A DNA stretch of 64,000 nucleotides, taken from NCBI RefSeq assembly GCF_003610195.1, contig NZ_RAPO01000001.1, forward strand, positions 434,001-498,000, given 5' to 3'. The DNA is from Halopiger aswanensis (GTDB taxonomy: Archaea > Halobacteriota > Halobacteria > Halobacteriales > Natrialbaceae). The translations under genes and the position numbers were made by a program. The notes under the pieces are model-generated. The model saw nothing but the letters and a program-made list of their open reading frames with translations. It had not been told where the DNA came from and searched no databases. Below are positions 1-64,000 of the stretch, piece after piece (positions within the stretch are counted from its first letter, which is position 1; each line of letters starts with the position of its first letter).

Positions 1-1
1 G

Positions 2-1303
2 GCGGAAGACGTCGACTTCCTCCGACTGCAGTTTACCGACATCCTCGGGACGGTCAAGAACGTCGCCGTGCCGGCGCGGCAGGCCGAGAAGGCCTTCACC
101 GAGGGGATCTACTTCGACGGCTCCTCGATCGAAGGCTTCGTCCGCATTCAGGAATCGGACATGCGCCTCGTCCCCGATCCGGACACGTTCGCGGTCCTCC
201 CGTGGCGCAACGACAACGACGGCGTCTCCGCCCGGATGATCTGTGACGTTTACGACACCTCCACGGGCGAACCCTTCGAGGGCGACCCGCGCCGCGTCCT
301 CAAGAACGCCCTCGAGCGCGCCGAAGACATGGGGTACACCGTCAACTTCGCGCCCGAGCCGGAGTTCTTCCTGTTCGAGGAGGACGAGGACGGCAACGCC
401 ACGACCGAGACCGGCGACCACGGCGGCTACTTCGACGTCGCGCCCAAGGACCTCGCCAGCGACGTCCGTCGCGACATCATCTACGGCCTCGAGAGCATGG
501 GCTTCGAGATCGAAGCCAGCCACCACGAGGTCGCGAAGGGCCAACACGAGATCAACTTCGAGTACGACGACGCGCTGTCGACGGCCGACAACGTCGCGAC
601 CTTCCGGATGGTCGTCCGCGCCATCGCCGCCCAGCACGACCTCCACGCCACGTTCATGCCGAAGCCGATCCCGCGCATCAACGGCTCGGGCATGCACACC
701 CACATGTCGCTGATGACCGCGGACGGCGAGAACGCCTTCCACGACGAGGACGACGAGTTCAACCTCAGCGACGAGGCCCACTCGTACCTCGCGGGCGTCC
801 TCGAGCACGCGCCGGCGATCACGGCGGTCGCGAACCCGACCGTGAACAGCTACAAGCGCCTGGTGCCCGGCTACGAGGCGCCAGTGTACGTCGCCTGGTC
901 GGACCGCAACCGCTCGGCGCTGGTCCGCAAGCCGGCCGCCCGCGTCCCGGCCGCCAGCCGCGTCGAACTGCGCTCGCCGGACCCCTCGTGTAACCCCTAC
1001 CTCGCGTTCGCCGCCATGATCCACGCCGGTCTCGACGGCATCGAACAGGACCTCGAGTGTCCCGACCCGATCCGCGAGAACATCTACGAGTTCGACGACG
1101 AGAAGCGCGAGGAGTACGGCATCGACACGCTGCCGACGAACCTCGGTGAGGCCGTCGAGGCCCTCGAGGACGACGAGGTCATCTACAACGCACTCGGCGA
1201 GCACGTCGCGCCCAAGTTCGTCGAAGCGAAGACCCAGGAGTTCCAGGAGTACCTCGTCGACGTCTCCGAGTGGGAGCTCGACCGCTACCTCGAGAAGTAC
1301 TAA
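2..1303 (+). CDS. glnA: Glutamine synthetase type I, 5' end cut by the window
   Basis: ATP-dependent synthesis of glutamine from glutamate and ammonium, in the cytoplasm; the main ammonium assimilation enzyme. The reading frame is open from base 2, so the true start lies upstream. Visible signatures are DGSSIEGF, the metal/glutamate-binding [15 protein letters not shown], the [13 protein letters not shown]-site segment, the [12 protein letters not shown] loop and [13 protein letters not shown]. The visible part is about 433 residues, matching the usual 450-475 once the missing N-terminus is added. The C-terminal region lacks the NLYDLP-type adenylylation site of proteobacterial GSI-beta, so this looks like the GSI-alpha form, controlled by feedback or partner proteins. 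It ends 260 bases before a convergent small gene. Confidence 0.97.
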
Positions 1304-1563
1304 CTCGACGCCCTCGCGGTTCAGAGTCGCAGTCACGCCTCGACTTCACGCGCCGGCTTCCGTCGCGTGTTGACGATTCGTTGGTTTTGTCGGGTCGACG
1401 CTCGAGGACGGCTCACACTCGCAGTTCGCCGTTCGTCACCAGTCACTCGCGGTTTGCGGTTCGTCGTTTACCGCTTTTGTCGGCCGTACGGTCGCCAGAG
1501 CGCACTCGTCGATCGAGTAACCGACGCGATGCAAGCGCAAGTGTCACTCGTCGCCGAAACCGG

Positions 1564-1803
1564 TCACGCCGTAACGACGTAGCTCGAGCCGTCCTTTTCG
1601 ACGACATCGGCCCGCATCAGGGACTGGAGCACGCTCAATAACGTGATTTTCTTCAGCGCCAGCGTCTCTCGGAGTTCGTCGATCGTCGCGCCCCCCGTCG
1701 CCGCGAGATAGACGTACACGAGTTTCGCCTGCGTGGACTCGATGTCCTCGGGAATCGGTTCGATCCGGGCTGTTTCCGCGGAGCGGTGCTCCTGTGTCTG
1801 CAT
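1564..1803 (-). CDS. Small winged-helix DNA-binding protein (MarR/TrmB-like)
   Basis: A 79-residue acidic protein. After a polar N-terminus it is nearly all one winged helix-turn-helix: helix STQAKLVYVYLAA, turn GGATIDELRETL, recognition-helix segment ITLLSVLQSLMRADVV, then a short wing EKDGSSYVV. Such stand-alone haloarchaeal wHTH proteins are usually transcription regulators; the target is not evident here. The ATG at 1803 was chosen because a TATA-like box (1830-1837) lies 27 bases upstream on this strand, as expected for a leaderless transcript. The open frame continues further upstream, but that part is basic and not protein-like. It is divergent from the gene at 1983. Confidence 0.8.
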   Translation of the reverse strand: MQTQEHRSAETARIEPIPEDIESTQAKLVYVYLAATGGATIDELRETLALKKITLLSVLQSLMRADVVEKDGSSYVVTA

Positions 1804-1829
1804 TGTCACGTGAACGGACTCCGCGCTGG

Positions 1830-1837
1830 TATATAAG
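1830..1837 (-). promoter_or_regulatory. TATA-like promoter of the small wHTH gene
   Basis: The minus strand reads CTTATATA about 27 bases before the ATG at 1803. That spacing gives a leaderless transcript, the common arrangement in haloarchaea. Confidence 0.6.
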
Positions 1838-1982
1838 TCCACACTGCGGTTGAGTATAAATCCGATAGCAGGTGTTAATAGTTGGTATGTCAACGGTGGC
1901 TCGATCACCGCGGACGGCTGCGTGGTCAGCGCCGGTTCCGCAATCGGCGCCCATTTTATCGTTCGCGACGAATCGCCGATCC

Positions 1983-2360
1983 ATGGCCGACAACGACCGG
2001 CCGCGCCCGCCGGCCGCACTCGAGCCGTCGCTTCGTGTGGCCCTCGTCGAACTCGCGAAACGCGATCCGGAGTCACTGCCTGCGGTCGCGGCGTATGCAG
2101 AGGATCTGGCTGCGTGGATCGACGCAAAACAGAACGATCCCGACTCGAGTGACGGTGACCGCGACGACGGCGATACCGACGGCACCCCGCCAGGGGTTCC
2201 CGAACACGCAACCGTCACGGTCACCGAGATCTCGGGAACGAAATACCGGTACTACCAGTGGCGCGAGGGCGACGAGATCCGGTCGGAGACAGTGGAACTG
2301 CCGGCCGACACCGCGGCCGACGACGCGACCGACGGCGCGGGCGATAACAGTATCGAATAA
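1983..2360 (+). CDS. Conserved haloarchaeal protein of unknown function
   Basis: A 125-residue acidic protein not assigned to a named family. Residues 10-50 form a helical segment (LEPSLRVALVELAKRDPESLPAVAAYAEDLAAW, given here only as the region), followed by an Asp/Gly linker. A compact beta-rich end contains TVTEISGTKYRYYQWREGDE, which looks like a small domain rather than disorder. The ATG at 1983 is supported by a TATA-like TTTTATC at 1954-1960, fitting leaderless transcription. The gene converges with the SDR gene 21 bases downstream. The N-terminal helix reads like a regulator-type dimer segment, but no function can be given. Confidence 0.72.
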   Translation: MADNDRPRPPAALEPSLRVALVELAKRDPESLPAVAAYAEDLAAWIDAKQNDPDSSDGDRDDGDTDGTPPGVPEHATVTVTEISGTKYRYYQWREGDEIRSETVELPADTAADDATDGAGDNSIE

Positions 2361-2381
2361 CCGCCGGCCGGCCCCGATCCG

Positions 2382-3104
2382 TCAGGCCTCGCCGTAGACC
2401 GGCACCGCGGCACCGCTGGTCACCGCCGCCCCGTCGCAACAGAGGAAGGCCATCACGTCCGCGATCTCGCTCGGGTCGACCCACGAGTCGTGGTCGGCGT
2501 CCGGCATCATCTCCCGGTTCGCCGGCGTATCGATCACGCTCGGCATCACGCAGTTCGCGCGAACGGTCCCTTCGTTTTCCTCGGCGAGCGTCTCCGTGAG
2601 AATCCGGATTCCCGCCTTCGTGATGCGGTACGGGCCGTCGCCCTCTCCACCCTCGAGCGAGGACCGAGCGCTGACGCTGACGATCGCTCCCTCGCTTTCC
2701 TGTAGGTGTGGCAGCGCGTGTTTCGACGCGAGAAACGCCGACTTCAGGTTGACGTCGACCAGCAGTTCGAACTCCTCGAGATCGGTCTCCGCGATGGGAT
2801 CGCCGCCCTTCCAGGTCCCGGCGATGTTCAGCAGGTGGTCGATCCGCCCGTGATCGTCGACGATGGCATCGACGAGGTCCGAGACGTCGTCCTCGTCCGT
2901 GAGGTCGGCCTCGTAGAAGTGGGTTCGCTCGTCGGGCTCGAGCAGGCTGTCCTCCGAATCGGGGGCGACGACGTCGACGGCACAGACCGTCGCGCCGGCA
3001 TCTCGGAAGCGGTCGACGGCCGCACTCCCGAGCGCACCGCTGGCGCCGGTGATTACGGCAACGGTATCATCGAAGTCGACATCGAATGATTTGGTGGCTG
3101 CCAT
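2382..3104 (-). CDS. Short-chain dehydrogenase/reductase (SDR)
   Basis: A 240-residue classical SDR, an NAD(P)-dependent oxidoreductase of unknown substrate. The Rossmann cofactor motif TGASGALG is at residues 19-26. NIAG (near 93-96) takes the place of the usual NNAG, a serine cluster lies near 143-149, and the catalytic YxxxK is Y159-K163 (YRITK). Length is typical of the family. The ATG at 3104 (MAATKS) was chosen over an upstream in-frame ATG because the added ten residues are atypical. Family members act on steroids, sugars or acyl carriers, and nothing in the neighbourhood narrows this down. Confidence 0.9.
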   Translation of the reverse strand: MAATKSFDVDFDDTVAVITGASGALGSAAVDRFRDAGATVCAVDVVAPDSEDSLLEPDERTHFYEADLTDEDDVSDLVDAIVDDHGRIDHLLNIAGTWKGGDPIAETDLEEFELLVDVNLKSAFLASKHALPHLQESEGAIVSVSARSSLEGGEGDGPYRITKAGIRILTETLAEENEGTVRANCVMPSVIDTPANREMMPDADHDSWVDPSEIADVMAFLCCDGAAVTSGAAVPVYGEA

Positions 3105-3228
3105 AGGCGGTCCTGCAACGGCTGTACGGATCAATGGCAGGGGTCAAACGAACGGAAGCGGCGACGATGGCCCGGTTCGATTCCGTGGCTCGGCTGCGGT
3201 GGTCGGGTAACTGCACCCGATCGTCCGA

Positions 3229-3672
3229 CTACGCCATCGGCGGCAGCGCAACGCGCTGGAACCAGAACTCCGCGATCGTTTCGACCATCGAGGAAAACTC
3301 GTCGGGATCGGTCGGTTTGGTGAGGTAGGCGTTGGCGGCGAGCTCGTAGCTCTCGAGGACGTCCTCGTAGGCCTCGGAACTCGTCAACACGAGGACCGGG
3401 AGCCGAGCAAACGCGGGCTCGTCCTGGATCGCCTCGAGGAACTCGAGGCCGCCCATGCGCGGCAGGTTGAGATCGAGCAGTACGAGATCGGGGAGGGCGG
3501 CCGCCTCGGCGCGTCGGTTCTGGAGCAGGGTTAGCGCGTCGTCGCCGTCGGTAACGACGCACAGCGTGACCTCGGTTGGAAGCTCTTTGAACGCTTCCTG
3601 AATGAGTCGGACGTCACCGGGATTGTCCTCGACCAACAGGATTTCGACGGGTTCGGTTAGCCGATCGCTCAT
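3229..3672 (-). CDS. Single-domain response regulator receiver protein
   Basis: A 147-residue stand-alone receiver domain of the Rcp1/CheY type. Acidic pocket residues are E15-D16 in LVEDNPGD, the phospho-acceptor Asp is D67 in LLDLNLPRMGG, the switch Thr is T97 in VLTSSE, and the conserved Lys is K119 in YLTKP. There is no output domain; a roughly 25-residue C-terminal tail follows the receiver. Proteins of this class relay phosphate from hybrid or PAS-type histidine kinases, which are common and often unlinked in haloarchaea. No kinase gene is adjacent, so the partner is unknown. Confidence 0.93.
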   Translation of the reverse strand: MSDRLTEPVEILLVEDNPGDVRLIQEAFKELPTEVTLCVVTDGDDALTLLQNRRAEAAALPDLVLLDLNLPRMGGLEFLEAIQDEPAFARLPVLVLTSSEAYEDVLESYELAANAYLTKPTDPDEFSSMVETIAEFWFQRVALPPMA

Positions 3673-3881
3673 ACGGGGTCACCACAAGCAAGTCTAGGGG
3701 AGGATGGTCTGGAGAACATCGAATTAGGCACTTAGATTGAGGTAATAACGGTATAGGTTTAAGAGTACTTGCTAAAGGGTTTGGAACTCGTAATCAGCCG
3801 AGCCGTCGGTGATCACTTGCGAGAATCGCCGTTGTCTCTTATAAAAGAAGCGAGACAGTCGCCGGGGAAACCGGAGGTGGC

Positions 3882-3887
3882 TATAAC
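3882..3887 (+). promoter_or_regulatory. TATA-like promoter of the GDPD gene
   Basis: TATAAC lies 27-32 bases before the ATG at 3914, suggesting a leaderless transcript. A second A/T-rich element, TTATAAAA, is present near 3839-3846. Confidence 0.5.
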
Positions 3888-3913
3888 GGTATTCGGGCCG
3901 TGTTGGGTGGTGA

Positions 3914-4573
3914 ATGCGAGTGATCGCACACCGCGGGTTCGGTGCAACGGCCCCCGAGAATACGATCGCGGCGATCCGGTCGGCGGCCGACCGGGCGGAC
4001 GCCGTCGAGTTCGACGTTCGACGCTGTGGCTCGGGCGAACTCGTCGTCATCCACGACGAAACGATCGATCGCGTCACCGACGGCGCCGGCACCGTCGCCA
4101 GCAGTTCGCTCCAGCAACTCAAGCGCCACGTCGTCCTCGAGTCCGGCGAACGGATCCCGACGCTCGAGGAGATGCTCGCCGCGCTTCCGCCGAACATAGA
4201 AGTCAACCTCGAGATGAAGGAACTCGACATGGCTGCGGACGTTCTCGCGGCTATCGAGGGCATCGAGAACCGCGTCGTTACGACCTCGTTTCTCGTTCCG
4301 GAACTTCGGACGATGCGCGACCTCGATTCCGACCAGCCGACGGGCCTGCTCGCCAACCGTCACCTCGAGAATCCGGTCACGACGGCGATCGAACTCGGCT
4401 GTGAGGTCATCGGTGCGAACTGGTGGCGCTGCCTGACGACGCGGCTCGTCCCCCGGGCGAAGGCCGTCGATCTCGAGGTCCACTCGTGGTCGATCGAACG
4501 GCGGCCGGTGGCAACGCTCCTCGAGCAACGGGGCGTCGACTACGTCTCTGCGGATCGACCGATCCGGCCCTGA
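3914..4573 (+). CDS. glpQ: Glycerophosphodiester phosphodiesterase (GDPD)
   Basis: A 219-residue protein that hydrolyses glycerophosphodiesters to an alcohol and glycerol phosphate, probably in phospholipid turnover. The fold begins at once with IAHRGFG (catalytic H6), then the metal ligands in PENT and VEFDVR, then the second catalytic histidine in VVIHDETIDR, then NLEMK. A C-terminal pair, EVHSW and GVDYVSADRP, closes the TIM barrel. No signal peptide or membrane segment is seen, so it is cytoplasmic. The length matches compact archaeal GDPDs. It converges with yjbQ 21 bases downstream. Confidence 0.93.
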   Translation: MRVIAHRGFGATAPENTIAAIRSAADRADAVEFDVRRCGSGELVVIHDETIDRVTDGAGTVASSSLQQLKRHVVLESGERIPTLEEMLAALPPNIEVNLEMKELDMAADVLAAIEGIENRVVTTSFLVPELRTMRDLDSDQPTGLLANRHLENPVTTAIELGCEVIGANWWRCLTTRLVPRAKAVDLEVHSWSIERRPVATLLEQRGVDYVSADRPIRP

Positions 4574-4594
4574 GCGGACCCGTCCTGAGCGACG

Positions 4595-4996
4595 TTAGGC
4601 CGAGTCACCGACTGTCGTCACCGAAACCGTTCGGGTCCGCGGTCCGTCACACTCGACGAACAGGACGGACTGCCACGTGCCGAGCGCCGGTTCGCCGTCG
4701 CGGACCGGGATCGTCACGTCCGGCCCGACCAGCGTCGCGCGGAGATGAGAATCCGCGTTGCCGTCTAACTGGTCGTGGGCGTGGCCTTCGTCAGGCACGA
4801 GTTCCGAGAGGAACGACTCGAGATCCTCGCGGAGCCGCCGTTCGTTCTCCTGAACGACGAGCCCCGCGGTCGTGTGCTCGACGAACGCCGTGCAGGTTCC
4901 CGACTCGAGGTCGTCGGGGACGGCCGCGCCGATCTGGTCGGTGATGTCGATCGTCGTAAGCCGCGCGTCGGTGTCGACGGTGAACTCGGTCTCCAT
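4595..4996 (-). CDS. yjbQ: YjbQ/UPF0047 family protein
   Basis: A 133-residue member of the YjbQ (UPF0047) family, sometimes annotated as secondary thiamine-phosphate synthase enzyme because some members show that weak activity; the physiological role is unsettled. Family marks are the EHTTAGLVVQENE stretch, the His-rich NADSHLRATLVG segment and a closing GTWQSVLFVECDGPR. The conserved histidines suggest a metal or phosphate site. ATG 4996 (METEF) fits the family N-terminus better than an in-frame start seven codons upstream. The gene ends facing the GDPD gene. Confidence 0.9.
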   Translation of the reverse strand: METEFTVDTDARLTTIDITDQIGAAVPDDLESGTCTAFVEHTTAGLVVQENERRLREDLESFLSELVPDEGHAHDQLDGNADSHLRATLVGPDVTIPVRDGEPALGTWQSVLFVECDGPRTRTVSVTTVGDSA

Positions 4997-5088
4997 ACCC
5001 GAGCAAACGCGGGCCATCGGTCAGATAGTTACGGTTGCAGTGCTGATGATCCGTCGTCGAACGGATTTTTGGGCATATCGATATCGAA

Positions 5089-5802
5089 TCAGCGCAATCG
5101 ATCGCGCGCCCGTCCGGCCCACTCCCGAACATCGGGGTCGGGATCAGTGCGCTCGAGATCAGCGAGTAGCGTACGTAATTCGTCAGTGCTGTCGAGCGTA
5201 TCAGTCTGCTCGAGGCGTCTCTCCGGCTCGTCGGCCACGCGGGCGAGTGCGAGCGCGGCGTTTGCTCGCGCGGCCGCGAGCTCGCTCTCGAGGGGCGGAA
5301 CGAACGCATCGACGCGGTCGACGAGTGCGCCCGGGCGCTCGTCGGCGATGGCGGCTAAACATCGACAGCAATCGGCCGTCGCCGGGTGCGACGGGCGCTC
5401 GGCCGCGAACGAAACGATCTCGTCCGCAGAGGGTGCGACGTCGGCGGCCGACTCCGCGGCCAGTTCCGCGAGGCAATACGCGACCGCCTCGTGGCACTCG
5501 AGGTCCGTCCGCTCGAGCAGCGTTCGTAACTTCGGGACGGCCGGGATACAGGCTTCGGGACGGTCGTCGACGTGTGCCTGTATCGTTCGAACCGCCTGTC
5601 GCTGTGCGTCCGCGTCTGTTGCGTCGAGTTGTGCGAGGACTGCCGGCAGGTTGAACTCCGTGTCTACGTCCGCGTCCGCGTCCGAATCGCGGTTTCGCGT
5701 CGGCCTCGAACTCGAGCCCCCACTCGAGTTCGAATCCGCAGCCGCACGCGAGTCCGCGGAACGGTGGAGTTGCGCGCTGCCCTCGCCCCCATCCCCATCC
5801 AT
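5089..5802 (-). CDS. HEAT-repeat protein
   Basis: A 237-residue protein. Residues 1-50 are a low-complexity, Gly/Ser/Asp-rich, probably disordered head. From about residue 50 to the end there are roughly five helical pairs of HEAT type, for example LPAVLAQLDATDADAQRQAV, HEAVAYCLAELA and ARANAALALARVADE. HEAT repeats make superhelical protein-interaction scaffolds; the partner is unknown. The Cys-rich ADCCRCL in one repeat is unusual for a haloarchaeal cytoplasmic protein. The start lies in a G-rich stretch (see the entry at 5781). A later in-frame start is possible because the disordered head is poorly conserved in such proteins. Confidence 0.82.
   Translation of the reverse strand: MDGDGGEGSAQLHRSADSRAAADSNSSGGSSSRPTRNRDSDADADVDTEFNLPAVLAQLDATDADAQRQAVRTIQAHVDDRPEACIPAVPKLRTLLERTDLECHEAVAYCLAELAAESAADVAPSADEIVSFAAERPSHPATADCCRCLAAIADERPGALVDRVDAFVPPLESELAAARANAALALARVADEPERRLEQTDTLDSTDELRTLLADLERTDPDPDVREWAGRARDRLR
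5781..5802 (-). other. G-rich run at the start codon of the HEAT gene
   Basis: On the minus strand the first codons contain runs of 2, 4, 5 and 3 guanines separated by 2-base A/T or C/A spacers. This pattern could form a G-quadruplex in DNA or in the 5' end of the mRNA. It is a sequence pattern only. Confidence 0.35.
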
Positions 5803-5898
5803 AACATGCGCTCCATATCCTATCGGAGGTAAAAATCTTCTGTCTGTTTAATTCACGGATGGCTGAAAGAAACGGACGGCCGGAAGTCAATCGGCCGT

Positions 5899-7935
5899 TC
5901 AGGCGAGCCAGTTCTCGGGTTTCGTGTCGTAATCGACGTCGTCGGCCGCGAGGTGTTCGACTTCCTCCCAGGGGACGTCTTCGACGGTAACCTCGTCGCC
6001 GTCGTAGCGGAGCAGTTTGCCGCGCTCTTGGGCCTCGGGCTCGCGGTTGCGGCGCTTCGCGACCTCGATGTCGTGTTCGTCGACCTCCTTGACGATCGTC
6101 AGCAGGTTCACCGGCCGGCCCCAGAGTTCGAAGATGCGCTTCAAGGTCTCCTTGGCCTTCCCGAGATCGAGCATGACGCCGTTGTACTGGTGGCCGAGCA
6201 GCAGTTCGTTGGCGTTGTTGTAGTTGCCGTCGTAGACCGCGATCGTCGGCTTCCCGAAGTTAGTGAACTGCAGGAGCAACTTCTTCTTGACGTCTTCGGC
6301 GGCGTCGCTGGCGACGTGGAACTGGCCGGTCGCCTGCGAGTGCTCGTAGGTGAAGTAGTTGTTCTCCGTGATGAACTCCTCCGTGAGGAACTCGTCTAAG
6401 AAGGTCACGTCGTTGTGGCTCTCCCGGATGTCGAACATCCGATCCCAGCCCGCGGTGAAGTCGACCTCCGCGAGGGCTTCTTCGACCGATTCGTAGCGGG
6501 CGTCGTCGAACAGGTAGCGGCCGATCCGCTCGAGTTCGTTCTGGTTGACCCGGCTAAGGAAGCCACGATTCTGGCGCTTGACCAGCGAGTAGTGGCGGCG
6601 TGCCAGCCCCTCGTAGGTCAGCACCTTCCAGGGGTACTTTTCGACGTCGATCTCGCCCTCGCGGGCCCGCTCGAGCGCCTCGCGGTCGATCCACTCGTCG
6701 GGGACTTCCTCGAGCGAGTCCAGCGTGTCGGGGGTGACGGTGTCGATCGGCTCCGGGGGCTCGAGGGTCGCGAGGACGTCGTCGAAGTCGACGACGTCGG
6801 TGAGGTTGCGCCACGAGATTCCTTCGACGCGAAGCAGGTTTTCCAGGACTTCGCGGCGGTTAGTGGTGTTCTCGACGTACTCCCACAGCTCCATCCCGAG
6901 GCTGTAGGGATTCAGGCCGCCCGACGCGAGGACCTTCGCCATGTGGTCGGCGTAGTTCATGAACTCGTCGTCGCCGGCGAAGGTCTCGTCGGTCATCATC
7001 GTCGACTCCCAGTAGGCGGCCCAGCCCTCGTTCATCACCTTCGTCATCTTCTGGGCGGCGAAGTAGTACGCCTCCGCCCGCATCATGTCGAGGACGTCGC
7101 GTTGCCACTCCTCCATCTCGACGGCGCGCTCGGAGTCGTCGTCGTACTGCTTGCCGTGCTCGCGGACGAACGCGAGGATGTCCTTCTCGGGCTCCTCGGG
7201 GAACGTGACGCCGCCGTCCTCGCCCTCGAGTTGCTCGAGCCACTCCTCGTCGAACACCTCGCCCTTGATCTCGTCGGAGAGGTTCAGTTCGTCGAGTTTC
7301 TCCGCGAGGTCGTCGTCGAGATCCTCGAGGTTCTCACCCGGGCCGTCGACCTCGAGACGGCGCTGGAAGACGCGGTGCTGGTCGATGTTATCCTCGAGCG
7401 AGAGGCAGTGATCGATCCACTTCTCGACCTCGGCGCGGTCGATGTCGGGGTCGGACATGTAGTCGTCGATCGCCCGCGCGTGGCGCTCGAGCATCGCGGC
7501 GGCGTTGACTTGCTCCTCGTCGGCCCGGCCGTCGGTAAAGAGGCCGAACCACTCGTTGTTCGCGAAGAAGTCCGAGTGGGCCTCGACGTGGGTGATGACG
7601 GCCTTCTGGTCGGCCAGCGTGTTCGACTCCTGGAGGAACGCGTGGGCCGGGTTGTCGTTGTTGACGATCTCGAAGGCCTTCCCGCCGCCGTACTGGCCCT
7701 GCTTGCGCTGCTTGTCGTACTGCATTCCCCACCGCCAATGGGGGTACCGGGTCTGGAACCCGCCGTAGGCGATGAGTTCGTTCATCTCGTCGTAGTCGAT
7801 GATCCAGTACTTGACGGGGTAGGGCTCGAGGCCCAGTTTCTGTGCGAGGTTGCGGGCCTCTTCGACCGGTTCCTCGAGGTCGGTGGCGATCGCCTGCTTG
7901 CGGAAGCGATCGGCGTTGGAATTTGACTTACTCAT
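5899..7935 (-). CDS. spoVR: SpoVR family protein
   Basis: A 678-residue SpoVR/YcgB-family protein, last gene of the prkA-prkA-yeaH-spoVR operon. Early family marks include [21 protein letters not shown], seen just after residue 35 (shown only as a region), then [11 protein letters not shown] and [18 protein letters not shown] central ALNPY-like block includes [11 protein letters not shown] and [15 protein letters not shown]. The biochemical role is unknown; in bacteria the family is linked to sporulation (Bacillus) and, with YeaG/YeaH, to nitrogen-starvation and stationary-phase responses. The ATG at 7935 was chosen. It overlaps the yeaH stop by 8 bases, so translation is probably coupled. 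It is longer than the E. coli homologue (about 510), owing to acidic insertions. Confidence 0.93.
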
Positions 7936-9259
7936 CGTCATCACTCTCCGTGGAGAGAATGTCGTAGATCGCGTCGGTCACGTCCTCCTCGCCGTTGACG
8001 TAGGCCACCGCGACCTCGTCGTCGTCCGTGCCGAAGTGGCGCTCGAGCTCCTCGGCGTGGGTGGCGTTGATCGCGTTGCCGCTGGGCTGGGTCTCGACGT
8101 AGGCGTGGAGGTTCGCCGGGATCTCCTCCATCATCGGAATGACCCGTTCCTCGGTGTCGTTGCTCGAGTTTTCGGAGTCGCCGGCCGCGAAGACGTACCG
8201 GTTCCAGTCGCTCCAGGGGTACTCCTCGAGCAACTCGGCGGCCAGTTCGTAGGCGCTCGAGATCTTCGTCCCGCCGCCGGAGCGGATGCCGAAGAACTCC
8301 TCGCGCTCGACCTCCCAGGCCTCGGCGTCGTGGGCGATGTAGACGAACTCGGCGTTGTCGTACTTACCCTGGAGGTACCAGTCCAGCGGAGTGAACGTAC
8401 GCTCGACGAGTTCGCGTTTCTTCTCGCGCATCGAGCCGGAGACGTCGCGGATGTTGACGACGACGACGTTCTTCTCCTTCTCCTCGATGATCTCGGGGTG
8501 GCGGTAGCGCTCGTCCTCGCGCCGGAAGGGGACGTGGTCGATCCCCTCGCGGCGGATCTTCTGCTGGACGTCCTCGCGCTCGACGTTTTCCTCGACCGCC
8601 TCGATCGAGGCCCACTTCCCCCGCTCGTCGTCGGGGATGTCCTTGTAGGCCTCTTCGATCCAGGCCATCGAGACCGGGAGGTTCTCGCCGCGGGCCCACT
8701 CGAAGACGTCGCGGGGCTCGATGCCCTCGACCTTGCAGAGTTCGCGGAGGAACTCCTCGTCGAAGTCCATCGCCAGCTTGCGCTTTAACCCCTCCTTGAA
8801 CATCCGCTCGAAGTCGAGCGTGCTGTTGGGGCCGGTCCGCGTGAGGTCGGTGAAGGGACCCTCCTTCTCCTCGACGACCTTCTTCCCCTTCGGATCGAGG
8901 TCGAGCCCGAGTTCCTCGTCCAACTCCTGGGCGAACTCCTCGGGGTCCATCTCGTAGTACTCGTGGTCGCCGCCCTCCTCGCCGGGTTCGCCGTCCTCGT
9001 CACCGTCGCCGTCGCCCGGCTGCGGCTGGGGCTGGCCGACCGGCTGGCCGGTGTCGGGCGTATCGCCGTCGCCCTGCCCGACGCCGCCCTTGTCTCGCTG
9101 ATCGTACTCGAACTCCGGTAGCGAGACGATCTTCACCGGGATGTTGATCTGTCCGGGGCCGCTGCCCCCGAGGTCGCCGTACTGGATGAAGTCGGCCAGA
9201 TCCTCGCGGCGCTTTTCGCCCACTTCGCGGAATCGTTCGAGGTCGTCTCTCAGTCCCAT
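7928..9259 (-). CDS. yeaH: YeaH/YhbH (DUF444) family protein
   Basis: A 443-residue DUF444 protein, partner of PrkA-type kinases in many genomes. Residues 1-60 contain the conserved N-terminal block ending [18 protein letters not shown] Pro/Gln/Gly/Asp-rich linker follows (about 60-100). The C-terminal half is a von Willebrand A-like domain with a MIDAS motif DVSGSM and [10 protein letters not shown], which may bind a divalent metal and serve as a protein-interaction face. Its start overlaps the end of the second prkA by 10 bases and its end overlaps spoVR. This strongly indicates one transcript and a shared task with the kinases. The molecular function remains unproven. Confidence 0.93.
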
Positions 9260-11535
9260 CTGTAGCTCACCTGTCCCATGACGTGTCTGCTGGTCAGTTC
9301 GGCCGAGGCCTCGGAGTAGTCGAACACCTCGACCATCGTCTCGATCGTGTCTTCCTTGACCGCCGCCGTCTCCGTGCCGCTCGGCGGATCGTCCCACTGG
9401 CGCGGGTCGAAGTCCTCGAAGGTCCGCTTGACGTCGTCCCAGTCGTGGCTCTCGAGGACGGTCTTGATCACCGGGATCGCGGTGAGGTCGACGTCCTCGA
9501 CGGAGAAGTCCTCGTTGCGGTGCTCCCAGGCGTGGCGGTTCAAGGAGGTGATGACCTTCTCGCGGCGGAAGTTGCGGACGCTCTCGCGGGGGAGGTTCCC
9601 CTCGTACTCGTCCTCGGAGAACCGCCCGAGGTGCTCGACCTCGAACAGCTTCATCTTCAGCGGGTCCGGCTCGACGCGCTCGCCGCGGTCGTTGTACAGC
9701 GGCTCCTCGGTCTCCCACGCGTAGACGTGCTCGACGTACTCGGCGACGGTTTCCTCGTCGACCCGCTTGTCGTGCATGATCGCCTCGATGACGTCGCTCT
9801 CCTGCTGGTCGTAGATGTAGTTCTTCACGGGGACCACGCGGTTCTCGAACTCCGAGCGCTCGCCGGTCGAGAAGACCGGCGCCTCGGCCAGCCCCTCGGC
9901 CATCGCGTTCAGCACGTCGCGGGGCATGACGACGTCCTCGACCGACAGGTCGGGGTGGTGGCGGTCCCGGTCGCTCTGGAGCAACTCGGCGAGCGTGTCC
10001 CGCGTGTACGTGACCGGAATCCCGTGGTCGCCGTCCGCTCCGTCGTCGTCGAAGTCGAACTCCTCCTTCTCGCGGCGGGTGTCGCCCTCCTGTAAGTAGC
10101 CCTGATCGTAGATCAGCGCCTTATCGACCAGATCGAGGCCGTTCGGCAGATTCTCCTCGTCCAATCGGGTGACGACGGCGTACAGCGCGGCCGCCTCGAG
10201 GGCGTGCGGTGCGAACTCCTGCACCGTCGTCTCGCCGGCCTGATCCTTGATCGCGACCGTCACCGGCGCGCGGATCCGGTCCTCGAGTTCGTCGTAGCTT
10301 TCTGCCTCCCAGACCTCCGTCTCGTTGGTCAACTCGCGGCGGATGAGTTCCGACTCGAGCGAGAGGTTCGTCAGGTAACCGAATCTGTGCTTGTCGAGCC
10401 GCCGCTTGAGCGCTTTCAGCGGGTCCATTCCGTTTCGGTCCGAGTGCTGGTTGAGTTGGGCCTCGAGGTCGGGGTTCGAGATGATCAGCATCTGGGTGTC
10501 CACGTCCATCCCGATCCCCTTGTCCAGCTTCACGGACTGTTCGTCGGGGACGTTCAGCAGCTTCTGGAGCAGGTCGGCGTGCTGGGCCGCGTCCTCGACG
10601 ATGGTGAGGACGCCGTTGCCCTGCGAGAGCACGCCGTCGTAGCTGAACGCCTGCGGGTTCTTGCGGCCGCGCGAATCTAACTCCTGGAGCATCCCGTGCA
10701 TCCACGAGCCGACGAGCCGTTCCTTGGGCTGGCCCTCGTCCTCGCTGTGGAGGACGCCGACGCCCTGGCCCACGTCGACCACGTAGTTTTTCACGCGCAG
10801 GTGCGCGTCGTCCGTGATGGCGGAGAACAGCGCCTCCTCGCCGTCCCGTCGGTACCGCTCCTCGAGATAATCGTAGGCCTCCCGAGAGAACGGGTCGAGT
10901 TCCGCGTCGACCCGGACCGGGACGTGGTCCTCGAGTTCGGCGTTTAAGTCCTCGAGGACGGTCTGCCGGACGTCCTCGGGGAACACCGACAGCGGATGGG
11001 CCTGGACGGGACTCTCGTACCAGTTTTGGTCGTCCGAGGCGGTGGGATCGCCGCCGTAGCTCAGGCCACGGTCGCCCGCCTCGGCGGTCGTGATATTCCA
11101 CTCGACCGTGTACCGGCGGCCCTCGGGCGTCTTGGAGTACTCGCGCAGCCCGTTGACGAGACAGCGCTTGAGCTCCGACTTCCCGGTCGCGGTGGGCCCT
11201 TCGAACCAGATGATCTTCTCGTCTTTCGCCCGGCCCGCGGCGATCGATCGGAGGTCGTCGACGAACCCGTTCAGCACCTCGGTGTTGCCGAGGATCGCGT
11301 GCTCGCCGTCGTTGTGCGGATCGTCGAAGAAGCGGTACCGCTCCTTCTCCTCGCCCTCCTCGACCACGGTGCGCGTGCCGGCCGCCTCGATCGCCTCGAG
11401 TAAGTACTTCGAGGCGTGGGAGGCGATCGTCGGGTTCTCGAAGATCCGATCGACGTACGCCGCGAGGCTCATCGGCTCCTCGTAGGTCTCCTCGAGTTGG
11501 CGGTCGGCCTCGGAGACGTAGTCGCGTTCGGTCAT
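9250..11535 (-). CDS. prkA: PrkA-type serine protein kinase / AAA+ protein, second copy
   Basis: A 761-residue PrkA-family protein. The N-terminal AAA+ domain holds Walker A GPTATGKS at residues 113-120. A PrkA C-terminal kinase-like domain occupies the last third. Compared with the neighbouring copy it is longer and clearly diverged, so this is an old duplication rather than a recent one. It starts one base after the upstream copy stops (11537), and the two probably form a hetero-complex, which is inference. PrkA/YeaG proteins phosphorylate Ser/Thr in response to starvation; some members have been reported to act as AAA+ proteases. The histidine- and Asp-rich insertion [12 protein letters not shown] near residue 490 is lineage-specific. 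Confidence 0.92.
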
Positions 11536-11536
11536 G

Positions 11537-13609
11537 TTAGTCGTCCATCTCTGCCTTGGCGACCTCCGCGCCGGCGAACTCGAGCACTTCCTTCGCGCCG
11601 CCCTCGGAGTAGCCTTGCTCCATCAGAGCGTCGATCCACGCGGAGCGTTCGTCGTCGTCGAACTCGTTGGCCGACACCAGCGCGGAGAAGTTGATGTTGT
11701 GTTTCTTGTCCTCCCAGAGTTTGCGCTCCAGCGCGCGGCGCAGGCGCTCGTTGTCCTGCGGGTTGAACGCCTCGCCCTCGCGGGCGCGGCGGGAGACCCA
11801 ATTGCTCACTTCCTGGCGGAAGTCGTCCTTGCGGTCCTCGGGAATGTCGAGTTTCTCCTCGACGGAGCGCAGGAACGTCTCGTCGGGCTCCTGCTCGCGG
11901 CCCGTGAGTTCGTCCTCGATGGTATCGTCGTCGATGTAGGCCATCACGTGGTCCATGTACTTCTCGCCCTGGCGCTGGATCTCGTCGACGTCGTAGGCCA
12001 GCGCGTGGCGGACGTCCTCGATGGCCCGCTCCTTGTACTCCTCGCGGACCGTCTCGAGGTAGCGGTAGTACTTCTCGAAGTTGTCCTCCGGAATGGACCC
12101 GTGGTGCTCTAAGTTCTCCTCGAAGAAGTTGAACACCGTCAGCGGCGAGAGGAAGCCGCGCTGGCGGTGTTTGGAGTCCATGATGGCTTCGGCGATCTCG
12201 TCGCCGATGAACCGGGGCGAGACGCCGACCATTCCTTCGCCGATCTCGGCCTTCTGTTCGGCTTCCTCGCGGAGCTTCTTCACGTCGATGTCGTCGCCCT
12301 CGTCGATCTCGCCGTTGTAGGCCTTGGCCTTCGAGAGGAGGTCGACCGTCTCGGCGTCCGGCTCCTCGATGCGGGTGAGGACGCCGAACAGCCCGGCCAT
12401 CTCGAGCGTGTGGGGCTCGACGTTGATGTCCGGCACGTCGGCGTTGTTTAACATCTTCCAGTAGATCTGGGCCTCGTCCTCGTAGGAGAGGACGTACGGG
12501 AAGTCGATCCGCTTGGTGCGGTCGTTGAAGGCCTCCATCTTCTCGTCGCCCTTCTTGTCCTTGTACTCGGGCATGTTCGTCCGGCCGACGATCACCTGGT
12601 CGATGTCGATCCGCGGGTTGTTCTTCGGCTTGATCGTCTGCTCCTGGGTGGCGTGCAGGAAGTCGTAGAGGAACTCCCGCTGGAGCTTCAGCAACTCCTC
12701 GCCGGAGAAGATGCCGCGGTTGGCGTTACAGAACGCCCCCGAGTAGTCGAACGCGCGCGGGTCGGACTCGCCGTAGATGGCGATCTTCGAGTAGTTGACG
12801 TCGCCCGTGAGTTCGGTCTCGTCCTGGTTCTTCTTGTCCTTGGGCTCGAACGTCTCGAGCGCCTGGCGCTTGTTTTCGTCGGCGACGAGGCGGATGATCT
12901 CGACGTGGTTCTCGAGAACCTGCTGGAGGTCGTCGTCGTAGTAGGCCAGCAGCTTGTCCATGTAGAACTCCGACTCGGGGTCTAGCGCCTGATCGTTCTG
13001 GATCGTGTACGGCGCGTCGAGGTTCTCGTTGAGATCGTCGATGACCCGCTGGCGCTGCTCGAGGGGCAGCAGCACGAGCGGGTCCTGGTTCATCGGGGAT
13101 CGAACCGTGTCGTCGGCCGGGTCCTGATCCTGCACGACGTCACAGAGGTTCGTCCAGCGGAAGGTGTACATCCGGCCCTCCTCGCGCAGGGTGTAATCCT
13201 CGAAGTACCGGCGCACCTGCTTGTCGAAGTGCGACTTGCCGGAGCCGACCGGACCGAGCAGCAGCTTGATACGGCGTTCGGGCCCGAGCCGGCGGGCACC
13301 GGACTTGACCTTGTTGACGAACTCGTGGATCGACTGGTGAATTACCTTTCCGTAGAACGTGTTCTCCCCGTCGTGCAGCGGGTCTTCACTGGCCAGTAGG
13401 TACTCGACCATGCCCTCCGTCTCGTCGTAGGTCGTCCCGTAGTGGTCGAACATGTCCGCAACCCGCTGGTGGGCGTTGCGGGCGATCTTCGGGTCCTCGT
13501 AGACCTCCTCTAGGTACCAGTCGAAGGACTTGGTCTCCCGCAGGTCCGCGGGCATCGATTCCTTGTATTCCGTACTGAGCGTCTCGAGCGTCTCGATGTC
13601 ACCGTTCAT
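11537..13609 (-). CDS. prkA: PrkA-type serine protein kinase / AAA+ protein, first copy
   Basis: A 690-residue PrkA-family protein and first gene of the four-gene operon. It begins like bacterial PrkA (helical segment SFDWYLEEVYEDPKIARNAH), with Walker A LLLGPVGSGKS at about 117-126. Family blocks include GQxx-like RGIFSGEELLKLQREFL (near 325) and IIGRTNMPEYK-type VGRTNMPEYKDKK. A C-terminal PrkA domain follows. It is closer to bacterial PrkA in length and motifs than the second copy. No TATA-like box stands directly before the ATG; the best candidate is about 360 bases upstream (13969-13979), suggesting a long 5' leader. Autophosphorylation and targets cannot be read from sequence. Confidence 0.93.
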   Translation of the reverse strand: MNGDIETLETLSTEYKESMPADLRETKSFDWYLEEVYEDPKIARNAHQRVADMFDHYGTTYDETEGMVEYLLASEDPLHDGENTFYGKVIHQSIHEFVNKVKSGARRLGPERRIKLLLGPVGSGKSHFDKQVRRYFEDYTLREEGRMYTFRWTNLCDVVQDQDPADDTVRSPMNQDPLVLLPLEQRQRVIDDLNENLDAPYTIQNDQALDPESEFYMDKLLAYYDDDLQQVLENHVEIIRLVADENKRQALETFEPKDKKNQDETELTGDVNYSKIAIYGESDPRAFDYSGAFCNANRGIFSGEELLKLQREFLYDFLHATQEQTIKPKNNPRIDIDQVIVGRTNMPEYKDKKGDEKMEAFNDRTKRIDFPYVLSYEDEAQIYWKMLNNADVPDINVEPHTLEMAGLFGVLTRIEEPDAETVDLLSKAKAYNGEIDEGDDIDVKKLREEAEQKAEIGEGMVGVSPRFIGDEIAEAIMDSKHRQRGFLSPLTVFNFFEENLEHHGSIPEDNFEKYYRYLETVREEYKERAIEDVRHALAYDVDEIQRQGEKYMDHVMAYIDDDTIEDELTGREQEPDETFLRSVEEKLDIPEDRKDDFRQEVSNWVSRRAREGEAFNPQDNERLRRALERKLWEDKKHNINFSALVSANEFDDDERSAWIDALMEQGYSEGGAKEVLEFAGAEVAKAEMDD

Positions 13610-13968
13610 TGTATCAGTGCTCGTTGCGTGCTCCCCTGCCGTCGGTTGTGATCGCGCGGGGAGCGTGTTGACGTGGAGTGGGCAGCAGTCGACCGGCCAG
13701 AGCCTCGCGCGGCCGAACCGGTCCCGGCGGTCCTGCCCGTCCGCTTCGTCGGGTGACCGGTCATCCGGCCGACCCGTTCGACGACGTCACACGGTCGTCC
13801 CTCCTCGAGCGTGGCACTCGGAGAGCGCGGACCCCGTCGGGCGGCGATGTGTCGTGTCATGTGTGAGCGATCACCACTCGTCGTTGCGCGACGACCGGAT
13901 CGGGGATCGTGCGCGACGTGCGCCGGGGACGGGCGCAGAGTGGATCGGTCCGGCGATCGGATACCGAT

Positions 13969-13979
13969 AGTATTTAATG
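13969..13979 (-). promoter_or_regulatory. Candidate promoter of the prkA operon
   Basis: The minus strand reads CATTAAATACT, a good haloarchaeal TATA-type box and the nearest to the prkA start among those seen. Transcription from it would give a leader of over 300 bases. Confidence 0.35.
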
Positions 13980-14036
13980 AGTGAGTAATCCAGGTACTTA
14001 GCTTTGGCCCCAAAAGGTATTTACCAGCAGTTAATT

Positions 14037-14051
14037 GCAGGAAAATCCTGC
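14037..14051. repeat. Inverted repeat GCAGGA-AAA-TCCTGC
   Basis: Perfect 6-base arms around a 3-base spacer in the A/T-rich part of the gap before prkA. It could be an operator for a dimeric regulator or a small RNA hairpin. There is no T-run after it, so a terminator is unlikely. Confidence 0.4.
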
Positions 14052-14412
14052 CAGTATCGTACACCGTCAACTGATACCACACCTCATTTTTTGAAGACGG
14101 GTGCCGTAAACGATGGGCCTGCACTGGCGTGGCGCGCTCGCGCGCGCTCGGTTTCCCGGGTGCATACGTGACTGTCACTCATACGTTACTCCGCTTATAG
14201 TTCGGGACGCGCTGCATCCTGTGAAATGCGGTCGCATGAGAGTGGGCCGGAGTGACAACGCTGTTCCCGGATTCTGCAAGCCCGGTAAGTTGCCCGACCG
14301 TCGAGGACGCCGATATCGAAGGAGAGAGCGGTCCAGTCCTGAAGACCGAGTCGAGCAGAATACCGTCGTTTCGCGACGACGAGGCTTTAGGACCGGCGAC
14401 GGTACGACCGGT

Positions 14413-14826
14413 ATGGACGAACTGACGGACCTGCCCGACGCCTGGAACGTCTGGTCGCGGGGCGACGACGGCCGCCTCGTCCTCGCGTACCGGCCCGACG
14501 TCTTCGACGCCGCCGAGTTTCCTGCCCCCTGTCTGCCGACCCTGTACCTAACTCACGGCCGGCGAACCCGGCGTCCCGGACGGAACCCGACCGACACCAC
14601 CGGCGCGTCCGACTGGTTCGTCACCCTCTACCTCGAGCCCGACGTCACGCTCGACGAGCACGACCGATACCCGACCCGGGAGGAAGCACTCGAGCGCACG
14701 GTCGAACTCGCGCAGGCGTTCGACGACGGCGAGATCGACTACCGAGAGCTGTATCAGGTCCCCCGCGAGCGGTACTTCGAGCGTCTCGACGAACTGACGG
14801 GCCGCGGCGACGCAGTGGCTGAGTAG
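14413..14826 (+). CDS. Conserved haloarchaeal protein (DUF5820-like)
   Basis: A 137-residue acidic protein that appears to match a haloarchaea-only family I recall as DUF5820 (name from memory). Conserved-looking parts are the N-terminal LPDAWNVWSRGDDGRLVLAYRP region, then FPAPCLPTLYLTHG, and a C-terminal helical part rich in charged residues (LYQVPRERYFERLDELT). It is probably a small alpha/beta domain. No catalytic motif or membrane segment is visible. The ATG at 14413 has a TATA-like CTTTAGG about 28 bases upstream. Function unknown. Confidence 0.78.
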   Translation: MDELTDLPDAWNVWSRGDDGRLVLAYRPDVFDAAEFPAPCLPTLYLTHGRRTRRPGRNPTDTTGASDWFVTLYLEPDVTLDEHDRYPTREEALERTVELAQAFDDGEIDYRELYQVPRERYFERLDELTGRGDAVAE

Positions 14827-14940
14827 CTGGTTTTGGGGTCTGCGTCTCGAGCGCGTCGCTGTACCGACTGTACGGGTAGACGTGAAGGCGTCCGTGACGA
14901 GGACGAGAGGCTTAACCGCGCGTGCCGACTACGCCGTGCT

Positions 14941-15387
14941 ATGTCGACCGTCACGCTCATCGGTTCCCGCCTGGCCGAGCCCGGCACCGAATTCGTCTAT
15001 CAGGGCGAGGCCGACGGCTGCGCCGGCTGTCCCTACCGCAGCCAGTGTCTCAATCTCTCTGAGGGCACTAAGTACCGCGTCACCGACGTCCGCGAGAAGG
15101 CCCAAACGCTGGAGTGTGCGATGCACGACGGCGGCGTCCGGGCCGTCGAAGTCGAACCCGCCGCCGTCGAGGCGAACGTCCCGTCGAAAGGCGCGTTCGC
15201 GGGCAGTAAAGCGAGTCTGCAGGGTCCCTGCCCGTACGTCGAGTGTCCGAGCCACGAGTACTGCGAACCCGACGGCGTCGCGTTCGACGAGGAGTATCGC
15301 ATCCGAGAGATCCGCGGCGATCCGCCCCACGACGTCTGTCACCTCGATCGCTCGCTCGAGTTAGTCGAACTCGACGTCGACGACTAA
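14941..15387 (+). CDS. UPF0179 family protein with two four-cysteine sets
   Basis: A 148-residue archaeal UPF0179 protein of unknown function. It has eight cysteines in two similarly spaced sets: C27, C30, C36, C59 and C97, C102, C108, C133. The first set is in CAGCPYRSQC and the second in CPYVECPSHEYC. This suggests two metal sites, zinc or iron-sulfur, in a duplicated fold; that reading is inference. The ATG at 14941 is supported by TATA-like GCTTAACC about 28-34 bases upstream. It stands alone between the gene at 14413 and the convergent HxlR regulator. Confidence 0.9.
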   Translation: MSTVTLIGSRLAEPGTEFVYQGEADGCAGCPYRSQCLNLSEGTKYRVTDVREKAQTLECAMHDGGVRAVEVEPAAVEANVPSKGAFAGSKASLQGPCPYVECPSHEYCEPDGVAFDEEYRIREIRGDPPHDVCHLDRSLELVELDVDD

Positions 15388-15428
15388 CGGCGGAAACAGA
15401 ATTCCACGCGAAACGACCGCTGCTGGCG

Positions 15429-15833
15429 CTACTTCTCGAGCGCGTCCTCGTCGAGCCAGCTGCCGGCCCAGCACTCGATCTCGTCGAACACCGGCTCTAA
15501 GGACTCGCCCTTCTCGGAGAGGCTGTAGTAGGTCGCGATCGGCGAGTCCTCCTCGATGCGGCGCTCGACGAACCCCATCTCGCCGAGGTCGTCGAGGACC
15601 CGCGACAGCGTGCGGGCGTTGGCGTCGGTCGAGCGCTTGAGTTCGTTGAACCGCTGCTCGCCGTCTAGCAGTTCGTGGAGGACCGCGAGTCGCCACTGCG
15701 AACCGATCTGCTCGATCGACGCGATGACGGGACAGGCGGCGTCGTGGCCGTGCTGGTCGGCGTCGGTCTCGTTCTCGCCGTCGCTGCGGGGGGTGGACTC
15801 GTCGTCACGGGGTTTCGTCTGGGGGGAAGACAT
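15429..15833 (-). CDS. HxlR-family transcriptional regulator
   Basis: A 134-residue DNA-binding protein of the HxlR family. Residues 1-30 are a polar Asp/Glu/Ser head. The winged helix spans about 34-115: the conserved redox-type Cys C34 (CPVIASI), IGSQWRLAVLHELLDG, RFNELKR, the recognition helix NARTLSRVLDDLGEMGFV, and a wing ending TYYSLSEKGESL. HxlR proteins often sense oxidants or electrophiles. It is divergent from the ABC exporter operon at 16055 and could control it; that is inference. The ATG at 15833 has a TATA-like CTATACG about 30 bases upstream. Confidence 0.9.
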   Translation of the reverse strand: MSSPQTKPRDDESTPRSDGENETDADQHGHDAACPVIASIEQIGSQWRLAVLHELLDGEQRFNELKRSTDANARTLSRVLDDLGEMGFVERRIEEDSPIATYYSLSEKGESLEPVFDEIECWAGSWLDEDALEK

Positions 15834-16054
15834 CTCGGTCGATCGTTCGTAGCGTCCCCACCCGTATAGCAGTTCGGATACGAACCAGCTAACATCGGGA
15901 AAGTTCTCGGATAGCCGCCGGGCGAAATCCGGATCACCGCGCAGTTGCGTTAGGTGCGTCCAGCCGCTCACATCGAGCGTGCGCAAATCGGACGTTTCGG
16001 ACGACTGTCACCGGCCACTACACTTTACTCCGGTGGCTCACTCTCGAGGAACGA

Positions 16055-17032
16055 ATGGCGATACTCGAAGTGGACGGGCTCCGGAAGGAGTACGGCGATT
16101 TTCCCGCCGTCGAGGGCAGCACCTTCGCGATCGAGCGCGGCGAGGTGTTCGGCGTCGTCGGCCCCAACGGCGCGGGGAAGACGACGACGCTGAAGATGCT
16201 CGCGGGGCTCGTCGAACCGACTGCCGGAACCGCCGTCGTCGCCGGCCGCGAACCCGGCTCGCCGGCGATGCAGCGACGGCTCGGCTTCCTCCCCGAGGAG
16301 TCCCCGCTGTACGAGGAGATGACGGCGACGGACTACCTCGAGTTCTTTGCGGATCTCTACGACGTTCCCGGCAAGGTTGCGACCGACCGAATCGCGGATA
16401 CGCTCGACCGACTGGACCTCGAGCACCGCGACCGGCGGATCGGCAACATGTCCAAGGGGATGAAGCGGAAGGTCGCGATCGCACGGGCGCTGGTGAACGA
16501 TCCGGACGTGCTCATCTTCGACGAGCCGGCTTCGGGCCTCGACCCGCTGACCACGAACTACATCATCGAGTTCACCCGCGAACTGAGCGAGCAGGGGAAG
16601 ACGATCGTCTTCAGCGCACACAATCTCTTCCACGTCGAGAGCATCTGCGACCGCGTCGCGGTGATGAACGACGGGCGAATCATCGCGCGCGGGAGCGTCG
16701 ACAAGATCCGCGACGAACACGGCGGCACCGAGTACCACGTCTACGCGACGAAAGACGGCAGCGACGCGCTCGAGGACGACCAACCGCTGGCCGTCGAAGT
16801 CACGTACGAGGGTACAGGCGAGAATGAGAACGAGCAAATCCGCCACGTCGTCGCCGACATGGCCGCCGTCGAAGCGATCCGGGAAGCCGTCGAAGCCGAG
16901 GGCGGCCGCGTCACCGATATCCAGACGAAGACGCCGAGTCTCGAGGACATCTTCCTCGAGATCGCAAGCGGTGCGGACCCCGACGCGGAGCGCAACCGGA
17001 CCCGGAAGAGGGACGCGGAGGCCGAGCCGTGA
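16055..17032 (+). CDS. ABC transporter ATP-binding protein (NatA/DrrA type)
   Basis: A 325-residue ATPase that powers the ABC-2 exporter encoded next. Walker [10 protein letters not shown] is at 36-44, the signature region has the variant [12 protein letters not shown] near 133-144, and Walker B with D-loop is [12 protein letters not shown] near 156-168. The His-switch is FSAHNLFH. The last 90 residues are the extra C-terminal domain usual in drug and sodium exporters. It overlaps the permease gene by 4 bases. The substrate is not evident; relatives export antibiotics, Na+ or lipids. TATA-like ACTTTACTC at 16021-16029 suggests the operon starts here. Confidence 0.95.
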
Positions 17033-18954
17033 GCAGGGACGACGCGAAAGAGAGAGGCAGTCTCGAGCAGCCACGGACCGATCGTAGCGATACTCACGAA
17101 ACCGACGCCCAGCAGCCAGCGGGCGTGGCGAACCGTCTCCGGGAGTCGCTCTCGCGAACCGCCCGGATCGCTCGCTGGGAGGTCTCGCGCGGTACCGGCA
17201 CCATCGATCGGAAGACCGTGCTGATCCTCGTCGCGATGGTGCTCGTCGTCGGCACCGTCGGGTTCGGCGTCGCCGACGACGGCCTCGGCCTCGAGGACGA
17301 GATCTACGTGGTCGCCGTCGACGAATCCAATCCGTACCACGATGTCGCCGTCGAGAGCACCCAGTTCCGGCCGGTGCCACTCGAGGACGGTGAGCGAGAT
17401 AGGGCAGACGAGTCGATTGACCTCGCCGTCTCCGGCGATCGGATCTGGGACGTCGGCGACAACGGGGAACCCGCCTACGACGCGTTTCGCGACGCGATCG
17501 ACGGCTACAACGAAGGGCTGATGGCTCAGGAAGCCGACGAAGCAGCCGCGTATCCGGTCCTCGTCGAACTCGACTACCGGGAACGCGACCTCGCCGCACC
17601 GGACGACTCCGGCAGCGCTGGCTCTACGGATGGTGGTATCGGCGACGGGACGACAGCCGATGACGGAACGGCAAGCGATGGAGGGCGTTCCGATACGAGT
17701 GGCGAAGATGACGCCTCGAGTTCCAGTGACGAACTGCAGGTCCCGAACGTCGGGGGATCGACCGGGGCCGCCGAGACGACGGTCGGCGCGCCCGGCTCGC
17801 TCTCGCCGCCGTTCCCGTTCCAATCGCTCGTGCTCGCGTTCCTGTTCGTCGTGCCGATGAACTTCGTCATCCAGGCCTACGGGAGCACGATCATGGACGA
17901 ACGGATCAAGCGCCGCGGCGAACTCCTGCTGGTCTCGCCGGCCTCGCGCTACGAGATCGTCGCGGGGAAGACGCTGCCGTATCTGCTCGCGCTGGTTGCG
18001 ATCACAGCGGGAATCGCCTACGCGATCGAGGGCGGGTTGCTCGCCGTCGCTGCGGCACTGCCGATCGCGTTGCTGTTCCTCGCATCGACGTTCGTCGGCG
18101 CGATGCTCGCCCGCTCGTTCAAGGAACTCACGTTCGTCACCGTCACGATCAGCGTCGGGCTGACGACCTACGCCTTTATCCCGGCGATCTTCACGGACGT
18201 AACGCCGATCGCCCTGATCTCGCCGCTGACGCTCATCGTGACGGCGCTGCAGGGCGAGTCGGTGGCAGCCGGCGAGTACCTGTTCTCGACGCTGCCGTTC
18301 TACCTCAGCGCGGTCGTCCTCTTCCTGCTCGGGATCGGTATCTACCGCGAGGAGGACATGTTCGACCAGAAGCCGATTCCGGCGAAGGTGCTCGACGCGA
18401 TCGCGAGCCAAATCGACGCGCTCTCGTGGTGGGACGCCCGTCTGAGCCCGTTCGTCCTCTCGATACTCTTTATCCCCTTCGTCTTCGCGGGGCAGTTGCT
18501 CATCGTCGCCCTGCTGTTCGCGGTTCCCGAAGCGGTCGCGCTCCCGATCGTCCTCGTGCTCGCGGCGGCGATCGAGGAACTCGCGAAGAGTATCCACGTC
18601 TACGCCGGCTTCGCCCGCTCGAGATTCGAGGCCTCGCTTCGCGTTGCAGTCGTCGTCGGTTCGCTGTCGGGGCTCGGCTTCTTCGTCGGCGAAAAGCTCA
18701 CCCACGTCGTTCAGTTCGTCGGGCTCCCGGAACTGACGATCGGCGCCGCGGCCTTCGGCCCCGATCTCGCGAGGACGAGTGGGCCCCTTCTCGCGGGCGC
18801 GATCTTCCTCGCACCGCTCGTGCTCCACGCCGCGACGGCGGTCGTCTCTGCGATCGGAGCGAGTCGCGGCCAGGTCGGGTACGCGCTCGGATTCGTCGCC
18901 GCGACGCTCGTCCACGCGGCCTACAACGCGGGGGTGATCGCCCTTGTCGCGTGA
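17029..18954 (+). CDS. ABC-2 permease fused to a PrsW-like membrane protease domain
   Basis: A 641-residue membrane protein. Residues 1-55 are cytoplasmic, and a first membrane segment is near 63-83 (LILVAMVLVVGTVGFGV). A large extracytoplasmic loop to about 255 ends in a Ser/Gly/Asp low-complexity stretch. Five to six further segments to about 440 form the ABC-2 permease (MDERIKRRGELLLVSPASRYEI is the region marking NatB-type permeases). From about 470 to the end is a second domain with the PrsW pattern: EELAK at 516-520, GLGFFVGEKL, LVLHAATAV, and VHAAYN with His629. These match the Glu-Glu, Glu, His and His motifs of PrsW/CPBP-type proteases. It overlaps both neighbours, so the operon is tightly coupled. 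Confidence 0.88.
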   Translation: MSRDDAKERGSLEQPRTDRSDTHETDAQQPAGVANRLRESLSRTARIARWEVSRGTGTIDRKTVLILVAMVLVVGTVGFGVADDGLGLEDEIYVVAVDESNPYHDVAVESTQFRPVPLEDGERDRADESIDLAVSGDRIWDVGDNGEPAYDAFRDAIDGYNEGLMAQEADEAAAYPVLVELDYRERDLAAPDDSGSAGSTDGGIGDGTTADDGTASDGGRSDTSGEDDASSSSDELQVPNVGGSTGAAETTVGAPGSLSPPFPFQSLVLAFLFVVPMNFVIQAYGSTIMDERIKRRGELLLVSPASRYEIVAGKTLPYLLALVAITAGIAYAIEGGLLAVAAALPIALLFLASTFVGAMLARSFKELTFVTVTISVGLTTYAFIPAIFTDVTPIALISPLTLIVTALQGESVAAGEYLFSTLPFYLSAVVLFLLGIGIYREEDMFDQKPIPAKVLDAIASQIDALSWWDARLSPFVLSILFIPFVFAGQLLIVALLFAVPEAVALPIVLVLAAAIEELAKSIHVYAGFARSRFEASLRVAVVVGSLSGLGFFVGEKLTHVVQFVGLPELTIGAAAFGPDLARTSGPLLAGAIFLAPLVLHAATAVVSAIGASRGQVGYALGFVAATLVHAAYNAGVIALVA

Positions 18955-20065
18955 GGAGGGACCGAACCCGCCGACGCTCGAGGGAGAGGCGGCGGACAGC
19001 GAGGGCACATCCTGGCGCGCTCGCCTAGCGCTGGTTCGCCGGGAACTGGGGTCGCTACGGTCCGAGAAGACGATCATGCTCGCGATCGCGATCCAGTTGT
19101 TTATCGCCGCGTTCTCGTCGTTCCTCGTCGTCGGCCTCGTCTCGCTGTACGATCCGGGCGCAGTCGACGGCTACCAGACCGAGGTCGCGGTGACCGGCGA
19201 CGGCGCCGACGACCTCATTGAGGTTGCGGCCCGACAGGAGGGGCTCTCCGCCGACCAGTACGACGCCGCGAGCGCACAGCGGGCGTTCGACCGCGGTGAG
19301 GTTGCCGCAGTCTTGCGAACGTCGCGGACGGATGAAGGCCAACTGTTCGTCCACGTCACCGCCCCCGAGGAGGGGCTCGAGACGACGCTGCTGGTCGTCC
19401 AGTTGCGCGACGCCTTGGAGGACCTCGAGCGCGTCGAGCGGCTGGCGAACGCGGATGCAGGTCGGCTGTCCGAGACGCCGCTTTCCGTCCCGTCGGCGAT
19501 TCAGGCGAGCCCGTACGTCGGCTTCACCTACACCGTCTTGCTGCCGCTGCTTTGCTTCCTGCCGGTGTTCATCAGCGGCTCGATCGTCGTCGACTCGCTG
19601 ATCGAGGAGCGCGATCGGGGGACGCTGACGCTGCTTCGGGTTGCGCCGCTCTCGCTGACCGAGATCGTCGACGCGAAAGTCGCCGCGACGGCGGCGCTGG
19701 CGCCGTTGCAGGCCGTCGCCTGGATGGTTCTGCTCGCGGTCAACGGGACGACGATCGCGACCCCCACGGCACTGGTCGCGATGGTCGCAGGGCTGTCGTT
19801 ACTCGTCGTCGGCGTCGGCGCGATCGTCGCGCTGTCCGCACCGGATCGGCGGCAGGCACAGTTACTCTACTCGATCAGTATCGTCGGTGCCCTCGTGGTT
19901 GCGAGTCTGTTGCCCGAACATCCGGCCAACACCGTCGCGAAGTTCGCTATGGGCAGTGCGACGGGCACGAGTTGGGCGCTCCTCGCGGGCTACTGTCTCG
20001 CGGGAATCGCCGCGGTCGTCGTGCTCCGGCGAACTGTCGGCGCGCTCGATACTGACTCGCTGTAA
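18944..20065 (+). CDS. ABC-2 type permease, second subunit
   Basis: A 373-residue permease. One membrane segment is near 40-62 (TIMLAIAIQLFIAAFSSFLVV region), an extracytoplasmic domain follows to about 185, and then five to six membrane helices. The conserved cytoplasmic loop is IEERDRGTLTLLRVAPLSLTEI (region), typical of NatB/YhaP permeases. The only start giving a complete N-terminus is TTG at 18944, overlapping the previous gene by 11 bases; TTG is rare in haloarchaea, so this start is provisional. With the fusion permease and the ATPase it should form one exporter. The gene converges with 20143-20652. Confidence 0.9.
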   Translation: MSREEGPNPPTLEGEAADSEGTSWRARLALVRRELGSLRSEKTIMLAIAIQLFIAAFSSFLVVGLVSLYDPGAVDGYQTEVAVTGDGADDLIEVAARQEGLSADQYDAASAQRAFDRGEVAAVLRTSRTDEGQLFVHVTAPEEGLETTLLVVQLRDALEDLERVERLANADAGRLSETPLSVPSAIQASPYVGFTYTVLLPLLCFLPVFISGSIVVDSLIEERDRGTLTLLRVAPLSLTEIVDAKVAATAALAPLQAVAWMVLLAVNGTTIATPTALVAMVAGLSLLVVGVGAIVALSAPDRRQAQLLYSISIVGALVVASLLPEHPANTVAKFAMGSATGTSWALLAGYCLAGIAAVVVLRRTVGALDTDSL

Positions 20066-20142
20066 CGGGCGCAACAGACCTTTATTCGACTCTCGAGACC
20101 GTCGATGGCTGATGGCGATCGCTACCGATCGCTGTGCGCCGC

Positions 20143-20652
20143 TCAGTCGTCGACCACCAACAGTTCGTTGTTCGGTTCGGCGTCCTCCCAATTGGAATCG
20201 GCCGGCGGCTGAACCGTAAACTCGATCGTTCCCGTGGATTGGTCCGGGGCGAGCGACAGGTCGCCCTCGCTGTCGAAATCGAATTCGACCTCGTTGTTAT
20301 CACCCGTGTCGTCGGATAACGCCCCGTCCATCCGTGCCGTTCCGGCCTGCGCGACGACGACGGCGTCGGTCACCTCGTTGCCGTCCTCGTCGACGACGTA
20401 GATGCTCACGTCGTCGTCATCCTCCTTAATCGTCGCGTCGTCGAACCGAACGTCGACTTCGGTGTCCGTCTGGAAGCCGTCGATACCGCCGAGAATCTGG
20501 AGCATGATTCCGAGCGAGACGACGCCGATGATGAGTGCGATCACGAGTCTAATCGGCAGCCCCTCGATCGCACGATCGTCGTCGGCGAACGAGCGCCTCG
20601 AGCCGACGGAGATCGATACGGTCGGTGACGGTGACTCTCGTCCTGAAGCCAT
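20143..20652 (-). CDS. Single-TM, pilin-like acidic membrane protein
   Basis: A 169-residue protein. A polar N-terminus of about 30 residues ends in DDDRAIEGLP, followed directly by one membrane helix (IRLVIALIIGVVSLGIMLQIL region). The rest is an acidic beta-rich outer domain resembling carboxypeptidase-regulatory or Ig-like folds (VVDEDGNEVTDAVVVAQ). The arrangement (charged head, R-A/E junction, hydrophobic helix) resembles archaeal type IV pilin-like proteins. It sits divergently beside the HerA/TadA/TadC locus, which supports that view. No prepilin peptidase gene is in the window. Family name not certain. Confidence 0.75.
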   Translation of the reverse strand: MASGRESPSPTVSISVGSRRSFADDDRAIEGLPIRLVIALIIGVVSLGIMLQILGGIDGFQTDTEVDVRFDDATIKEDDDDVSIYVVDEDGNEVTDAVVVAQAGTARMDGALSDDTGDNNEVEFDFDSEGDLSLAPDQSTGTIEFTVQPPADSNWEDAEPNNELLVVDD

Positions 20653-20726
20653 ACCGCCGTTGGTCGCCCCTTCGTACGTAAACCCCGGGACGCGGGTTCA
20701 AGTAGGAAGGCGCGGGAACCGTCGCC

Positions 20727-21782
20727 ATGAGTTTCGTCATCGGACGGGGAAGCGACGCCGAGACGGTACAGGCGGGCCGGGTCGGCACGTACCGCGCGCT
20801 CGACGGCAGCGACGGGGCCGATCTGTACGTCGATCTCGACGATCCGCACGCGATGTTGGTCGTCGGCAAGCGCGGCTACGGGAAGTCCTACACCCTCGGC
20901 GTCGTCGCGGAAGAACTCGCTCGAGCGGCCGGTGTCGCGCCGGTGATCGTCGATCCGATGGGCGTCTTCGCGACGCTCGCCGACGGGTCGACGGGCGAGT
21001 CGGTCCCCGTCGAAGTCGTCGCCGAACCGACCGTTGCGGCCGACGCGCTCGATCCTCGGTCGTGGTGTGCACTGCTCGGCCTCTCGCCGGAAAGCGGCTC
21101 GGGGAGTCTCGTCTGGCAAGCCGCTCAGGAATCGGCGACGCTCGAGGGGATGCGCGAGCACGTCGCGGCGACGGACGCGCCGGGGGCCGACAAGCGGGCG
21201 GCGAGCAACCACATTTCCCTCGCTGAGTCGTGGGATGCGTTCGACCCCGACGGGCTGGATGCGGCCGACCTCGCCGGGTCGGCGGTCACCGTCGTAGACG
21301 TCTCCGGGCTCGAGGCAGCACCGATGAACGCGGTGTGTCGCGCCATTGCGGAGGCGCTGTACCGCGCACGGATTACGGGGACGATCGACCGGCTGCCGTG
21401 GCTCCTGCTCGACGAGGCGCACGCGTTCTTCGGCGGGGTCGCAGCGGACGCACTGCATACGGTACTCACGCGCGGGCGCGCTCCGGGCGTCAGCCTCGTC
21501 CTCGCGACCCAGCGGCCGAGTTCGCTCTCGGAGACGGCCGTTTCCCAGTCCGACGTGCTGATCGCCCACCGACTGACGGCCGAAGCCGATCTGGAAGCGC
21601 TCGAGGCCGCGCAACCGACGTACGTCCACGAATCGCTCGCCGACCGGCTCCCGACCGAACCGGGGAGCGTCGTCGTGATCGACGACGCGACGGAGACGAT
21701 CCACGCGGCCCGGATTCGCCGGCGGGACACGCCCCACGGGGGTGGCAGTCCGAGCGCACGCGAGGTCGCCGATCAGCCGTAA
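20727..21782 (+). CDS. HerA/FtsK-like P-loop ATPase
   Basis: A 351-residue ATPase. A short HAS-barrel-like head (residues 1-40) precedes Walker A VVGKRGYGKS at 45-54. Walker B is WLLLDEAHAFF, followed by a sensor-type ATQRPSSLSE. The compact build resembles HerA-C/DUF87 ATPases that pump DNA or work with membrane machines. Genomic position at the head of a TadA/TadC pilus locus suggests an energising or assembly role there, but involvement in DNA transfer or unlinked DNA repair cannot be excluded. The neighbour NurA nuclease, usual for DNA-repair HerA, is absent. Confidence 0.85.
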   Translation: MSFVIGRGSDAETVQAGRVGTYRALDGSDGADLYVDLDDPHAMLVVGKRGYGKSYTLGVVAEELARAAGVAPVIVDPMGVFATLADGSTGESVPVEVVAEPTVAADALDPRSWCALLGLSPESGSGSLVWQAAQESATLEGMREHVAATDAPGADKRAASNHISLAESWDAFDPDGLDAADLAGSAVTVVDVSGLEAAPMNAVCRAIAEALYRARITGTIDRLPWLLLDEAHAFFGGVAADALHTVLTRGRAPGVSLVLATQRPSSLSETAVSQSDVLIAHRLTAEADLEALEAAQPTYVHESLADRLPTEPGSVVVIDDATETIHAARIRRRDTPHGGGSPSAREVADQP

Positions 21783-21815
21783 TCGGTCTCGCAGCGAGCC
21801 GACTCCGGGTCCGAG

Positions 21816-21823
21816 TTTAAATC
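21816..21823 (+). promoter_or_regulatory. TATA-like box TTTAAATC before the coiled-coil gene
   Basis: It lies 23-30 bases before the ATG at 21846. The same octamer occurs before tadA at 23070, so the two parts of the locus may be co-regulated from separate promoters. Confidence 0.5.
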
Positions 21824-21845
21824 CGATCGCGCGGCAACCCTCGCC

Positions 21846-22541
21846 ATGACCGATCTCGATCGACTCGAGCAGCGGCTGTCGGCCGTCGAGCGCGTCGTCG
21901 TCGACGGCGACGCAACGTTGGACGAACTCGCGGAGGTAGCGTCACTCGCGGAGACCGTCGCCGACCTCGAGACGCGCGTCGAAGAGCACGAGCGTCGGCT
22001 CGCCGACCTCGAGGCGGCGGTCCGATCGCTCGAGGGGTACGTCGGCAACGTCGAGTCGATCAACGACGACGTCGAGCGCCAGGCCGCGTCGGCGGTCGCG
22101 ACGGTCGATCGACTCGAGCGGCGGGTCGACCGGCTCGAGGTCGAACTCGACGACGTCCGGGGTGGCGTTCTTCGAGACCCGACCGAACGGGAGACGGAGC
22201 GTACGCGTTCCGATGCGGACGACGGGGCCAGTGGGGGTAGTACTGGGGCCTGGTTCGAGTTCGACGACGAGTCGATCGCTGCGACTGGCACAGCGGCTGA
22301 AACGGCTGATAGTGCGTCGCTCGCGGACGCTACCGAGACCGGCAGTGGCAACAGGACCGATACCGAGACCGCACAGACGCCGGAGGAAACGGTGACCGAC
22401 ATCGTCGCGGGAGCGGACGAGCCGCGGTCGCTCGAGGACGCCCCCTCGAGAAGCGATCGAACGGCGCAGGTCGGTGACGAGACCGACAGCGACGGGGCCG
22501 AGTCCGGCCTACTCGGTTCGCTTCGCGCTCGCTTTTCATGA
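21846..22541 (+). CDS. Coiled-coil protein of the pilus-like locus
   Basis: A 231-residue acidic protein of unknown function. Residues 1-105 form a long coiled coil with Leu/Val heptads (LETRVEEHERRLADLEAAV and similar). The C-terminal half is Thr/Ala/Glu-rich low complexity and ends in LLGSLRARFS, which could be a short membrane-touching helix. I recall related haloarchaeal proteins next to PilB/TadA genes (DUF7310, name from memory). The stop overlaps the next start by 4 bases, so they are coupled. It could tether the ATPases to the membrane assembly; this is inference. Confidence 0.78.
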   Translation: MTDLDRLEQRLSAVERVVVDGDATLDELAEVASLAETVADLETRVEEHERRLADLEAAVRSLEGYVGNVESINDDVERQAASAVATVDRLERRVDRLEVELDDVRGGVLRDPTERETERTRSDADDGASGGSTGAWFEFDDESIAATGTAAETADSASLADATETGSGNRTDTETAQTPEETVTDIVAGADEPRSLEDAPSRSDRTAQVGDETDSDGAESGLLGSLRARFS

Positions 22542-23008
22542 TTCGATACGTTGTCGCAGTCCTTCTGACGCTCGCACTCTTGGGACTGGCCGGACTCGCA
22601 ATCGACGACGCGGCCGGCGAGACGACCGAACGCGAACTCCGCACCGAACTCGCGGCCGTCGAAGCGGCGGCGGTCGAACTCGAGGCGACCGAGGAACTCT
22701 CCCCGGCTGGCCATCCGAATCCGCAGCGGGTGGTCGAGTTTTCGGTTCCGACGCGTTCGCTGACCCGAGCGGGCGTCGACCACCTCGAGATCGAACCGGT
22801 CGCCGACGACGCCAGCGTCGCGCGGTACGTACTGACCGACGGGACGCGCGGGCGAATGCTCCTCGAGAGCCGTCTCGTCTACCGCGATCCGACGGCCGCT
22901 CGGACGACCGAAATCGGGTGGAGGGGCACGAACGATGTCCGACTCGTGCTCCAACCGGATGCCGACGGGCAGCCGGTCGTCGTTGTGACGCTTTCCGACT
23001 CGCGATGA
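22538..23008 (+). CDS. Small single-TM protein of the pilus-like locus
   Basis: A 156-residue protein. Residues 1-24 are a signal-anchor (MIRYVVAVLLTLALLGLAGL), then a helical region (ELRTELAAVEAAAVELEAT) typical of pilin N-terminal helices, then a beta-rich outer domain ending VVVVTLSDSR. The build is like a minor pilin or pseudopilin without a classical cleavage site. I recall a haloarchaeal family DUF7311 in this place (from memory). It overlaps the coiled-coil gene by 4 bases and is followed 90 bases later by tadA. Confidence 0.78.
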   Translation: MIRYVVAVLLTLALLGLAGLAIDDAAGETTERELRTELAAVEAAAVELEATEELSPAGHPNPQRVVEFSVPTRSLTRAGVDHLEIEPVADDASVARYVLTDGTRGRMLLESRLVYRDPTAARTTEIGWRGTNDVRLVLQPDADGQPVVVVTLSDSR

Positions 23009-23069
23009 TGTACGCTGACCGATCTCGGAGATGGCCACCTCGTGCGACGGGACCCCCGCGATGTTCGGG

Positions 23070-23077
23070 TTTAAATC
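23070..23077 (+). promoter_or_regulatory. TATA-like box TTTAAATC before the TadA-type gene
   Basis: It lies 22-29 bases before the ATG at 23099 and is the same octamer as at 21816. It suggests a leaderless transcript starting at tadA. Confidence 0.5.
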
Positions 23078-23098
23078 GGAACGCGAGCCAGCTAGCCT

Positions 23099-25051
23099 AT
23101 GCCATCGAACGAGGCCGCGGCCGACGGCGAGCGAACGGACGTCGTACCGACGCTGCTCGCCGGAATCGGCCTCGAGTCCCTCTTCGACGATCGGGAGACG
23201 GACCGCGGCGACTGCGATTGTGACCTCGAGTTCGACGGTCGCACGCTCGTCGTCGACGCATCAGCCTGCGACGGGACGCTCGCCGAGGCGCCGTCGTGCC
23301 GTCGGTCGGTCGTCGCCGCACTGGTCGAGCGCGACGCGGACGCGATCGTCGTTCGCTCGAACGGACTCCAGTACCGGTACGACGCGCAGGCGACGGCGTT
23401 GCTCGGCGCCGCCGGTCGGTTCGTCGAACTGCTGGGCTCTCGCGACGACGGACTGGCCCACGATGTCGCCCGGGATCCGCTCGGAGAAGCACCGACCCTC
23501 GAGACCCGCGTCGATCAGCTCGGCGACATCGCCCTCGAGTCCGGGTTGCTCGACGCCGTCTCAGGTGTTGATGAGTACACGGACGTATTCTCGCCGCGAA
23601 TGGGCCTGGAGATCGCCTACTACTTCGTCGAGCGGACGATCGACGATACGGACGGGCCTCGACTCACCGACGTCAGGGAACTCGAAACCGGGAGTACGGC
23701 ACGGATTTACGAACGCGCGGATCGACTGCCGCTGTACGCGCTCGAGGTCGTCGACCTCTCGCTGTCGCCGGCCGAACGCGAACTCCTCGTCGACGGCTAC
23801 GAGGCGATCGCGGAGGGGTGGGTCGACGGCGACCGGGCGCCCTCCCGGGCCGTCGAACTCGTTTCAGACGGGGACGACCCGGTCGATCCGACGCTGACCG
23901 CGATTCTCGAGAAACACACGGACGGCTACGGTGTTCTCGAGGACCTGTTCGCCGATCCGGCGGTCACCGACGTCTACGCCACGTCCCCGGTGACGGCGAA
24001 CCCGCTCCGAGTCGAGTGCGACGGCGTCGCGATGGAGACGAACGTCCACCTCACCGAGACCGGCGCGGAGGCGCTGGCCTCTCGCATCCGTCGGACCAGC
24101 GGTCGAGCGTTCTCCCGCGCGAAGCCGACGATCGACGCGACGGCCTCGCTGGCGAACGGTCGCGGGCTCCGCATCGCGGGCGTCACCGATCCGGTCGCCG
24201 ACGGCACCGGCTTCGCGTTCCGCGAGCGGTCCGACGACCGGTTCACGCTGCCGGCGCTGGTCGCCAACGGGACCGTGCCGCCGGCCGTCGCGGGCTTTCT
24301 CTCGGTCGCGATCGAGCGCAACGCCGCGGCGCTGATCGCCGGCACCCGCGGCGCGGGGAAGACGACGCTGCTGGGCACGTTGCTCTACGAGGTGACGCCG
24401 GACACCCGAACGGTGCTCATCGAGGACACGCCCGAGTTACCGGTCGCCCCGCTACAGTCGGTCGGGCGGGACGTGCAGGCGCTGCGCACCGGGACCGGCG
24501 ACGGGCCGGAGATTTCGCCCGCGGACGCGCTCCGGACGGCCCTGCGGCTCGGCGACGGGGCGCTGGTCGTCGGCGAGATCCGCGGCGAGGAAGCCGCGGT
24601 CCTCTACGAGGCGATGCGGGTCGGCGCGAACGCCAACGCGGTGCTGGGAACGATCCACGGCGACGGCGCGGCGGCGGTGTACGAGCGCGTCGTCTCCGAT
24701 CTGGGCGTCGAGCCCTCGTCGTTCGCCGCGACCGATCTCGTCGTCACGGTCCAGTCGTACCGGACCGCCGACGGGCGCAGCCGCCGGGTCGCCCGCGTCG
24801 AGGAGGTGCTCGGCGACGGCGAGGACGTCCGGTTCGAACCGCTGTACGAACTCGAGGGCACGGAAGCAGTCGCGACCGGCCGAATCGACCGCGGCGAGAG
24901 CCGGTTCGTCAACGCGATCGCCGGCCCGACGGAAGCGTACGCCGACGTCAGGGCGGCGATCGCCGACCGGACCGATACGATGCGAGCGCTCGCCGAGGAC
25001 GGACGGGTATCACCCGACGACGTCGCTGCGGCATACGCCGACAGAGGATAA
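23099..25051 (+). CDS. Type II/IV secretion ATPase (TadA/PilB-like)
   Basis: A 650-residue motor ATPase for assembling type IV pilus-like fibres. The N-terminal 260 residues hold an archaeal-specific domain with a Cys group (CDCDLEF, ASACDG, PSCRR) that may bind metal. The ATPase core has Walker A GTRGAGKTT at 415-423, the Asp box VLIEDTPELP, Walker B ALVVGEIRGEE near 488-498 and the His box GTIHGD. Family hexamers turn ATP use into subunit insertion at the TadC platform encoded next (3 bases apart). Archaeal forms serve pili, archaella and adhesion; without FlaF/G/H genes an archaellum is unlikely. Confidence 0.93.
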   Translation: MPSNEAAADGERTDVVPTLLAGIGLESLFDDRETDRGDCDCDLEFDGRTLVVDASACDGTLAEAPSCRRSVVAALVERDADAIVVRSNGLQYRYDAQATALLGAAGRFVELLGSRDDGLAHDVARDPLGEAPTLETRVDQLGDIALESGLLDAVSGVDEYTDVFSPRMGLEIAYYFVERTIDDTDGPRLTDVRELETGSTARIYERADRLPLYALEVVDLSLSPAERELLVDGYEAIAEGWVDGDRAPSRAVELVSDGDDPVDPTLTAILEKHTDGYGVLEDLFADPAVTDVYATSPVTANPLRVECDGVAMETNVHLTETGAEALASRIRRTSGRAFSRAKPTIDATASLANGRGLRIAGVTDPVADGTGFAFRERSDDRFTLPALVANGTVPPAVAGFLSVAIERNAAALIAGTRGAGKTTLLGTLLYEVTPDTRTVLIEDTPELPVAPLQSVGRDVQALRTGTGDGPEISPADALRTALRLGDGALVVGEIRGEEAAVLYEAMRVGANANAVLGTIHGDGAAAVYERVVSDLGVEPSSFAATDLVVTVQSYRTADGRSRRVARVEEVLGDGEDVRFEPLYELEGTEAVATGRIDRGESRFVNAIAGPTEAYADVRAAIADRTDTMRALAEDGRVSPDDVAAAYADRG

Positions 25052-25054
25052 GCC

Positions 25055-26785
25055 ATGGCAGTGGAATCGACCCTCGTTCGCGGCCTCGCCCGGCTGTATC
25101 CGTACCCGGTCTCGGCGAGCGACGACCTCCGCGAGTCGGTCCGATTCGTCGAGCCGCCGTACGACGCCGAGGCGGTCGTTAGAGCCGGCTACGGCGCAGG
25201 GCTGCTCGCCGCCTTCATTCCCCTGCCGCTACTGCTCTACGGCGTCCCGTTTCCCTTCGTCGGCTTCTTCGTGCTGACGGCGTCGCTCGCGTCGATCCAC
25301 GCCGTGCACTCGTGGCCGCATCTAGCGGCCGCGTTTCGGCGAACGGAGGCGCTCGGCGACACGCCGACGCTCGTCGGCCGCGCAGTCTTGCGCATGCAGA
25401 TTCACCCCTCGCTCGAGAACGCGGTCCGGTTCGCCGCACGGACCGGCGAAGGGCCGTTGACTCGGAGTCTCGCCGCCCACGTGACCCGTTCGAAGGGGAC
25501 CCCGCGGGCTGGTCTCCTCTCGTTCGCCGAGGAGTGGGCGCCCCACTTCCCGGCACTGCGGCGCTCGTCGACGCTGCTGGCGACCGCACAGGACGCTCCG
25601 GAGGGGGAGCGCGGCCGCACCCTCGAGCGGGCACTTTCGGCGATCCTCGACGGGACGCGGAGTCAGATGGCCGAGTTCACGGCTGCGATCAGGGCGCCGA
25701 CGACGATGCTGTTCGCGTTCGGCATCCTGCTCCCGCTGGCGCTGATCGCGCTCGTCCCCGCCGCGCCGATGGCGGGCGTCTCGCTTAACATCTGGATGTT
25801 CGTGCTCCTGTACGATATCGTGCTGCCGCTGTGTCTGCTCGGCGCCGCGATCTGGCTGCTCGTGCGCCGGCCGGTCGCCTTTCCGCCGCCGGAGATCGAT
25901 CGAACCCACCCCGACCTACCGGATCGGCTCTGGCTGCGGGCAGGCTGGGGACTGCTCGCCGGCGGCGTAACCTACGTCACCGTCACCGCGGTCGGCCCCG
26001 CCTCCCTCGCCGAAATCGCGGCGCTCGGAATCGCCCTCGGCGTCGCCCTGCTGGCGGTCTACGGCCCGATCCTCGAGCTTCGCAACTACGTGCGCGACGT
26101 CGAGTCGAACCTGACCGACGCCCTCTACATCATCGGCCGGCAGGTCGCCGAGGGCGAGTCGGTCGAGGCCGCCATCGAACTCGCCGCCGACCGCGTCGCC
26201 GACGAGACCGGCGAGATGCTCGCGCACGCGGCCGGCGTCCAGCGACGCCTGCACACGAGCGTCGAGGAGGCTTTTCTCGGCGACTACGGCGCGCTCCGCG
26301 ACGTGCCCAGCCAGCGCGCCCGGAGCATGGCGGCGCTGCTCGCGATCGCCGGCGACGAGGGGAAGCCGGCCGGCCGCGCGATCGTCGCGATGGCCGACCA
26401 CCTCGAGGAACTCGAGGACGTCGAGGCGGAGACCAAACGCGACCTCGTGCGCGTGACGAGCACGCTCGACAACACGGCGGCGTACTTCGGCCCGATGGTC
26501 GGCGGGGCGACCGTCGGGATGGCCGGGATGCTCTCGGCCGAGAACTTCACCGCCGTCGCGGGGATGGGCGACGCGACGACGCTAGCGACCGACCAACTCG
26601 GCGTCGTCGTGGCCGTCTACCTGATGCTGCTGGCGTGCATCCTGACGCCGCTGTCGTACGCGCTCCGGTTCGGGATGGATCGCACGCTGTTCGGCTACCA
26701 CGTCGGGCGGACGCTTGTCTCCTCGATGGTGCTGTTCGTGCTAACTGTCGCGCTGATCGATGTCGTCCTGGTCGCGCCGCTGTGA
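25055..26785 (+). CDS. Type II secretion F / TadC-like membrane platform protein
   Basis: A 576-residue inner-membrane platform protein. It has two T2SF domains, the duplicated arrangement usual in archaea. Membrane pairs are near 50-80, 210-265, 290-345 and at the C-terminus (515-575). Cytoplasmic helical bundles contain LYIIGRQVAEGESVEAAIE and LARAT-like repeats. It forms the membrane ring on which the TadA-type ATPase acts. It begins 3 bases after the ATPase gene. Downstream lie four pilin-like genes behind their own promoter at 26810. Confidence 0.92.
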   Translation: MAVESTLVRGLARLYPYPVSASDDLRESVRFVEPPYDAEAVVRAGYGAGLLAAFIPLPLLLYGVPFPFVGFFVLTASLASIHAVHSWPHLAAAFRRTEALGDTPTLVGRAVLRMQIHPSLENAVRFAARTGEGPLTRSLAAHVTRSKGTPRAGLLSFAEEWAPHFPALRRSSTLLATAQDAPEGERGRTLERALSAILDGTRSQMAEFTAAIRAPTTMLFAFGILLPLALIALVPAAPMAGVSLNIWMFVLLYDIVLPLCLLGAAIWLLVRRPVAFPPPEIDRTHPDLPDRLWLRAGWGLLAGGVTYVTVTAVGPASLAEIAALGIALGVALLAVYGPILELRNYVRDVESNLTDALYIIGRQVAEGESVEAAIELAADRVADETGEMLAHAAGVQRRLHTSVEEAFLGDYGALRDVPSQRARSMAALLAIAGDEGKPAGRAIVAMADHLEELEDVEAETKRDLVRVTSTLDNTAAYFGPMVGGATVGMAGMLSAENFTAVAGMGDATTLATDQLGVVVAVYLMLLACILTPLSYALRFGMDRTLFGYHVGRTLVSSMVLFVLTVALIDVVLVAPL

Positions 26786-26809
26786 CGGTGCGAGCCGTGC
26801 GTGTTGACC

Positions 26810-26817
26810 TTTATATA
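26810..26817 (+). promoter_or_regulatory. TATA-like box of the pilin-like operon
   Basis: TTTATATA lies 23-30 bases before the ATG at 26840. It is the strongest TATA match in this locus and suggests the structural genes are transcribed separately from, and perhaps more strongly than, the motor genes. Confidence 0.6.
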
Positions 26818-26839
26818 CGAACCCGCGGCCAACGTCGGC

Positions 26840-27901
26840 ATGGATCTGGAGACGCCCGCAGACGCGTGGTACACCTACGTCGCGGTCTCGCTGGTCAGCG
26901 TCGCGCTCGCGGGACTCGCGCTGGGTGTCGCAACGGGGCCGCCGCCGGACGCCCCGGCGGCAGCGAACGCGATCGAAGGGGCTACCGGAAGCGAGTACGC
27001 CGCCAGTGCGACCTACGAACACGACGCCGATCGAGTGACGATCGATCGGCAGACGATCACCATGCAAAACGAACACGGGACCGCTCACTCGAGTTTCTCG
27101 TACGGCGTCGTCGTTCCGGTCAACGGCAACGAGCGACTCGAGAACATCACGGACGGACGGTCGATCGAAGCGGAGTACGACGAGGCGCTGCGGGACGGCG
27201 ATCGGCACGCGTTCGCCGAGTTCACACGCGATGTCGAAACCGCGTACGACGAACATACCGGCGAAGCGATTCGCGCCGATGGCGAACTCCGGGCACGCAA
27301 GGTCACGGTCGATTCCGGGATCGACGAACTCGAGCCGATCGAAGAGGAGGCAACTGTCGAGGTACGGGACTCTTGGGAGCCCGTCGCGAACGGAATCCCC
27401 GGGTGGAATCCCGACCCGTACATCGGCGAGCTGCGAGTGACCTACAGCGGCAGCAAGGAGCGACAGGCGACGGTCCACATGGAGGGCGAGTATCGCCTCG
27501 CGGATCTCCTCCCCGCGTTCGTCCCGGACGGTCCCATTCCGACTTCCGAATCACTGGACGAAACCAAAGAGTTAGAGGCTAACGAACACGGCGCCGATAG
27601 CTTCGTTTTCGAACCCAAATCGGCAGAGGGGATCGATGTCACGTTTACCGCCCCGGTCGTGGACGAGACGTACTATATCGAATCCAGACAACCCGTCAGG
27701 GATCCGATCGAGTTCGAGATCGAATTTACCGATCCCGACGGGGACCTACCGGCCGAAACGTGGACGTTCGACCTCGAGTACGACGACGGATCGAAAACGT
27801 GGTCGAACGAGATCGACCGGGAGATGACCTTCGATCACGATCACGCAGCAATCGGCGTCACTGACGGAGGGAACTACTATGTTACACTCGTCAAGGTTTA
27901 G
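26840..27901 (+). CDS. Pilin-like single-TM surface protein
   Basis: A 353-residue protein. The N-terminal membrane helix is near residues 11-30 (YVAVSLVSVALAGLALGVA), followed by a large extracytoplasmic acidic domain rich in beta strands with no cysteines. There is no catalytic motif. It is the first gene of the structural block after tadC and overlaps the next gene by 23 bases. I recall a haloarchaeal family DUF7283 in this position (from memory). The ATG at 26840 (MDLETP) is fixed by the TATA box at 26810-26817. Likely a minor pilin or pilus-associated adhesin; inference. Confidence 0.78.
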   Translation: MDLETPADAWYTYVAVSLVSVALAGLALGVATGPPPDAPAAANAIEGATGSEYAASATYEHDADRVTIDRQTITMQNEHGTAHSSFSYGVVVPVNGNERLENITDGRSIEAEYDEALRDGDRHAFAEFTRDVETAYDEHTGEAIRADGELRARKVTVDSGIDELEPIEEEATVEVRDSWEPVANGIPGWNPDPYIGELRVTYSGSKERQATVHMEGEYRLADLLPAFVPDGPIPTSESLDETKELEANEHGADSFVFEPKSAEGIDVTFTAPVVDETYYIESRQPVRDPIEFEIEFTDPDGDLPAETWTFDLEYDDGSKTWSNEIDREMTFDHDHAAIGVTDGGNYYVTLVKV

Positions 27902-28382
27902 GAGAGCTAGGGAGAGAGCCCAGACGGAACCGTTCGCGGCGATCGTCGCGGTCGGAGTAGTGGTTCTCGGGATCGGAATGTACGCGGTTGCGTACCAGAG
28001 CGTGCTTCCGGGAACTAGCCAGCAGGCGACGGCCGACCAGACGATCGATCGTATCTGGGACGAACTCGAGGAGAACGGCGTGTTTTACGCGCACGACGAT
28101 CCAGCGCTTCAGGACCGTATCGACGATAGCGAACCGCTCCCGGCTGGAGCGACGGTGTACGTGAGTATCACGGCGATCGACGAGGATGCGAATCGCGTAC
28201 TCGTCGACGGTGCCTTTCCCTCGGGGTATCCGGACAACGACGCGTCGTCGTCCGATATCGAGCAGTACGTAGCGGAAGACGGTATCCCTGACGACGCTTC
28301 CGTTGCAACGCAGTCGATTCCGGTCACCGTCGAGAACGAGGCCGACGTTCGCTCCGGAACGCTCCGGGTGGCAGTATGGTGA
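27879..28382 (+). CDS. Pilin-like protein with RAQTEP junction
   Basis: A 167-residue protein. A basic head (MLHSSRFRRARERAQTEP) leads straight into one hydrophobic helix (FAAIVAVGVVVLGIGMYAVA). The Arg-Ala-Gln-x-Glu junction resembles class III/TadE-type prepilin signals, where cleavage lies before the hydrophobic stretch and a Glu near +5 stacks the subunits. The remaining 125 residues form an acidic outer domain. It overlaps the genes on both sides (23 and 7 bases), so translation is coupled. Probably a minor pilin; processing cannot be shown from sequence. Confidence 0.8.
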   Translation: MLHSSRFRRARERAQTEPFAAIVAVGVVVLGIGMYAVAYQSVLPGTSQQATADQTIDRIWDELEENGVFYAHDDPALQDRIDDSEPLPAGATVYVSITAIDEDANRVLVDGAFPSGYPDNDASSSDIEQYVAEDGIPDDASVATQSIPVTVENEADVRSGTLRVAVW

Positions 28383-29422
28383 GACCGGACCCCGATCGGG
28401 CGATTTCGACCGTGATGGACGTCTCGCTGGCGCTGTTGATAATCAGCGCGAGCGTACTGCTGATCGGCATCCACCTCCAAGGCGACGATCGCTCGGTCGA
28501 TCAGGACCGCGGCGATCGTTCGTACCAGACGATCACCGGATCGACCGTGACGATCACCTACGACCTCCGGGTCGAAAACGAGTCCGGCGTCGCAGCGGTG
28601 GACGAGACGGATCAGTTCGACGTTCCGGACGGATACGAGCCCGACGAGGCGCCCGACGCGTACCGCGTCACGAGATACGGCCCGGCAAGCGGTCTCTTGG
28701 CTGAGGCGGCGATCGTGAACGTCGACTACGACGGCACACAGCCGTTCGCGTACGGCCACGAGGTCGAATCGTCCGCCGATGCAGCGATTCAGGGACAGCT
28801 CGTCGGTGCCGACGATTCGATCTACGTCGTTGCGACCTGGGAACCCTACGAGGACAGTTCGTTCAGCGGGACTGCGACCAGCGGCGATCGACCGGCGCAG
28901 TCGGTAGCCGTCTCGAGCGCGAGCGGGACGGTTTCGACGACGATGGCTGGCGCCGACTACGAGGAGATTGCAGCCGCCTACCACGAGGGACAGCGCACGA
29001 GCGGCGACGGGCTCGAGCACGCCGCGAACGCGCTCGCATCGACGATAATCGAGGCGATGTTCCCCGTCGCCGAAACCCAGTACACCCTCGAGTCGACGCG
29101 CACCGAGAACGCGGTGACGACGTACGACTACCGGAAACTCGCGCTGGCGCTGGGCGGAGCGGAGTTACGGGACGACGTGAACGACGAGATCGTCGGCTCG
29201 GATCCGAACGCCGAGCGTGCGAACGAACTGCTCGCCGACGCGCTCGCGGAAACGGTCGCCGAGGATATGGAGAACCACAAGATCGCCGACGAGCTGGAGC
29301 AAACGTACCTCGATCTGGCTCCGTCGCCGCGCGAAGACGAGTTCGTGAACGAGGCAGCGCCACTTCTGGAAGCGTACATTTCGATCGAAACTGCTGACCT
29401 GACGGTCCAAGCAACCGACTAA
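28376..29422 (+). CDS. Pilin-like protein with DRAIST junction
   Basis: A 348-residue protein. The head MVRPDPDRAIST is followed by one hydrophobic helix (VMDVSLALLIISASVLLIGI). The RA-I-S junction resembles the RAVS-type signal of haloarchaeal pilins. The outer part is acidic with a long Ala-rich helical stretch near 200-330 (ELLADALAETVAEDMENHK). It starts 7 bases before the previous stop and ends on the A of the next ATG. I recall related proteins as DUF7284 (from memory). A structural or assembly role in the pilus-like machine is likely, but unproven. Confidence 0.8.
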   Translation: MVRPDPDRAISTVMDVSLALLIISASVLLIGIHLQGDDRSVDQDRGDRSYQTITGSTVTITYDLRVENESGVAAVDETDQFDVPDGYEPDEAPDAYRVTRYGPASGLLAEAAIVNVDYDGTQPFAYGHEVESSADAAIQGQLVGADDSIYVVATWEPYEDSSFSGTATSGDRPAQSVAVSSASGTVSTTMAGADYEEIAAAYHEGQRTSGDGLEHAANALASTIIEAMFPVAETQYTLESTRTENAVTTYDYRKLALALGGAELRDDVNDEIVGSDPNAERANELLADALAETVAEDMENHKIADELEQTYLDLAPSPREDEFVNEAAPLLEAYISIETADLTVQATD

Positions 29423-32400
29423 TGACGAAACGTAACAACCGCCCCCGAACCGTATCGATTGCCGACGACGACCGAGCCCGCATCCCGTTTGCAATGATCG
29501 CCGTCCTGTTGCTCGTTACGAGTCTCGGGGCGATCGCGGTCCTCGAGCAGCGATCGGACCCGGTCATCGATCAAGAGGCCGAACTGGGTATGGACCGGAG
29601 CGTCACTGCGGCCCAGTCGGAGCTCCGGTCCGCGTCGATCGATGCGAGTCACAGCGCGGTGAGTGCACCGCTCATAACCGCTCGTACCGACACGGGTATC
29701 GATGCCATCGATTCGACGGCGGACGACCACGACGAGAACTTCGAGAACTACCTCAAATTGCTCATCTACCTCGAGGCGTACGAACGCCTGCCCGCTGCCG
29801 GACAAACTGTCGGCACCGACACCAAAACGACGGTATCCATCCCGAAGGTAACCGAAGACGGTGCCGGCGACGACGCGATTACGCCCGACGAGGCGATCGA
29901 CAGGGTCGATCTGGTGATCGGCGACTACGCCGACACGGAACTCGAGGCCGGGCTGCTCGAGGTGACGATCGAAGACGTCGAGATTCACAGCACCGCCACG
30001 GCGACGGAAACCCGACCGATCACGGTGACGGTCGGCGCACCGGTGAAACAGCTGGATGAACGGACGACCGAGTACGAATCCCAGCTCGACGCGGACTTCT
30101 TCGATGCGGATCTCAATGGCGAACTCTCCGGCCTCGGCCAGCACTCCGCCGCCCGGCTGTATCTCCTTGCGTACTTCAAAGCTGGCTGGGATCGGTTTGA
30201 CCGTACAGCGAGGCCTGACGATCACGACTTCGAGCGAGTACTCGAGCCGGAACATACGGAAGTCCTCATGAACGACGCGATCTTCGATGTCCAGCACGAC
30301 GTCTTCGGGACGAAGGACCCGTACGCGGATCGAACCATGCGACCGAAATACGTCTGCATGTCGTATCAGATGTTGGATTCTATGGAGAGGACTGGAGGCG
30401 GAAAGAAAAAGAAAGCTAATACGAACAATGACGGCAGTAACAGTGACAGCGCGGATGGTCTCGATAAAGCAGAAGAGCAACTCGAGGACGGGAAAATCGA
30501 AACCAACGGTAGTAATGGAGGCACCGAGGAAATCGACATCGAGGAACAACTCTGCGGCGACGGTGCGGTCCAGAACTGGTTATTCGGCGATTCGGCCACC
30601 GGCGAACTGCCCGACGTCCCGGAGCCGTCGGAGTTGCTACGAAGCGAACTCGAGGAGATGGAGGTGATGAACGAGGAAGAGCGGATTCCGTTCGCCGAGT
30701 CCGCCGAGGTCTCGTACACGTACTACGCGGCGAACGCCCACGTCGACGAAGCGGAGACGTACGTCGATCAGGCCGAACACCTCGTCGAACAAACCGACGA
30801 GATCGTCAACGAAGCCGACGAACAATATCAGGACGAGGTCGAAGAGTCGATCGAGGACGAAGCCGATCCGCCAGACATCGACACTAACGAGGATCGGACC
30901 ATCGGGAGTATGACGAAGGAGCTCTACGATATCGGCCTCGACAGGTCCGTGACTGATAGATCGCGGGGAAATATCCCGCAGCCGGACAGACCCGGCGGGA
31001 ACTACTCGCTCGAGGAATTCGACGTAATGATCACGAACGTCCACGAGGTGGACGCGAACCACGATGCGTTGCCTGATTCAGGCGGTGAGACGATCCACGA
31101 GATCGACGTGACCGCTGCCGTCGACCTCGAAGCGGACGAACGATGGGTCCACGACGACTCCGAGAACGCGAGCGAGTACGGCGAAGACGTAGTCGTTTCC
31201 CGCTCGCCTACCGGAGACGTGACGGTCGAAACAGAGGTCGAAATCCAATCGACCTACGACTTCTACGAGGAGGGGATGCACTACGATGACGAGGAGTTCG
31301 TACTCGATCAGGATCCGAATATCGAGTACGACTATCAGTCGCTCGAACTGGACAAGCTCGCGGACCAAAATCGGGTCGAGGTCGGAAGCGGCCAGAACTT
31401 CGAGGTCGCGTTTCGCAAGTCTCCCGTCGATGCGATGAATGTCAGGTCGTACGCCACGATCGAGACCGACCTCGAATCCAGCGCGAGAAGAATCGGCGGA
31501 GAAGTCGAAAACAGCGGCGACATCGAGGAGAAGATGCGAGACGCAGTCGTGTCTGACTCGTTTCAGGAAGACTACGACCTGACGGAACTCGAGCCCGTGG
31601 AGAACGAACTCATCGAGGATCTGCGCATCGAACTCGAACGAACCCACGACGAGTTCACCGAGTGGGCTCAAAAGGAGGACAACGCGTATACAGTCGAGCG
31701 AACCGAGCTTCTGGATTCCGACGCGGAGCCGATCACCGGCGCTATCGATCACATCAAAGCGGTCGAAGACGACTTCGTGTACGCCGACCTCTCCGAAGGT
31801 GCAGCCGACGGAGAGTTCGAAACGACAGGCGAGTATCTGACGGCACAGATCCGGAAGGCGTACTTCGATCGACTCTACCACTACATCGAGCGGATCGGCG
31901 ACCAGTACGAGGGGCAAGTCGAAGATTTTGAAGACGAGATCAACGAGATGAGTGAGGGCGGAACCAACAGCGCTGACGAGATCCTCGGGTTCGCACAAGA
32001 TGTCGTGAATGCGGACGTCGAGTACGATCCCGGTGAGATCGAGGGATCGCCGGTACTCGACGACGCCCAGTTCGAGATTTCCGGATCGCCGACGTACATG
32101 ACCCACGTGAATATTAGCCGGGAGCAGGATCCGGCGATCCGGCCCGAAAACAAGACGATCACCGACTTCGGCACGGAGACCGAGCACGTCCCGATGACGA
32201 TCCAGAGTGACAACCGAGCACCGTGGCCGGGTGTTCCGATTACACCCTACCCACCGCAGTTCTGGTTCTTCCAGACAAACACCTGGAACAGTACGGTCAA
32301 AGGGGAGTACGCCCGTTTCGAAGTCAGTGCCTCGGTCGGCAGTCCCGCTGACACAGAGCGGTTGACTTACGTTCGCGAGCATCGACCGATCGAGGTCGAA

Positions 32401-32652
32401 TTACACGATGGCACTAAGATAGAACTCGGAAAGAATGAGCCAATCACGTTCGAGAGTTCTACCGAAGTTATCGTCATCATGCCGGGCGCAGTCTTCCGAA
32501 ATGGTGGTGTTCCTGCAGTGGCCGACACATATCCCGAAGATATGGGACAGATAGCGTGCTCTCCGACTTGGGGGCACACCGGGCCGAATTTTGACTCCGG
32601 TAAAGCTGAGGAAAGGATAAAAGACAGGTGTGACTTCCCGGAGTACGAGTGA
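29422..32652 (+). CDS. Giant pilin-like surface protein, 1076 residues
   Basis: A 1076-residue acidic protein. A charged head of about 24 residues (DDDRARIP) leads into one N-terminal helix (FAMIAVLLLVTSLGAIAVLEQ), followed by over 1000 extracytoplasmic residues. These alternate beta-rich parts and long acidic helices (for example near 460-500, EAETYVDQAEHLVEQ). Near residues 325-370 is a low-complexity insert with GGGKKKKAN and Asn/Gly/Ser/Glu repeats; its DNA is A-rich (30391-30545). A pair of cysteines is near the C-terminus. No adhesin domain is recognised. I recall a haloarchaeal family DUF7286 here (from memory). It may be the tip or adhesive subunit; inference. Confidence 0.8.
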   Translation: MTKRNNRPRTVSIADDDRARIPFAMIAVLLLVTSLGAIAVLEQRSDPVIDQEAELGMDRSVTAAQSELRSASIDASHSAVSAPLITARTDTGIDAIDSTADDHDENFENYLKLLIYLEAYERLPAAGQTVGTDTKTTVSIPKVTEDGAGDDAITPDEAIDRVDLVIGDYADTELEAGLLEVTIEDVEIHSTATATETRPITVTVGAPVKQLDERTTEYESQLDADFFDADLNGELSGLGQHSAARLYLLAYFKAGWDRFDRTARPDDHDFERVLEPEHTEVLMNDAIFDVQHDVFGTKDPYADRTMRPKYVCMSYQMLDSMERTGGGKKKKANTNNDGSNSDSADGLDKAEEQLEDGKIETNGSNGGTEEIDIEEQLCGDGAVQNWLFGDSATGELPDVPEPSELLRSELEEMEVMNEEERIPFAESAEVSYTYYAANAHVDEAETYVDQAEHLVEQTDEIVNEADEQYQDEVEESIEDEADPPDIDTNEDRTIGSMTKELYDIGLDRSVTDRSRGNIPQPDRPGGNYSLEEFDVMITNVHEVDANHDALPDSGGETIHEIDVTAAVDLEADERWVHDDSENASEYGEDVVVSRSPTGDVTVETEVEIQSTYDFYEEGMHYDDEEFVLDQDPNIEYDYQSLELDKLADQNRVEVGSGQNFEVAFRKSPVDAMNVRSYATIETDLESSARRIGGEVENSGDIEEKMRDAVVSDSFQEDYDLTELEPVENELIEDLRIELERTHDEFTEWAQKEDNAYTVERTELLDSDAEPITGAIDHIKAVEDDFVYADLSEGAADGEFETTGEYLTAQIRKAYFDRLYHYIERIGDQYEGQVEDFEDEINEMSEGGTNSADEILGFAQDVVNADVEYDPGEIEGSPVLDDAQFEISGSPTYMTHVNISREQDPAIRPENKTITDFGTETEHVPMTIQSDNRAPWPGVPITPYPPQFWFFQTNTWNSTVKGEYARFEVSASVGSPADTERLTYVREHRPIEVELHDGTKIELGKNEPITFESSTEVIVIMPGAVFRNGGVPAVADTYPEDMGQIACSPTWGHTGPNFDSGKAEERIKDRCDFPEYE

Positions 32653-32877
32653 TAGATCGTCTAGCCAGTTATTGAAATATAATCTAACTTTTTATATCGG
32701 GATTATTTAATGTAATTCATTCCTGAATAGACCCTAGTTATATTCCAGGTACAGCCAATGGATTAATATCTTAAGTGTGAAAATAAAACTACAGAATATG
32801 GAAGACAGAAGATACCCTCGAGAAACCCGAACACCTAGCTATGCCCCACGAAAAGCTAGCACGGAGGCGGACCTACG
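32653..32877. other. AT-rich gap between the pilus-like locus and the propeller gene
   Basis: About 225 bases, visibly richer in A/T than the surrounding sequence, with several TATA-like elements (TTTTTATATCGG near 32690) and no open gene. It probably holds the terminator of the preceding operon and the promoter of the gene at 32878. A GGAGG Shine-Dalgarno-like site lies near 32863. Confidence 0.45.
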
Positions 32878-34254
32878 ATGATAACTCGAATTGGGCGACG
32901 TTCCGTGTTGACGGGAATTGGGGGATCTCTTGTCGGGGGATCAGCGTCCATGGTCAGTCGTGCACAGGACGAAACTGCAACTGGTCCGACCGTCTATGTT
33001 GGGTCGTACTCTGGGAATCTTATCGCCGCCGACGCATTGACTGGTGACCTCTTGTGGGAGCGGAGCGGACCCGGTTCACCGACGACATCACCAATTTCTG
33101 TCGACGGAACGCTCTATATCGGTTCCGGTCGAGAGCAGCTATATGCCCTTGATGCAGCGACAGGTAAAGAAGAATGGATATTTGACGAGCCTTCAGGTCG
33201 AGTCGATTCCTCACCAACGGTTGTCGATAACACCGTTTACATTGGTACGAAGAATAACACTATCTACGCTGTCGACGCAGAGACAGGTGACGAAGAATGG
33301 GAATTCGACTTACCAGAAGCACGAGTGACTTCATCACCAACGGTCCACAACGGCACCGTTTACGCCGGTTCACGAGATCACACACTCGATGCGGTCGACG
33401 CAGAGACTGGTGAGCATGAGTGGACGTTTTTTGATCCTGAGGATTGGGTCGATTCATCGCCGGCTATCTACGACGATACCCTCTACGTCTCTGCCTACGA
33501 CGAGGCGCTGTACGCAGTCAACCCGGAAACAGGTGATCAAGAACGGATAGTAACGGATTCGATCGAGGGTTCTCCGTCACCGGTGTTCGTCGACGACACG
33601 CTGTACATTCACGGCGACAACCTGTATGCTCTGGATCCGCAAACAGGAGAGGAGCAGTGGTCATATACCACATCTTGGAGTGGTGATTTGCTTTCCCCAA
33701 CAGTCGCCGACGGACTCGTCTTCACCGGTGGCGACGGACTGTACGCAGTGGACGCAGAGACAGGTGAAGAGCAGTGGACGCTCACCGACATTACTCCCGG
33801 CGATACGTCTCCAACGGTCTACGACGGGATGGTGTACACGGGTGTCGGTGGAAGCGATCAGACCATGTACGGTGTTCACGCTGAAAGTGGCGAGATTGAA
33901 TGGGAACTTGAGGGCGACTTTAGTGAATACTCAAGAGGATCTCCAACGGTCGTAGCGGATCCAGAAAGCGGCGATAGCGTCGACTCCCGGGTCCTGTTGG
34001 GGACGTTCAACCATCATCACGAGTCAACGACATCAATGGCGGATCTGCCGTCTGTCGACGGTTCCGAAAGTAGTAGCGCCTCCAGCAGAGGGAGCAGTGG
34101 AACCAGGGCCAGCAGTTCGAACTCGTCGGCTGCCGATGCAGATTCCGATGATGACGGCCTCCCCGGATTCGGTGTCCCCGCTGCAGTTTCCGGTCTCGGT
34201 GCCACAGCGTACATGTTAAAGCGACGCCTCGAGACTGAGGAAAACGATTCGTAG
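32878..34254 (+). CDS. Tat-exported PQQ-like beta-propeller with PGF-CTERM anchor
   Basis: A 458-residue surface protein. A twin-arginine signal GRRSVLTGIGGSLVGG opens it (residues 6-21). At least seven PQQ-type blades follow, each with the pattern Y-A-[LV]-[DN]-x-x-T-G-[ED] and a W/R nearby (YALDAATGKEEW, YAVDAETGDEEW, YALDPQTGEEQW). A Ser-rich stalk near 390-420 leads to the C-terminal sorting signal PGFGVPAAV, a hydrophobic helix and a KRR tail: the PGF-CTERM pattern cut and lipid-anchored by archaeosortase A. No enzyme residues are apparent, so binding or scaffolding is likely. Codon use is more A/T-rich than its neighbours. GGAGG precedes the ATG. Confidence 0.93.
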   Translation: MITRIGRRSVLTGIGGSLVGGSASMVSRAQDETATGPTVYVGSYSGNLIAADALTGDLLWERSGPGSPTTSPISVDGTLYIGSGREQLYALDAATGKEEWIFDEPSGRVDSSPTVVDNTVYIGTKNNTIYAVDAETGDEEWEFDLPEARVTSSPTVHNGTVYAGSRDHTLDAVDAETGEHEWTFFDPEDWVDSSPAIYDDTLYVSAYDEALYAVNPETGDQERIVTDSIEGSPSPVFVDDTLYIHGDNLYALDPQTGEEQWSYTTSWSGDLLSPTVADGLVFTGGDGLYAVDAETGEEQWTLTDITPGDTSPTVYDGMVYTGVGGSDQTMYGVHAESGEIEWELEGDFSEYSRGSPTVVADPESGDSVDSRVLLGTFNHHHESTTSMADLPSVDGSESSSASSRGSSGTRASSSNSSAADADSDDDGLPGFGVPAAVSGLGATAYMLKRRLETEENDS

Positions 34255-34565
34255 GCCGATTCTCGAGGCAATAGTTCAGAAGGGTTTCATCAAGTGCGGT
34301 TGGTCCAAGAGAGCACTGTCACGATAGCCGAACTCTGAAGGGAACGTCAGCAGCGTACTCTGCAGACCGCTTGCAGTCTTCTTCATGCTATTTCATCGCT
34401 TGAGGGCCAATTATCCCGAATAAATCCGATATCCAACTCAATACGGAGTATTACAGAATAAGCTTAGGTAAACCTATCTTGTATATGAGAAACGTAGGTT
34501 GTATTAGGGAGGGGATTGATGGTGCCTCTCGTGAGCGTACGCAGCAATCGGAACGGAGGGAGACG
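34255..34565. other. AT-rich intergenic region upstream of the cobalamin operon
   Basis: About 310 bases with no convincing gene. It ends the low-GC stretch that began near 32650. It holds the palindrome at 34464-34477 and, 4-6 bases before 34566, a good Shine-Dalgarno sequence GGAGGGAG. An in-frame ATG at 34485, directly after the palindrome, could be an alternative leaderless start of cbiG. Confidence 0.5.
34464..34477. promoter_or_regulatory. DtxR/IdeR-like palindrome before the cobalamin operon
   Basis: TTAGGTAAACCTAT holds the perfect 12-base palindrome TAGGT-AA-ACCTA. It resembles the core of DtxR/IdeR/Idr-family sites (TTAGG...CCTAA) and shares the TAGGYnnRCCTA pattern with the site at 55074-55087. 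Its place 90 bases before cbiG fits an operator for metal-dependent repression. Confidence 0.5.
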
Positions 34566-35534
34566 ATGAGTTCCGAGACGAACGACGACGGCGGCGGACA
34601 CTGTGCCACGCCGGACAGCGACGGCGAAGTCGCGGAGGAGATCGCGATTATTTCCTTCGAGCGCAAACTCGAGACGGCCGAGGAAATCCAGACCGAACTC
34701 GCCGATCGCTATGAAGCGATCGACATTATCGAGTACCACGGCGACGTCTTCGAGGAGCACTGGGGCGAGTACGACTGCTTCGTCGGGCTCATGGCCTCGG
34801 GCATCGCGATGCGGAAGACGGCCCACTTGCTCGACGACAAGTGGGAGGATCCCGCGATCTGCGTGGTCGACGAGGAACTGACGTGGGCGATCCCGATCAC
34901 GGGCGGCCACCACGGCGCGAATCAGGTCGCGCAGGATCTGGCGACGATGGGCGCCGTCCCGGCGATGACGACCGCCTCGGAGGCCGCAGGGAAGCAGGGC
35001 GTCGAGTCCCGCGCGAAGGCGATGGACACCCACGTCGTCAACGGCGACTCGACGGTCCAGACGAACCTCGCCGTGCTTGACGAGAACCTCGGTCCGGTCG
35101 CTCGGCTCGATGGGCCTCGCGCCGTGCTGGTCGGCGACGACGTCACCGTCCTCAAACGTAACAAAGACGACGGCGTCGTCATCGGCACCGGCAGCGTCTC
35201 CGGCGCGGACAAAGAGGCGTTTCTCGAGGCCTGGGAGGAAGCACTCGAGCAAACCGACTACGAACTCGCGGATGTCGAGTTCGTCGGCACCGCGACCCGC
35301 AAAGAGGACGAGGAGGGGCTGCTCGAGGCGGCCCAGGAACTGGATCTGGGCGTTGTTACCTTCGACAAGGAGACGCTGCTCGAGCACGAGGGGCCCACGC
35401 CCTCCAAGTCCAAGGAACTGATCGGCTGGCCGGGCGTCTCCGAGGCCTCGGCGATCGCCGGCGGACGCGACCACGAACTGGTGATCGAGAAGTTCAGCTA
35501 CGAGGACGAGGTGACGGTGGCGATCGGCCGATGA
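34566..35534 (+). CDS. cbiG: Cobalt-precorrin 5A hydrolase CbiG
   Basis: A 322-residue enzyme of the anaerobic cobalamin pathway that opens the delta-lactone of cobalt-precorrin-5A with loss of acetaldehyde. Family marks are the N-terminal GxxASGIAMRKTAHLL region (FVGLMASGIAMR), DEELTWAIPITGGHHGAN, and the C-terminal CbiG domain with GTGSVSGADK, FVGTATRKEDEEG and GWPGVSEASAIAGG. The acidic N-terminal tail with His/Cys (GGGHC) is extra. The ATG at 34566 was chosen for its GGAGG site; 34485 is an alternative. The end overlaps the first cbiH by 4 bases. Confidence 0.92.
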   Translation: MSSETNDDGGGHCATPDSDGEVAEEIAIISFERKLETAEEIQTELADRYEAIDIIEYHGDVFEEHWGEYDCFVGLMASGIAMRKTAHLLDDKWEDPAICVVDEELTWAIPITGGHHGANQVAQDLATMGAVPAMTTASEAAGKQGVESRAKAMDTHVVNGDSTVQTNLAVLDENLGPVARLDGPRAVLVGDDVTVLKRNKDDGVVIGTGSVSGADKEAFLEAWEEALEQTDYELADVEFVGTATRKEDEEGLLEAAQELDLGVVTFDKETLLEHEGPTPSKSKELIGWPGVSEASAIAGGRDHELVIEKFSYEDEVTVAIGR

Positions 35535-36409
35535 GTTCCGACGCCGAATCCACCGACGCGACGGACAGCGGCACGCCCGACGACCACGGTACCCTCTACG
35601 TCGTCGGTATCGGTCCCGGCTTGCCGGATCACATGACCAAGAAGGCAAAGCGGGTCATCGAATCGGCGGACGTCGTCATCGCCTCGAGTCTCTACCAGGA
35701 GTTCCTGCGCGACGACGGTACCATCCCGTCCGAGGAGCGGACGGACGAGGGCGGAATCGCAACCCGCGAGGACGGAACCGAACAGGAGATCGTTCGCTCG
35801 ACGATGGGCCGACAGATCGAACTCGCCCGCGCGGCGTTCGACTACGTCCGCGAGGGGAAGGACGTGGCCCACGTCTCGGGCGGCGATCCCTCGGTGTACG
35901 GCAAGTCCGACCTCATCTTCAAGATGGCCGAGGAGGAGGACGCGACGGACGTGCCGATCGACGTCGTCCCCGGCATGACGGCGGCGCTCGGCGGCGCGGC
36001 CAACGTCGGTGCGCCGCTGTGTAACGACTTCTGTACCGTCTCGCTGTCGGACAAGTGGCGTGGCTGGGACGAGATCGAGGAGAAACTGCGTGCGGCCGCG
36101 ATCTCGGACTTCGTGATCGTCCTCTACAACTGCTGGCGCAACTACGAGAAGGCGGTCGAGATCGTCCGCGAGGAGCGGACCGACGACGCCTACGTGGCGA
36201 TCGTCAACGACGCCGGCCGTGCCGACGCCGGCCGCAACGGCGAGAGCCAGTTCATCACTACCCTCGGCGAGGCGGCCGACCACGACGACAAGGTCTCGGG
36301 GATGGGAACCTCGCTGATCATCGGCAACCACGAGACCGAGACCTGGCTCAACGACGACCGAACGTACCTCGTCACCCCGCGCGGCGGGCGTGATGTCGAC
36401 GACTTCTGA
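35531..36409 (+). CDS. cbiH: Cobalt-precorrin-3B C17-methyltransferase CbiH (first copy)
   Basis: A 292-residue tetrapyrrole SAM methyltransferase for ring contraction at C17. After an acidic head of about 20 residues come the family motifs: VVGIGPGLPDHMTKKA, VIASSLYQEF, HVSGGDPSVYG (SAM-binding GGDP), VVPGMTAALGGAANVGAPL and SLSDKW, ending in TPRGG. A second, clearly different cbiH follows, so one copy may act at another methylation or ring-contraction step; haloarchaeal operons often carry both. Overlap with cbiG and short gap to the next gene show one transcript. Confidence 0.9.
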   Translation: MSSDAESTDATDSGTPDDHGTLYVVGIGPGLPDHMTKKAKRVIESADVVIASSLYQEFLRDDGTIPSEERTDEGGIATREDGTEQEIVRSTMGRQIELARAAFDYVREGKDVAHVSGGDPSVYGKSDLIFKMAEEEDATDVPIDVVPGMTAALGGAANVGAPLCNDFCTVSLSDKWRGWDEIEEKLRAAAISDFVIVLYNCWRNYEKAVEIVREERTDDAYVAIVNDAGRADAGRNGESQFITTLGEAADHDDKVSGMGTSLIIGNHETETWLNDDRTYLVTPRGGRDVDDF

Positions 36410-36421
36410 GAATACGGATCC

Positions 36422-37543
36422 ATGAGCACAGACACCGACCCTGACTCCGACGCTGACGGCGAATCGACATCGAACTGCGGCGCATCGACCGACACCGAAA
36501 CCGAGACTTCGAACACCTCCAAATGCGGGGCCTCGAGCAGCAGTACTGAGGCCGAACCCTCGAGTTCGACTTCGAGTTCCGACTCGGACTCGAGCGGTTC
36601 GAAGTGTGGCGCTTCCTCGAGCGAAAGCGATGACTCGAGTAGTTCCAAATGCGGCGCCTCGAGTTCGTCGTCCTCGAGCGGCTCGAAGTGCGGCGCCTCG
36701 AGTTCCAGTTCCGACGACTCGAGTAGCAACGAGAAGGAGGTCGGCGCGACGATCGAAGACTTCGACGCCGAACCCGGCCAACTGGTCGCCGTCGGCCTCG
36801 GTCCCGGCCACCCCGAAGGGATGACCGAGCGCGCCAAGGACGCGCTGCTCGAGGCCGACCACATCGTCGGCTACACGACCTACATCGAACTCATCCCGGA
36901 CGAGATCACCGAGCAGGCCGAGGACATCTACGACACGCCGATGTGCGGCGAGGTCTCCCGCACGGAGGAGTCGATCGACCGCGCGCTGGCGGGCAACGAC
37001 GTCGCCATCGTCGGCAGCGGCGACCCCAACGTCTACGCGCTGGCCGGCCTGGCGCTCGAGATCCTCGAGTCCAAGGGCGCGACGGCTTCGATGGTCGACT
37101 TCGAGGTCGTGCCGGGCGTCCCGGCGGCCCAGTCCTGCGCCGCTCGCCTCGGCGCGCCGCTCGTGAACGACACGGTCTCGATCTCGCTGTCGGACCACCT
37201 CGTGCCGATGCCCGAGATCGAGTCCCGACTGCACTCGGTCGCCAGCGAGAACTTCGCGATCACGATCTACAATCCCTGGAGCCGTAAGCGCCGCGAGAAC
37301 TTCGAGAAGGCCTGCGAGATCCTGCTGACCCACCGCGATCCGGACACGCCGGTCGGCATCGTCCACGGCGCGGGCCGCGAGGACGAGCAGGTGATGCTCA
37401 CCGAACTCGGCGAACTCGAGGACCTCGGCGAGAGCGAGATCATCGACATGACGACGACGATCGTCGTCGGCACCGAGGATACCTACGTCTGGGACGACCG
37501 GATGGTCACCCCTCGCGGGTACGAGACGAAATACGACTACTGA
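36422..37543 (+). CDS. cbiH: CbiH-type methyltransferase (second copy) with CGAS-repeat tail
   Basis: A 373-residue protein. The catalytic part starts near residue 108: VAVGLGPGHPEGMTERA, VGYTTYIELIP, IVGSGDPNVYALAG (SAM-site GSGDP), VVPGVPAAQSCAARLGAPL, SLSDHLVP, YNPWSRKRRENF and a final TPRGY. It thus keeps all CbiH/CobJ motifs. Unusually, the first 107 residues are a Ser/Asp/Glu tail with five Cys-Gly-Ala-Ser units, cysteines at 19, 35, 62, 77 and 90; there are no other cysteines in the tail. The tail might bind a metal such as Co2+ or form disulfides; that is speculation. Gap to the first cbiH is 12 bases. Confidence 0.9.
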   Translation: MSTDTDPDSDADGESTSNCGASTDTETETSNTSKCGASSSSTEAEPSSSTSSSDSDSSGSKCGASSSESDDSSSSKCGASSSSSSSGSKCGASSSSSDDSSSNEKEVGATIEDFDAEPGQLVAVGLGPGHPEGMTERAKDALLEADHIVGYTTYIELIPDEITEQAEDIYDTPMCGEVSRTEESIDRALAGNDVAIVGSGDPNVYALAGLALEILESKGATASMVDFEVVPGVPAAQSCAARLGAPLVNDTVSISLSDHLVPMPEIESRLHSVASENFAITIYNPWSRKRRENFEKACEILLTHRDPDTPVGIVHGAGREDEQVMLTELGELEDLGESEIIDMTTTIVVGTEDTYVWDDRMVTPRGYETKYDY

Positions 37544-37557
37544 GCACGAAATCCAAC

Positions 37558-37824
37558 ATGCCACGATACGAAGTCACCATCGAGAAGGACGCCTGCGACG
37601 GCATCTTCGCCTGCCTGACCCGCGACCCGCGGTTCGTCGAGGGCGAGGACGGCCTCGCGACCGTCGATCCGGACGCGGATCCGGTCTACGACTGCGAGGG
37701 CGAAGTCACCGACACCGCGGAGCGGGTCGTCGCGACGTTCGACGACGACCGCATCGACGAGGCTCAGCAGGCCGCGGCGGCCTGTCCGACGGACGCGATC
37801 ATCGTCGAGGAGGTGGGCGAATGA
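37558..37824 (+). CDS. Small ferredoxin, probably [3Fe-4S]
   Basis: An 88-residue ferredoxin in the cobalamin operon, likely passing electrons to a reductive step such as cobalt reduction or CbiH chemistry. Cysteines C13 and C19 in CDGIFAC and C76 in CPTDAI match a single-cluster ferredoxin in which the middle Cys of CxxCxxC is Ile16. That pattern is typical of [3Fe-4S] clusters. An insertion between the halves carries one further cysteine, C46 (YDCEG), which might be the fourth ligand. Its stop overlaps the next start by 4 bases. Confidence 0.87.
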   Translation: MPRYEVTIEKDACDGIFACLTRDPRFVEGEDGLATVDPDADPVYDCEGEVTDTAERVVATFDDDRIDEAQQAAAACPTDAIIVEEVGE

Positions 37825-38549
37825 GCGACGCCGACTCCGCCGAGGCGGAAGCTGGCGACGCCGACGCAGCCCTCGAGATCGCAGTCCCCGCGGACCCGCT
37901 CGCGGGCCACCCCGCGACCGCGTACTTCTGGGGACACGTCGCCGGCAGCGGCGACGTCTCGGACGACCGCATCGAGGTCGTCGCCAACGACGAGGAATCC
38001 GCGCAGGTGCTCGCCGCGGTCGCCGGCGGCGACGTAGAGCACGAGACGACCACCCGCGATTACGCCCACGACACGTCGATCACGCGGACGGAGGACGAGT
38101 ACACGCTGACGATCGACGGCGACGAATCCGGATTGCTCGGCCGCAGCGGCGCGCTCGGGCTCCCCGTGGACGGCCGCGGCAACTACCGCTTCGGTGCGTT
38201 CTCGGCGTACGACCGGGAACTCCTGCGGGGCCTGCTCGAGGGCTGTGGCACGATCTGCTTCAAGTCAAAGAGCGGCACCGTGGGAATCTCGTTCGTCCAC
38301 GACGACCGCGACCTGCTCGCGGTCGCGCAGGAGTTGATCGACGAGTGTCCCGTCGACGCCGCCTACGGCGATCTGTCGGAAACGTCGTCGGGCGGCTACT
38401 GGTTCGGGGTCGACGATGCCGCCGCGCCCGATTTCGGGACGTGGCTCTACGAGAACTGCGAGGAGACCGGCCTGTTCGCGCCGAGCCGCCGTCGGAAGCT
38501 CGAGCGCAGTCTCGAGCAAGCCGACGCGTACGACGGCGAGGACGAGTAA
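37821..38549 (+). CDS. LAGLIDADG-like protein of the cobalamin operon
   Basis: A 242-residue acidic protein of a family that I know only as a neighbour of haloarchaeal cob genes. It holds two LAGLIDADG-like helices: YFWGHVAGSGDV (35-46) and LLRGLLEGCGTI (134-145), each followed by strands of the homing-endonuclease type (DDRIEVVANDEE and KSGTVGISFVHDD). In both, the catalytic acid of the motif is replaced (Ser and Cys), so nuclease activity is unlikely. A DNA- or RNA-binding regulator, as in domesticated relatives such as WhiA, is possible. The fold assignment is my own reading and needs a structure prediction to confirm. It overlaps the ferredoxin gene by 4 bases. Confidence 0.7.
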   Translation: MSDADSAEAEAGDADAALEIAVPADPLAGHPATAYFWGHVAGSGDVSDDRIEVVANDEESAQVLAAVAGGDVEHETTTRDYAHDTSITRTEDEYTLTIDGDESGLLGRSGALGLPVDGRGNYRFGAFSAYDRELLRGLLEGCGTICFKSKSGTVGISFVHDDRDLLAVAQELIDECPVDAAYGDLSETSSGGYWFGVDDAAAPDFGTWLYENCEETGLFAPSRRRKLERSLEQADAYDGEDE

Positions 38550-38586
38550 TCGACCGACGAGTCACGCCACCACACGCTACCACACA

Positions 38587-39825
38587 ATGAGCACACCGAC
38601 ATCCAACGAAGCCGCGCCCGGCTCGACCGCCGCGTTCGACGACGAGGCCGTCCTCCTGATCGGCCACGGCTCCCGGCGCGAGAAGTCGAACGAGCAGGTC
38701 CGCGAACTGGCCGCCGGCCTCGAGTCGCGGCTGGGGATCCCGGTCGACGCCGCGTTTCTCGAGCTCGCGGAGCCGGCGATCGACGAGGCCTTCGCGGGAC
38801 TGGAACCGGTCGCCGACCGGGTGACGGTCGTCCACTGCTCGCTGTTCGCCGCGAGTCACGTCAAGAACGACGTGCCGCTGGCGATCGAACAGGCCCGCGC
38901 CGAGTACGACCTCGAGATCTCCAATGGGGCCCACCTGGGCATCCACCCGGCCATCCTGGACCTGCTGGACGATCGCGCCGCCGCGGTCGAGGCCGAACTG
39001 GGCGTCGACCGCGAGACCGACGACGTCGCCGTGGTCCTCTGCGGTCGCGGCTCGAGCGATCCGGACGCCAACGGCGACGTACACAAGCTCGCCCGACTGC
39101 TCTACGAAGGCCGCGCGTTCGACCGCGTCGAGGCCACCTTCATCGGCGTCACGGAGCCGACGCTCGAGGACACCCTCCACGGGCTCTCGAAGCACCGGCC
39201 CGACGCCGTCGTCGTCCTGCCGTACATGCTCGGCGACGGCGTGCTCACCCAGCGAGTCCGCGACTGGACCGCGGAGTTCGACGCGGACTATCCGTACGTC
39301 GACGCGCTGGCCGGCGACCCCCTCGGAACCGACTCGCGGCTGCTGGACGTCTTCGCCGATCGCTGGCAGGAGGCTCGCACCGACAGCGTCGAGATGTCCT
39401 GTGACACGTGCAAGTACAAAGTCGATCTCGAGGGCTACGAGGAAGACGTCGGCGGCGCCCGCGCCATGCTGCGCGCGCTGGCCCACCAGGAGGCCCACGC
39501 CGACCGCGAGGACGTCGACGACGAACCCCACAGCCACGACGCCCCCGAGAAGCACGTCGCGGTCTGCATGAACCAGACCTGCGCGGAGATGGGGTCGCCG
39601 GCCGTCCTCGAGCGCCTGCGCCAAGAGGTGCGGGATTCCGAGCACTGCGACGCCCGGATCACCCGGTCGTCCTGTCTCGGCCGCTGCGGCGACGGCCCGA
39701 TGGTCGCCGTCTACCCGGACGGGATCTGGTACGGCGACGTCGCGAGCGAGGATGCCGAACGGATCGTTTCCGACCACCTCGACCGAGATCGCATCGTGAG
39801 CGAACTGGTCGATCAGACGCTGTAA
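38587..39825 (+). CDS. cbiX: Sirohydrochlorin cobaltochelatase CbiX with C-terminal 2Fe-2S domain
   Basis: A 412-residue fusion. Residues 20-145 and 145-265 are two CbiX/chelatase-type domains; the first has the metal-binding LLIGHGSRREKSNEQ (H27) and HCSLFAASHVKNDVP, the second GRGSSDPDANGDV and VLPYMLGDGVL. A linker with CDTCKYK follows. From about 320 there is a thioredoxin-like [2Fe-2S] ferredoxin domain (VCMNQTCAEMGS ... SSCLGRCGDGP). It inserts cobalt into sirohydrochlorin at the start of the anaerobic pathway. The Fe-S domain probably has a redox or sensing role. Start ATG 38587 fits the short acidic head seen in relatives. Confidence 0.92.
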   Translation: MSTPTSNEAAPGSTAAFDDEAVLLIGHGSRREKSNEQVRELAAGLESRLGIPVDAAFLELAEPAIDEAFAGLEPVADRVTVVHCSLFAASHVKNDVPLAIEQARAEYDLEISNGAHLGIHPAILDLLDDRAAAVEAELGVDRETDDVAVVLCGRGSSDPDANGDVHKLARLLYEGRAFDRVEATFIGVTEPTLEDTLHGLSKHRPDAVVVLPYMLGDGVLTQRVRDWTAEFDADYPYVDALAGDPLGTDSRLLDVFADRWQEARTDSVEMSCDTCKYKVDLEGYEEDVGGARAMLRALAHQEAHADREDVDDEPHSHDAPEKHVAVCMNQTCAEMGSPAVLERLRQEVRDSEHCDARITRSSCLGRCGDGPMVAVYPDGIWYGDVASEDAERIVSDHLDRDRIVSELVDQTL

Positions 39826-39891
39826 GAAGTATCGATACTCGACCGATCCAGAGACGAAAGACACGACTCCGACAATTCACAATATCGAACC

Positions 39892-40266
39892 ATGAGCTGC
39901 CACGAAATCGAAGCGCTACGACTCGGACTGATGAACGTCCTCGGCGTCGAGGATCAGAGCGCCCGCGATCACGCCGAGAAGGAACTCGAGGGGCACCTCG
40001 AGGGCCCGATCGAGGGACTGGCGAACGCCGAAAGCCTCGCGGAGGTCGAACGCCACCTCGACGCCGCCCTCGTGGATCTGGAGGAAGAGGTCGCCACGAT
40101 GGACAGCGACGACCCCGCGTACGACTACACGCGGGGCCGACTGCTCGCCGTTCGCGACGCCGAACGAGCGGTCCAGCGGCTGCGCGTACAGGGTGACAGT
40201 ATCGTCGACGGCCTCGGCGATGCCCACGACACCCTCCACGAGACCTTCCCGGTCGACGACGAGTGA
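39892..40266 (+). CDS. DUF3209 family protein of the cobalamin operon
   Basis: A 124-residue, largely helical protein. The opening MSCHEIEALRLGLMNVLG and the following helical bundle match, from memory, the family DUF3209 found beside haloarchaeal cobalamin genes. The N-terminal Cys-His-Glu might bind a metal, with Cys3 and His4 adjacent. No catalytic motif otherwise. Its stop overlaps the GTG of the next gene by 4 bases. A role in cobalt delivery or complex assembly is a guess based on position. Confidence 0.83.
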   Translation: MSCHEIEALRLGLMNVLGVEDQSARDHAEKELEGHLEGPIEGLANAESLAEVERHLDAALVDLEEEVATMDSDDPAYDYTRGRLLAVRDAERAVQRLRVQGDSIVDGLGDAHDTLHETFPVDDE

Positions 40267-41597
40267 CTCGGACGATGGCCGACACTGATTCCGACGTACT
40301 GGACGATCGAGCGGCCGAATTCACCTCCGTCTCGCTCGGCGAGATCGAGCCCGCACGCAGCCGTCACATGTGGACCCGATCGGCGGTCCACGCGACCGAC
40401 GAACTCGTCGCGGCGGGCCAGTGGAACGGCAGTGTAGTCGCCTACGAGGCCGGCGCGCTCGAGGGTGGATCGTCTGCCCCGGATCTCGAACCGCGCTGGA
40501 CCGTCAACCATCCGGAGCACGCGGTCGGGATCGCGTCGCTCGAGGAGGCTGACGGAGGCGACGACGGAAGCGACGACAGCGACGCGATCGTCGTCGCCGG
40601 CCGCGGCGAAACCGGGGCGATTGCCGCCTACGACGCCGCAACTGGCGATCGACGCTGGCGCTACGAGACCGCATCGGACGTCGGAAAGCCGGTCAAAGAC
40701 AGCGTCTTCTACCTCCCCTACGTCGTCGCCCTCGAGTCCGATCCGGCGACCGGACGGGTCTACGCCGCCGCCCGACGCTACGAGCGCGACGGCGAGACCC
40801 GCCGGTGGCACAGCACGGTCTACGCGTTCGAATCCGACGGTACGGTCCGCTGGCGCTACGAAACCGACGCCTCGCCGATCGCGCTGGACCGAGCTGACGA
40901 CGGCGACCGGCTCGCGGTCGGCTACAACCGCTGCACGGGCGACCACGACGTCGGTCTGGTCGTTCTCGAGGCTGAATCGGGTGACCCCCTCTGGACGTGG
41001 GATCCCGGCACCGAGGGCGACCGCCGCGTCGGGGACGTCTCCGTCGACGGCGAGCAGGTCGCCGTCGCGAGCCACGGGGACAAGCGCGGCTACCTGCTCG
41101 GACCCGGCGGCGCCGAGCGCTGGCGGGTCGATCTCGCCGTGCCGACCGATGTCGACGGAGAGACGCTCTACGCGTACCCGAACCACGTATACGCGAACGA
41201 CGGCCGGGTAGCGTTCGTCACGGGGAACACCTACGCCGAAGAGAGCCGCGAGACCGAGGGCCGCCATCCGAACGAACACCGGATCGCCGCATTCGACGCG
41301 GAGGGGACGCCGCTGTGGGACGACGCGGTCCGCGGCTTCGTCCACGGACTCGCCGCCGACGGCGACCGACTCGTCGCCCCCTGCGCACAGAACTTCCGCG
41401 TTCGCGACCCCGACACCCACGCGGTTCGGCGGTACGACCTCGAGTCGGGACCGGTGGGCCGCGAGCGGTTCGACGGCGTCGCGACCGCTGGTGCCGTCGC
41501 CGACGATACCGTCGCAGCGATCGAAGAACCGGTCGCGTACCACGACGACGGCGAGACGCGCGGCACGTATCGACTGCACGTCGCCGCCCTCGAGTAG
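40263..41597 (+). CDS. Cytoplasmic PQQ/BamB-like beta-propeller of the cobalamin operon
   Basis: A 444-residue protein. It has about seven propeller blades with PQQ-like patterns (AAYDAATGDRRWRYE, TVYAFESDGTVRWRYE, VVLEAESGDPLWTW, IAAFDAEGTPLW). Unlike the propeller at 32878 it has no Tat or Sec signal and no C-terminal anchor, so it should stay in the cytoplasm. A His/Cys site may be formed by NRCTGDHDVG and APCAQNF. Start is GTG at 40263 overlapping the DUF3209 stop; an ATG at 40275 is an alternative. It is the last gene of the operon and might scaffold or bind corrin intermediates; inference only. Confidence 0.85.
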   Translation: MTRTMADTDSDVLDDRAAEFTSVSLGEIEPARSRHMWTRSAVHATDELVAAGQWNGSVVAYEAGALEGGSSAPDLEPRWTVNHPEHAVGIASLEEADGGDDGSDDSDAIVVAGRGETGAIAAYDAATGDRRWRYETASDVGKPVKDSVFYLPYVVALESDPATGRVYAAARRYERDGETRRWHSTVYAFESDGTVRWRYETDASPIALDRADDGDRLAVGYNRCTGDHDVGLVVLEAESGDPLWTWDPGTEGDRRVGDVSVDGEQVAVASHGDKRGYLLGPGGAERWRVDLAVPTDVDGETLYAYPNHVYANDGRVAFVTGNTYAEESRETEGRHPNEHRIAAFDAEGTPLWDDAVRGFVHGLAADGDRLVAPCAQNFRVRDPDTHAVRRYDLESGPVGRERFDGVATAGAVADDTVAAIEEPVAYHDDGETRGTYRLHVAALE

Positions 41598-41737
41598 GCG
41601 TTCGAGACGGTCGACTCGATCGATCGGTTCCGCGGTTCTGTTTTTCCGTCAGTTCTCGAAACCGGCCGACACGCGGCGGTCAGTCGCACACGCAAGGGAA
41701 ATCACCACAACGCTCACCCTCGTGTTTTCTGCACATA

Positions 41738-43363
41738 ATGACAGCACGCCTAGAAGATGATGGTTCCGAGGACTGTCCCGATCCCGTGGAGGTCGCGGAC
41801 GTCCTGAGCAACCGTCAGGACGGTGACCGAGCGACTCGAGCGGAGCGCAGGGTGATGACCGACGGCGGTCAGGCGGAGATGTCGGATCCGGACGAGGAGG
41901 AAGCCGACGGAGACGACGCCGAAGAAACGGACGCAGGAACAGAGGACGAGGACGCCGAAGAAGCGGAAACAGCGGAAGAATCTGAATCCGAGGAAGCGGA
42001 GGGGGAAGAAGCGGAAGCCGAGGAAGAAGCCGAAACCGAGGAAACAGAGACAGAGGACGAAGAAGCCGAAGAAGAAGGGGCCGAGGGAGCGGGCGATGCT
42101 GAAGACGAGGAAGCAGAGAGTGAAGGAGACGGAGCCCAGGAGGAAACTGAAGAAACCGACGAAGGGGAAGAAGAGGACACGGCGGCTGAAGACGAGGAAA
42201 CCGAGGGAGAGGACACAGAAGACCTCGCGGAGGGCGCAGAAGAACAGGAAGTCGAAGAAGACGAAGAAGACCTCGAGGAGGATGCTCAAGCAGAAGAATT
42301 CGAGGACGAAGGTGAGCGCGAGGAGGAAGCCGAAGAGGGCGAAGAGGAAGAATCTGAGGCTGGAGAGGAGGAAGAAGAGCGAGATGTCGGCGAGGATACC
42401 GGCGAACTCACCGAGGACAATCGCGAAGAGGGCCACGCCGACGACGCCGAAAAGGTCTACGAGGGCGACGACGCCTCCGGCGTCCTGCACCTCGATCTCG
42501 ACGGCCTATTCCTCGACCTGCTCGGCCTCGAGGTCAATCTGAACCCGGTCCAGCTCGACGTGTCGGCGCGGCCGGGCGAGAACAACCTGCTGGGGAACCT
42601 GCTGTCCGCGGTGACGGGACTGCTTGACGGCCCCGGTGCGATGATCGACAAGGCGAAAGAGCTCCTGAGCAAGCCGATCGAACTGCTCAAGAAGGTTCCC
42701 GGGAAGCTGAAGGAGATTCCCGGGAAGGCCAAGGAGTTGTTCAGCGGTCTGCTCGAGAAGCCCAAGGAGTTCCTCAGCAACCTGGTGAGCAAGCCGAAGG
42801 AACTGTTCAACAAGCTGCTGGGGCTGCTGGGACTCGGCGGCGAGGACGAAGCCGAGGGCGAGGAAGCGGCCGAAGGCGAAGCGGAAGGGGAAGGGGAGGA
42901 AGCGGAATCCGGCGGTCGGATATCCTCGGCTCTCAGCTGGGTGAAAGGGATCCTCGGCAAGCCAGTGCAGTGGCTCCGCGGACTCTTCGGCGGCGGTGAG
43001 GAGGAAACGCCGGAAGCGGAAGCCGAAGAAGCGGCCGAAGCCGAGGCCGAGGACGAAGAAGCACCGGACGAAGCCGAGGGCGAAGAGAGCGAAGGGACGC
43101 CGGACGAGGCGGACGTGGAAGAAGACGAAGAGACTGGGGAAACGGATGAAGCGGACGAGACGACCGACTCCCCTGGCCCGATCTCCGCCGTCAGCGACCG
43201 GGCGAAAGAGGGACTCGCCGGACTCATACCGAGTTTACCGGTCGAGGACCTCGTTGCGGCGGTCGTCAGTCAGATACTCGAGCAACTGATCGAGCAGCTA
43301 GAGCCGGGCGAAGAGCAGGAAGAGGCGGGTGACCAGGCGGACGCGACAGCGGAGGCAGCCTAA
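41738..43363 (+). CDS. Hyperacidic protein with LLGNLL domain and amphipathic K-P helices
   Basis: A 541-residue protein, first of a four-gene cassette. Residues 45-245 are almost wholly Glu/Asp/Ala, mostly encoded by GAA although neighbours prefer GAG. Residues 250-300 hold a leucine-rich domain (VLHLDLDGLFLDLLGLEV, then NNLLGNLLSAVTGLLDG) that I recall as widespread but uncharacterised in secreted or envelope proteins. Residues 305-370 are amphipathic helices of about 11-13 residues, each starting K-P or P-G-K (SKPIELLKKV, EKPKEFLSNLV, SKPKELFNKLLGLLG), like lipid-binding apolipoproteins. A second Glu-rich part is followed by the C-terminal helix SLPVEDLVAAVVSQILEQL. No signal peptide. Function unknown. 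Confidence 0.82.
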   Translation: MTARLEDDGSEDCPDPVEVADVLSNRQDGDRATRAERRVMTDGGQAEMSDPDEEEADGDDAEETDAGTEDEDAEEAETAEESESEEAEGEEAEAEEEAETEETETEDEEAEEEGAEGAGDAEDEEAESEGDGAQEETEETDEGEEEDTAAEDEETEGEDTEDLAEGAEEQEVEEDEEDLEEDAQAEEFEDEGEREEEAEEGEEEESEAGEEEEERDVGEDTGELTEDNREEGHADDAEKVYEGDDASGVLHLDLDGLFLDLLGLEVNLNPVQLDVSARPGENNLLGNLLSAVTGLLDGPGAMIDKAKELLSKPIELLKKVPGKLKEIPGKAKELFSGLLEKPKEFLSNLVSKPKELFNKLLGLLGLGGEDEAEGEEAAEGEAEGEGEEAESGGRISSALSWVKGILGKPVQWLRGLFGGGEEETPEAEAEEAAEAEAEDEEAPDEAEGEESEGTPDEADVEEDEETGETDEADETTDSPGPISAVSDRAKEGLAGLIPSLPVEDLVAAVVSQILEQLIEQLEPGEEQEEAGDQADATAEAA

Positions 43364-43365
43364 CA

Positions 43366-43938
43366 ATGAGCGGAGAATCCGAATCCGACACCGAGTCTAC
43401 GTCAATGGCCCAGCGTATCGACTACGAGAAGATCACCGACAATATCGACGTCGACGACCTGATCGAGGGAACCCAGTGGGAAGACGAGATCGACGAGGAC
43501 CAGCCCCTGGGAGAAGCACTCGGTGGCCAGATCGGTGCGCTCGTCGGCCGAAAAGTCGGCGAATCCATCGGCCGAACGATCGGCGATATGGTCGTCGAAG
43601 AACTGCTCGGGACCAAAGAGGAGGCGGACGAATCCGAGACGGACGAGGAATCGGACGAATCCGAAGGTGAGGAAGGTGAGGAAGACGAGGACGAAGAAAG
43701 CGCCGGCGAAGAATCCGAAGACGACGAATCAGCGGACGAAGACACCGACTCGGAAGAAGCAGAGGAAAGCGAGGAAGCCGAGGACTCGTCCGACGACGAC
43801 TCGGAGTCCGCCGAGTCCGACAGCGATGACGCCGATAGCGGCGAGACCGAGGAGACCGAAACGAGCGACGACGATGACTCCGATTCCGAAGCCGAAGAAG
43901 CGGACGAAGAAACGGCTGAAGCGGAAGCGGAGGAGTAA
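43366..43938 (+). CDS. Hyperacidic protein with glycine-zipper domain (first paralogue)
   Basis: A 190-residue protein, two bases after the previous gene. Residues 15-85 form a compact domain: DVDDLIEGTQWEDEID followed by the glycine zipper GEALGGQIGALVGRKVGESI and GRTIGDMVVEELLG. The same layout recurs in the gene at 43996, so the two are paralogous. Residues 88-190 are a Glu/Asp/Ser tail. Glycine zippers of the GxxxG type pack helices closely, in membranes or in oligomers. No signal peptide, no enzyme motif. Spacing shows it is co-transcribed with the other members. Confidence 0.8.
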   Translation: MSGESESDTESTSMAQRIDYEKITDNIDVDDLIEGTQWEDEIDEDQPLGEALGGQIGALVGRKVGESIGRTIGDMVVEELLGTKEEADESETDEESDESEGEEGEEDEDEESAGEESEDDESADEDTDSEEAEESEEAEDSSDDDSESAESDSDDADSGETEETETSDDDDSDSEAEEADEETAEAEAEE

Positions 43939-43940
43939 TC

Positions 43941-44003
43941 ATGGCGTGGAATCGTCCCGACGACCCACGGCCGGTCCCGGCTCGAGGTGAACGCTATGAG
44001 TGA
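43941..44003 (+). CDS. Possible 20-residue leader ORF overlapping the next start
   Basis: A 21-codon open frame (MAWNRPDDPRP...) preceded by a strong Shine-Dalgarno-like GGAGGAG five bases before its ATG. It ends in a TGA that overlaps the ATG of the next gene. It could be a translated leader that couples expression of the cassette, or chance. Too short to judge by sequence. Confidence 0.3.
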   Translation: MAWNRPDDPRPVPARGERYE

Positions 44004-44997
44004 AAGCGAGAGCGGAAGCCAGAGCGGGCTGAAAGAGCTGGTGAGCCGGGAGGTGAGCAACCAACTGGACGTGGCCGACCTGCTCGGCGACGGCAACATC
44101 GAGGACAACATCGACGGCGGCGAGGTCGGTGCTGCAGTCGGACGCGAGTTCGGCGAACGCATCGGTCGCGAACTGGGTGCGGCGATCGGTCGCGGCATCC
44201 ACGAAGCGATCGCTGAGGGCCTCGAGGAAGGAAAGGATCGCAAGGAGATCCGGTCGGACCTCGCGACCGCGATCCGTAACGCAATCCGGGAGAGCGTCGA
44301 CGAAAACGACGCCTCGGAATCGGTCCGGTCACTGGCACAGGGGATCACCGACGAGAGCAGTCTCGAAGGGCTGCTCGAGAGCGGTGATGAGGATGAGGAC
44401 GAACCGGCGTCTGAATCAGAATCCGAATCGGAGTCGGCCTCGGACTCGGAATCGGACGCCGAGAGCGGGGCCGAATCCGAATCCGAATCCGGGGCGAAAG
44501 ACAAAGCGGCCAGCGCTCGAGACGCGGTCGAGTCGGCCGCCGAATCGGCGAGCGAGGCCAGCGGACTCGACGAGTTGCTCGAGAGCGACGAGGACGAAGC
44601 CGAGGATGACGGCGACGACGAATCGACAGTCGACAGCGACGACGGAGAAACAGCAGACGAGACGACCGAAGACGAGACTGACGACGCCGGAACAGAGGCC
44701 GAAGGCGGCGAAGGGGAAGAAGAGACGGACAGCGACGACGACTCCGAACCCTCTGCGGGCGACCTCGAGGATCTCAGGCGTGAGACGCTCGAGGACTTCC
44801 TCGGGATGATGTCGTACGAGGATCTCCAGTCGATCGCCAAGGACGTCGGCGTAAAGGCGAACCTCAGCCGCGAGGAGATGACCGACGAGATCATCGACGC
44901 CGTAGCGGGGGACGATGAGGATGGCGACGAGTCAGACGCCGAATCGGAGGAGTCGGAGTCAGACTCTGACGCGAAAGCGGAGTCGGAAGCGGGATGA
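43996..44997 (+). CDS. Hyperacidic protein with glycine-zipper and SAP/Rho_N-like domains (second paralogue)
   Basis: A 333-residue protein. Residues 10-80 repeat the domain of the previous gene: LDVADLLGDGNIEDNIDGG, then GAAVGREFGERIGRELGAAI and GRGIHEAIAEGLEEG. A helical part follows to about 130. A Ser/Glu/Asp low-complexity stretch (about 130-250) contains SES and ESE runs. Near 260-305 is a small helical domain, MSYEDLQSIAKDVGVKANLS followed by REEMTDEIIDAV, which resembles SAP or Rho_N domains that bind nucleic acid. An acidic tail ends the protein. The ATG at 43996 has a GAGGTGA Shine-Dalgarno site. Role unknown. Confidence 0.8.
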   Translation: MSESESGSQSGLKELVSREVSNQLDVADLLGDGNIEDNIDGGEVGAAVGREFGERIGRELGAAIGRGIHEAIAEGLEEGKDRKEIRSDLATAIRNAIRESVDENDASESVRSLAQGITDESSLEGLLESGDEDEDEPASESESESESASDSESDAESGAESESESGAKDKAASARDAVESAAESASEASGLDELLESDEDEAEDDGDDESTVDSDDGETADETTEDETDDAGTEAEGGEGEEETDSDDDSEPSAGDLEDLRRETLEDFLGMMSYEDLQSIAKDVGVKANLSREEMTDEIIDAVAGDDEDGDESDAESEESESDSDAKAESEAG

Positions 44998-45063
44998 CGC
45001 CACTCGCGTTCGACCGACTCAAGCGGGCGTACCACCACTACCGGCGGAGTACAAGATCGATCC

Positions 45064-45939
45064 ATGAGCGAACAACTGCACGATCGCGTTACCGATCTAC
45101 TGAACCGGGCCGACGACCAGAGCGGATCGCTAGTGGCCGGGTCCACGGCGGACGGCGACGCAGAATCGAGCGCTGACGCCGAAGCAGCGAACGACGTCCG
45201 CGACCTCGCTGCCGAGGCAAACGACCTCCTCGACTCGTCGGACCCAAACGAGTTGCTCGCGGCGGTCGGACTGGAGACGCTCCCCGACGGAACCGAACCC
45301 AACTCGATCCCGGAGGCGATCGCAAAGGGCGATCCGAACGCGGTCGAGGACCTCCAGCGGTTGCTCCACCTCGCGCGACTCGCCGATCGCGGCGACGGCC
45401 TCGAGGACGCCATCGGCAGCGTTCGCGCAGGTATCGGCGAGTCCAGTGATCCCGATTCGGGCGATCCCACCGAGACCGAATCCGAGTCAGGCGACGAGTC
45501 CGCTGCGTCGTCGACCGACGAGGCCTCGAGTTCCGCGGCGGCGGATAAGACGAGCGACGCTGCGGACGCAACCAGCGATCTCGAAGAGCGGCTGCGGTCC
45601 GCGATGACGTCGTCGCTTACGGACTTCAGCGACGACGTGAGCCAACTTCAGGAACGGCTCGAGTCGCTCGGCGGTGGCGGGGACGCCGACGAATCCGAAG
45701 CGACCGACGAACCCGACGAAGCAGCGGCTGCCGAGGGCGAACGTGACACCGACCCGGAGGATGAGGCACGCGACGAGTCGGATGACGGCCTGTTCGGAAC
45801 GGACCTCGGATCGGGGGGCAATCGCGGCACATCGGGGAGCGGGACGCGATACTCGACGATGGCACCGCCACCCTCGAAGCGCGCGGATATGCGCGGGACA
45901 GCCCGATTCTCGACGATTCCGGACAAGATACGGGACTGA
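45064..45939 (+). CDS. Hyperacidic helical protein with basic C-terminal tail
   Basis: A 291-residue protein, last of the cassette and 66 bases after the third member. Residues 1-125 are helical, with two or three amphipathic segments (LHDRVTDLLNRADDQ, DVRDLAAEANDLLDSSDP, AVEDLQRLLHLARLADRG). An Asp/Glu/Ser/Ala linker follows, then a coiled-coil segment near 180-205 (LTDFSDDVSQLQERLESLG). The last 35 residues are Gly/Pro-rich and basic (PPPSKRADMRGTARF), in contrast to the acidic rest, and may contact nucleic acid or the acidic partners. No signal peptide or known family. Confidence 0.78.
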   Translation: MSEQLHDRVTDLLNRADDQSGSLVAGSTADGDAESSADAEAANDVRDLAAEANDLLDSSDPNELLAAVGLETLPDGTEPNSIPEAIAKGDPNAVEDLQRLLHLARLADRGDGLEDAIGSVRAGIGESSDPDSGDPTETESESGDESAASSTDEASSSAAADKTSDAADATSDLEERLRSAMTSSLTDFSDDVSQLQERLESLGGGGDADESEATDEPDEAAAAEGERDTDPEDEARDESDDGLFGTDLGSGGNRGTSGSGTRYSTMAPPPSKRADMRGTARFSTIPDKIRD

Positions 45940-45994
45940 CGTCCGGGGCGAGTCGACGCGCGACCGGTAGATGACGGGGTTCGTAGCGGCCTGG

Positions 45995-46210
45995 TTAGTC
46001 GTCCGTCCGATCCTCGAGAAACATACGAATTCCCATGACGGGGATGAACATGAAGAAGGAAACCAACATCGCGCCGACCATCACGGCGTTGAGAAACTGC
46101 GGCGACAGTTCCACCGGTAACAGCGCCGCGGCGATACCGACGCCGCCGAGGAGCGAAATGATGACGAGCAACCCGAGATCCCGACGGGTTACTGGAACTT
46201 CCTCTTCCAT
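45995..46210 (-). CDS. Small two-TM membrane protein
   Basis: A 71-residue protein with a short charged head (MEEEVPVTRRD) and two membrane helices (LGLLVIISLLGGVGIAAALL and MVGAMLVSFFMFIPVMGIRM), ending in an acidic tail. Small membrane proteins of this build are common in haloarchaea; the function is unknown. The start at 46210 is supported by a TATA-like CTATATGG 22-30 bases upstream on this strand (46232-46238). It is divergent from the universal stress protein gene. Confidence 0.75.
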   Translation of the reverse strand: MEEEVPVTRRDLGLLVIISLLGGVGIAAALLPVELSPQFLNAVMVGAMLVSFFMFIPVMGIRMFLEDRTDD

Positions 46211-46231
46211 ACCGGCCCTTAGGAGCGCTCC

Positions 46232-46238
46232 CATATAG
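46232..46238 (-). promoter_or_regulatory. TATA-like box of the small two-TM protein gene
   Basis: The minus strand reads CTATATG about 25 bases before the ATG at 46210, consistent with a leaderless transcript. Confidence 0.5.
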
Positions 46239-46351
46239 ATGTCGAGTTTCGCGGCGACCCAGACTGCGTGACGACTGCGAGCACGGGCTGGGCCAGCGGC
46301 GGTATCATCGCCGGGAGTACTGCTTTCTTGCTGGCGCGTCGACCAGTAGTC

Positions 46352-46774
46352 ATGTACGATTCGGTCCTCGTCGCAACCGACGGCAGCGACACAGCCACGG
46401 CCGCTGTCGACCACGCGATCACGCTCGCCAGCCAGTTCGACGTCCCCCTCTACGGGATCGTCGTGCTCGAGAGTCGCACCGAGTACGACAACGCGATCGT
46501 CGACCCCGAGGAAGCCGACCGACGACGGCGACAGCGCGCTGAATCGGTGCTCGCGGACCTCGAGGCTGCAGCCGACGGGCTGGCCCTCGAGACGACGATC
46601 CGCACCGGCGTCCCACACGAGGAGATTCTGGCCTACGCAGCCGAGCAGGATGCCGACGTAATCGTCATCGGGTCTCGAGGACGCTCGTCGTTTAAAGGGG
46701 CACTGCTCGGGAGTACGGTTGATGCTGTTGTTCGACAAGCAGCGCGCCCAGTGCTCGTCGTAGACGATAACTGA
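46352..46774 (+). CDS. Universal stress protein (UspA family)
   Basis: A 140-residue single Usp domain. The N-terminus MYDSVLVATDGSD and the C-terminal nucleotide-binding pattern G-S-R-G-R-S-S-F-K-G-A-L-L-G-S-T-V are the ATP-binding Usp type (GxxGx9G-S/T). Usp proteins bind ATP and help survival under stress by means not defined here. Start chosen at the ATG giving the standard family N-terminus. It lies between the divergent small membrane protein and the tRNA-Arg gene. Confidence 0.95.
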   Translation: MYDSVLVATDGSDTATAAVDHAITLASQFDVPLYGIVVLESRTEYDNAIVDPEEADRRRRQRAESVLADLEAAADGLALETTIRTGVPHEEILAYAAEQDADVIVIGSRGRSSFKGALLGSTVDAVVRQAARPVLVVDDN

Positions 46775-46841
46775 AATCAGTACGCCACGGAACGTCTGCT
46801 ACCGATCCAAATTATTGGATTCGGAACAACCCGAAAAGGGA

Positions 46842-46916
46842 TGGGCGCTGCAGGATTTGAACCCGCGACAGCTTGGTCCGAAGCCAAGTACTCTGTCCAG
46901 ACTGAGCTAAGCGCCC
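46842..46916 (-). tRNA. tRNA-Arg(TCG)
   Basis: The minus strand folds as a complete cloverleaf: acceptor GGGCGCT/AGCGCCC, D arm GCTC...GAGT, anticodon stem CTTGG/CCAAG with loop CTTCGGA (anticodon TCG, reading CGA), and T arm GCGGG-TTCAAAT-CCTGC. Discriminator base is A; CCA is not encoded and no intron is present. A T-run lies a few bases after the 3' end. Confidence 0.95.
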
Positions 46917-47098
46917 TCGCCATATCGTATCCGATGAGTCCGTATAAGTGACTCGATTTTCACCCATTCCGACAGACGTGGACACACCGCTGAAACCCCG
47001 ACCGCAGCCAGCTGCTCGAGCACCGGCACCTGGTGTCACATTCCCAGCGGGTGGAAATTAGCGGCGCGGCTCTTTATGTAGCGTCCATAGGAACGCAT

Positions 47099-47281
47099 AT
47101 GACGGTGAACGAATCCCCCGTCGCGGACGATGGGTACGACGGCACCGCACCGCTCGAGTTGCTGACCGACGACGAGGGGCTCTGGACGGCCGTTCCCGTC
47201 GACGCCAGCGGTGACGAGCGAGTGAGAAAGTGGATTTCGGTCGAAGCGGACACGCTCTGCGATCTCGAGGAGTGGCGATAA
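47099..47281 (+). CDS. Small conserved haloarchaeal protein
   Basis: A 60-residue acidic protein: the N-terminal part is polar, then PLELLTDDEGLWTAVPVDAS and a C-terminal strand-helix with RKWISVEADTLCDLEEW. The regular composition and the TATA-like TTTATG (47073-47078) at the right distance before the ATG support a real leaderless gene. The fold might be a small beta-hairpin plus helix. I recall a haloarchaeal family of this type (DUF7511, from memory, uncertain). Function unknown. Confidence 0.7.
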   Translation: MTVNESPVADDGYDGTAPLELLTDDEGLWTAVPVDASGDERVRKWISVEADTLCDLEEWR

Positions 47282-47415
47282 CGATCGCGAAGCCGCAACT
47301 CGGTTTTCGTCCGACGAACGCAATCTTTGCGATGTCGCCCGCTACGAGACGCACTCCCGAACGCGGGCCGGATCGCACCGTTTAACCGGCCTGCCTGAGC
47401 ACTCCCGGCAACGAG

Positions 47416-48276
47416 ATGACTGCGGGAGAGACGGTGCGCGGGTTGCTCGAGTTGCTGCGACCGGTGAACGTGATCGCGGCGAGCGTCCTGACGTTCATCG
47501 GGGCGTTCGTCGCCGGCGGAATGACCGAGGCGCCGGTCGCGGTCGCGGCTGCGGTCGCGGCGACTGGGTTGGCAGTCGGCGCGGGTAACGCGATCAACGA
47601 CTACTTCGACCGCGAGATCGACCGGATCAACCAGCCCGAGCGGGCGATTCCGCGTGGGGCGGTGAGTGCTCGTGGGGCGCTCGCGTACAGCCTCGTTCTC
47701 TTTGCGCTCGCCACCGGATTAGCGGTCACGCTGCCGCTGCTCGCGATCGGGATCGCGGTCGTCAACCTCATCGCGCTGGTGGCCTACACCGAGTTCTTCA
47801 AGGGGCTCCCCGGAGTCGGCAACGCGGTCGTCGCCTACCTCGTGGGGAGTACGTTCCTCTTTGGCGCCGCGGCGGTCGGGGAGTACGGCGACATCGAACC
47901 GGCGCTGGTGCTGGCGCTGCTGGCGGCGGTCGCGACGCTCACGCGGGAGATCATCAAGGACGTCGAGGATATCGAGGGTGACCGCGCGGAGGGGCTGCGA
48001 ACGCTCCCGATCGCGGTCGGCGAGGGACGCGCCATTTGGCTCAGCGTTGCGCTCCTCGCACTCGCCGTGCTCGCGAGCCCGCTCCCGTACCTGTTCGGAT
48101 ACTTCGGCGTCGCGTACCTGCTCGTGGTGGTGCCGGCCGACGCGATCATGCTCTACTCGGCCGCTGAGAGTTTCGACGATCCGACCGCCGGGCAATCCCA
48201 TCTCAAGTACGGGATGTTTCTCGCGTCACTGGCGTTCATCGTCGGCCGTACGGTACCCGTGGTGAGCGGGCTATAA
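47416..48276 (+). CDS. Digeranylgeranylglyceryl phosphate synthase (UbiA family)
   Basis: A 286-residue membrane prenyltransferase that adds the second geranylgeranyl chain to GGGP, a key step of archaeal ether-lipid synthesis. About eight to nine membrane helices surround the two Asp-rich motifs: NDYFDREID at residues 61-69 and DVEDIEGD at 182-189, which hold Mg2+ and the prenyl diphosphate. YTEFFKGLPGVGN is the conserved loop between them. Length matches the archaeal enzyme. A TATA-like GTTTAACC lies about 30 bases before the ATG. Confidence 0.94.
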   Translation: MTAGETVRGLLELLRPVNVIAASVLTFIGAFVAGGMTEAPVAVAAAVAATGLAVGAGNAINDYFDREIDRINQPERAIPRGAVSARGALAYSLVLFALATGLAVTLPLLAIGIAVVNLIALVAYTEFFKGLPGVGNAVVAYLVGSTFLFGAAAVGEYGDIEPALVLALLAAVATLTREIIKDVEDIEGDRAEGLRTLPIAVGEGRAIWLSVALLALAVLASPLPYLFGYFGVAYLLVVVPADAIMLYSAAESFDDPTAGQSHLKYGMFLASLAFIVGRTVPVVSGL

Positions 48277-48428
48277 GGAACTGACAGGCCGCGACCGATT
48301 GCCGTCCGAAATGGCGATCGCTAATTGACAACTAATCAAAAGGATTATAAACTGGTTCCTGTATTCTCCTATCACGCACGCCGGAGACAGCGGTGCCAGC
48401 AGTGGTTGTTGCCACGGCTGAGACGAAT

Positions 48429-49061
48429 ATGAGTATTATGTATGACCTCGTAGATGTCCTCCCGGACGCCGAACTCGACCCAGGGACGAACGTCCTTATC
48501 GCAGGCCCGCCGCTGACCGGGAAACGCCAACTCGCCTACGAGATTCTCACGAACGGTGCCGTTCGAAACGACGGCTCGATCGTCGTGACCACCAAGGACA
48601 GCGCCGGCAAGGTCCTCGAGCGATTCGACGATGTGGATGCCCTTGCGCTCGACGAGGCGACGATCGGGATCGTTGACTGCGTAACGAAACAGCGCGGGAT
48701 CGGCGCCGTCGAGGACGACCCTCGCATCAAGTACGCGTCGTCGCCGGTCGACATGACCGGGATCGGGATCAAGCTCTCGGAGTTCCTACAGGAGTTCTAC
48801 GAGGAACGGGGCGTGACGGAAAACCGCGTTCTGCTGGACTCGGTATCGACGCTACTGATGTACTCGGATCTGCAGACCGTTTTCCGCTTCCTCCACGTTT
48901 TCACGGGCCGCATTCAGAGCGCCGACGCGATGGGCGTCTACGTCATCGACTCGACGGCCCACGACGATCAGACGATGAACACGCTCAAGCAGTTGTTCGA
49001 CGGCATCGTCGAGATCGAAGAGGGCGACGATCCCGAAATTAGAACCGCGGGCCTCACGTAA
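48429..49061 (+). CDS. RecA/RAD55-like ATPase-fold protein with degenerate P-loop
   Basis: A 210-residue protein of the KaiC/RAD55-like fold. The P-loop region reads GPPLTGKRQ (26-34), with Arg in place of the usual Ser/Thr after Lys, so ATP hydrolysis may be lost or altered. Walker B-like NRVLLDSVSTLLMY follows near 136-150. Relatives in haloarchaea are small regulatory ATPases near signal-transduction genes (HTR-like; DUF7504, from memory). The ATG at 48429 was chosen, but the ATG at 48438 would also work. A TATA-like ATTATAAAC lies near 48344-48352. Confidence 0.8.
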   Translation: MSIMYDLVDVLPDAELDPGTNVLIAGPPLTGKRQLAYEILTNGAVRNDGSIVVTTKDSAGKVLERFDDVDALALDEATIGIVDCVTKQRGIGAVEDDPRIKYASSPVDMTGIGIKLSEFLQEFYEERGVTENRVLLDSVSTLLMYSDLQTVFRFLHVFTGRIQSADAMGVYVIDSTAHDDQTMNTLKQLFDGIVEIEEGDDPEIRTAGLT

Positions 49062-49158
49062 CGGGCGGGCCACTGAGACGGCCGAACTGTCGGACGGTCA
49101 GACGGCCAAGAGTCGAAGGCGGTGGCGGAGGGCAGACGCAATTCACTCCAGCCCGGAG

Positions 49159-49164
49159 TATATA
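49159..49164 (+). promoter_or_regulatory. TATA box of the CoA-binding protein gene
   Basis: TATATA lies 25-30 bases before the ATG at 49189, giving a leaderless transcript. Confidence 0.6.
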
Positions 49165-49188
49165 GGCACTGCCCCGCTACTATCGCGT

Positions 49189-49608
49189 ATGGCTGTCGAA
49201 TCCGTCGAGTCCGACGCAGATATCCGCTCGATTCTCGAGTACGAGACGATCGCCGTCGTCGGTTGCTCGAGCACGCCGGGAAAGGCGGCACACGACATCC
49301 CGGCCTACCTAGACGAGCGCGGCTACGAGGTGATCCCGGTCAACCCGTTCGCGGACGAGATTCTCGGCCGGCCGACGCGGGACAGCCTCGCCGAGGTCGA
49401 GGCGGAAATCGACGTCGTCTGCGTCTTCCGACCGAGCGAGGAAGTCGGCGGGATCGTCGACGCGGCCCTCGAGCGCGACGACGTGAAGGCCGTCTGGACG
49501 CAGCGAGGGATTCAGGACGACGAGGCGGCCGAGCGCGCACTCGAGGCGGGTCGACAGGTCGTCCAGGATCGGTGTATGATGGTCGAGCACCGACGACTGG
49601 TTGCCTGA
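49189..49608 (+). CDS. CoA-binding domain protein (YccU type)
   Basis: A 139-residue Rossmann-fold protein of the CoA_binding_2 family. The dinucleotide-type loop is VVGCSSTPGKAAHDIP, then VIPVNPFADEILGRP, VCVFRPSEEV, and a C-terminal WTQRGIQDDEA and VVQDRCMMVEH with the conserved Cys-Met. Family members bind CoA or related nucleotides; a defined reaction is not known. The start at 49189 is fixed by the TATA box at 49159-49164. Confidence 0.92.
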   Translation: MAVESVESDADIRSILEYETIAVVGCSSTPGKAAHDIPAYLDERGYEVIPVNPFADEILGRPTRDSLAEVEAEIDVVCVFRPSEEVGGIVDAALERDDVKAVWTQRGIQDDEAAERALEAGRQVVQDRCMMVEHRRLVA

Positions 49609-49761
49609 ACGGTGATTGGATCGAACGCGGCGAGCACTTGTAGAGTCTCGAACGTCGAATGAGCCGTCAGTACACTCGATATGGAGCCGATAGCTCCCTC
49701 TCATCGTTGATACTGACCGACAAAGACTTATCCGCAAGAGGAGTACGCGTTACCAGTACCC

Positions 49762-49956
49762 ATGTGTGACCGGTCCGGGAGCTGTTCGAACAACGGGACC
49801 TGCCAACTCGTACTCAGGAACCGGAAAACGGGGATGGAACTCGTCGAGCACCACTGCAAGGCACATCTCGTCCTCCGGATCTGGGAAGCCGAGCGCGACG
49901 ACGAGTTAGATATCGTCGACGCGACGACGCTTTCCCGGACGGCGACCTCGAGTTGA
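49762..49956 (+). CDS. Small Cys/His-rich protein (possible zinc micro-protein)
   Basis: A 64-residue protein with C2, C8, C14, H30, H31, C32 and H35. The regular spacing (C-x5-C-x5-C) and the later HHC-xx-H could hold one zinc ion. A strand-rich middle (LVLRNRKTGMELVEHH) and a polar tail complete it. Haloarchaea carry many such small zinc proteins, some affecting growth and biofilm; this one is not identified. A TATA-like ACTTATC lies about 30 bases upstream, supporting the ATG at 49762. Confidence 0.6.
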   Translation: MCDRSGSCSNNGTCQLVLRNRKTGMELVEHHCKAHLVLRIWEAERDDELDIVDATTLSRTATSS

Positions 49957-50113
49957 GCCGTCCCGGCGGGGAGACAGCGACAGTCGACGGCGGTTCGATG
50001 GACCGCCGCGCGGTCGAAGCCCCGGCGTTGGCGATCACGCGATTGGCGGACGGAATCTGGATTTCAGTTTCGGTTCCGGTCACCTCGGACCAGCGACGAA
50101 CGATACGTTTGGC

Positions 50114-51094
50114 TCAGGAGCTCCACTCCTCGAACGAGCGGTAGATCCCCTTCGAGAGGTAGCGCTCGCTCGAGTCGGGGAAGACGGTTACGACGGTGTC
50201 GTGGGGCGTCTCGATCTCGCCGTCGGCGATCTGTCGGGCGACGTGCTTCGCTGCAACGCTGGCGGCGCCGGCGCTCGAGGCGACCAGATGACCTTCTTCG
50301 CGCGCGAGCCGTTTGAGTTCCGCGTGGGCGGCTTCGTCCGCGACCGCGAAGACGTCGTCGACGAGTTCGGGGTCGAAGAGTTCGTTGGTCTCGAGGTCGT
50401 GCGTGCCGATCCCCTCGATCTTGTACTCGCCCTCCTCGCGGTCCTCGCCGATGGCTTCGCCGTAGAGCGAGCCTTCGGGCTCGACGGCTGCGACGTGGGT
50501 GCCGGAATCCTGCTCGAGTGCGTACTCGGCGATCCCCATGAGCGTGCCGGCGGTGCCACAGCCGGCGACGACCGCGCCGACTTCGCCGTCGAGCGCGTCG
50601 TAGATCTCCGGTCCGGTAGTCTCGTAGTGGGCCTCGGCGTTCAGCGGGTTCGAGAACTGCTGGGGGACGACGGCGTCGTCGAGTTCCTCAGCCAATTCGT
50701 GTGCGCGCTCGATCGCGCGTCCCATCCCGTCCTCGGTCGGCGTGTTAATGATCTCCGCACCCAGCGCGTCCATGAGCTGCTGTTTCTCGACGCTGAACCG
50801 TTCGGGAACGACGAAGATGGCATCCAGGCCGAGCTGTTCGGCGGCGATCGCGAACCCGATCCCCGTGTTTCCGGCAGTGGGTTCGATGATCGTCCCGCCG
50901 GGGGAGACGTCGCCGCGCTCGAGCATTCGCTCGACCATGTAGCGGCCGATCCGATCCTTGACGCTGGCGCCGGGATTGAACGTCTCGAGTTTCGCGTAGA
51001 TGCGCACGTCGTCCGGCCCGTCCTGCACTCGTACGAGCGGCGTCCGGCCGATCGTCTCGAGGACCGAATCCAACGGCTGCTCGTGAGTAGTCAT
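50114..51094 (-). CDS. cysK: Cysteine synthase / cystathionine beta-synthase family enzyme
   Basis: A 326-residue PLP enzyme that makes cysteine from O-acetylserine (or O-phosphoserine) and sulfide. The PLP lysine is K46 in NPGASVKDRIG, the substrate loop EPTAGNTG is at 71-78, the phosphate-binding loop GCGTAGTLMG follows, and SSAGAA lies near the C-terminus. The end LSKGIYR is typical of archaeal CysK/CysM. There is no CBS-domain extension. Start ATG at 51094 gives the standard N-terminus. An inverted repeat at 51100-51114 sits directly before the start. Confidence 0.93.
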   Translation of the reverse strand: MTTHEQPLDSVLETIGRTPLVRVQDGPDDVRIYAKLETFNPGASVKDRIGRYMVERMLERGDVSPGGTIIEPTAGNTGIGFAIAAEQLGLDAIFVVPERFSVEKQQLMDALGAEIINTPTEDGMGRAIERAHELAEELDDAVVPQQFSNPLNAEAHYETTGPEIYDALDGEVGAVVAGCGTAGTLMGIAEYALEQDSGTHVAAVEPEGSLYGEAIGEDREEGEYKIEGIGTHDLETNELFDPELVDDVFAVADEAAHAELKRLAREEGHLVASSAGAASVAAKHVARQIADGEIETPHDTVVTVFPDSSERYLSKGIYRSFEEWSS

Positions 51095-51099
51095 TGTGA

Positions 51100-51114
51100 T
51101 GGCAAAAGTTGCCA
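51100..51114. promoter_or_regulatory. Inverted repeat before cysK
   Basis: TGGCAA-AAG-TTGCCA, perfect 6-base arms, 5 bases before the cysK start codon. Its position suggests an operator overlapping the transcription start. Confidence 0.45.
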
Positions 51115-51337
51115 CTACTGTTAGGTTTGTCGTTCCGATTGAGGCGTGCGATGGCCTCACGCAACGATGGTGGCGTCAGAAAGCGGACGTCGGCCGGCCT
51201 GATGACGAGAGAACGCGGTTGCGGCCGGGAGCGACGTCTACCGGATCGACGACCGCAGCGACCAAAGCGGCGGTCGTTCACAACTGGTCGCTTTTTGAGG
51301 CGCCATCGGCGTCCGGCGACTGTGCGTTCGCGTCGAC

Positions 51338-51667
51338 TTACTCCGCGGTCGTCTCGCCGCCGTCGACCGACGCCGACTCGCCGTCGGTCGCGCCGGACTC
51401 GCCGTCCGCGTCCTCGACGTCAACCTCGTCGATCGCCGCCTGGGCGAGGATTTCCTCGCCGTCGATCCCCTGCTCGTCGGCGATCGCCAGCAGGAGTTCG
51501 CGCTGTTCGGTCAACTGGTGGTCGATCCGGTTGACCGTGTCGTGGGTGTCGTCCATCTCCTCCTCCAGGCTGATGATCCGCTCCTGGAGCTTCTGTACCT
51601 GTTTGTACATCGCCTCGGCCCGTTCCGAGAGTCCCTGAATCTTCTTTGCAGTGCTGCCGAGTCCCAT
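51338..51667 (-). CDS. Coiled-coil haloarchaeal protein (DUF5798-like)
   Basis: A 109-residue protein. Residues 1-65 form a continuous coiled coil (AEAMYKQVQKLQERIISLEE and DTVNRIDHQLTEQRELLLAI), followed by a disordered acidic tail. The beginning MGLGSTAKKIQGLSERA matches a haloarchaeal family I recall as DUF5798. It is likely a small oligomeric scaffold, and no partner is suggested by the neighbours (cysK and hsp20). A TATA-like CATTATCC is found about 25 bases upstream. Confidence 0.8.
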   Translation of the reverse strand: MGLGSTAKKIQGLSERAEAMYKQVQKLQERIISLEEEMDDTHDTVNRIDHQLTEQRELLLAIADEQGIDGEEILAQAAIDEVDVEDADGESGATDGESASVDGGETTAE

Positions 51668-51801
51668 ACCTATGCGATGTGTCGGCCGGATAATGGGCCT
51701 TTTCCTCCGGCGACTCTCGAGCGACGCCTGTTCACACACGATACCAAACAACATGATCCGACAATCTTATTACGAACCGCTATCAATTATCAACTGAATT
51801 C

Positions 51802-51810
51802 GAGGTGATC
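51802..51810 (+). promoter_or_regulatory. Near-perfect Shine-Dalgarno site of hsp20
   Basis: GAGGTGATC, complementary to nine bases at the 16S rRNA 3' end, ends four bases before the ATG at 51815. Most genes here are leaderless, so this points to a different and strong mode of translation. The region GGTGATCACC is also a perfect palindrome. Confidence 0.65.
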
Positions 51811-51814
51811 ACCC

Positions 51815-52189
51815 ATGGTGCGAGCGAGCGCGCCCAGCACCTGGATGCAAGGCCTCGAGATGCCGTCCCGGTTGTTCGGCGACGCCGGCGGTACCGACTA
51901 CGAACTGTACGAGGAGGACGACGAGTTCGTCCTCACGATCGACATGCCCGGCTTCGAGACCGACGAGATCGAACTGGCGTGGGACGACGGCGTTCTGAAC
52001 GTGGCCGCCGAGCACGTCGACGACGACCGCGGCCGCAAGAAGACCTACCACCGTCGGTTCCGCTTCCCCAAGACCGTCGACGACGAGTCGATCAGCGCCG
52101 CGTACACCAACGGCGTCCTCGAGGTCCGCCTGCCAACGGCGGACGCGACCACCCGCGGCAAGGAAATCCCGCTCGAGGGCGATAGCTAA
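51815..52189 (+). CDS. hsp20: Hsp20 / alpha-crystallin family small heat-shock protein
   Basis: A 124-residue chaperone that holds unfolding proteins. The alpha-crystallin domain runs from about 28 to 115: YELYEEDDEFVLTIDMPGFE, ELAWDDGVLNVAAEH, FRFPKTVDDESISAAYTNGV and LEVRLP. The N-terminal arm is short (about 25 residues, Met/Ser/Pro-rich) and the C-terminal IxI/V motif is IPL. Start is set by the very strong Shine-Dalgarno site. Heat or stress control is expected but no heat-shock element was recognised. Confidence 0.94.
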   Translation: MVRASAPSTWMQGLEMPSRLFGDAGGTDYELYEEDDEFVLTIDMPGFETDEIELAWDDGVLNVAAEHVDDDRGRKKTYHRRFRFPKTVDDESISAAYTNGVLEVRLPTADATTRGKEIPLEGDS

Positions 52190-52357
52190 CGCCGAGCCGT
52201 CGTCCCTTTCAACTCGACCACTGAGACTCGATCCCGAACGGTCAGAGGGACGTGTTCATTACGAGGTCCACGAAGCCGTCGGGTTCGCCGGTTCACGAAC
52301 GAGTTGCGCTCTCGAGCGACAGCGAAAAATCGGTTTCTGCCGAGCGACGGATAACAG

Positions 52358-53785
52358 TTAGTCCGCGCTCTCGTTCAGTTGCGGCCGGGTTTCGGAGACG
52401 GAGCGGCGGGCCACACCGACGAGCAGCAGCAACGTTAGCAGCGCCGCGACCACCAACAACCCTCTTCCTGCTTCGAGTCCGACGATAGCCGCGACGTCGG
52501 CGTAGAACGTAAAGAGGAGAAACGCCGGAAAGACGGTCCCGATCGCGTATCGCCACGGGACGACCAGCGGGCGCGAGACCGGTCCCGCGCCTTTGAGGTA
52601 CTCCTTGATCGCGGCCGGACCGAGTGTCCAGGCCGTGTACACCATGAACCCGGTCAGGCCGAGCACCAACAGTAGATCGACGAGATGGTCCGCGAACAGC
52701 GTAAACACCGCGGGGCTGAACGCGTTCACGCCGCCGGTAACGGCGACCAGCGCGAATAGTCCCCAGGTCGCCGTCGACCGCTCAAGGTCGAACTCGTCGA
52801 CCAAGAACGAAACCGGAATCTCGAGCATGCTGATCAGACTCGTGAGGGCGGCGAGGAGAACGACGAGGAAGAAGACGACGCCGAGGAGTCGGCCACCGGG
52901 CAGGCTGGCGAACGCGCCGGCGATGCCGACGAACAGGGCGCCGGGGCCGCCCTCGGTCGGTCCCGACGCGAACGAGAACAGCAGCGGGAACACTACGAGG
53001 CCGGCCAAGATGCCGATGCTGAGATTGAACACGGCGATGGCCGAAGCGTCGAGGGGCAGCGACCGGTCGTCGTCGATGTACGAGGCGTACGTGATCATCG
53101 TCCCGCTGCCGATCGAGAGGGTAAACAGCGCCTGGCCGGCGGCCGACCCGAGTATCGACAGGAAGTTCTCCGCGAGGTAGGTCCCGTCGAATCTGAGGTA
53201 GAACTCGTACCCCTGCGCGGCGCCGGGCTGTCGAGCCGCCCAGACCGCGAGCCCGATGAGCAACACGACGATGCCGGGCATCATTACCTTCGTCGTCGCC
53301 TCGATGCCGCGTCTGATCCCGGCAGCGACGATCAGGGATGTGGCCGCGAGGACGGCGAGTTGGTACCCGAACGCTTCGGCACCGTAGCTGATCGACGCGA
53401 AGTGGGTTTCGGGAGCCGCGAAGTAGGCACCCGTCGCACTCTCGAGGAAGTATCGAAGGATCCACCCGCCGACGACGCTGTAGAACGACATCAGGATGAC
53501 CGAGGTGAGGACACAGAGCGCGCCCAGCGCCGTCCAGACGCGCGATCCGGCGAGCGATTTGAACGCCCCGACCGGGTTCCGGTTCGACCGTCGCCCGATC
53601 ACGAACGCAGCCAGCAACCCCGGCACCCCAACGCCGAGGACGATGAGCAAATACAATAGTAGAAAGGCGCTGCCGCCGTTCTCTGCGGTCATCCACGGGA
53701 ACCGCCAGAGATTCCCTAGGCCGACGGCGCTTCCGACCGCGGCCAGGATGAATCCGGTCCGACTCGTCCAACTTTCACGTACCAT
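52358..53785 (-). CDS. Sodium-dependent transporter (NSS/SNF family)
   Basis: A 475-residue, 11-12 TM transporter for amino acids or related solutes driven by Na+. The first helix region has SRTGFILAAVGSAVGLGN (Na+ and substrate site) and LWRFPWMTAENGGSAF, the NSS signature. A central loop near 230-260 has GSGTMITYASYI, also a family mark. No partner subunit is needed. Start ATG 53785 follows a TATA-like CTTATG about 28 bases upstream. It is clearly NSS; substrate remains open. Confidence 0.95.
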   Translation of the reverse strand: MVRESWTSRTGFILAAVGSAVGLGNLWRFPWMTAENGGSAFLLLYLLIVLGVGVPGLLAAFVIGRRSNRNPVGAFKSLAGSRVWTALGALCVLTSVILMSFYSVVGGWILRYFLESATGAYFAAPETHFASISYGAEAFGYQLAVLAATSLIVAAGIRRGIEATTKVMMPGIVVLLIGLAVWAARQPGAAQGYEFYLRFDGTYLAENFLSILGSAAGQALFTLSIGSGTMITYASYIDDDRSLPLDASAIAVFNLSIGILAGLVVFPLLFSFASGPTEGGPGALFVGIAGAFASLPGGRLLGVVFFLVVLLAALTSLISMLEIPVSFLVDEFDLERSTATWGLFALVAVTGGVNAFSPAVFTLFADHLVDLLLVLGLTGFMVYTAWTLGPAAIKEYLKGAGPVSRPLVVPWRYAIGTVFPAFLLFTFYADVAAIVGLEAGRGLLVVAALLTLLLLVGVARRSVSETRPQLNESAD

Positions 53786-53919
53786 GCTGTCTCAGCGAAC
53801 TAACTCGGCGCGCATAAGGGTTGTTGATCAGTAGCACAATTCATTCGCGGTTACACGACCGTGCCAATCCCGACCCCGAGGAAGGGGTACTCTCAGTCGC
53901 GGGTCCCCCGTCGAAGCGT

Positions 53920-55068
53920 TCAAAACTCGCCGGTCACGACGTCGGCGATCCGCTGGTGATCGACCAACTGTTCGTCGGCGTTCTCGAGCGTCTCGAGGCC
54001 GTTCCACGCGCCGAAGACGTCCGGATAGAACTGCTTGGCGGCGATTTCGGTCTGGTGCAGGTTGATGATCGGCCCCTGATAAGCGGTGCCGCCGCGGTAG
54101 AGGCGATCGTTCCGGACGGCGGCGAGTTCCGATCCCGTCGGGTCGTCGCGCATCTGGTCCATCCGCTCCTCGAACTGCTCGGTCGTCGCGTGCGAGAAGC
54201 CGTAGGAGAACACCAGCGCGTCCGGATCGACCTCGAGGAGCTGTTCGTAGTCCCACTCGCCGTAGGAGGCGTCAAGGTGCGGCCCGATCGCGTCGTGGAC
54301 GCCCAGATCCTGGTACTGCTTGCGGCCGTTCCCCTTCTCGAGCGGGTAGACGTAGAACGAGCCGGTTTCGAAGTCGGAGTTGATCGAGACGAGGCCGATC
54401 TCGGGGCGCTCGTCTTCGGGCGGGAGGTCGGCCTCGAGCGTCGACTGGAATTCGTCGTGGATGGCCTCGAGTTCTTCGTACCGCTCGCGCTCGTCGAACA
54501 GCGTCGCGATGATCTCGAATGCCTCGTAGAGGTCGTAGTAACGGTAGTCGTGCCAGTCCTCGTCGCGGCGGCGGATGCTGTTGCCGACGATCGGACCGAT
54601 GTTGGTCTCGATCTCCTCGAAATCGTCGTCGTCCCAGTTGTCGTCCAGTCGAGCGACGAAGTTCGGGTCCATCAGGTGGACGTCGCAGTCCATCTCGTAG
54701 AAGATCTCCTTGTCGATGCCGTTGCTCCCGGTGAGCTGCGGAACGTCGTCGAACGAGACGTCGACACCCGGCAGCGTCTCGTAGAACTCGAGCGGCCAGT
54801 TCTCGGTGTAGATCAGTCCCTGAAGTCCCTCGAGTTGACCGAGCGCGATCCCCATGTCGCCGTAGGTACTAAAGTAGGCCATCCACGTCTCGGGGACCGA
54901 GTCGAAGGTGACCTCGCCCATCGGCTCCATCGTCACGGTGTGCTCGCCGCTCGCATCGTCGGTCGTTTCGGTACTGGCACAGCCCGCCAGCCCCGTCGTC
55001 AGGGCGGCGCCGGCGCCGATCGAAAGCAGCTTTCGTCGCGTCGGTCCAGTGTTCGGTGTCTCTGACAT
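53920..55068 (-). CDS. Iron-type ABC transporter substrate-binding lipoprotein
   Basis: A 382-residue Tat-exported lipoprotein. The signal has TRRKLLSIGAGAALTTG and a lipobox LAGC at about 27-30; the mature part begins CASTETTD. The rest is a class III binding-protein fold (FepB/FhuD, periplasmic binding 2), with EGLQGLIYTENWP, DVHLMDPNFVARL and EVDPDALVFSYG as landmarks. It should capture ferric siderophore or cobalamin. No permease or ATPase gene is beside it, so it must work with distant partners. The DtxR-like palindrome at 55074-55087 suggests repression by iron. Confidence 0.9.
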   Translation of the reverse strand: MSETPNTGPTRRKLLSIGAGAALTTGLAGCASTETTDDASGEHTVTMEPMGEVTFDSVPETWMAYFSTYGDMGIALGQLEGLQGLIYTENWPLEFYETLPGVDVSFDDVPQLTGSNGIDKEIFYEMDCDVHLMDPNFVARLDDNWDDDDFEEIETNIGPIVGNSIRRRDEDWHDYRYYDLYEAFEIIATLFDERERYEELEAIHDEFQSTLEADLPPEDERPEIGLVSINSDFETGSFYVYPLEKGNGRKQYQDLGVHDAIGPHLDASYGEWDYEQLLEVDPDALVFSYGFSHATTEQFEERMDQMRDDPTGSELAAVRNDRLYRGGTAYQGPIINLHQTEIAAKQFYPDVFGAWNGLETLENADEQLVDHQRIADVVTGEF

Positions 55069-55073
55069 AGTCT

Positions 55074-55087
55074 TTAGGCTTGCCTAA
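55074..55087. promoter_or_regulatory. DtxR/IdeR-like palindrome before the iron-type binding protein
   Basis: TTAGGC-TT-GCCTAA, a perfect 14-base palindrome 6-19 bases before the start codon at 55068, between a TATA-like region and the ATG. It fits an operator for an iron-dependent repressor. A further half-site TTTTAGG lies near 55108-55113. Confidence 0.7.
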
Positions 55088-55191
55088 TTATCTAAAACGA
55101 TTTCTATTTTAGGTAGGCCAAAACGCTTGTCCGGCAGGACCCGACGGCTGCCGGTGAAAGGGTGTTGTCACTGCGTCCCGGACGGCCGCGT

Positions 55192-55893
55192 ATGAGCGAG
55201 GGCGACTCCGAGTTCGATCCCGAAGCGGCGGAAGAGCGCGAGATCGGCCGCGAGATGGTCGATCAGAGCACCGGGCTCGGGTCCGTCGCGGCCCACCTCT
55301 ACAGAGGCGAAGTCCACCGCGCCGTCGACTGGCGGGGCCGCCTCGACACCACGACCAACTGGGCGGTGACGGTCATGTCGGCGATCGTCGCGTACGCCTT
55401 CTCGGGCGACGTGTCGCACGCGGTGATCCTCGCCGGCGTCATCGTGGGAACCGCGTTCCTCTTCATCGAGGCGCGCCGCTTCCAGGACTACGATATCTGG
55501 CGCTCGCGGGTCCGCGTGCTCCAGGAGAACCTCTTCGCCAACGCGCTCGATCCCTCCGCGGGCGTCGAGCGGGCGGCGTGGCGCAAGGAACTGAGCGACG
55601 ACTACCGGAACCCCTCGCCCAAGATCAGCTACCGCGGTGCGTTCAGCCACCGGCTTCGCCGCGTCTACCTCCCGTTGATCACCGCGATGTTGATCGGCTG
55701 GCTTTTCCACCTCTGGGCGTTCACCCCGGACGAACCGTTTCCCGAAAGCGCCGCGCTCCCCGGCATCGACGGCACCGTCATCGCCGTCGCCGTTGGACTC
55801 TACTACCTCACGCTGCTCGTCCTCGCCGTCCCGCTCACCTCGAAGGAGCGCGGCGAATCCGGCAGCGCCGACCACGGCGACCTCGAGCAGTAG
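55192..55893 (+). CDS. DUF2270 family membrane protein
   Basis: A 233-residue protein. A polar head of about 50 residues (MSEGDSEFDPEAAEERE) precedes a DUF2270 domain: two close membrane helices near 60-100 (WAVTVMSAIVAYAFSGDVSHAVILAG region), the conserved EARRFQDYDIWRSRVRVLQEN loop, and two further helices near 165-225. Function unknown; the family occurs in archaea and bacteria. The ATG at 55192 was chosen as the family-like start. It lies divergent from the iron-type binding protein. Confidence 0.92.
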   Translation: MSEGDSEFDPEAAEEREIGREMVDQSTGLGSVAAHLYRGEVHRAVDWRGRLDTTTNWAVTVMSAIVAYAFSGDVSHAVILAGVIVGTAFLFIEARRFQDYDIWRSRVRVLQENLFANALDPSAGVERAAWRKELSDDYRNPSPKISYRGAFSHRLRRVYLPLITAMLIGWLFHLWAFTPDEPFPESAALPGIDGTVIAVAVGLYYLTLLVLAVPLTSKERGESGSADHGDLEQ

Positions 55894-55990
55894 GGTCGCT
55901 CTCGACGGTGGTCGATGCGGAATCGAGGCGCTTCCGCGGTGGCATCGCGACGACCTGCACGCCGTCGGGCGATTGCGGAGGCGAAAGGCC

Positions 55991-55996
55991 CTTAAG
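55991..55996 (+). promoter_or_regulatory. TATA-like promoter of the 7S RNA gene
   Basis: CTTAAG with a purine-rich upstream CGAAA lies about 24-28 bases before the expected 5' end of the SRP RNA near 56018-56022. Confidence 0.5.
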
Positions 55997-56017
55997 GTGT
56001 AACCACCTACAGGGAGA

Positions 56018-56322
56018 TGGATAGGTCGGGCAGTTTGGCCCTGCTCACTACCCGCGCTACGGTCATCAGCGGGGACCGAACACCGCGGGCGTCCGGTCAG
56101 ACCGGCCGGGGCCCCGGGAGCCAACATAGAAGCCTCGTCCGTCGGGGACAGCGGTCCGCGATGGCCGTCCGCAGGGACGTCCCATCGCGGTTAGCCGGCG
56201 ACAGCCCATCAGGCGCGGAAGCGAGCAGTGGACCGCCGGACACCTGTCGCTCGACGGGTCGCGGGGTGGAGAAGGCAACCGGGATTCCCCCGGCCGGAAC
56301 GCCGGGCAAACGCGGCTTCCGC
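56018..56322 (+). ncRNA. ffs: Signal recognition particle 7S RNA
   Basis: A strongly structured G/C-rich region of about 305 bases. Helix 8 is the clearest mark: TCAGGCGCGGAAGCGAGCAG (56209-56228), with a GGAA tetraloop and the asymmetric loop that binds SRP54. Helix 6 is the long hairpin near 56156-56190 with a GCAG loop flanked by GTCC/GGAC (SRP19 site). The 5' part TAGGTCGGGCAG and the closing CCGGCCGGAACGCCGG form the Alu end and helix 5 pairings. Exact ends are approximate, as archaeal SRP RNAs have a terminal helix 1 that was not mapped base by base. Confidence 0.9.
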
Positions 56323-56448
56323 ACTCATACTTCATTTCGTCCCGACCCGTAGAGCGACAGCAGTCGTCGCTGCTCGAGTAGTCCGGTACTCGATACGCTA
56401 CGTTCGTGTCACAAAATCTATTAGTGTGCGATTTAAAGCAACCGCGCA

Positions 56449-56619
56449 ATGGACGAAGACCCGATACTCCTCCGATTGAACCTCATTACCGCGCTTCTGG
56501 TCGGGATTCTTGCGATACTGCTTCTCCCGCTGCTTTCGCTCGAGCGAGTGTTTTTCGCGGTGCTGCTGGTCGGAATCGGACTCCCGTTGCTCACCTTCGG
56601 TCTCCTCTTGGTCAGATAG
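56449..56619 (+). CDS. Small two-TM membrane protein, 56 residues
   Basis: A 56-residue protein with an acidic head MDEDPILLR and two hydrophobic helices (NLITALLVGILAILLLPLLS and FFAVLLVGIGLPLLTFGLLL). Upstream is an A/T-rich stretch with TATA-like ATCTATTAG about 27-33 bases before the ATG, so it is probably a real leaderless gene. It follows the 7S RNA on the same strand by about 130 bases. It may be a small haloarchaeal membrane peptide; function unknown. Confidence 0.6.
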   Translation: MDEDPILLRLNLITALLVGILAILLLPLLSLERVFFAVLLVGIGLPLLTFGLLLVR

Positions 56620-56712
56620 GCTCACAGACGGACGAACGGTGGGACGGAACAACTGCGACAATCACTTCGCCGTTCGAAGAGCCCATGGTGTCCCTACCGC
56701 TACGTGCGACCG

Positions 56713-57651
56713 ATGAGTCGTTCGTACGCTCGAGTCGCTCGCCTGCGACGGTTCTGTGCGACGTATCTGTTCGCGCTGGCGCCGCTCGCCGCGGCGGTGC
56801 TGTGGGGCGGGCTCTACGTCGTCAGCATGTGGGGATTCGAATCGATTCCACCGGTGACGCTGGCGTTCCTCCGAATCGTCGTCGGCGCGGCGGTGCTGCT
56901 GCTCGTCGTCCGCGTGCAGTATCCGCGCCGACAGTTCGCGCGCCGGGACCTGCTCGGATTCATCGCTCTGGGGGCAGTCATCACGGCCTCGATGACGACC
57001 CAGTTCCTCGGGACCGCGTTGACGACGGCGAGCCAGGGATCGCTCATCACCGTGTTGACGCCGATCTTTACGATCCTGCTTGGCGTGACGCTGCTGGGCG
57101 AGCGCCTCACCGGCCGCCTCGTGATCGGTATCGTCGTCGCGCTAGCCGGAACGGTGCTCGTCCTGACCGGCCAGTACGACCTCTCGACGCTCGCCGGCGG
57201 AGCGACGCCGACCATCGGCATCGGCCTGCTCCTGATCGCGAGCGCGACGTGGGCCCTCTACACCGTCCGCGGGAAGCCGCTGATCGACCGCTACTCGGCC
57301 CTCGAGACGGCGACCTACTCCTGCGCCGCCGCGGTGCCGATGACCGCCCCGCTGGTGCCGCTCGAGGTCGCACTCACTGACGCGTCGCTGCGGGCGATCG
57401 ACCCGACGCCGGAACTGGTCGGCGCGGTGTTGTACCTCGGGTTGCTCGGGACCGCCGCGGCGTGGTACTGCTGGTACAAGGGGATGGAGTACGTCGACGC
57501 TAGCGTCATCTCGGCGTTTTTCTTCGCACAGCCGGTCGTCGGCGGCGTCCTCGGCGCGACGCTGCTGGGCGAGTCCCTCGGGCCGCGGTTCGTGCTCGGC
57601 GGACTCGTGATGGCTGCGGGGGTCTACGTCGTCTCGACGGCCGAGTCGTAG
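56713..57651 (+). CDS. EamA/DMT family permease
   Basis: A 312-residue membrane protein with ten helices, made of two EamA halves. Marks are LAPLAAAVLWGGLYVVSMWG at the first helix, the GYFLL-like VGIVVALAGTVLVLTGQYDL end of the first half, and the second-half signature LLGTAAAWYCWYKGMEYV. Such drug/metabolite transporters export amino acids, nucleobases or drugs; the substrate is not evident. The ATG at 56713 was preferred over a GTG three codons upstream. It follows the 56-residue protein by 93 bases. Confidence 0.93.
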   Translation: MSRSYARVARLRRFCATYLFALAPLAAAVLWGGLYVVSMWGFESIPPVTLAFLRIVVGAAVLLLVVRVQYPRRQFARRDLLGFIALGAVITASMTTQFLGTALTTASQGSLITVLTPIFTILLGVTLLGERLTGRLVIGIVVALAGTVLVLTGQYDLSTLAGGATPTIGIGLLLIASATWALYTVRGKPLIDRYSALETATYSCAAAVPMTAPLVPLEVALTDASLRAIDPTPELVGAVLYLGLLGTAAAWYCWYKGMEYVDASVISAFFFAQPVVGGVLGATLLGESLGPRFVLGGLVMAAGVYVVSTAES

Positions 57652-57764
57652 CTCACGGTCACGATCACGAGAAAGCCAGTCCTGACCCGGCGAGACGCTA
57701 TCGCAGCCGCCGTTCGCTCCGGTGATGAAAAAGTTTAGAACCCTTCTCTCGGTCAACACGTGTG

Positions 57765-58574
57765 ATGACACCTCGTCGCTTCGCCGCGCTTCTCGGGGCG
57801 ATCGCGTTGCTCGTCGCGCTCGGGGGCTGTGCGGTCTCCGTACCGACGAGCGACGGGAGCACCGGGACCGACGCCGACACCGGTCCCGAGCCGGACGCGC
57901 TCTTCGAAAGCGCGTACGTCCACGCCGACGACCTCGAGGACCTCGAAGGGATCCGAACGGTCGAGATGACCGCCGGGAACGACACGGTCTCCGAGCGCGT
58001 CCGCATCGAAAAACGTCCATACACCGACGAGCGGAGCAAAGTGCTCGAGGCATCGGACCCGTCCGTGATCGGCGATCGCTACGTCTCCAACGCCTCGGCG
58101 ACCTGGAACTACGATCCCGACGCGGAGACAGCCTACTACTTCGAACCGGCGGAGCCGTTCGACGACGCGGCGATCCGTTCGGATCGGGCCGACATGGCCG
58201 CCGAACAACGCGAGTTGTACGACCTCGAGTACGCGGGCACCGAGCGGATCGCGGACCGCGAAGCGCACGTCCTCGAGATCGAGCCGAAAAACGAGACGGT
58301 CGAGCGCGACGTCTCGGTGCTCGTCGGGAACACCGAGTTCGTCGTCCCGCTCGAGACGGCCGAAGTCGAAACTGACCTCGGCGTGATCGAGTGGTCGCTC
58401 TGGATCGATTCGGAGTACGACTACCCGCTGAAGGAGCGACTCGTCTACGAGGGCGCGAACGGCGAGCGCCACGAACTGCTTATGGAGTACGAGACGGTGA
58501 CGTTCAACGCCGGCCTCGAGGACGAGCGGTTCGCGTTCGAGCCGCCGGCGAATACGACCGTCGAGGACTGGTGA
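57765..58574 (+). CDS. LolA-like lipoprotein
   Basis: A 269-residue lipoprotein. The signal (MTPRRFAALLGAIALLVALG) ends in lipobox LGGC, and the mature protein begins CAVSVPTSDG. Residues 50-269 look like a LolA/DUF4292-type half-barrel that binds a hydrophobic ligand: WNYDPDAETAYYFEP, EAHVLEIEPKNETV and WIDSEYDYPLKERLVYEG. In bacteria the family carries lipoproteins; in haloarchaea the cargo is unknown. Start at 57765 (one codon after GTG 57762) by TATA-like GTTTAGAACC near 57729-57738. Confidence 0.83.
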   Translation: MTPRRFAALLGAIALLVALGGCAVSVPTSDGSTGTDADTGPEPDALFESAYVHADDLEDLEGIRTVEMTAGNDTVSERVRIEKRPYTDERSKVLEASDPSVIGDRYVSNASATWNYDPDAETAYYFEPAEPFDDAAIRSDRADMAAEQRELYDLEYAGTERIADREAHVLEIEPKNETVERDVSVLVGNTEFVVPLETAEVETDLGVIEWSLWIDSEYDYPLKERLVYEGANGERHELLMEYETVTFNAGLEDERFAFEPPANTTVEDW

Positions 58575-58575
58575 G

Positions 58576-59529
58576 TTACTCGGCCGGTTGCACGACGCTC
58601 TGATCGGCCCCGTTCAGGGACAGATCGCCATCGAGCGTGCGGACGGGGTAGGGGATGTCGATCCCTTCCTCGTCGAACCGTCGCTTGACGGCGGTGATGT
58701 ACTCGCCCTTGATGCGGACGAAGTCGGACCGCGAGGGATCCTCGATCCAGAACCGCGACTGGAGTCCGACGTCGGAGTCGTTGAGTTCCGTCAGCCGCAC
58801 GCTCGGCGCCGGATCGTCCGCGATATCGGGGTGGCGTTCGGCCTCGTCGACGATGATCTCGGTTGCCCGTTCGATATCGTCGTCGTATCCGATGCCGAAG
58901 ACGAACTTCAGGCGCAGCTTGTCGCCCTCGACCGGGTTCTTGATCACGTCGTCGGTCAGCACCGAGTTAGGCACCGTCAGCAGTTCGTTGTCGAAGGTGC
59001 GAACGCGGGTCACGCGGAGGCTGATGTCCTCGACGACGCCCGCGTAGTCGCCGTTGTCCCACTCGATCCAGTCGCCGATCCGGAACGGTTTGTCCGTGTA
59101 GATGAAGATGCCCGCCACGAAGTTCGAGATCACGTTCTGCATCGCCAGCCCGATCGCCAGCGCGCCGGCCGCCGCGATGCCGGCCATCGAGACGAGGAAG
59201 TTACCGAACCCGCCGAAGCCGAACGCGACCGCGATCGCGAGGAAGAACAGCCCGAATCGGGTCACCATCAACAGCGGATTCCGCGCGTGTTCGTCCAGGC
59301 CGCGCCGATCGAGGGCGCGCCGCAAGAGCGGCAGGACGACGAAGCGGCCGACCGCCCAGACGACGACGAACGCGAGGACGAACCGAATCGCACCCGCGAT
59401 GCTGCTCGTCAGCGCGGGATCCTCGAGCCCGACCAGCTCGAGGGCGCGCTCGACCGGGCCGGCGGGATCGGCCTGCAGCGGACGAACGTGCAGAAGTGAC
59501 GCGGAAATCGATCCGATGGCGCCAGTCAT
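58576..59529 (-). CDS. mscS: Small-conductance mechanosensitive channel (MscS family)
   Basis: A 317-residue channel opened by membrane tension to release solutes on osmotic downshift. Three membrane helices are near 45-70, 88-110 and 115-140. The pore helix is Gly/Ala-rich (MAGIAAAGALAIGLAMQN) and ends in NVISNFVAGIFI. The beta domain (KPFRIGDWIEW, LTVPNSVLTDDVIKN) and the C-terminal alpha/beta cage follow. Length matches archaeal MscMJ-type channels. Its start overlaps the yhbY stop by 4 bases. Confidence 0.94.
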   Translation of the reverse strand: MTGAIGSISASLLHVRPLQADPAGPVERALELVGLEDPALTSSIAGAIRFVLAFVVVWAVGRFVVLPLLRRALDRRGLDEHARNPLLMVTRFGLFFLAIAVAFGFGGFGNFLVSMAGIAAAGALAIGLAMQNVISNFVAGIFIYTDKPFRIGDWIEWDNGDYAGVVEDISLRVTRVRTFDNELLTVPNSVLTDDVIKNPVEGDKLRLKFVFGIGYDDDIERATEIIVDEAERHPDIADDPAPSVRLTELNDSDVGLQSRFWIEDPSRSDFVRIKGEYITAVKRRFDEEGIDIPYPVRTLDGDLSLNGADQSVVQPAE

Positions 59530-59774
59530 CGATGCAGCACGGCCGTGTGTCCGCGGGTCTCGACGAGGTCGGCATTGACTCGCTCGGCGAGATCGGCGGC
59601 CTTCTCGTCGGTCGAGCTGCCGGCGCGAGCGGCCCGCAGGAACTTCACCTTCACCAGCTCCGTGTTCGAGAGCTGGTCGTCGAGTTCGTCGACGACCGAT
59701 TCGATACCGCTCTTGCCGACCCAGACGGTCACGTCGAGGTCGTGTGCACGCTTTTTGAGTTCTTGTTGATCCAT
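59526..59774 (-). CDS. yhbY: YhbY/CRM-type RNA-binding protein
   Basis: An 82-residue single CRM (CRS1-YhbY) domain. Marks are ELKKRAHDLDVTVWVGKSG, near residues 4-22, and the IESVVDELDDQLSNTELVKVKFL region, with GHTAVLHR at the end. CRM proteins bind pre-ribosomal or structured RNA and help ribosome maturation. The start MDQQEL at 59774 was chosen; upstream in-frame codons give an atypical tail. It lies 106 bases after rnp4 on the same strand and overlaps mscS. Confidence 0.92.
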   Translation of the reverse strand: MDQQELKKRAHDLDVTVWVGKSGIESVVDELDDQLSNTELVKVKFLRAARAGSSTDEKAADLAERVNADLVETRGHTAVLHR

Positions 59775-59880
59775 AGCCTCGAGTAAGGGAGTCGAGGCAG
59801 TTGAATCTTCGCGAACCGGCTCGCCGTCCGCCGTGCCAGCACTCGGCACGCCCGCTGTCGCAGTTCGCGACCGCGCTCAG

Positions 59881-60159
59881 TTACTCCTCGTAGGGATATC
59901 TCGCGTGGGCGCCGCAGTCGCAGGTGATGACGACGTGGCCGTCCTGCAGCCTGCTGCGGGCGTTCGAGCCCGGCCGCAGGTAGCGGTCGCAGGCGTCGCA
60001 GGTGAACCGGCGGAACTGCTTCGGAAGCGAGAGGCGGTTTCGCTCCGCGACGCGGCGGGCGAGCTGCACGTAGTAGCGGGCCCGGTCGTCGTCGCCGTCC
60101 GCTGCCGCCGCGCTGGCGAGGTCGTGCAGGCGCTCGAGTCGCTCGGCGGCGATGCTCAT
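59881..60159 (-). CDS. rnp4: Ribonuclease P protein component 4 (Rpp21/Rpr2)
   Basis: A 92-residue archaeal RNase P subunit, partner of Rpp29, that helps the catalytic RNA process tRNA 5' ends. Family marks are the helical N-terminus SIAAERLERLHDLASAAA and AERNRLSLPKQFRRFTCDAC, with four zinc cysteines: CDACDRYLRPG and CDCG. The arginine-rich FRRF and RPGSNARSR contact RNA. Its place next to yhbY on one strand makes a small RNA-maturation unit. Confidence 0.95.
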   Translation of the reverse strand: MSIAAERLERLHDLASAAAADGDDDRARYYVQLARRVAERNRLSLPKQFRRFTCDACDRYLRPGSNARSRLQDGHVVITCDCGAHARYPYEE

Positions 60160-60245
60160 AGTCGTGTTCTCGTTGTCGCGGTGGACGTATTGGTGTTGCG
60201 TTCCCTCGAGCCGATCGCCGGCCCGTGTGGGAGATCCTCGGCGAC

Positions 60246-60282
60246 GGAGGCGGAGATGGGGATGGGGATGGGGATGGAGAGG
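60246..60282 (+). other. G-rich tandem repeat (GATGGG), possible G-quadruplex
   Basis: Three GGGG runs separated by AT, then GG runs, between the divergent rnp4 and binding-protein genes. It could fold as a G-quadruplex on the plus strand, or be a short tandem repeat by slippage. It resembles the G-run at the HEAT gene start (5781). Confidence 0.35.
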
Positions 60283-60437
60283 TCAACCGTCGGTCGCGGT
60301 GACGATCGGCGGCGACGAGTACGCCCCAACGACGCGTCGCGTGGTAACGCAATACTGTTATATTCCACCGATAAACCGAAGGGACGCAAGTACCACCAAC
60401 AGGAGCGTTCCATTTGTCGCAATCTATTCCCACGTCT

Positions 60438-62396
60438 ATGACCGGATCCGAGGTACCCGACGACGATGACGGCGGACGCGACGGCAGCCGGGTCAGCCGC
60501 CGAGCGATGCTGGCGGCGGCCGGAACCGGCGCAGCGGTGTCGACCAGCGGCTGTATCCGCCGGGTCAGAAGTATCGTCAACCGGGAGGACGTCGACCCGC
60601 TGTCGCTGACGATCACCACCCTCCCCGCCGACGGCGACCGCGAGAGTATTCAACTCGCCCGCGAGATCGCCGCCGCCCTCGAGACCGTCGGCATCGACGT
60701 CTCGATCGAGATGCGCTCCAACGAGGAGTTCCTGCGCGCGATCCTGATCAACCAGGAGTTCGACGTCTACGTCGGCCGCCACCCCGGCGACACCGATCCG
60801 TCCTACCTCTACGAGGCGCTGCACTCCCGCTACGCCGACGAGCGCGGCTGGCAGAACCCCTTCGGGTACGCGAACCTGGCGTTCGACGAGTTCCTCGAGG
60901 CCCAGCGCGCGGCCGAGGGAGACGACCGGCAGGCAGCGGTTCAGGATACCCTCGAGGCGCTGGCCGTCGAGCAGCCGTTCGTGCCGCTGTGTGTTCCAGA
61001 CGAGTATCGGCTGGTCCGAACGGACCGGTTTACCGGCTGGGGCGACGGCCACCCCGCGTCGCAGCTCGGCTACCTCGGGCTCGAACGCGGCCCTGCGCTC
61101 GAGTCGGCCGACGGGGCTGCTGGCGAGGCCGCGGCCGCGGACGGCGACGAGCCCACCGCGTTACGAGCGGCCCACGTCGACGCCCGGCCGTCGCAGAACC
61201 TGAACCCGCTCTCGGCGGAGTACCGGAACCGCGGAACGATCATCGATCTGCTGTACGATTCGCTCGCGGTTACTCCCGTCTCGAGCACCGACTTCGACGG
61301 CGCCGATCTCGAGGACGATGACGAAACCAGCGCCGATACGGAAGACGATGGAGCTGCGTCGGACACTGACGAAGCGACGCCGACCACCGACCTCGAGCCG
61401 TGGCTCGCCGCCGACTGGGAGTGGGACGAAGCCGGCGAGACGATGACGGTCGAACTGCGGGAGAACTGCCGCTTCCACGACGACGAACCGCTGACCGCCG
61501 ACGACATCCGATTCACGTACCGGTTCCTCGCCGATACCGGCCTCGGGGAGCTCGAGGTCGACGCCCCGTCGCCGCTCTATCAGGGCCGCGTCGACGCCGT
61601 CGAATCCGTCGACCGACTCGACGAATACCGCCTCGAGATAACGGTCGACGCGAGTCGCGCCGTCGGCGAGCGCGCGCTGACGGTGCCGATTCTGCCGAAA
61701 CACATCTGGAAGCCGCGGGCGGCGGCCGCTGACGTTCCCGGCTACCGCGTCGCGCTCGGTACCAGCGAAGCGCTGGTCACGAACAACGTCCCGCCGGTCG
61801 GCAGCGGTCCCTACCAGTTCGCGACTCGAAGCGAGCGCGAGCACGTCACGCTCGAGCGGTTCAACGATCACTTCACGACCCGCGACGCCGTCACCCTTCC
61901 CGGGGCGACTCCCGATCGGATTCGATTCCTGATCGATCCCCGAAGCGCGTCCGCCATCGAACGCGTCGAGACGAACGAAGCAGATATCACCAGCACCGCC
62001 CTCGAGAGCTACGTCGTCGACGACCTCCTCGCGGACGCGGAGGCGGGCGAGCTACCCGAGGACGTGACCGTCCTCGAGTCGAAGTCGTGGCTGTTCTACC
62101 ACCTCGGATTCAACACGCGCAAGGCGCCGTTCAGCAACCCGCGTTTCCGGCGGTGTGTCGCGCAGGTGCTCGACAAGCAGTGGTTCGTCGAGACGGTGTT
62201 CGACGGCCACGCGCGGCCGATCGCCGCGCCGGTCACCGAGGAGTGGACGCCGGACAGCCTCCGCTGGGGCGGCGAGGATCCGGAGACGCCGTTTCTCGGA
62301 ACCGACGGCGAGATCGACGTCGCTGCGGCCCGGGAGGCGTTCGAGGCTGCTGGGTTCAGCTTCGACAGCGAGGGCCGACTACGGGTGAGACGCTGA
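60438..62396 (+). CDS. Peptide-type (SBP_bac_5) binding lipoprotein, apparently circularly permuted
   Basis: A 652-residue Tat lipoprotein (SRRAMLAAAGTG, lipobox STSGC with C39). The usual N-terminal part of the family (LRAAHVDARPSQNLNPL, then LAADWEWDEAGETMTVELRE and FHDDEPLTADDIRFTYRFL) begins only near residue 240. Before it, residues 53-220 read as the normally C-terminal lobe: PLSLTITTLPADG, LAREIAAALETVGIDVSIEM, FDVYVGRHPGDTDPSYL and AVEQPFVPLCVPDEY. The chain ends with EAFEAAGFSFDSEGRLRVRR, where this lobe would otherwise follow. No permease genes are near. TATA-like TTATAT lies at 60358-60363; a TTG at 60414 with an AGGAG site is an alternative start. Confidence 0.88.
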   Translation: MTGSEVPDDDDGGRDGSRVSRRAMLAAAGTGAAVSTSGCIRRVRSIVNREDVDPLSLTITTLPADGDRESIQLAREIAAALETVGIDVSIEMRSNEEFLRAILINQEFDVYVGRHPGDTDPSYLYEALHSRYADERGWQNPFGYANLAFDEFLEAQRAAEGDDRQAAVQDTLEALAVEQPFVPLCVPDEYRLVRTDRFTGWGDGHPASQLGYLGLERGPALESADGAAGEAAAADGDEPTALRAAHVDARPSQNLNPLSAEYRNRGTIIDLLYDSLAVTPVSSTDFDGADLEDDDETSADTEDDGAASDTDEATPTTDLEPWLAADWEWDEAGETMTVELRENCRFHDDEPLTADDIRFTYRFLADTGLGELEVDAPSPLYQGRVDAVESVDRLDEYRLEITVDASRAVGERALTVPILPKHIWKPRAAAADVPGYRVALGTSEALVTNNVPPVGSGPYQFATRSEREHVTLERFNDHFTTRDAVTLPGATPDRIRFLIDPRSASAIERVETNEADITSTALESYVVDDLLADAEAGELPEDVTVLESKSWLFYHLGFNTRKAPFSNPRFRRCVAQVLDKQWFVETVFDGHARPIAAPVTEEWTPDSLRWGGEDPETPFLGTDGEIDVAAAREAFEAAGFSFDSEGRLRVRR

Positions 62397-63289
62397 TGCT
62401 CACGCAAGTCCTGACGCAACTGGTCGCCGTCGTGACGCTCATGATCCTGATCGGGATCGCCGTCTTCGTCGGCCGGTACCGGCTCCGCGCTACGATCGCC
62501 GAGTGGCGCGAGCGGGTTCGCGCGGCCGCGCCGGTCACCGCCGTACTCGCGCTCGTCTTGCTCGGCAGCAGCGACGCCCGACTGGTCGGGCCCGAACTCT
62601 CGTGGATCATCGGCTGGAACCTGACCGGGACGATCTTCGACCTCGAGGGGCAGTTCATCCTCTGGCTGCAGACCTACGAGACGCCGGCGGCGACGGCGTA
62701 CTTCTCGTTCATCTACATCTACGGCTACGTCTTCCTGCTGGTCTTCCCCGTTATCGCCTACTTCGCGCTCTCGAACACGCGGCCCCTTCGGGAGCTGCTG
62801 GCAGCCTACACGCTGAACTACGCGCTCGGGCTGGTGTGTTACATCTTCGTCATCGCCTACGGCCCCCGGAACATGATGCCCGAGGTTACGGCGCTGCTGT
62901 ACGACACGTACCCGGAGTACCAGCACCTCACGCGGCAGGTTAACCGCAATACCAACGTGTTCCCCTCGCTGCACGCATCGCTCGCCGGTACGGTCACGTT
63001 ACTGGCGTATCGCACGCGGACGATCTATCCGAAGTGGCTCGTCGTCGCCCTCGTCCTCGCGATTTCGGTCGCAGTCTCGACGATGTACCTGGGAATTCAC
63101 TGGGCGACCGACGTCGTCGCCGGACTCGGACTGGCGTACGTCAGTGTCGCGCTGGCGCGAGCGCTGGTCGGTCGCTGGTCCATCTATCAGTGGGCCGCGG
63201 ATCGATTCCCCGACCTTCGACGGAGCGGCGGTCCCGACCCTGCCGAAACCGAACCCGAATCGGAGACGACGCGTACCGACCGCGACTAA
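62396..63289 (+). CDS. PAP2 / AUR1-like membrane phosphatase or phosphotransferase
   Basis: A 297-residue protein with about seven membrane helices. The PAP2 active-site motifs are NVFPSLHASLAGT (PSLH) and GIHWATDVVAG (HxxxD); the Arg-rich first motif may be RQVNRN before it. A long loop with YGPRNMMPEV separates the helices. It resembles archaeal and fungal Aur1/inositol-phosphotransferase-like proteins that act on lipid phosphates on the outer membrane face. Its ATG shares the A with the previous TGA, so it is coupled to the binding-protein gene. Substrate unknown. Confidence 0.9.
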   Translation: MLTQVLTQLVAVVTLMILIGIAVFVGRYRLRATIAEWRERVRAAAPVTAVLALVLLGSSDARLVGPELSWIIGWNLTGTIFDLEGQFILWLQTYETPAATAYFSFIYIYGYVFLLVFPVIAYFALSNTRPLRELLAAYTLNYALGLVCYIFVIAYGPRNMMPEVTALLYDTYPEYQHLTRQVNRNTNVFPSLHASLAGTVTLLAYRTRTIYPKWLVVALVLAISVAVSTMYLGIHWATDVVAGLGLAYVSVALARALVGRWSIYQWAADRFPDLRRSGGPDPAETEPESETTRTDRD

Positions 63290-63391
63290 TCTCGAGCAAG
63301 CCGTTCGAACCCGTTAACGGATCCAGCGACGGCTGCGAGAGAATCTCGTCGAACCGAAACAAAGCGTCGCAGCGATGTCGACGCTACGTCG

Positions 63392-63766
63392 TCAGTTGTC
63401 GTCTTCGATCGCGTCGGCGATCCGCTTGAGTGCGCGGGTCTGATCGCGCATCTCGTCGCGGAGCTGGCGGACTTCGCGGACCAGTTCCTCGTTGCTCTCG
63501 TCGCTGCCGCCGCGGCCGCCCGGACCGCCGCCGGGGCCACCGCCCATCATGCCGCCCATCATCTGTGCGAAGGGGTTGCCGCCCCCGCCCATGCCGCCGG
63601 GGCCGCCACCGCCGCCGCCGAACGGACTCTCGGGTGCCTCGCCCTCTTCGCCTTCCTCGGCGCGCTTCTCGCGGATCTCCTCGACTCGTTCCCGGAACGA
63701 CTTCTCCTCGTCTCCGCCGTCGTCGTTGGACCCGGCTTCGGGTTCGGATTCGTTTTCGTCCGTCAT
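63392..63766 (-). CDS. Gly/Met-rich acidic haloarchaeal protein
   Basis: A 124-residue protein. Residues 1-50 are acidic with a charged helix (SFRERVEEIREKRAEEG), residues 55-95 are a Gly/Met/Pro-rich stretch (GGGGNPFAQMMGGMMGGG), and residues 96-124 form a C-terminal helix with heptads (LVREVRQLRDEMRDQTRALK) that should oligomerise. Function unknown; similar proteins lie beside prefoldin genes in haloarchaea (recollection). The ATG at 63766 is preferred; an in-frame ATG at 63805 would add 13 residues. Confidence 0.78.
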   Translation of the reverse strand: MTDENESEPEAGSNDDGGDEEKSFRERVEEIREKRAEEGEEGEAPESPFGGGGGGPGGMGGGGNPFAQMMGGMMGGGPGGGPGGRGGSDESNEELVREVRQLRDEMRDQTRALKRIADAIEDDN

Positions 63767-63942
63767 ACCCTCGAGTTCTGTTGCGCCGCGGAAAAGGATT
63801 GCCATGTTTCTGATCGGACGCAGATTCAGCGGCGCTCACGCTGCGTTCCAGAAACCGCCAACGTAGCGCCCGAAGAGGAGAAAACGGGGTCGTTGGAACG
63901 TTGCTGCGAATCTGACCCTCCGGGTCGACGACAAAGCTTGGC

Positions 63943-63948
63943 TTTATC
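63943..63948 (+). promoter_or_regulatory. TATA-like box of the prefoldin beta gene
   Basis: TTTATC lies 25-30 bases before the ATG at 63973, consistent with a leaderless transcript. Confidence 0.5.
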
Positions 63949-63972
63949 AGTCCGGAGGGCGACGGTCGAGAT

Positions 63973-64000
63973 ATGCAAGGCAATCTGCCGCCGGAGGCAC
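63973..64000 (+). CDS. pfdB: Prefoldin subunit beta, 3' part outside the window
   Basis: Only nine codons are present (MQGNLPPEA). They match the conserved start of haloarchaeal prefoldin beta, a jellyfish-shaped chaperone that delivers unfolded proteins to the thermosome. The TATA-like box at the usual distance supports the start. Identification rests on a very short stretch. Confidence 0.7.

Follow-up and report, generated by a model that had tools for sequence, protein, structure and literature searches.

Introduction

The shell of haloarchaeal gas vesicles is finished in Halobacterium and Haloferax by GvpC (Halo_GVPC, PF05465), an acidic, helical second structural protein encoded between gvpA and gvpN. 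An accessory protein that acts on whole vesicles is GvpU of Bacillus megaterium, which clusters them through a phase transition. When a further haloarchaeal protein, GvpI, is deleted, vesicles of extreme length form; split-GFP assays reveal a contact between GvpI and GvpC (PMC4390858, PMC9501494). The gvp clusters of Natrialba have been on record since 2012 as devoid of gvpC (PMC3403918), and by 2015 the same had been noted for Natrinema, Halopiger and relatives; laboratory cultures of several species with such clusters are described as Vac- (PMC4390858).

Here, we describe a four-gene operon, g1 to g4, from the window, that is, the entire 64,000-nucleotide stretch of Halopiger aswanensis DNA that was analysed. 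The homology of g4 to GvpI, the location of the genes in gvp clusters of other families and a near-perfect phyletic coupling suggest to classify this cassette, almost certainly, as a gas-vesicle module that has become detached from the gvp cluster in this genome. Consistent with an earlier proposal that the locus constitutes an undescribed system, no description of the operon was found in the searchable literature.

Results

Architecture of the operon

The genes and their conserved elements are arranged as follows.

41684..41709, plus strand: conserved element TCGCAYACGCAAGGSMAAYYACCACA, ∼30–55 bp 5' of the g1 start codon, from an alignment of 17 cassette upstream regions
41738..43363, plus strand: g1, 541 aa; extended acidic N-terminal part followed by the LLGNLL domain and amphipathic helices
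42479..42637, plus strand: LLGNLL domain of g1, conserved in the alignment
42635..42832, plus strand: Lys/Leu-rich, proline-punctuated amphipathic helices of g1 (AlphaFold2 helices, block pLDDT mostly 65–83; hydrophobic moments)
43178..43306, plus strand: C-terminal helical pair of g1, residues ∼481–523 (AlphaFold2 block pLDDT up to 89)
43366..43938, plus strand: g2, 190 aa; glycine-zipper domain followed by a hyperacidic tail; homologous to the g3 N-terminus
43480..43605, plus strand: glycine-zipper helix of g2, consensus LGealGg.iGa.vGRk.Ges.GrtiG
43996..44997, plus strand: g3, 333 aa; N-terminal glycine-zipper domain joined by an acidic linker to a SAP-like C-terminal domain
44116..44226, plus strand: glycine-zipper helix of g3, residues 41–77 (alignment; pLDDT 80–95)
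44755..44922, plus strand: predicted SAP/Rho_N-like three-helix domain of g3, residues 254–309 (pLDDT mostly >90)
45064..45939, plus strand: g4, 291 aa; GvpI paralogue (hhalign against the GvpI family)
45847..45936, plus strand: basic C-terminal motif of g4 with two ST(M/V/I)x repeats (RYSTMAPPPSKRADMRGTARFSTIPDKIRD), conserved and common to the GvpI C-terminus

The four open reading frames are present in the order and on the single strand given by the first-pass annotation, separated by 2 nt (g1–g2), 57 nt (g2–g3) and 66 nt (g3–g4), and the start at 41738 is backed by an N-terminus conserved in other genera (MTAxLEDDGSEEC...TDGGQAEM). That annotation had also described all four products as hyperacidic, which holds for g2, g1 and g3, the three called proteins of the window with the highest D+E fraction (0.46, 0.38 and 0.35, respectively; median 0.20), while g4 is milder (0.25). 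Its view of the genes as one cassette is borne out by a neighbourhood search, in which the order g1–g4 is preserved, far above chance, in many genera amid differing surroundings. A partnership with the cobalamin genes located upstream was discarded, because the cassette order persists at loci where they are absent (L044, L047, L048, L050, L055, L056, L060). None of the four proteins has a match above cut-off in Pfam or NCBIfam scans; a match of g4 to SctB2 (E 0.001, below cut-off) was taken as compositional.

The element at 41684..41709 is the probable promoter or operator of the cassette, as judged from its conservation and position. With up to 3 mismatches allowed, it has a single site in the entire 4.87-Mb genome, and one copy precedes g1 at many other loci; by chance, none would be expected in the window. 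An operator common to the cassette and the gvp cluster was sought and none could be shown, since the cassette element is present only once in the genome.

Protein 4 is a paralogue of GvpI

An hhalign comparison spanning 245 columns (probability 99.6%, E 4.8e-24) shows g4 to be homologous to the GvpI family over its full length, and the two share C-terminal ST(M/V)P motifs. Of the GvpI signature NPTA-STMP ... STVP ... RIYGRRF, g4 carries STMA/STIP motifs and, unlike GvpI, lacks the terminal RIYGRRF segment; NPTA is likewise missing. The basic tail noted previously is present and conserved, and its motif also occurs in the short GvpI encoded by a GvpC-type cluster (L127, 6660–7106). Since the position between gvpH and gvpJ in the gvp cluster of the same genome is occupied by another GvpI, sequence comparison identifies g4 as a full-length GvpI paralogue. 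Weak g4 matches in the gvp-negative genomes G023, G035, G059 and G131 (E 3e-4 to 0.009) were taken as chance similarities of acidic or coiled stretches.

Linkage and co-occurrence with gvp genes

The main gvp cluster of this genome (gvpANO / gvpFGHIJKLM, devoid of gvpC) resides on another contig (C2), and the cassette is unlinked to it. At 20 loci retrieved from several families of haloarchaea, however, g1 lies within or beside a gvp cluster: between gvpH and gvpI (L092, L118, L178, L182, L184), after gvpO (L066, L091, L116, L220, L224), or as part of a complete g1-g2-g3-g4 array adjoining gvpO-gvpA (L117, L140, L141, L226, L227). In f8 genomes, both g1- and g2-like genes are located inside the assembly operon, in the gvpH–gvpI interval. 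The core set of GvpA, F, G, J, K, L, M and O is encoded in full and conserved. Outside the Natrialba-type arrangement, gvpN is missing from many g1-type clusters.

Among 145 genomes of the haloarchaeal class, the g1 core and gvp genes occur together in 48 and are both absent from 87, with 10 genomes having gvp genes only and none having g1 only (Fisher test, 8e-29, with phylogeny ignored). The corresponding counts for 125 family genomes are 108, 13, 4 and 0, so that the g1 core is found in 0/87 and 0/13 of the gvp-negative genomes, respectively. Moreover, both are jointly missing from some members of genera that otherwise carry them (G028, G092 and G191 in one genus, G046 in another).

Complementarity with GvpC

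Halo_GVPC was detected by Pfam search neither in this genome nor in g1, in which GvpC repeats are absent and homology to GvpC is undetectable. The distribution of the two proteins is complementary at the level of the individual cluster: the gvpC slot is empty in every g1-type cluster examined, while other clusters hold a GvpC of 340–416 aa, and all 8 gvp-positive genomes with Halo_GVPC beside gvpA are devoid of g1. Likewise, the family genome G155, which is gvp-positive and lacks g1, has GvpC in the slot. A strict rule that GvpC and g1 never share a genome was dropped, because G005 possesses two gvp clusters, one g1-type without GvpC and one with GvpC. The C-terminal tail of GvpA co-varies with cluster type, comprising 23–53 residues in 25 g1-type clusters versus 10–16 in 8 GvpC-type clusters. 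Three gvp-positive genomes with intact-looking clusters (G070, G125, G145) contain neither GvpC nor g1, and a GvpC-like function is therefore not obligatory; g1 is also absent from gvp-positive G189 and from the incomplete G160. Weak Halo_GVPC matches in G029, G057, G062, G040, G112, G139 and G128 were attributed to chance similarity of acidic or coiled stretches.

Domains of proteins 1, 2 and 3

Protein g1 belongs to no Pfam or NCBIfam family according to family scans. The LLGNLL-type domain, proposed previously and indeed conserved in the alignment, was found at 80 loci in a genome scan, almost all of them haloarchaeal. Other proteins of haloarchaea and of Salipaludibacillus share the domain and its LLGNLL core and have no family name that we could find; in contrast to g1, which lacks a signal sequence, they are encoded away from gvp genes and several carry signal sequences. 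The Salipaludibacillus proteins, checked for gvp neighbours, had none and look secreted. AlphaFold2 models g1 with low confidence only (mean pLDDT 59), and 3 of 6 helix segments tested have hydrophobic moments matched by <2% of shuffles. The amphipathicity stated in the first-pass annotation is thereby supported for these segments, whereas the lipid partner assigned to them finds no support in the genomic context.

Proteins g2 and g3 have their N-terminal domain in common (hhalign 98.6%, E 1e-15), as had been proposed. In the GxxxGxxxGxxxG zipper of g3, residues G49, G53, G57 and G61 are invariant in 40 homologues; for g2, the Pfam model Gly-zipper_Omp remains under cut-off (12.4 bits versus 25). 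As to the SAP/Rho_N-like assignment of the g3 C-terminus, Foldseek matches the predicted helical fold to SAP chains of DEK, 3'hExo and PIAS-1, albeit with E-values >1 (DEK: probability 0.98, E 1.6). In the g3 protein of the window itself the SAP and Rho_N family models have no match, and Rho_N was matched in 2 of 40 homologues (best E 0.002). Compared with SAP/Rho_N proteins, the remainder of g3 is strongly acidic, and any nucleic-acid binding is putative.

Discussion

Taken as a whole, the cassette is probably best explained as a detached gas-vesicle operon performing the shell-finishing task of GvpC, and we lean towards the more specific view, derived from comparative genomics, that it supplies the outer-shell and morphology role of that protein. 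Protein g1 would then fill the same role-slot as GvpC, from which it differs by its LLGNLL domain, by being encoded outside the gvpA–gvpN interval and by its three partner genes. Its amphipathic helices and LLGNLL domain may bind to the outer GvpA ribs and reinforce the shell, with the longer acidic GvpA tail of g1-type clusters as an aid, and its long acidic region could form a hydrated coat in high salt. The glycine zippers would allow proteins g2 and g3 to self-associate and to tie copies of g1 to one another or to the assembly complex, and g4 may serve as an adaptor to the Gvp assembly proteins, tuning vesicle length and shape.

The first-pass annotation envisaged instead a scaffold that connects nucleic acid with membrane or lipid surfaces, a role outside the gas vesicle. 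The sequence does contain amphipathic helices and a predicted SAP-like fold, but the GvpI homology of g4, the gvp linkage at 20 loci and the absence from gvp-negative genomes render this highly improbable; the proposed link lacks support, and it is therefore more likely that the helices meet the protein shell of GvpA than a lipid surface. Within a gas-vesicle context, the long acidic disordered regions, the glycine zipper and the SAP-like domain would also suit a clustering or positioning module, in which acidic disordered stretches and zipper oligomers would condense vesicles into bundles or anchor them, possibly to the nucleoid, and leave the shell unreinforced. GvpU provides a possible functional parallel, although Pfam scans found no homology to it. 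Since this reading by itself leaves the per-cluster complementarity with GvpC and the co-varying GvpA tail unexplained, we regard it as rather unlikely.

A function in assembly, be it nucleation, elongation or length control, by proteins that like GvpI and GvpH are absent from the finished vesicle, is suggested by the paralogy of g4 with GvpI, under whose influence GvpJ, K and M oligomerise (PMC7688916), by the genes embedded in the f8 assembly operon and by the many g1-type clusters devoid of gvpN. Yet the exclusivity with a structural protein, GvpC, is better suited to a role in the shell, and a pure assembly function appears unlikely. Finally, it is conceivable, if quite improbable, that the gvp genes of Natrialbaceae and the cassette build a structure not devoted to buoyancy, e.g., a small GvpA shell with the acidic proteins as outer layer: the species are listed as Vac- (PMC4390858), and still 108 of the 125 family genomes retain the genes. 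Against this stands the complete and conserved Gvp core, and the Vac- phenotype may merely reflect unsuitable culture conditions.

It is tempting to speculate, with about an even chance of being right, that haloarchaea finish the gas-vesicle shell by either of two non-homologous routes: with the classical GvpC, or with a four-protein coat (g1–g4) and a matching extended GvpA tail. The latter would be the commoner in the sampled genomes, and overlooked because its genes moved off the gvp cluster. If so, archaea would possess another, second kind of gas vesicle; this might explain why the 11-gene clusters of these species look incomplete, and the engineering of acoustic vesicles could draw on new shell proteins. 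The cassette constitutes a concrete candidate for the part missing from gvpC-less clusters, comprising new gas-vesicle protein families (g1; the related g2 and g3) and a GvpI paralogue, and specifies precisely which genes a heterologous cluster could be supplemented with.

Several observations count against a shell-finishing role: the SAP-like domain of g3, which is hard to accommodate in a reinforced shell, the lack of GvpC repeats and of detectable GvpC homology in g1, the gvp-positive genomes devoid of both GvpC and g1, the Vac- phenotype ascribed to several species, and the low confidence of the g1 model. At their C-terminus, two GvpC variants (L129, L137) carry a module with weak resemblance to the C-terminus of g3 (hhalign 30%, E 6e-4).

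A four-gene gas-vesicle module

The four open reading frames, found as the first-pass annotation gave them, constitute a gas-vesicle module which in this genome is unlinked: the main gvp cluster lies on another contig and is devoid of gvpC.

41738-43363 (+): g1, 541 aa; long acidic N-terminal part, LLGNLL domain, and amphipathic helices punctuated by proline
43366-43938 (+): g2, 190 aa; N-terminal glycine-zipper domain common to g2 and g3
43996-44997 (+): g3, 333 aa; the same N-terminal glycine-zipper domain and a SAP-like C-terminal domain
45064-45939 (+): g4, 291 aa; basic motif at the C-terminal end

The proteins of g2, g1 and g3 rank as the top three in Asp+Glu content among all called proteins of the window, and the g1 start at 41738 is backed by an N-terminal peptide conserved in other genera. 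AlphaFold2 predicts helices in the amphipathic region of g1, where three of six tested segments beat nearly all shuffles. The glycine zipper of g2 and g3 is strict and suited to oligomerisation. For the LLGNLL domain, no family name was found in the libraries searched; it also occurs in proteins not linked to gvp genes, from haloarchaea and Salipaludibacillus, several of them with secretion signals (fetched loci L142 7655-8080, L143 7347-7967, L144 7157-7750, L218 6638-7225 and L221 6569-7159).

A sequence just upstream of g1 (41684-41709), conserved between genera and occurring once in the whole genome even if three mismatches are allowed, supports that g1-g4 form one operon, as does the close spacing or overlap of the genes (the g1-g2 distance has a median of -4). 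The gvpA genes of this family have a separate conserved upstream element (CTTGCA..CGCAG....CGTGTTACG; L076 10285-10376 and equivalents), which differs from that of the cassette.

The window (G000:C1:434001-498000) belongs to a 4.87-Mb haloarchaeal genome whose family, judging by named relatives, is that of Natrialba, Natrinema and Natronorubrum. When 145 genomes of the class, one per species, were searched with g4 and the neighbourhoods read (gene calls outside the window being those of a simple caller), the order g1-g2-g3-g4 was found to be fixed in about 30 genomes, whether cobalamin genes adjoin the cassette, as here, or the surroundings are unrelated (e.g., L044, L047, L048, L050, L055, L056 and L060). 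The cassette moves as a unit, and the cobalamin genes were rejected as members since its order holds in those other surroundings too.

Linkage to and co-occurrence with gvp genes

In other families, the gvp locus holds either the entire cassette or g1 accompanied by g2/g3-like genes. In 20 fetched loci (L141/L188 and L140/L208 look like the same locus twice) g1 lies in or beside a gvp cluster: between gvpH and gvpI (L092, L118, L178, L182, L184), behind gvpO (L066, L091, L116, L220, L224), or as g1-g2-g3-g4 adjoining gvpO-gvpA (L117, L140, L141 and, in Halohasta, L226 and L227).

The gas-vesicle protein (PF00741) is present in 58 of the 145 class genomes and the 125-aa g1 core in 48, all among these 58; the g2 zipper domain is distributed likewise, except for one chance-level match in a gvp-negative genome. 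Among 125 genomes of the family, 108 have both g1 and gvp, none g1 only, four gvp only, and 13 neither. Fisher tests of this coupling, which ignore kinship, give 8e-29 (class) and 2e-14 (family). Genomes G028, G092, G191 and G046 lack both g1 and gvp in genera where the remaining members possess the pair, a pattern that points to the two having been lost together more than once.

Distant homologues of g4 sit between gvpH and gvpJ, that is, in the place of GvpI (L071, L066), and profile comparison of the g4 and GvpI families (probability 99.6%, E 4.8e-24, 245 columns) extends over a C-terminal double ST(M/V)P motif, which also occurs in the short GvpI from a cluster of the GvpC type. By these sequence comparisons, g4 qualifies as a GvpI paralogue. 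In L068, L069 and L072, lone genes outside gvp clusters resemble gvpI, also in the C-terminal signature of the product; the one in L069 (7005-7799) adjoins a pdxS-like gene.

Complementarity with GvpC

Halo_GVPC repeats adjoin gvpA in eight of the 58 gvp-bearing genomes, none of which has g1. At the cluster level, gvpN or gvpO immediately follows gvpA in every g1-type cluster, and a GvpC-type gene of 340-416 aa follows it in L095, L127, L129, L132-L135 and L137. The GvpA tail past the conserved helix comprises 23-53 residues in 25 g1-type clusters versus 10-16 in eight GvpC-type clusters. Cluster by cluster, gene content and tail lengths thus show cassette and GvpC to be complementary, and the shell protein GvpA differs to match. 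Genome G005 is a useful internal control, having one GvpC-less cluster with a long-tailed GvpA and one GvpC-bearing cluster with a short-tailed GvpA. Four family genomes have gvp genes and no g1: G155 has GvpC (L137), G189 has apparently lost gvpN (L138), G160 is 83% complete, and G145 is devoid of GvpC too. G070 and G125 are likewise gvp-positive with neither GvpC nor g1. In many GvpC-less clusters gvpN, which encodes the AAA-ATPase, is missing too, and gvpO immediately follows gvpA (L066, L089-L093, L116-L120, L140, L141, L226, L227).

The distribution suggests that most of the gas-vesicle-bearing haloarchaea examined use the cassette in place of GvpC. Absence of gvpC has been reported for Natrialba magadii (11 gvp genes, gvpD and gvpE also missing, GvpI extended; PMC3403918) and, in a 2015 review calling the species Vac-, for Halopiger, Haladaptatus, Natrinema, Natrialba and Natronobacterium (PMC4390858). 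A 2022 table lists these species as gvpACNO (PMC9501494), which the gvp clusters read here do not support. No description of the unlinked cassette was found in the literature searched, which took in few subscription papers and no preprints; the annotation of a plasmid-borne relative reads 'hypothetical protein'.

Proposed role

Considering homology, linkage, co-occurrence and complementarity, the cassette most likely takes on in these vesicles the task that GvpC has in others, and would bind and reinforce the shell. In Anabaena, the helical repeats of GvpC follow one another as a chain that lies along the ribs of GvpA (PMC9994262); g1 would contribute amphipathic helices and the compact LLGNLL domain to such a role, g2 and g3 would oligomerise through the glycine zipper, and g4, as a GvpI paralogue, might bridge to assembly proteins. 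GvpI contacts GvpH, GvpC and GvpL in split-GFP assays, and its deletion yields extremely long vesicles (PMC9501494, PMC7688916). Alternatively, the cassette may act in assembly or length control only, or serve as a module for vesicle clustering or positioning, or, together with the gvp genes, make a GvpA organelle not devoted to buoyancy.

The first-pass annotation had read the cassette as a scaffold joining membrane or lipid surfaces to nucleic acid, a proposal for which little now speaks. Because two GvpC variants (L129 14555-15577 and L137 10684-11934, the former not among the hits when its genome was searched with Pfam Halo_GVPC) end in a module weakly similar to the SAP-like domain of g3, this domain may serve protein contacts at the vesicle surface and not nucleic-acid binding.

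Other features of the window

A CbiH-like precorrin methyltransferase gene (36422-37543, +) encodes a Ser-rich N-terminal extension with repeated (K)CGASSS motifs, which is possibly metal-binding. The stretch 30001-34000 has a G+C content of 0.53-0.58, versus about 0.65 in the rest of the window, and is possibly an acquired segment.
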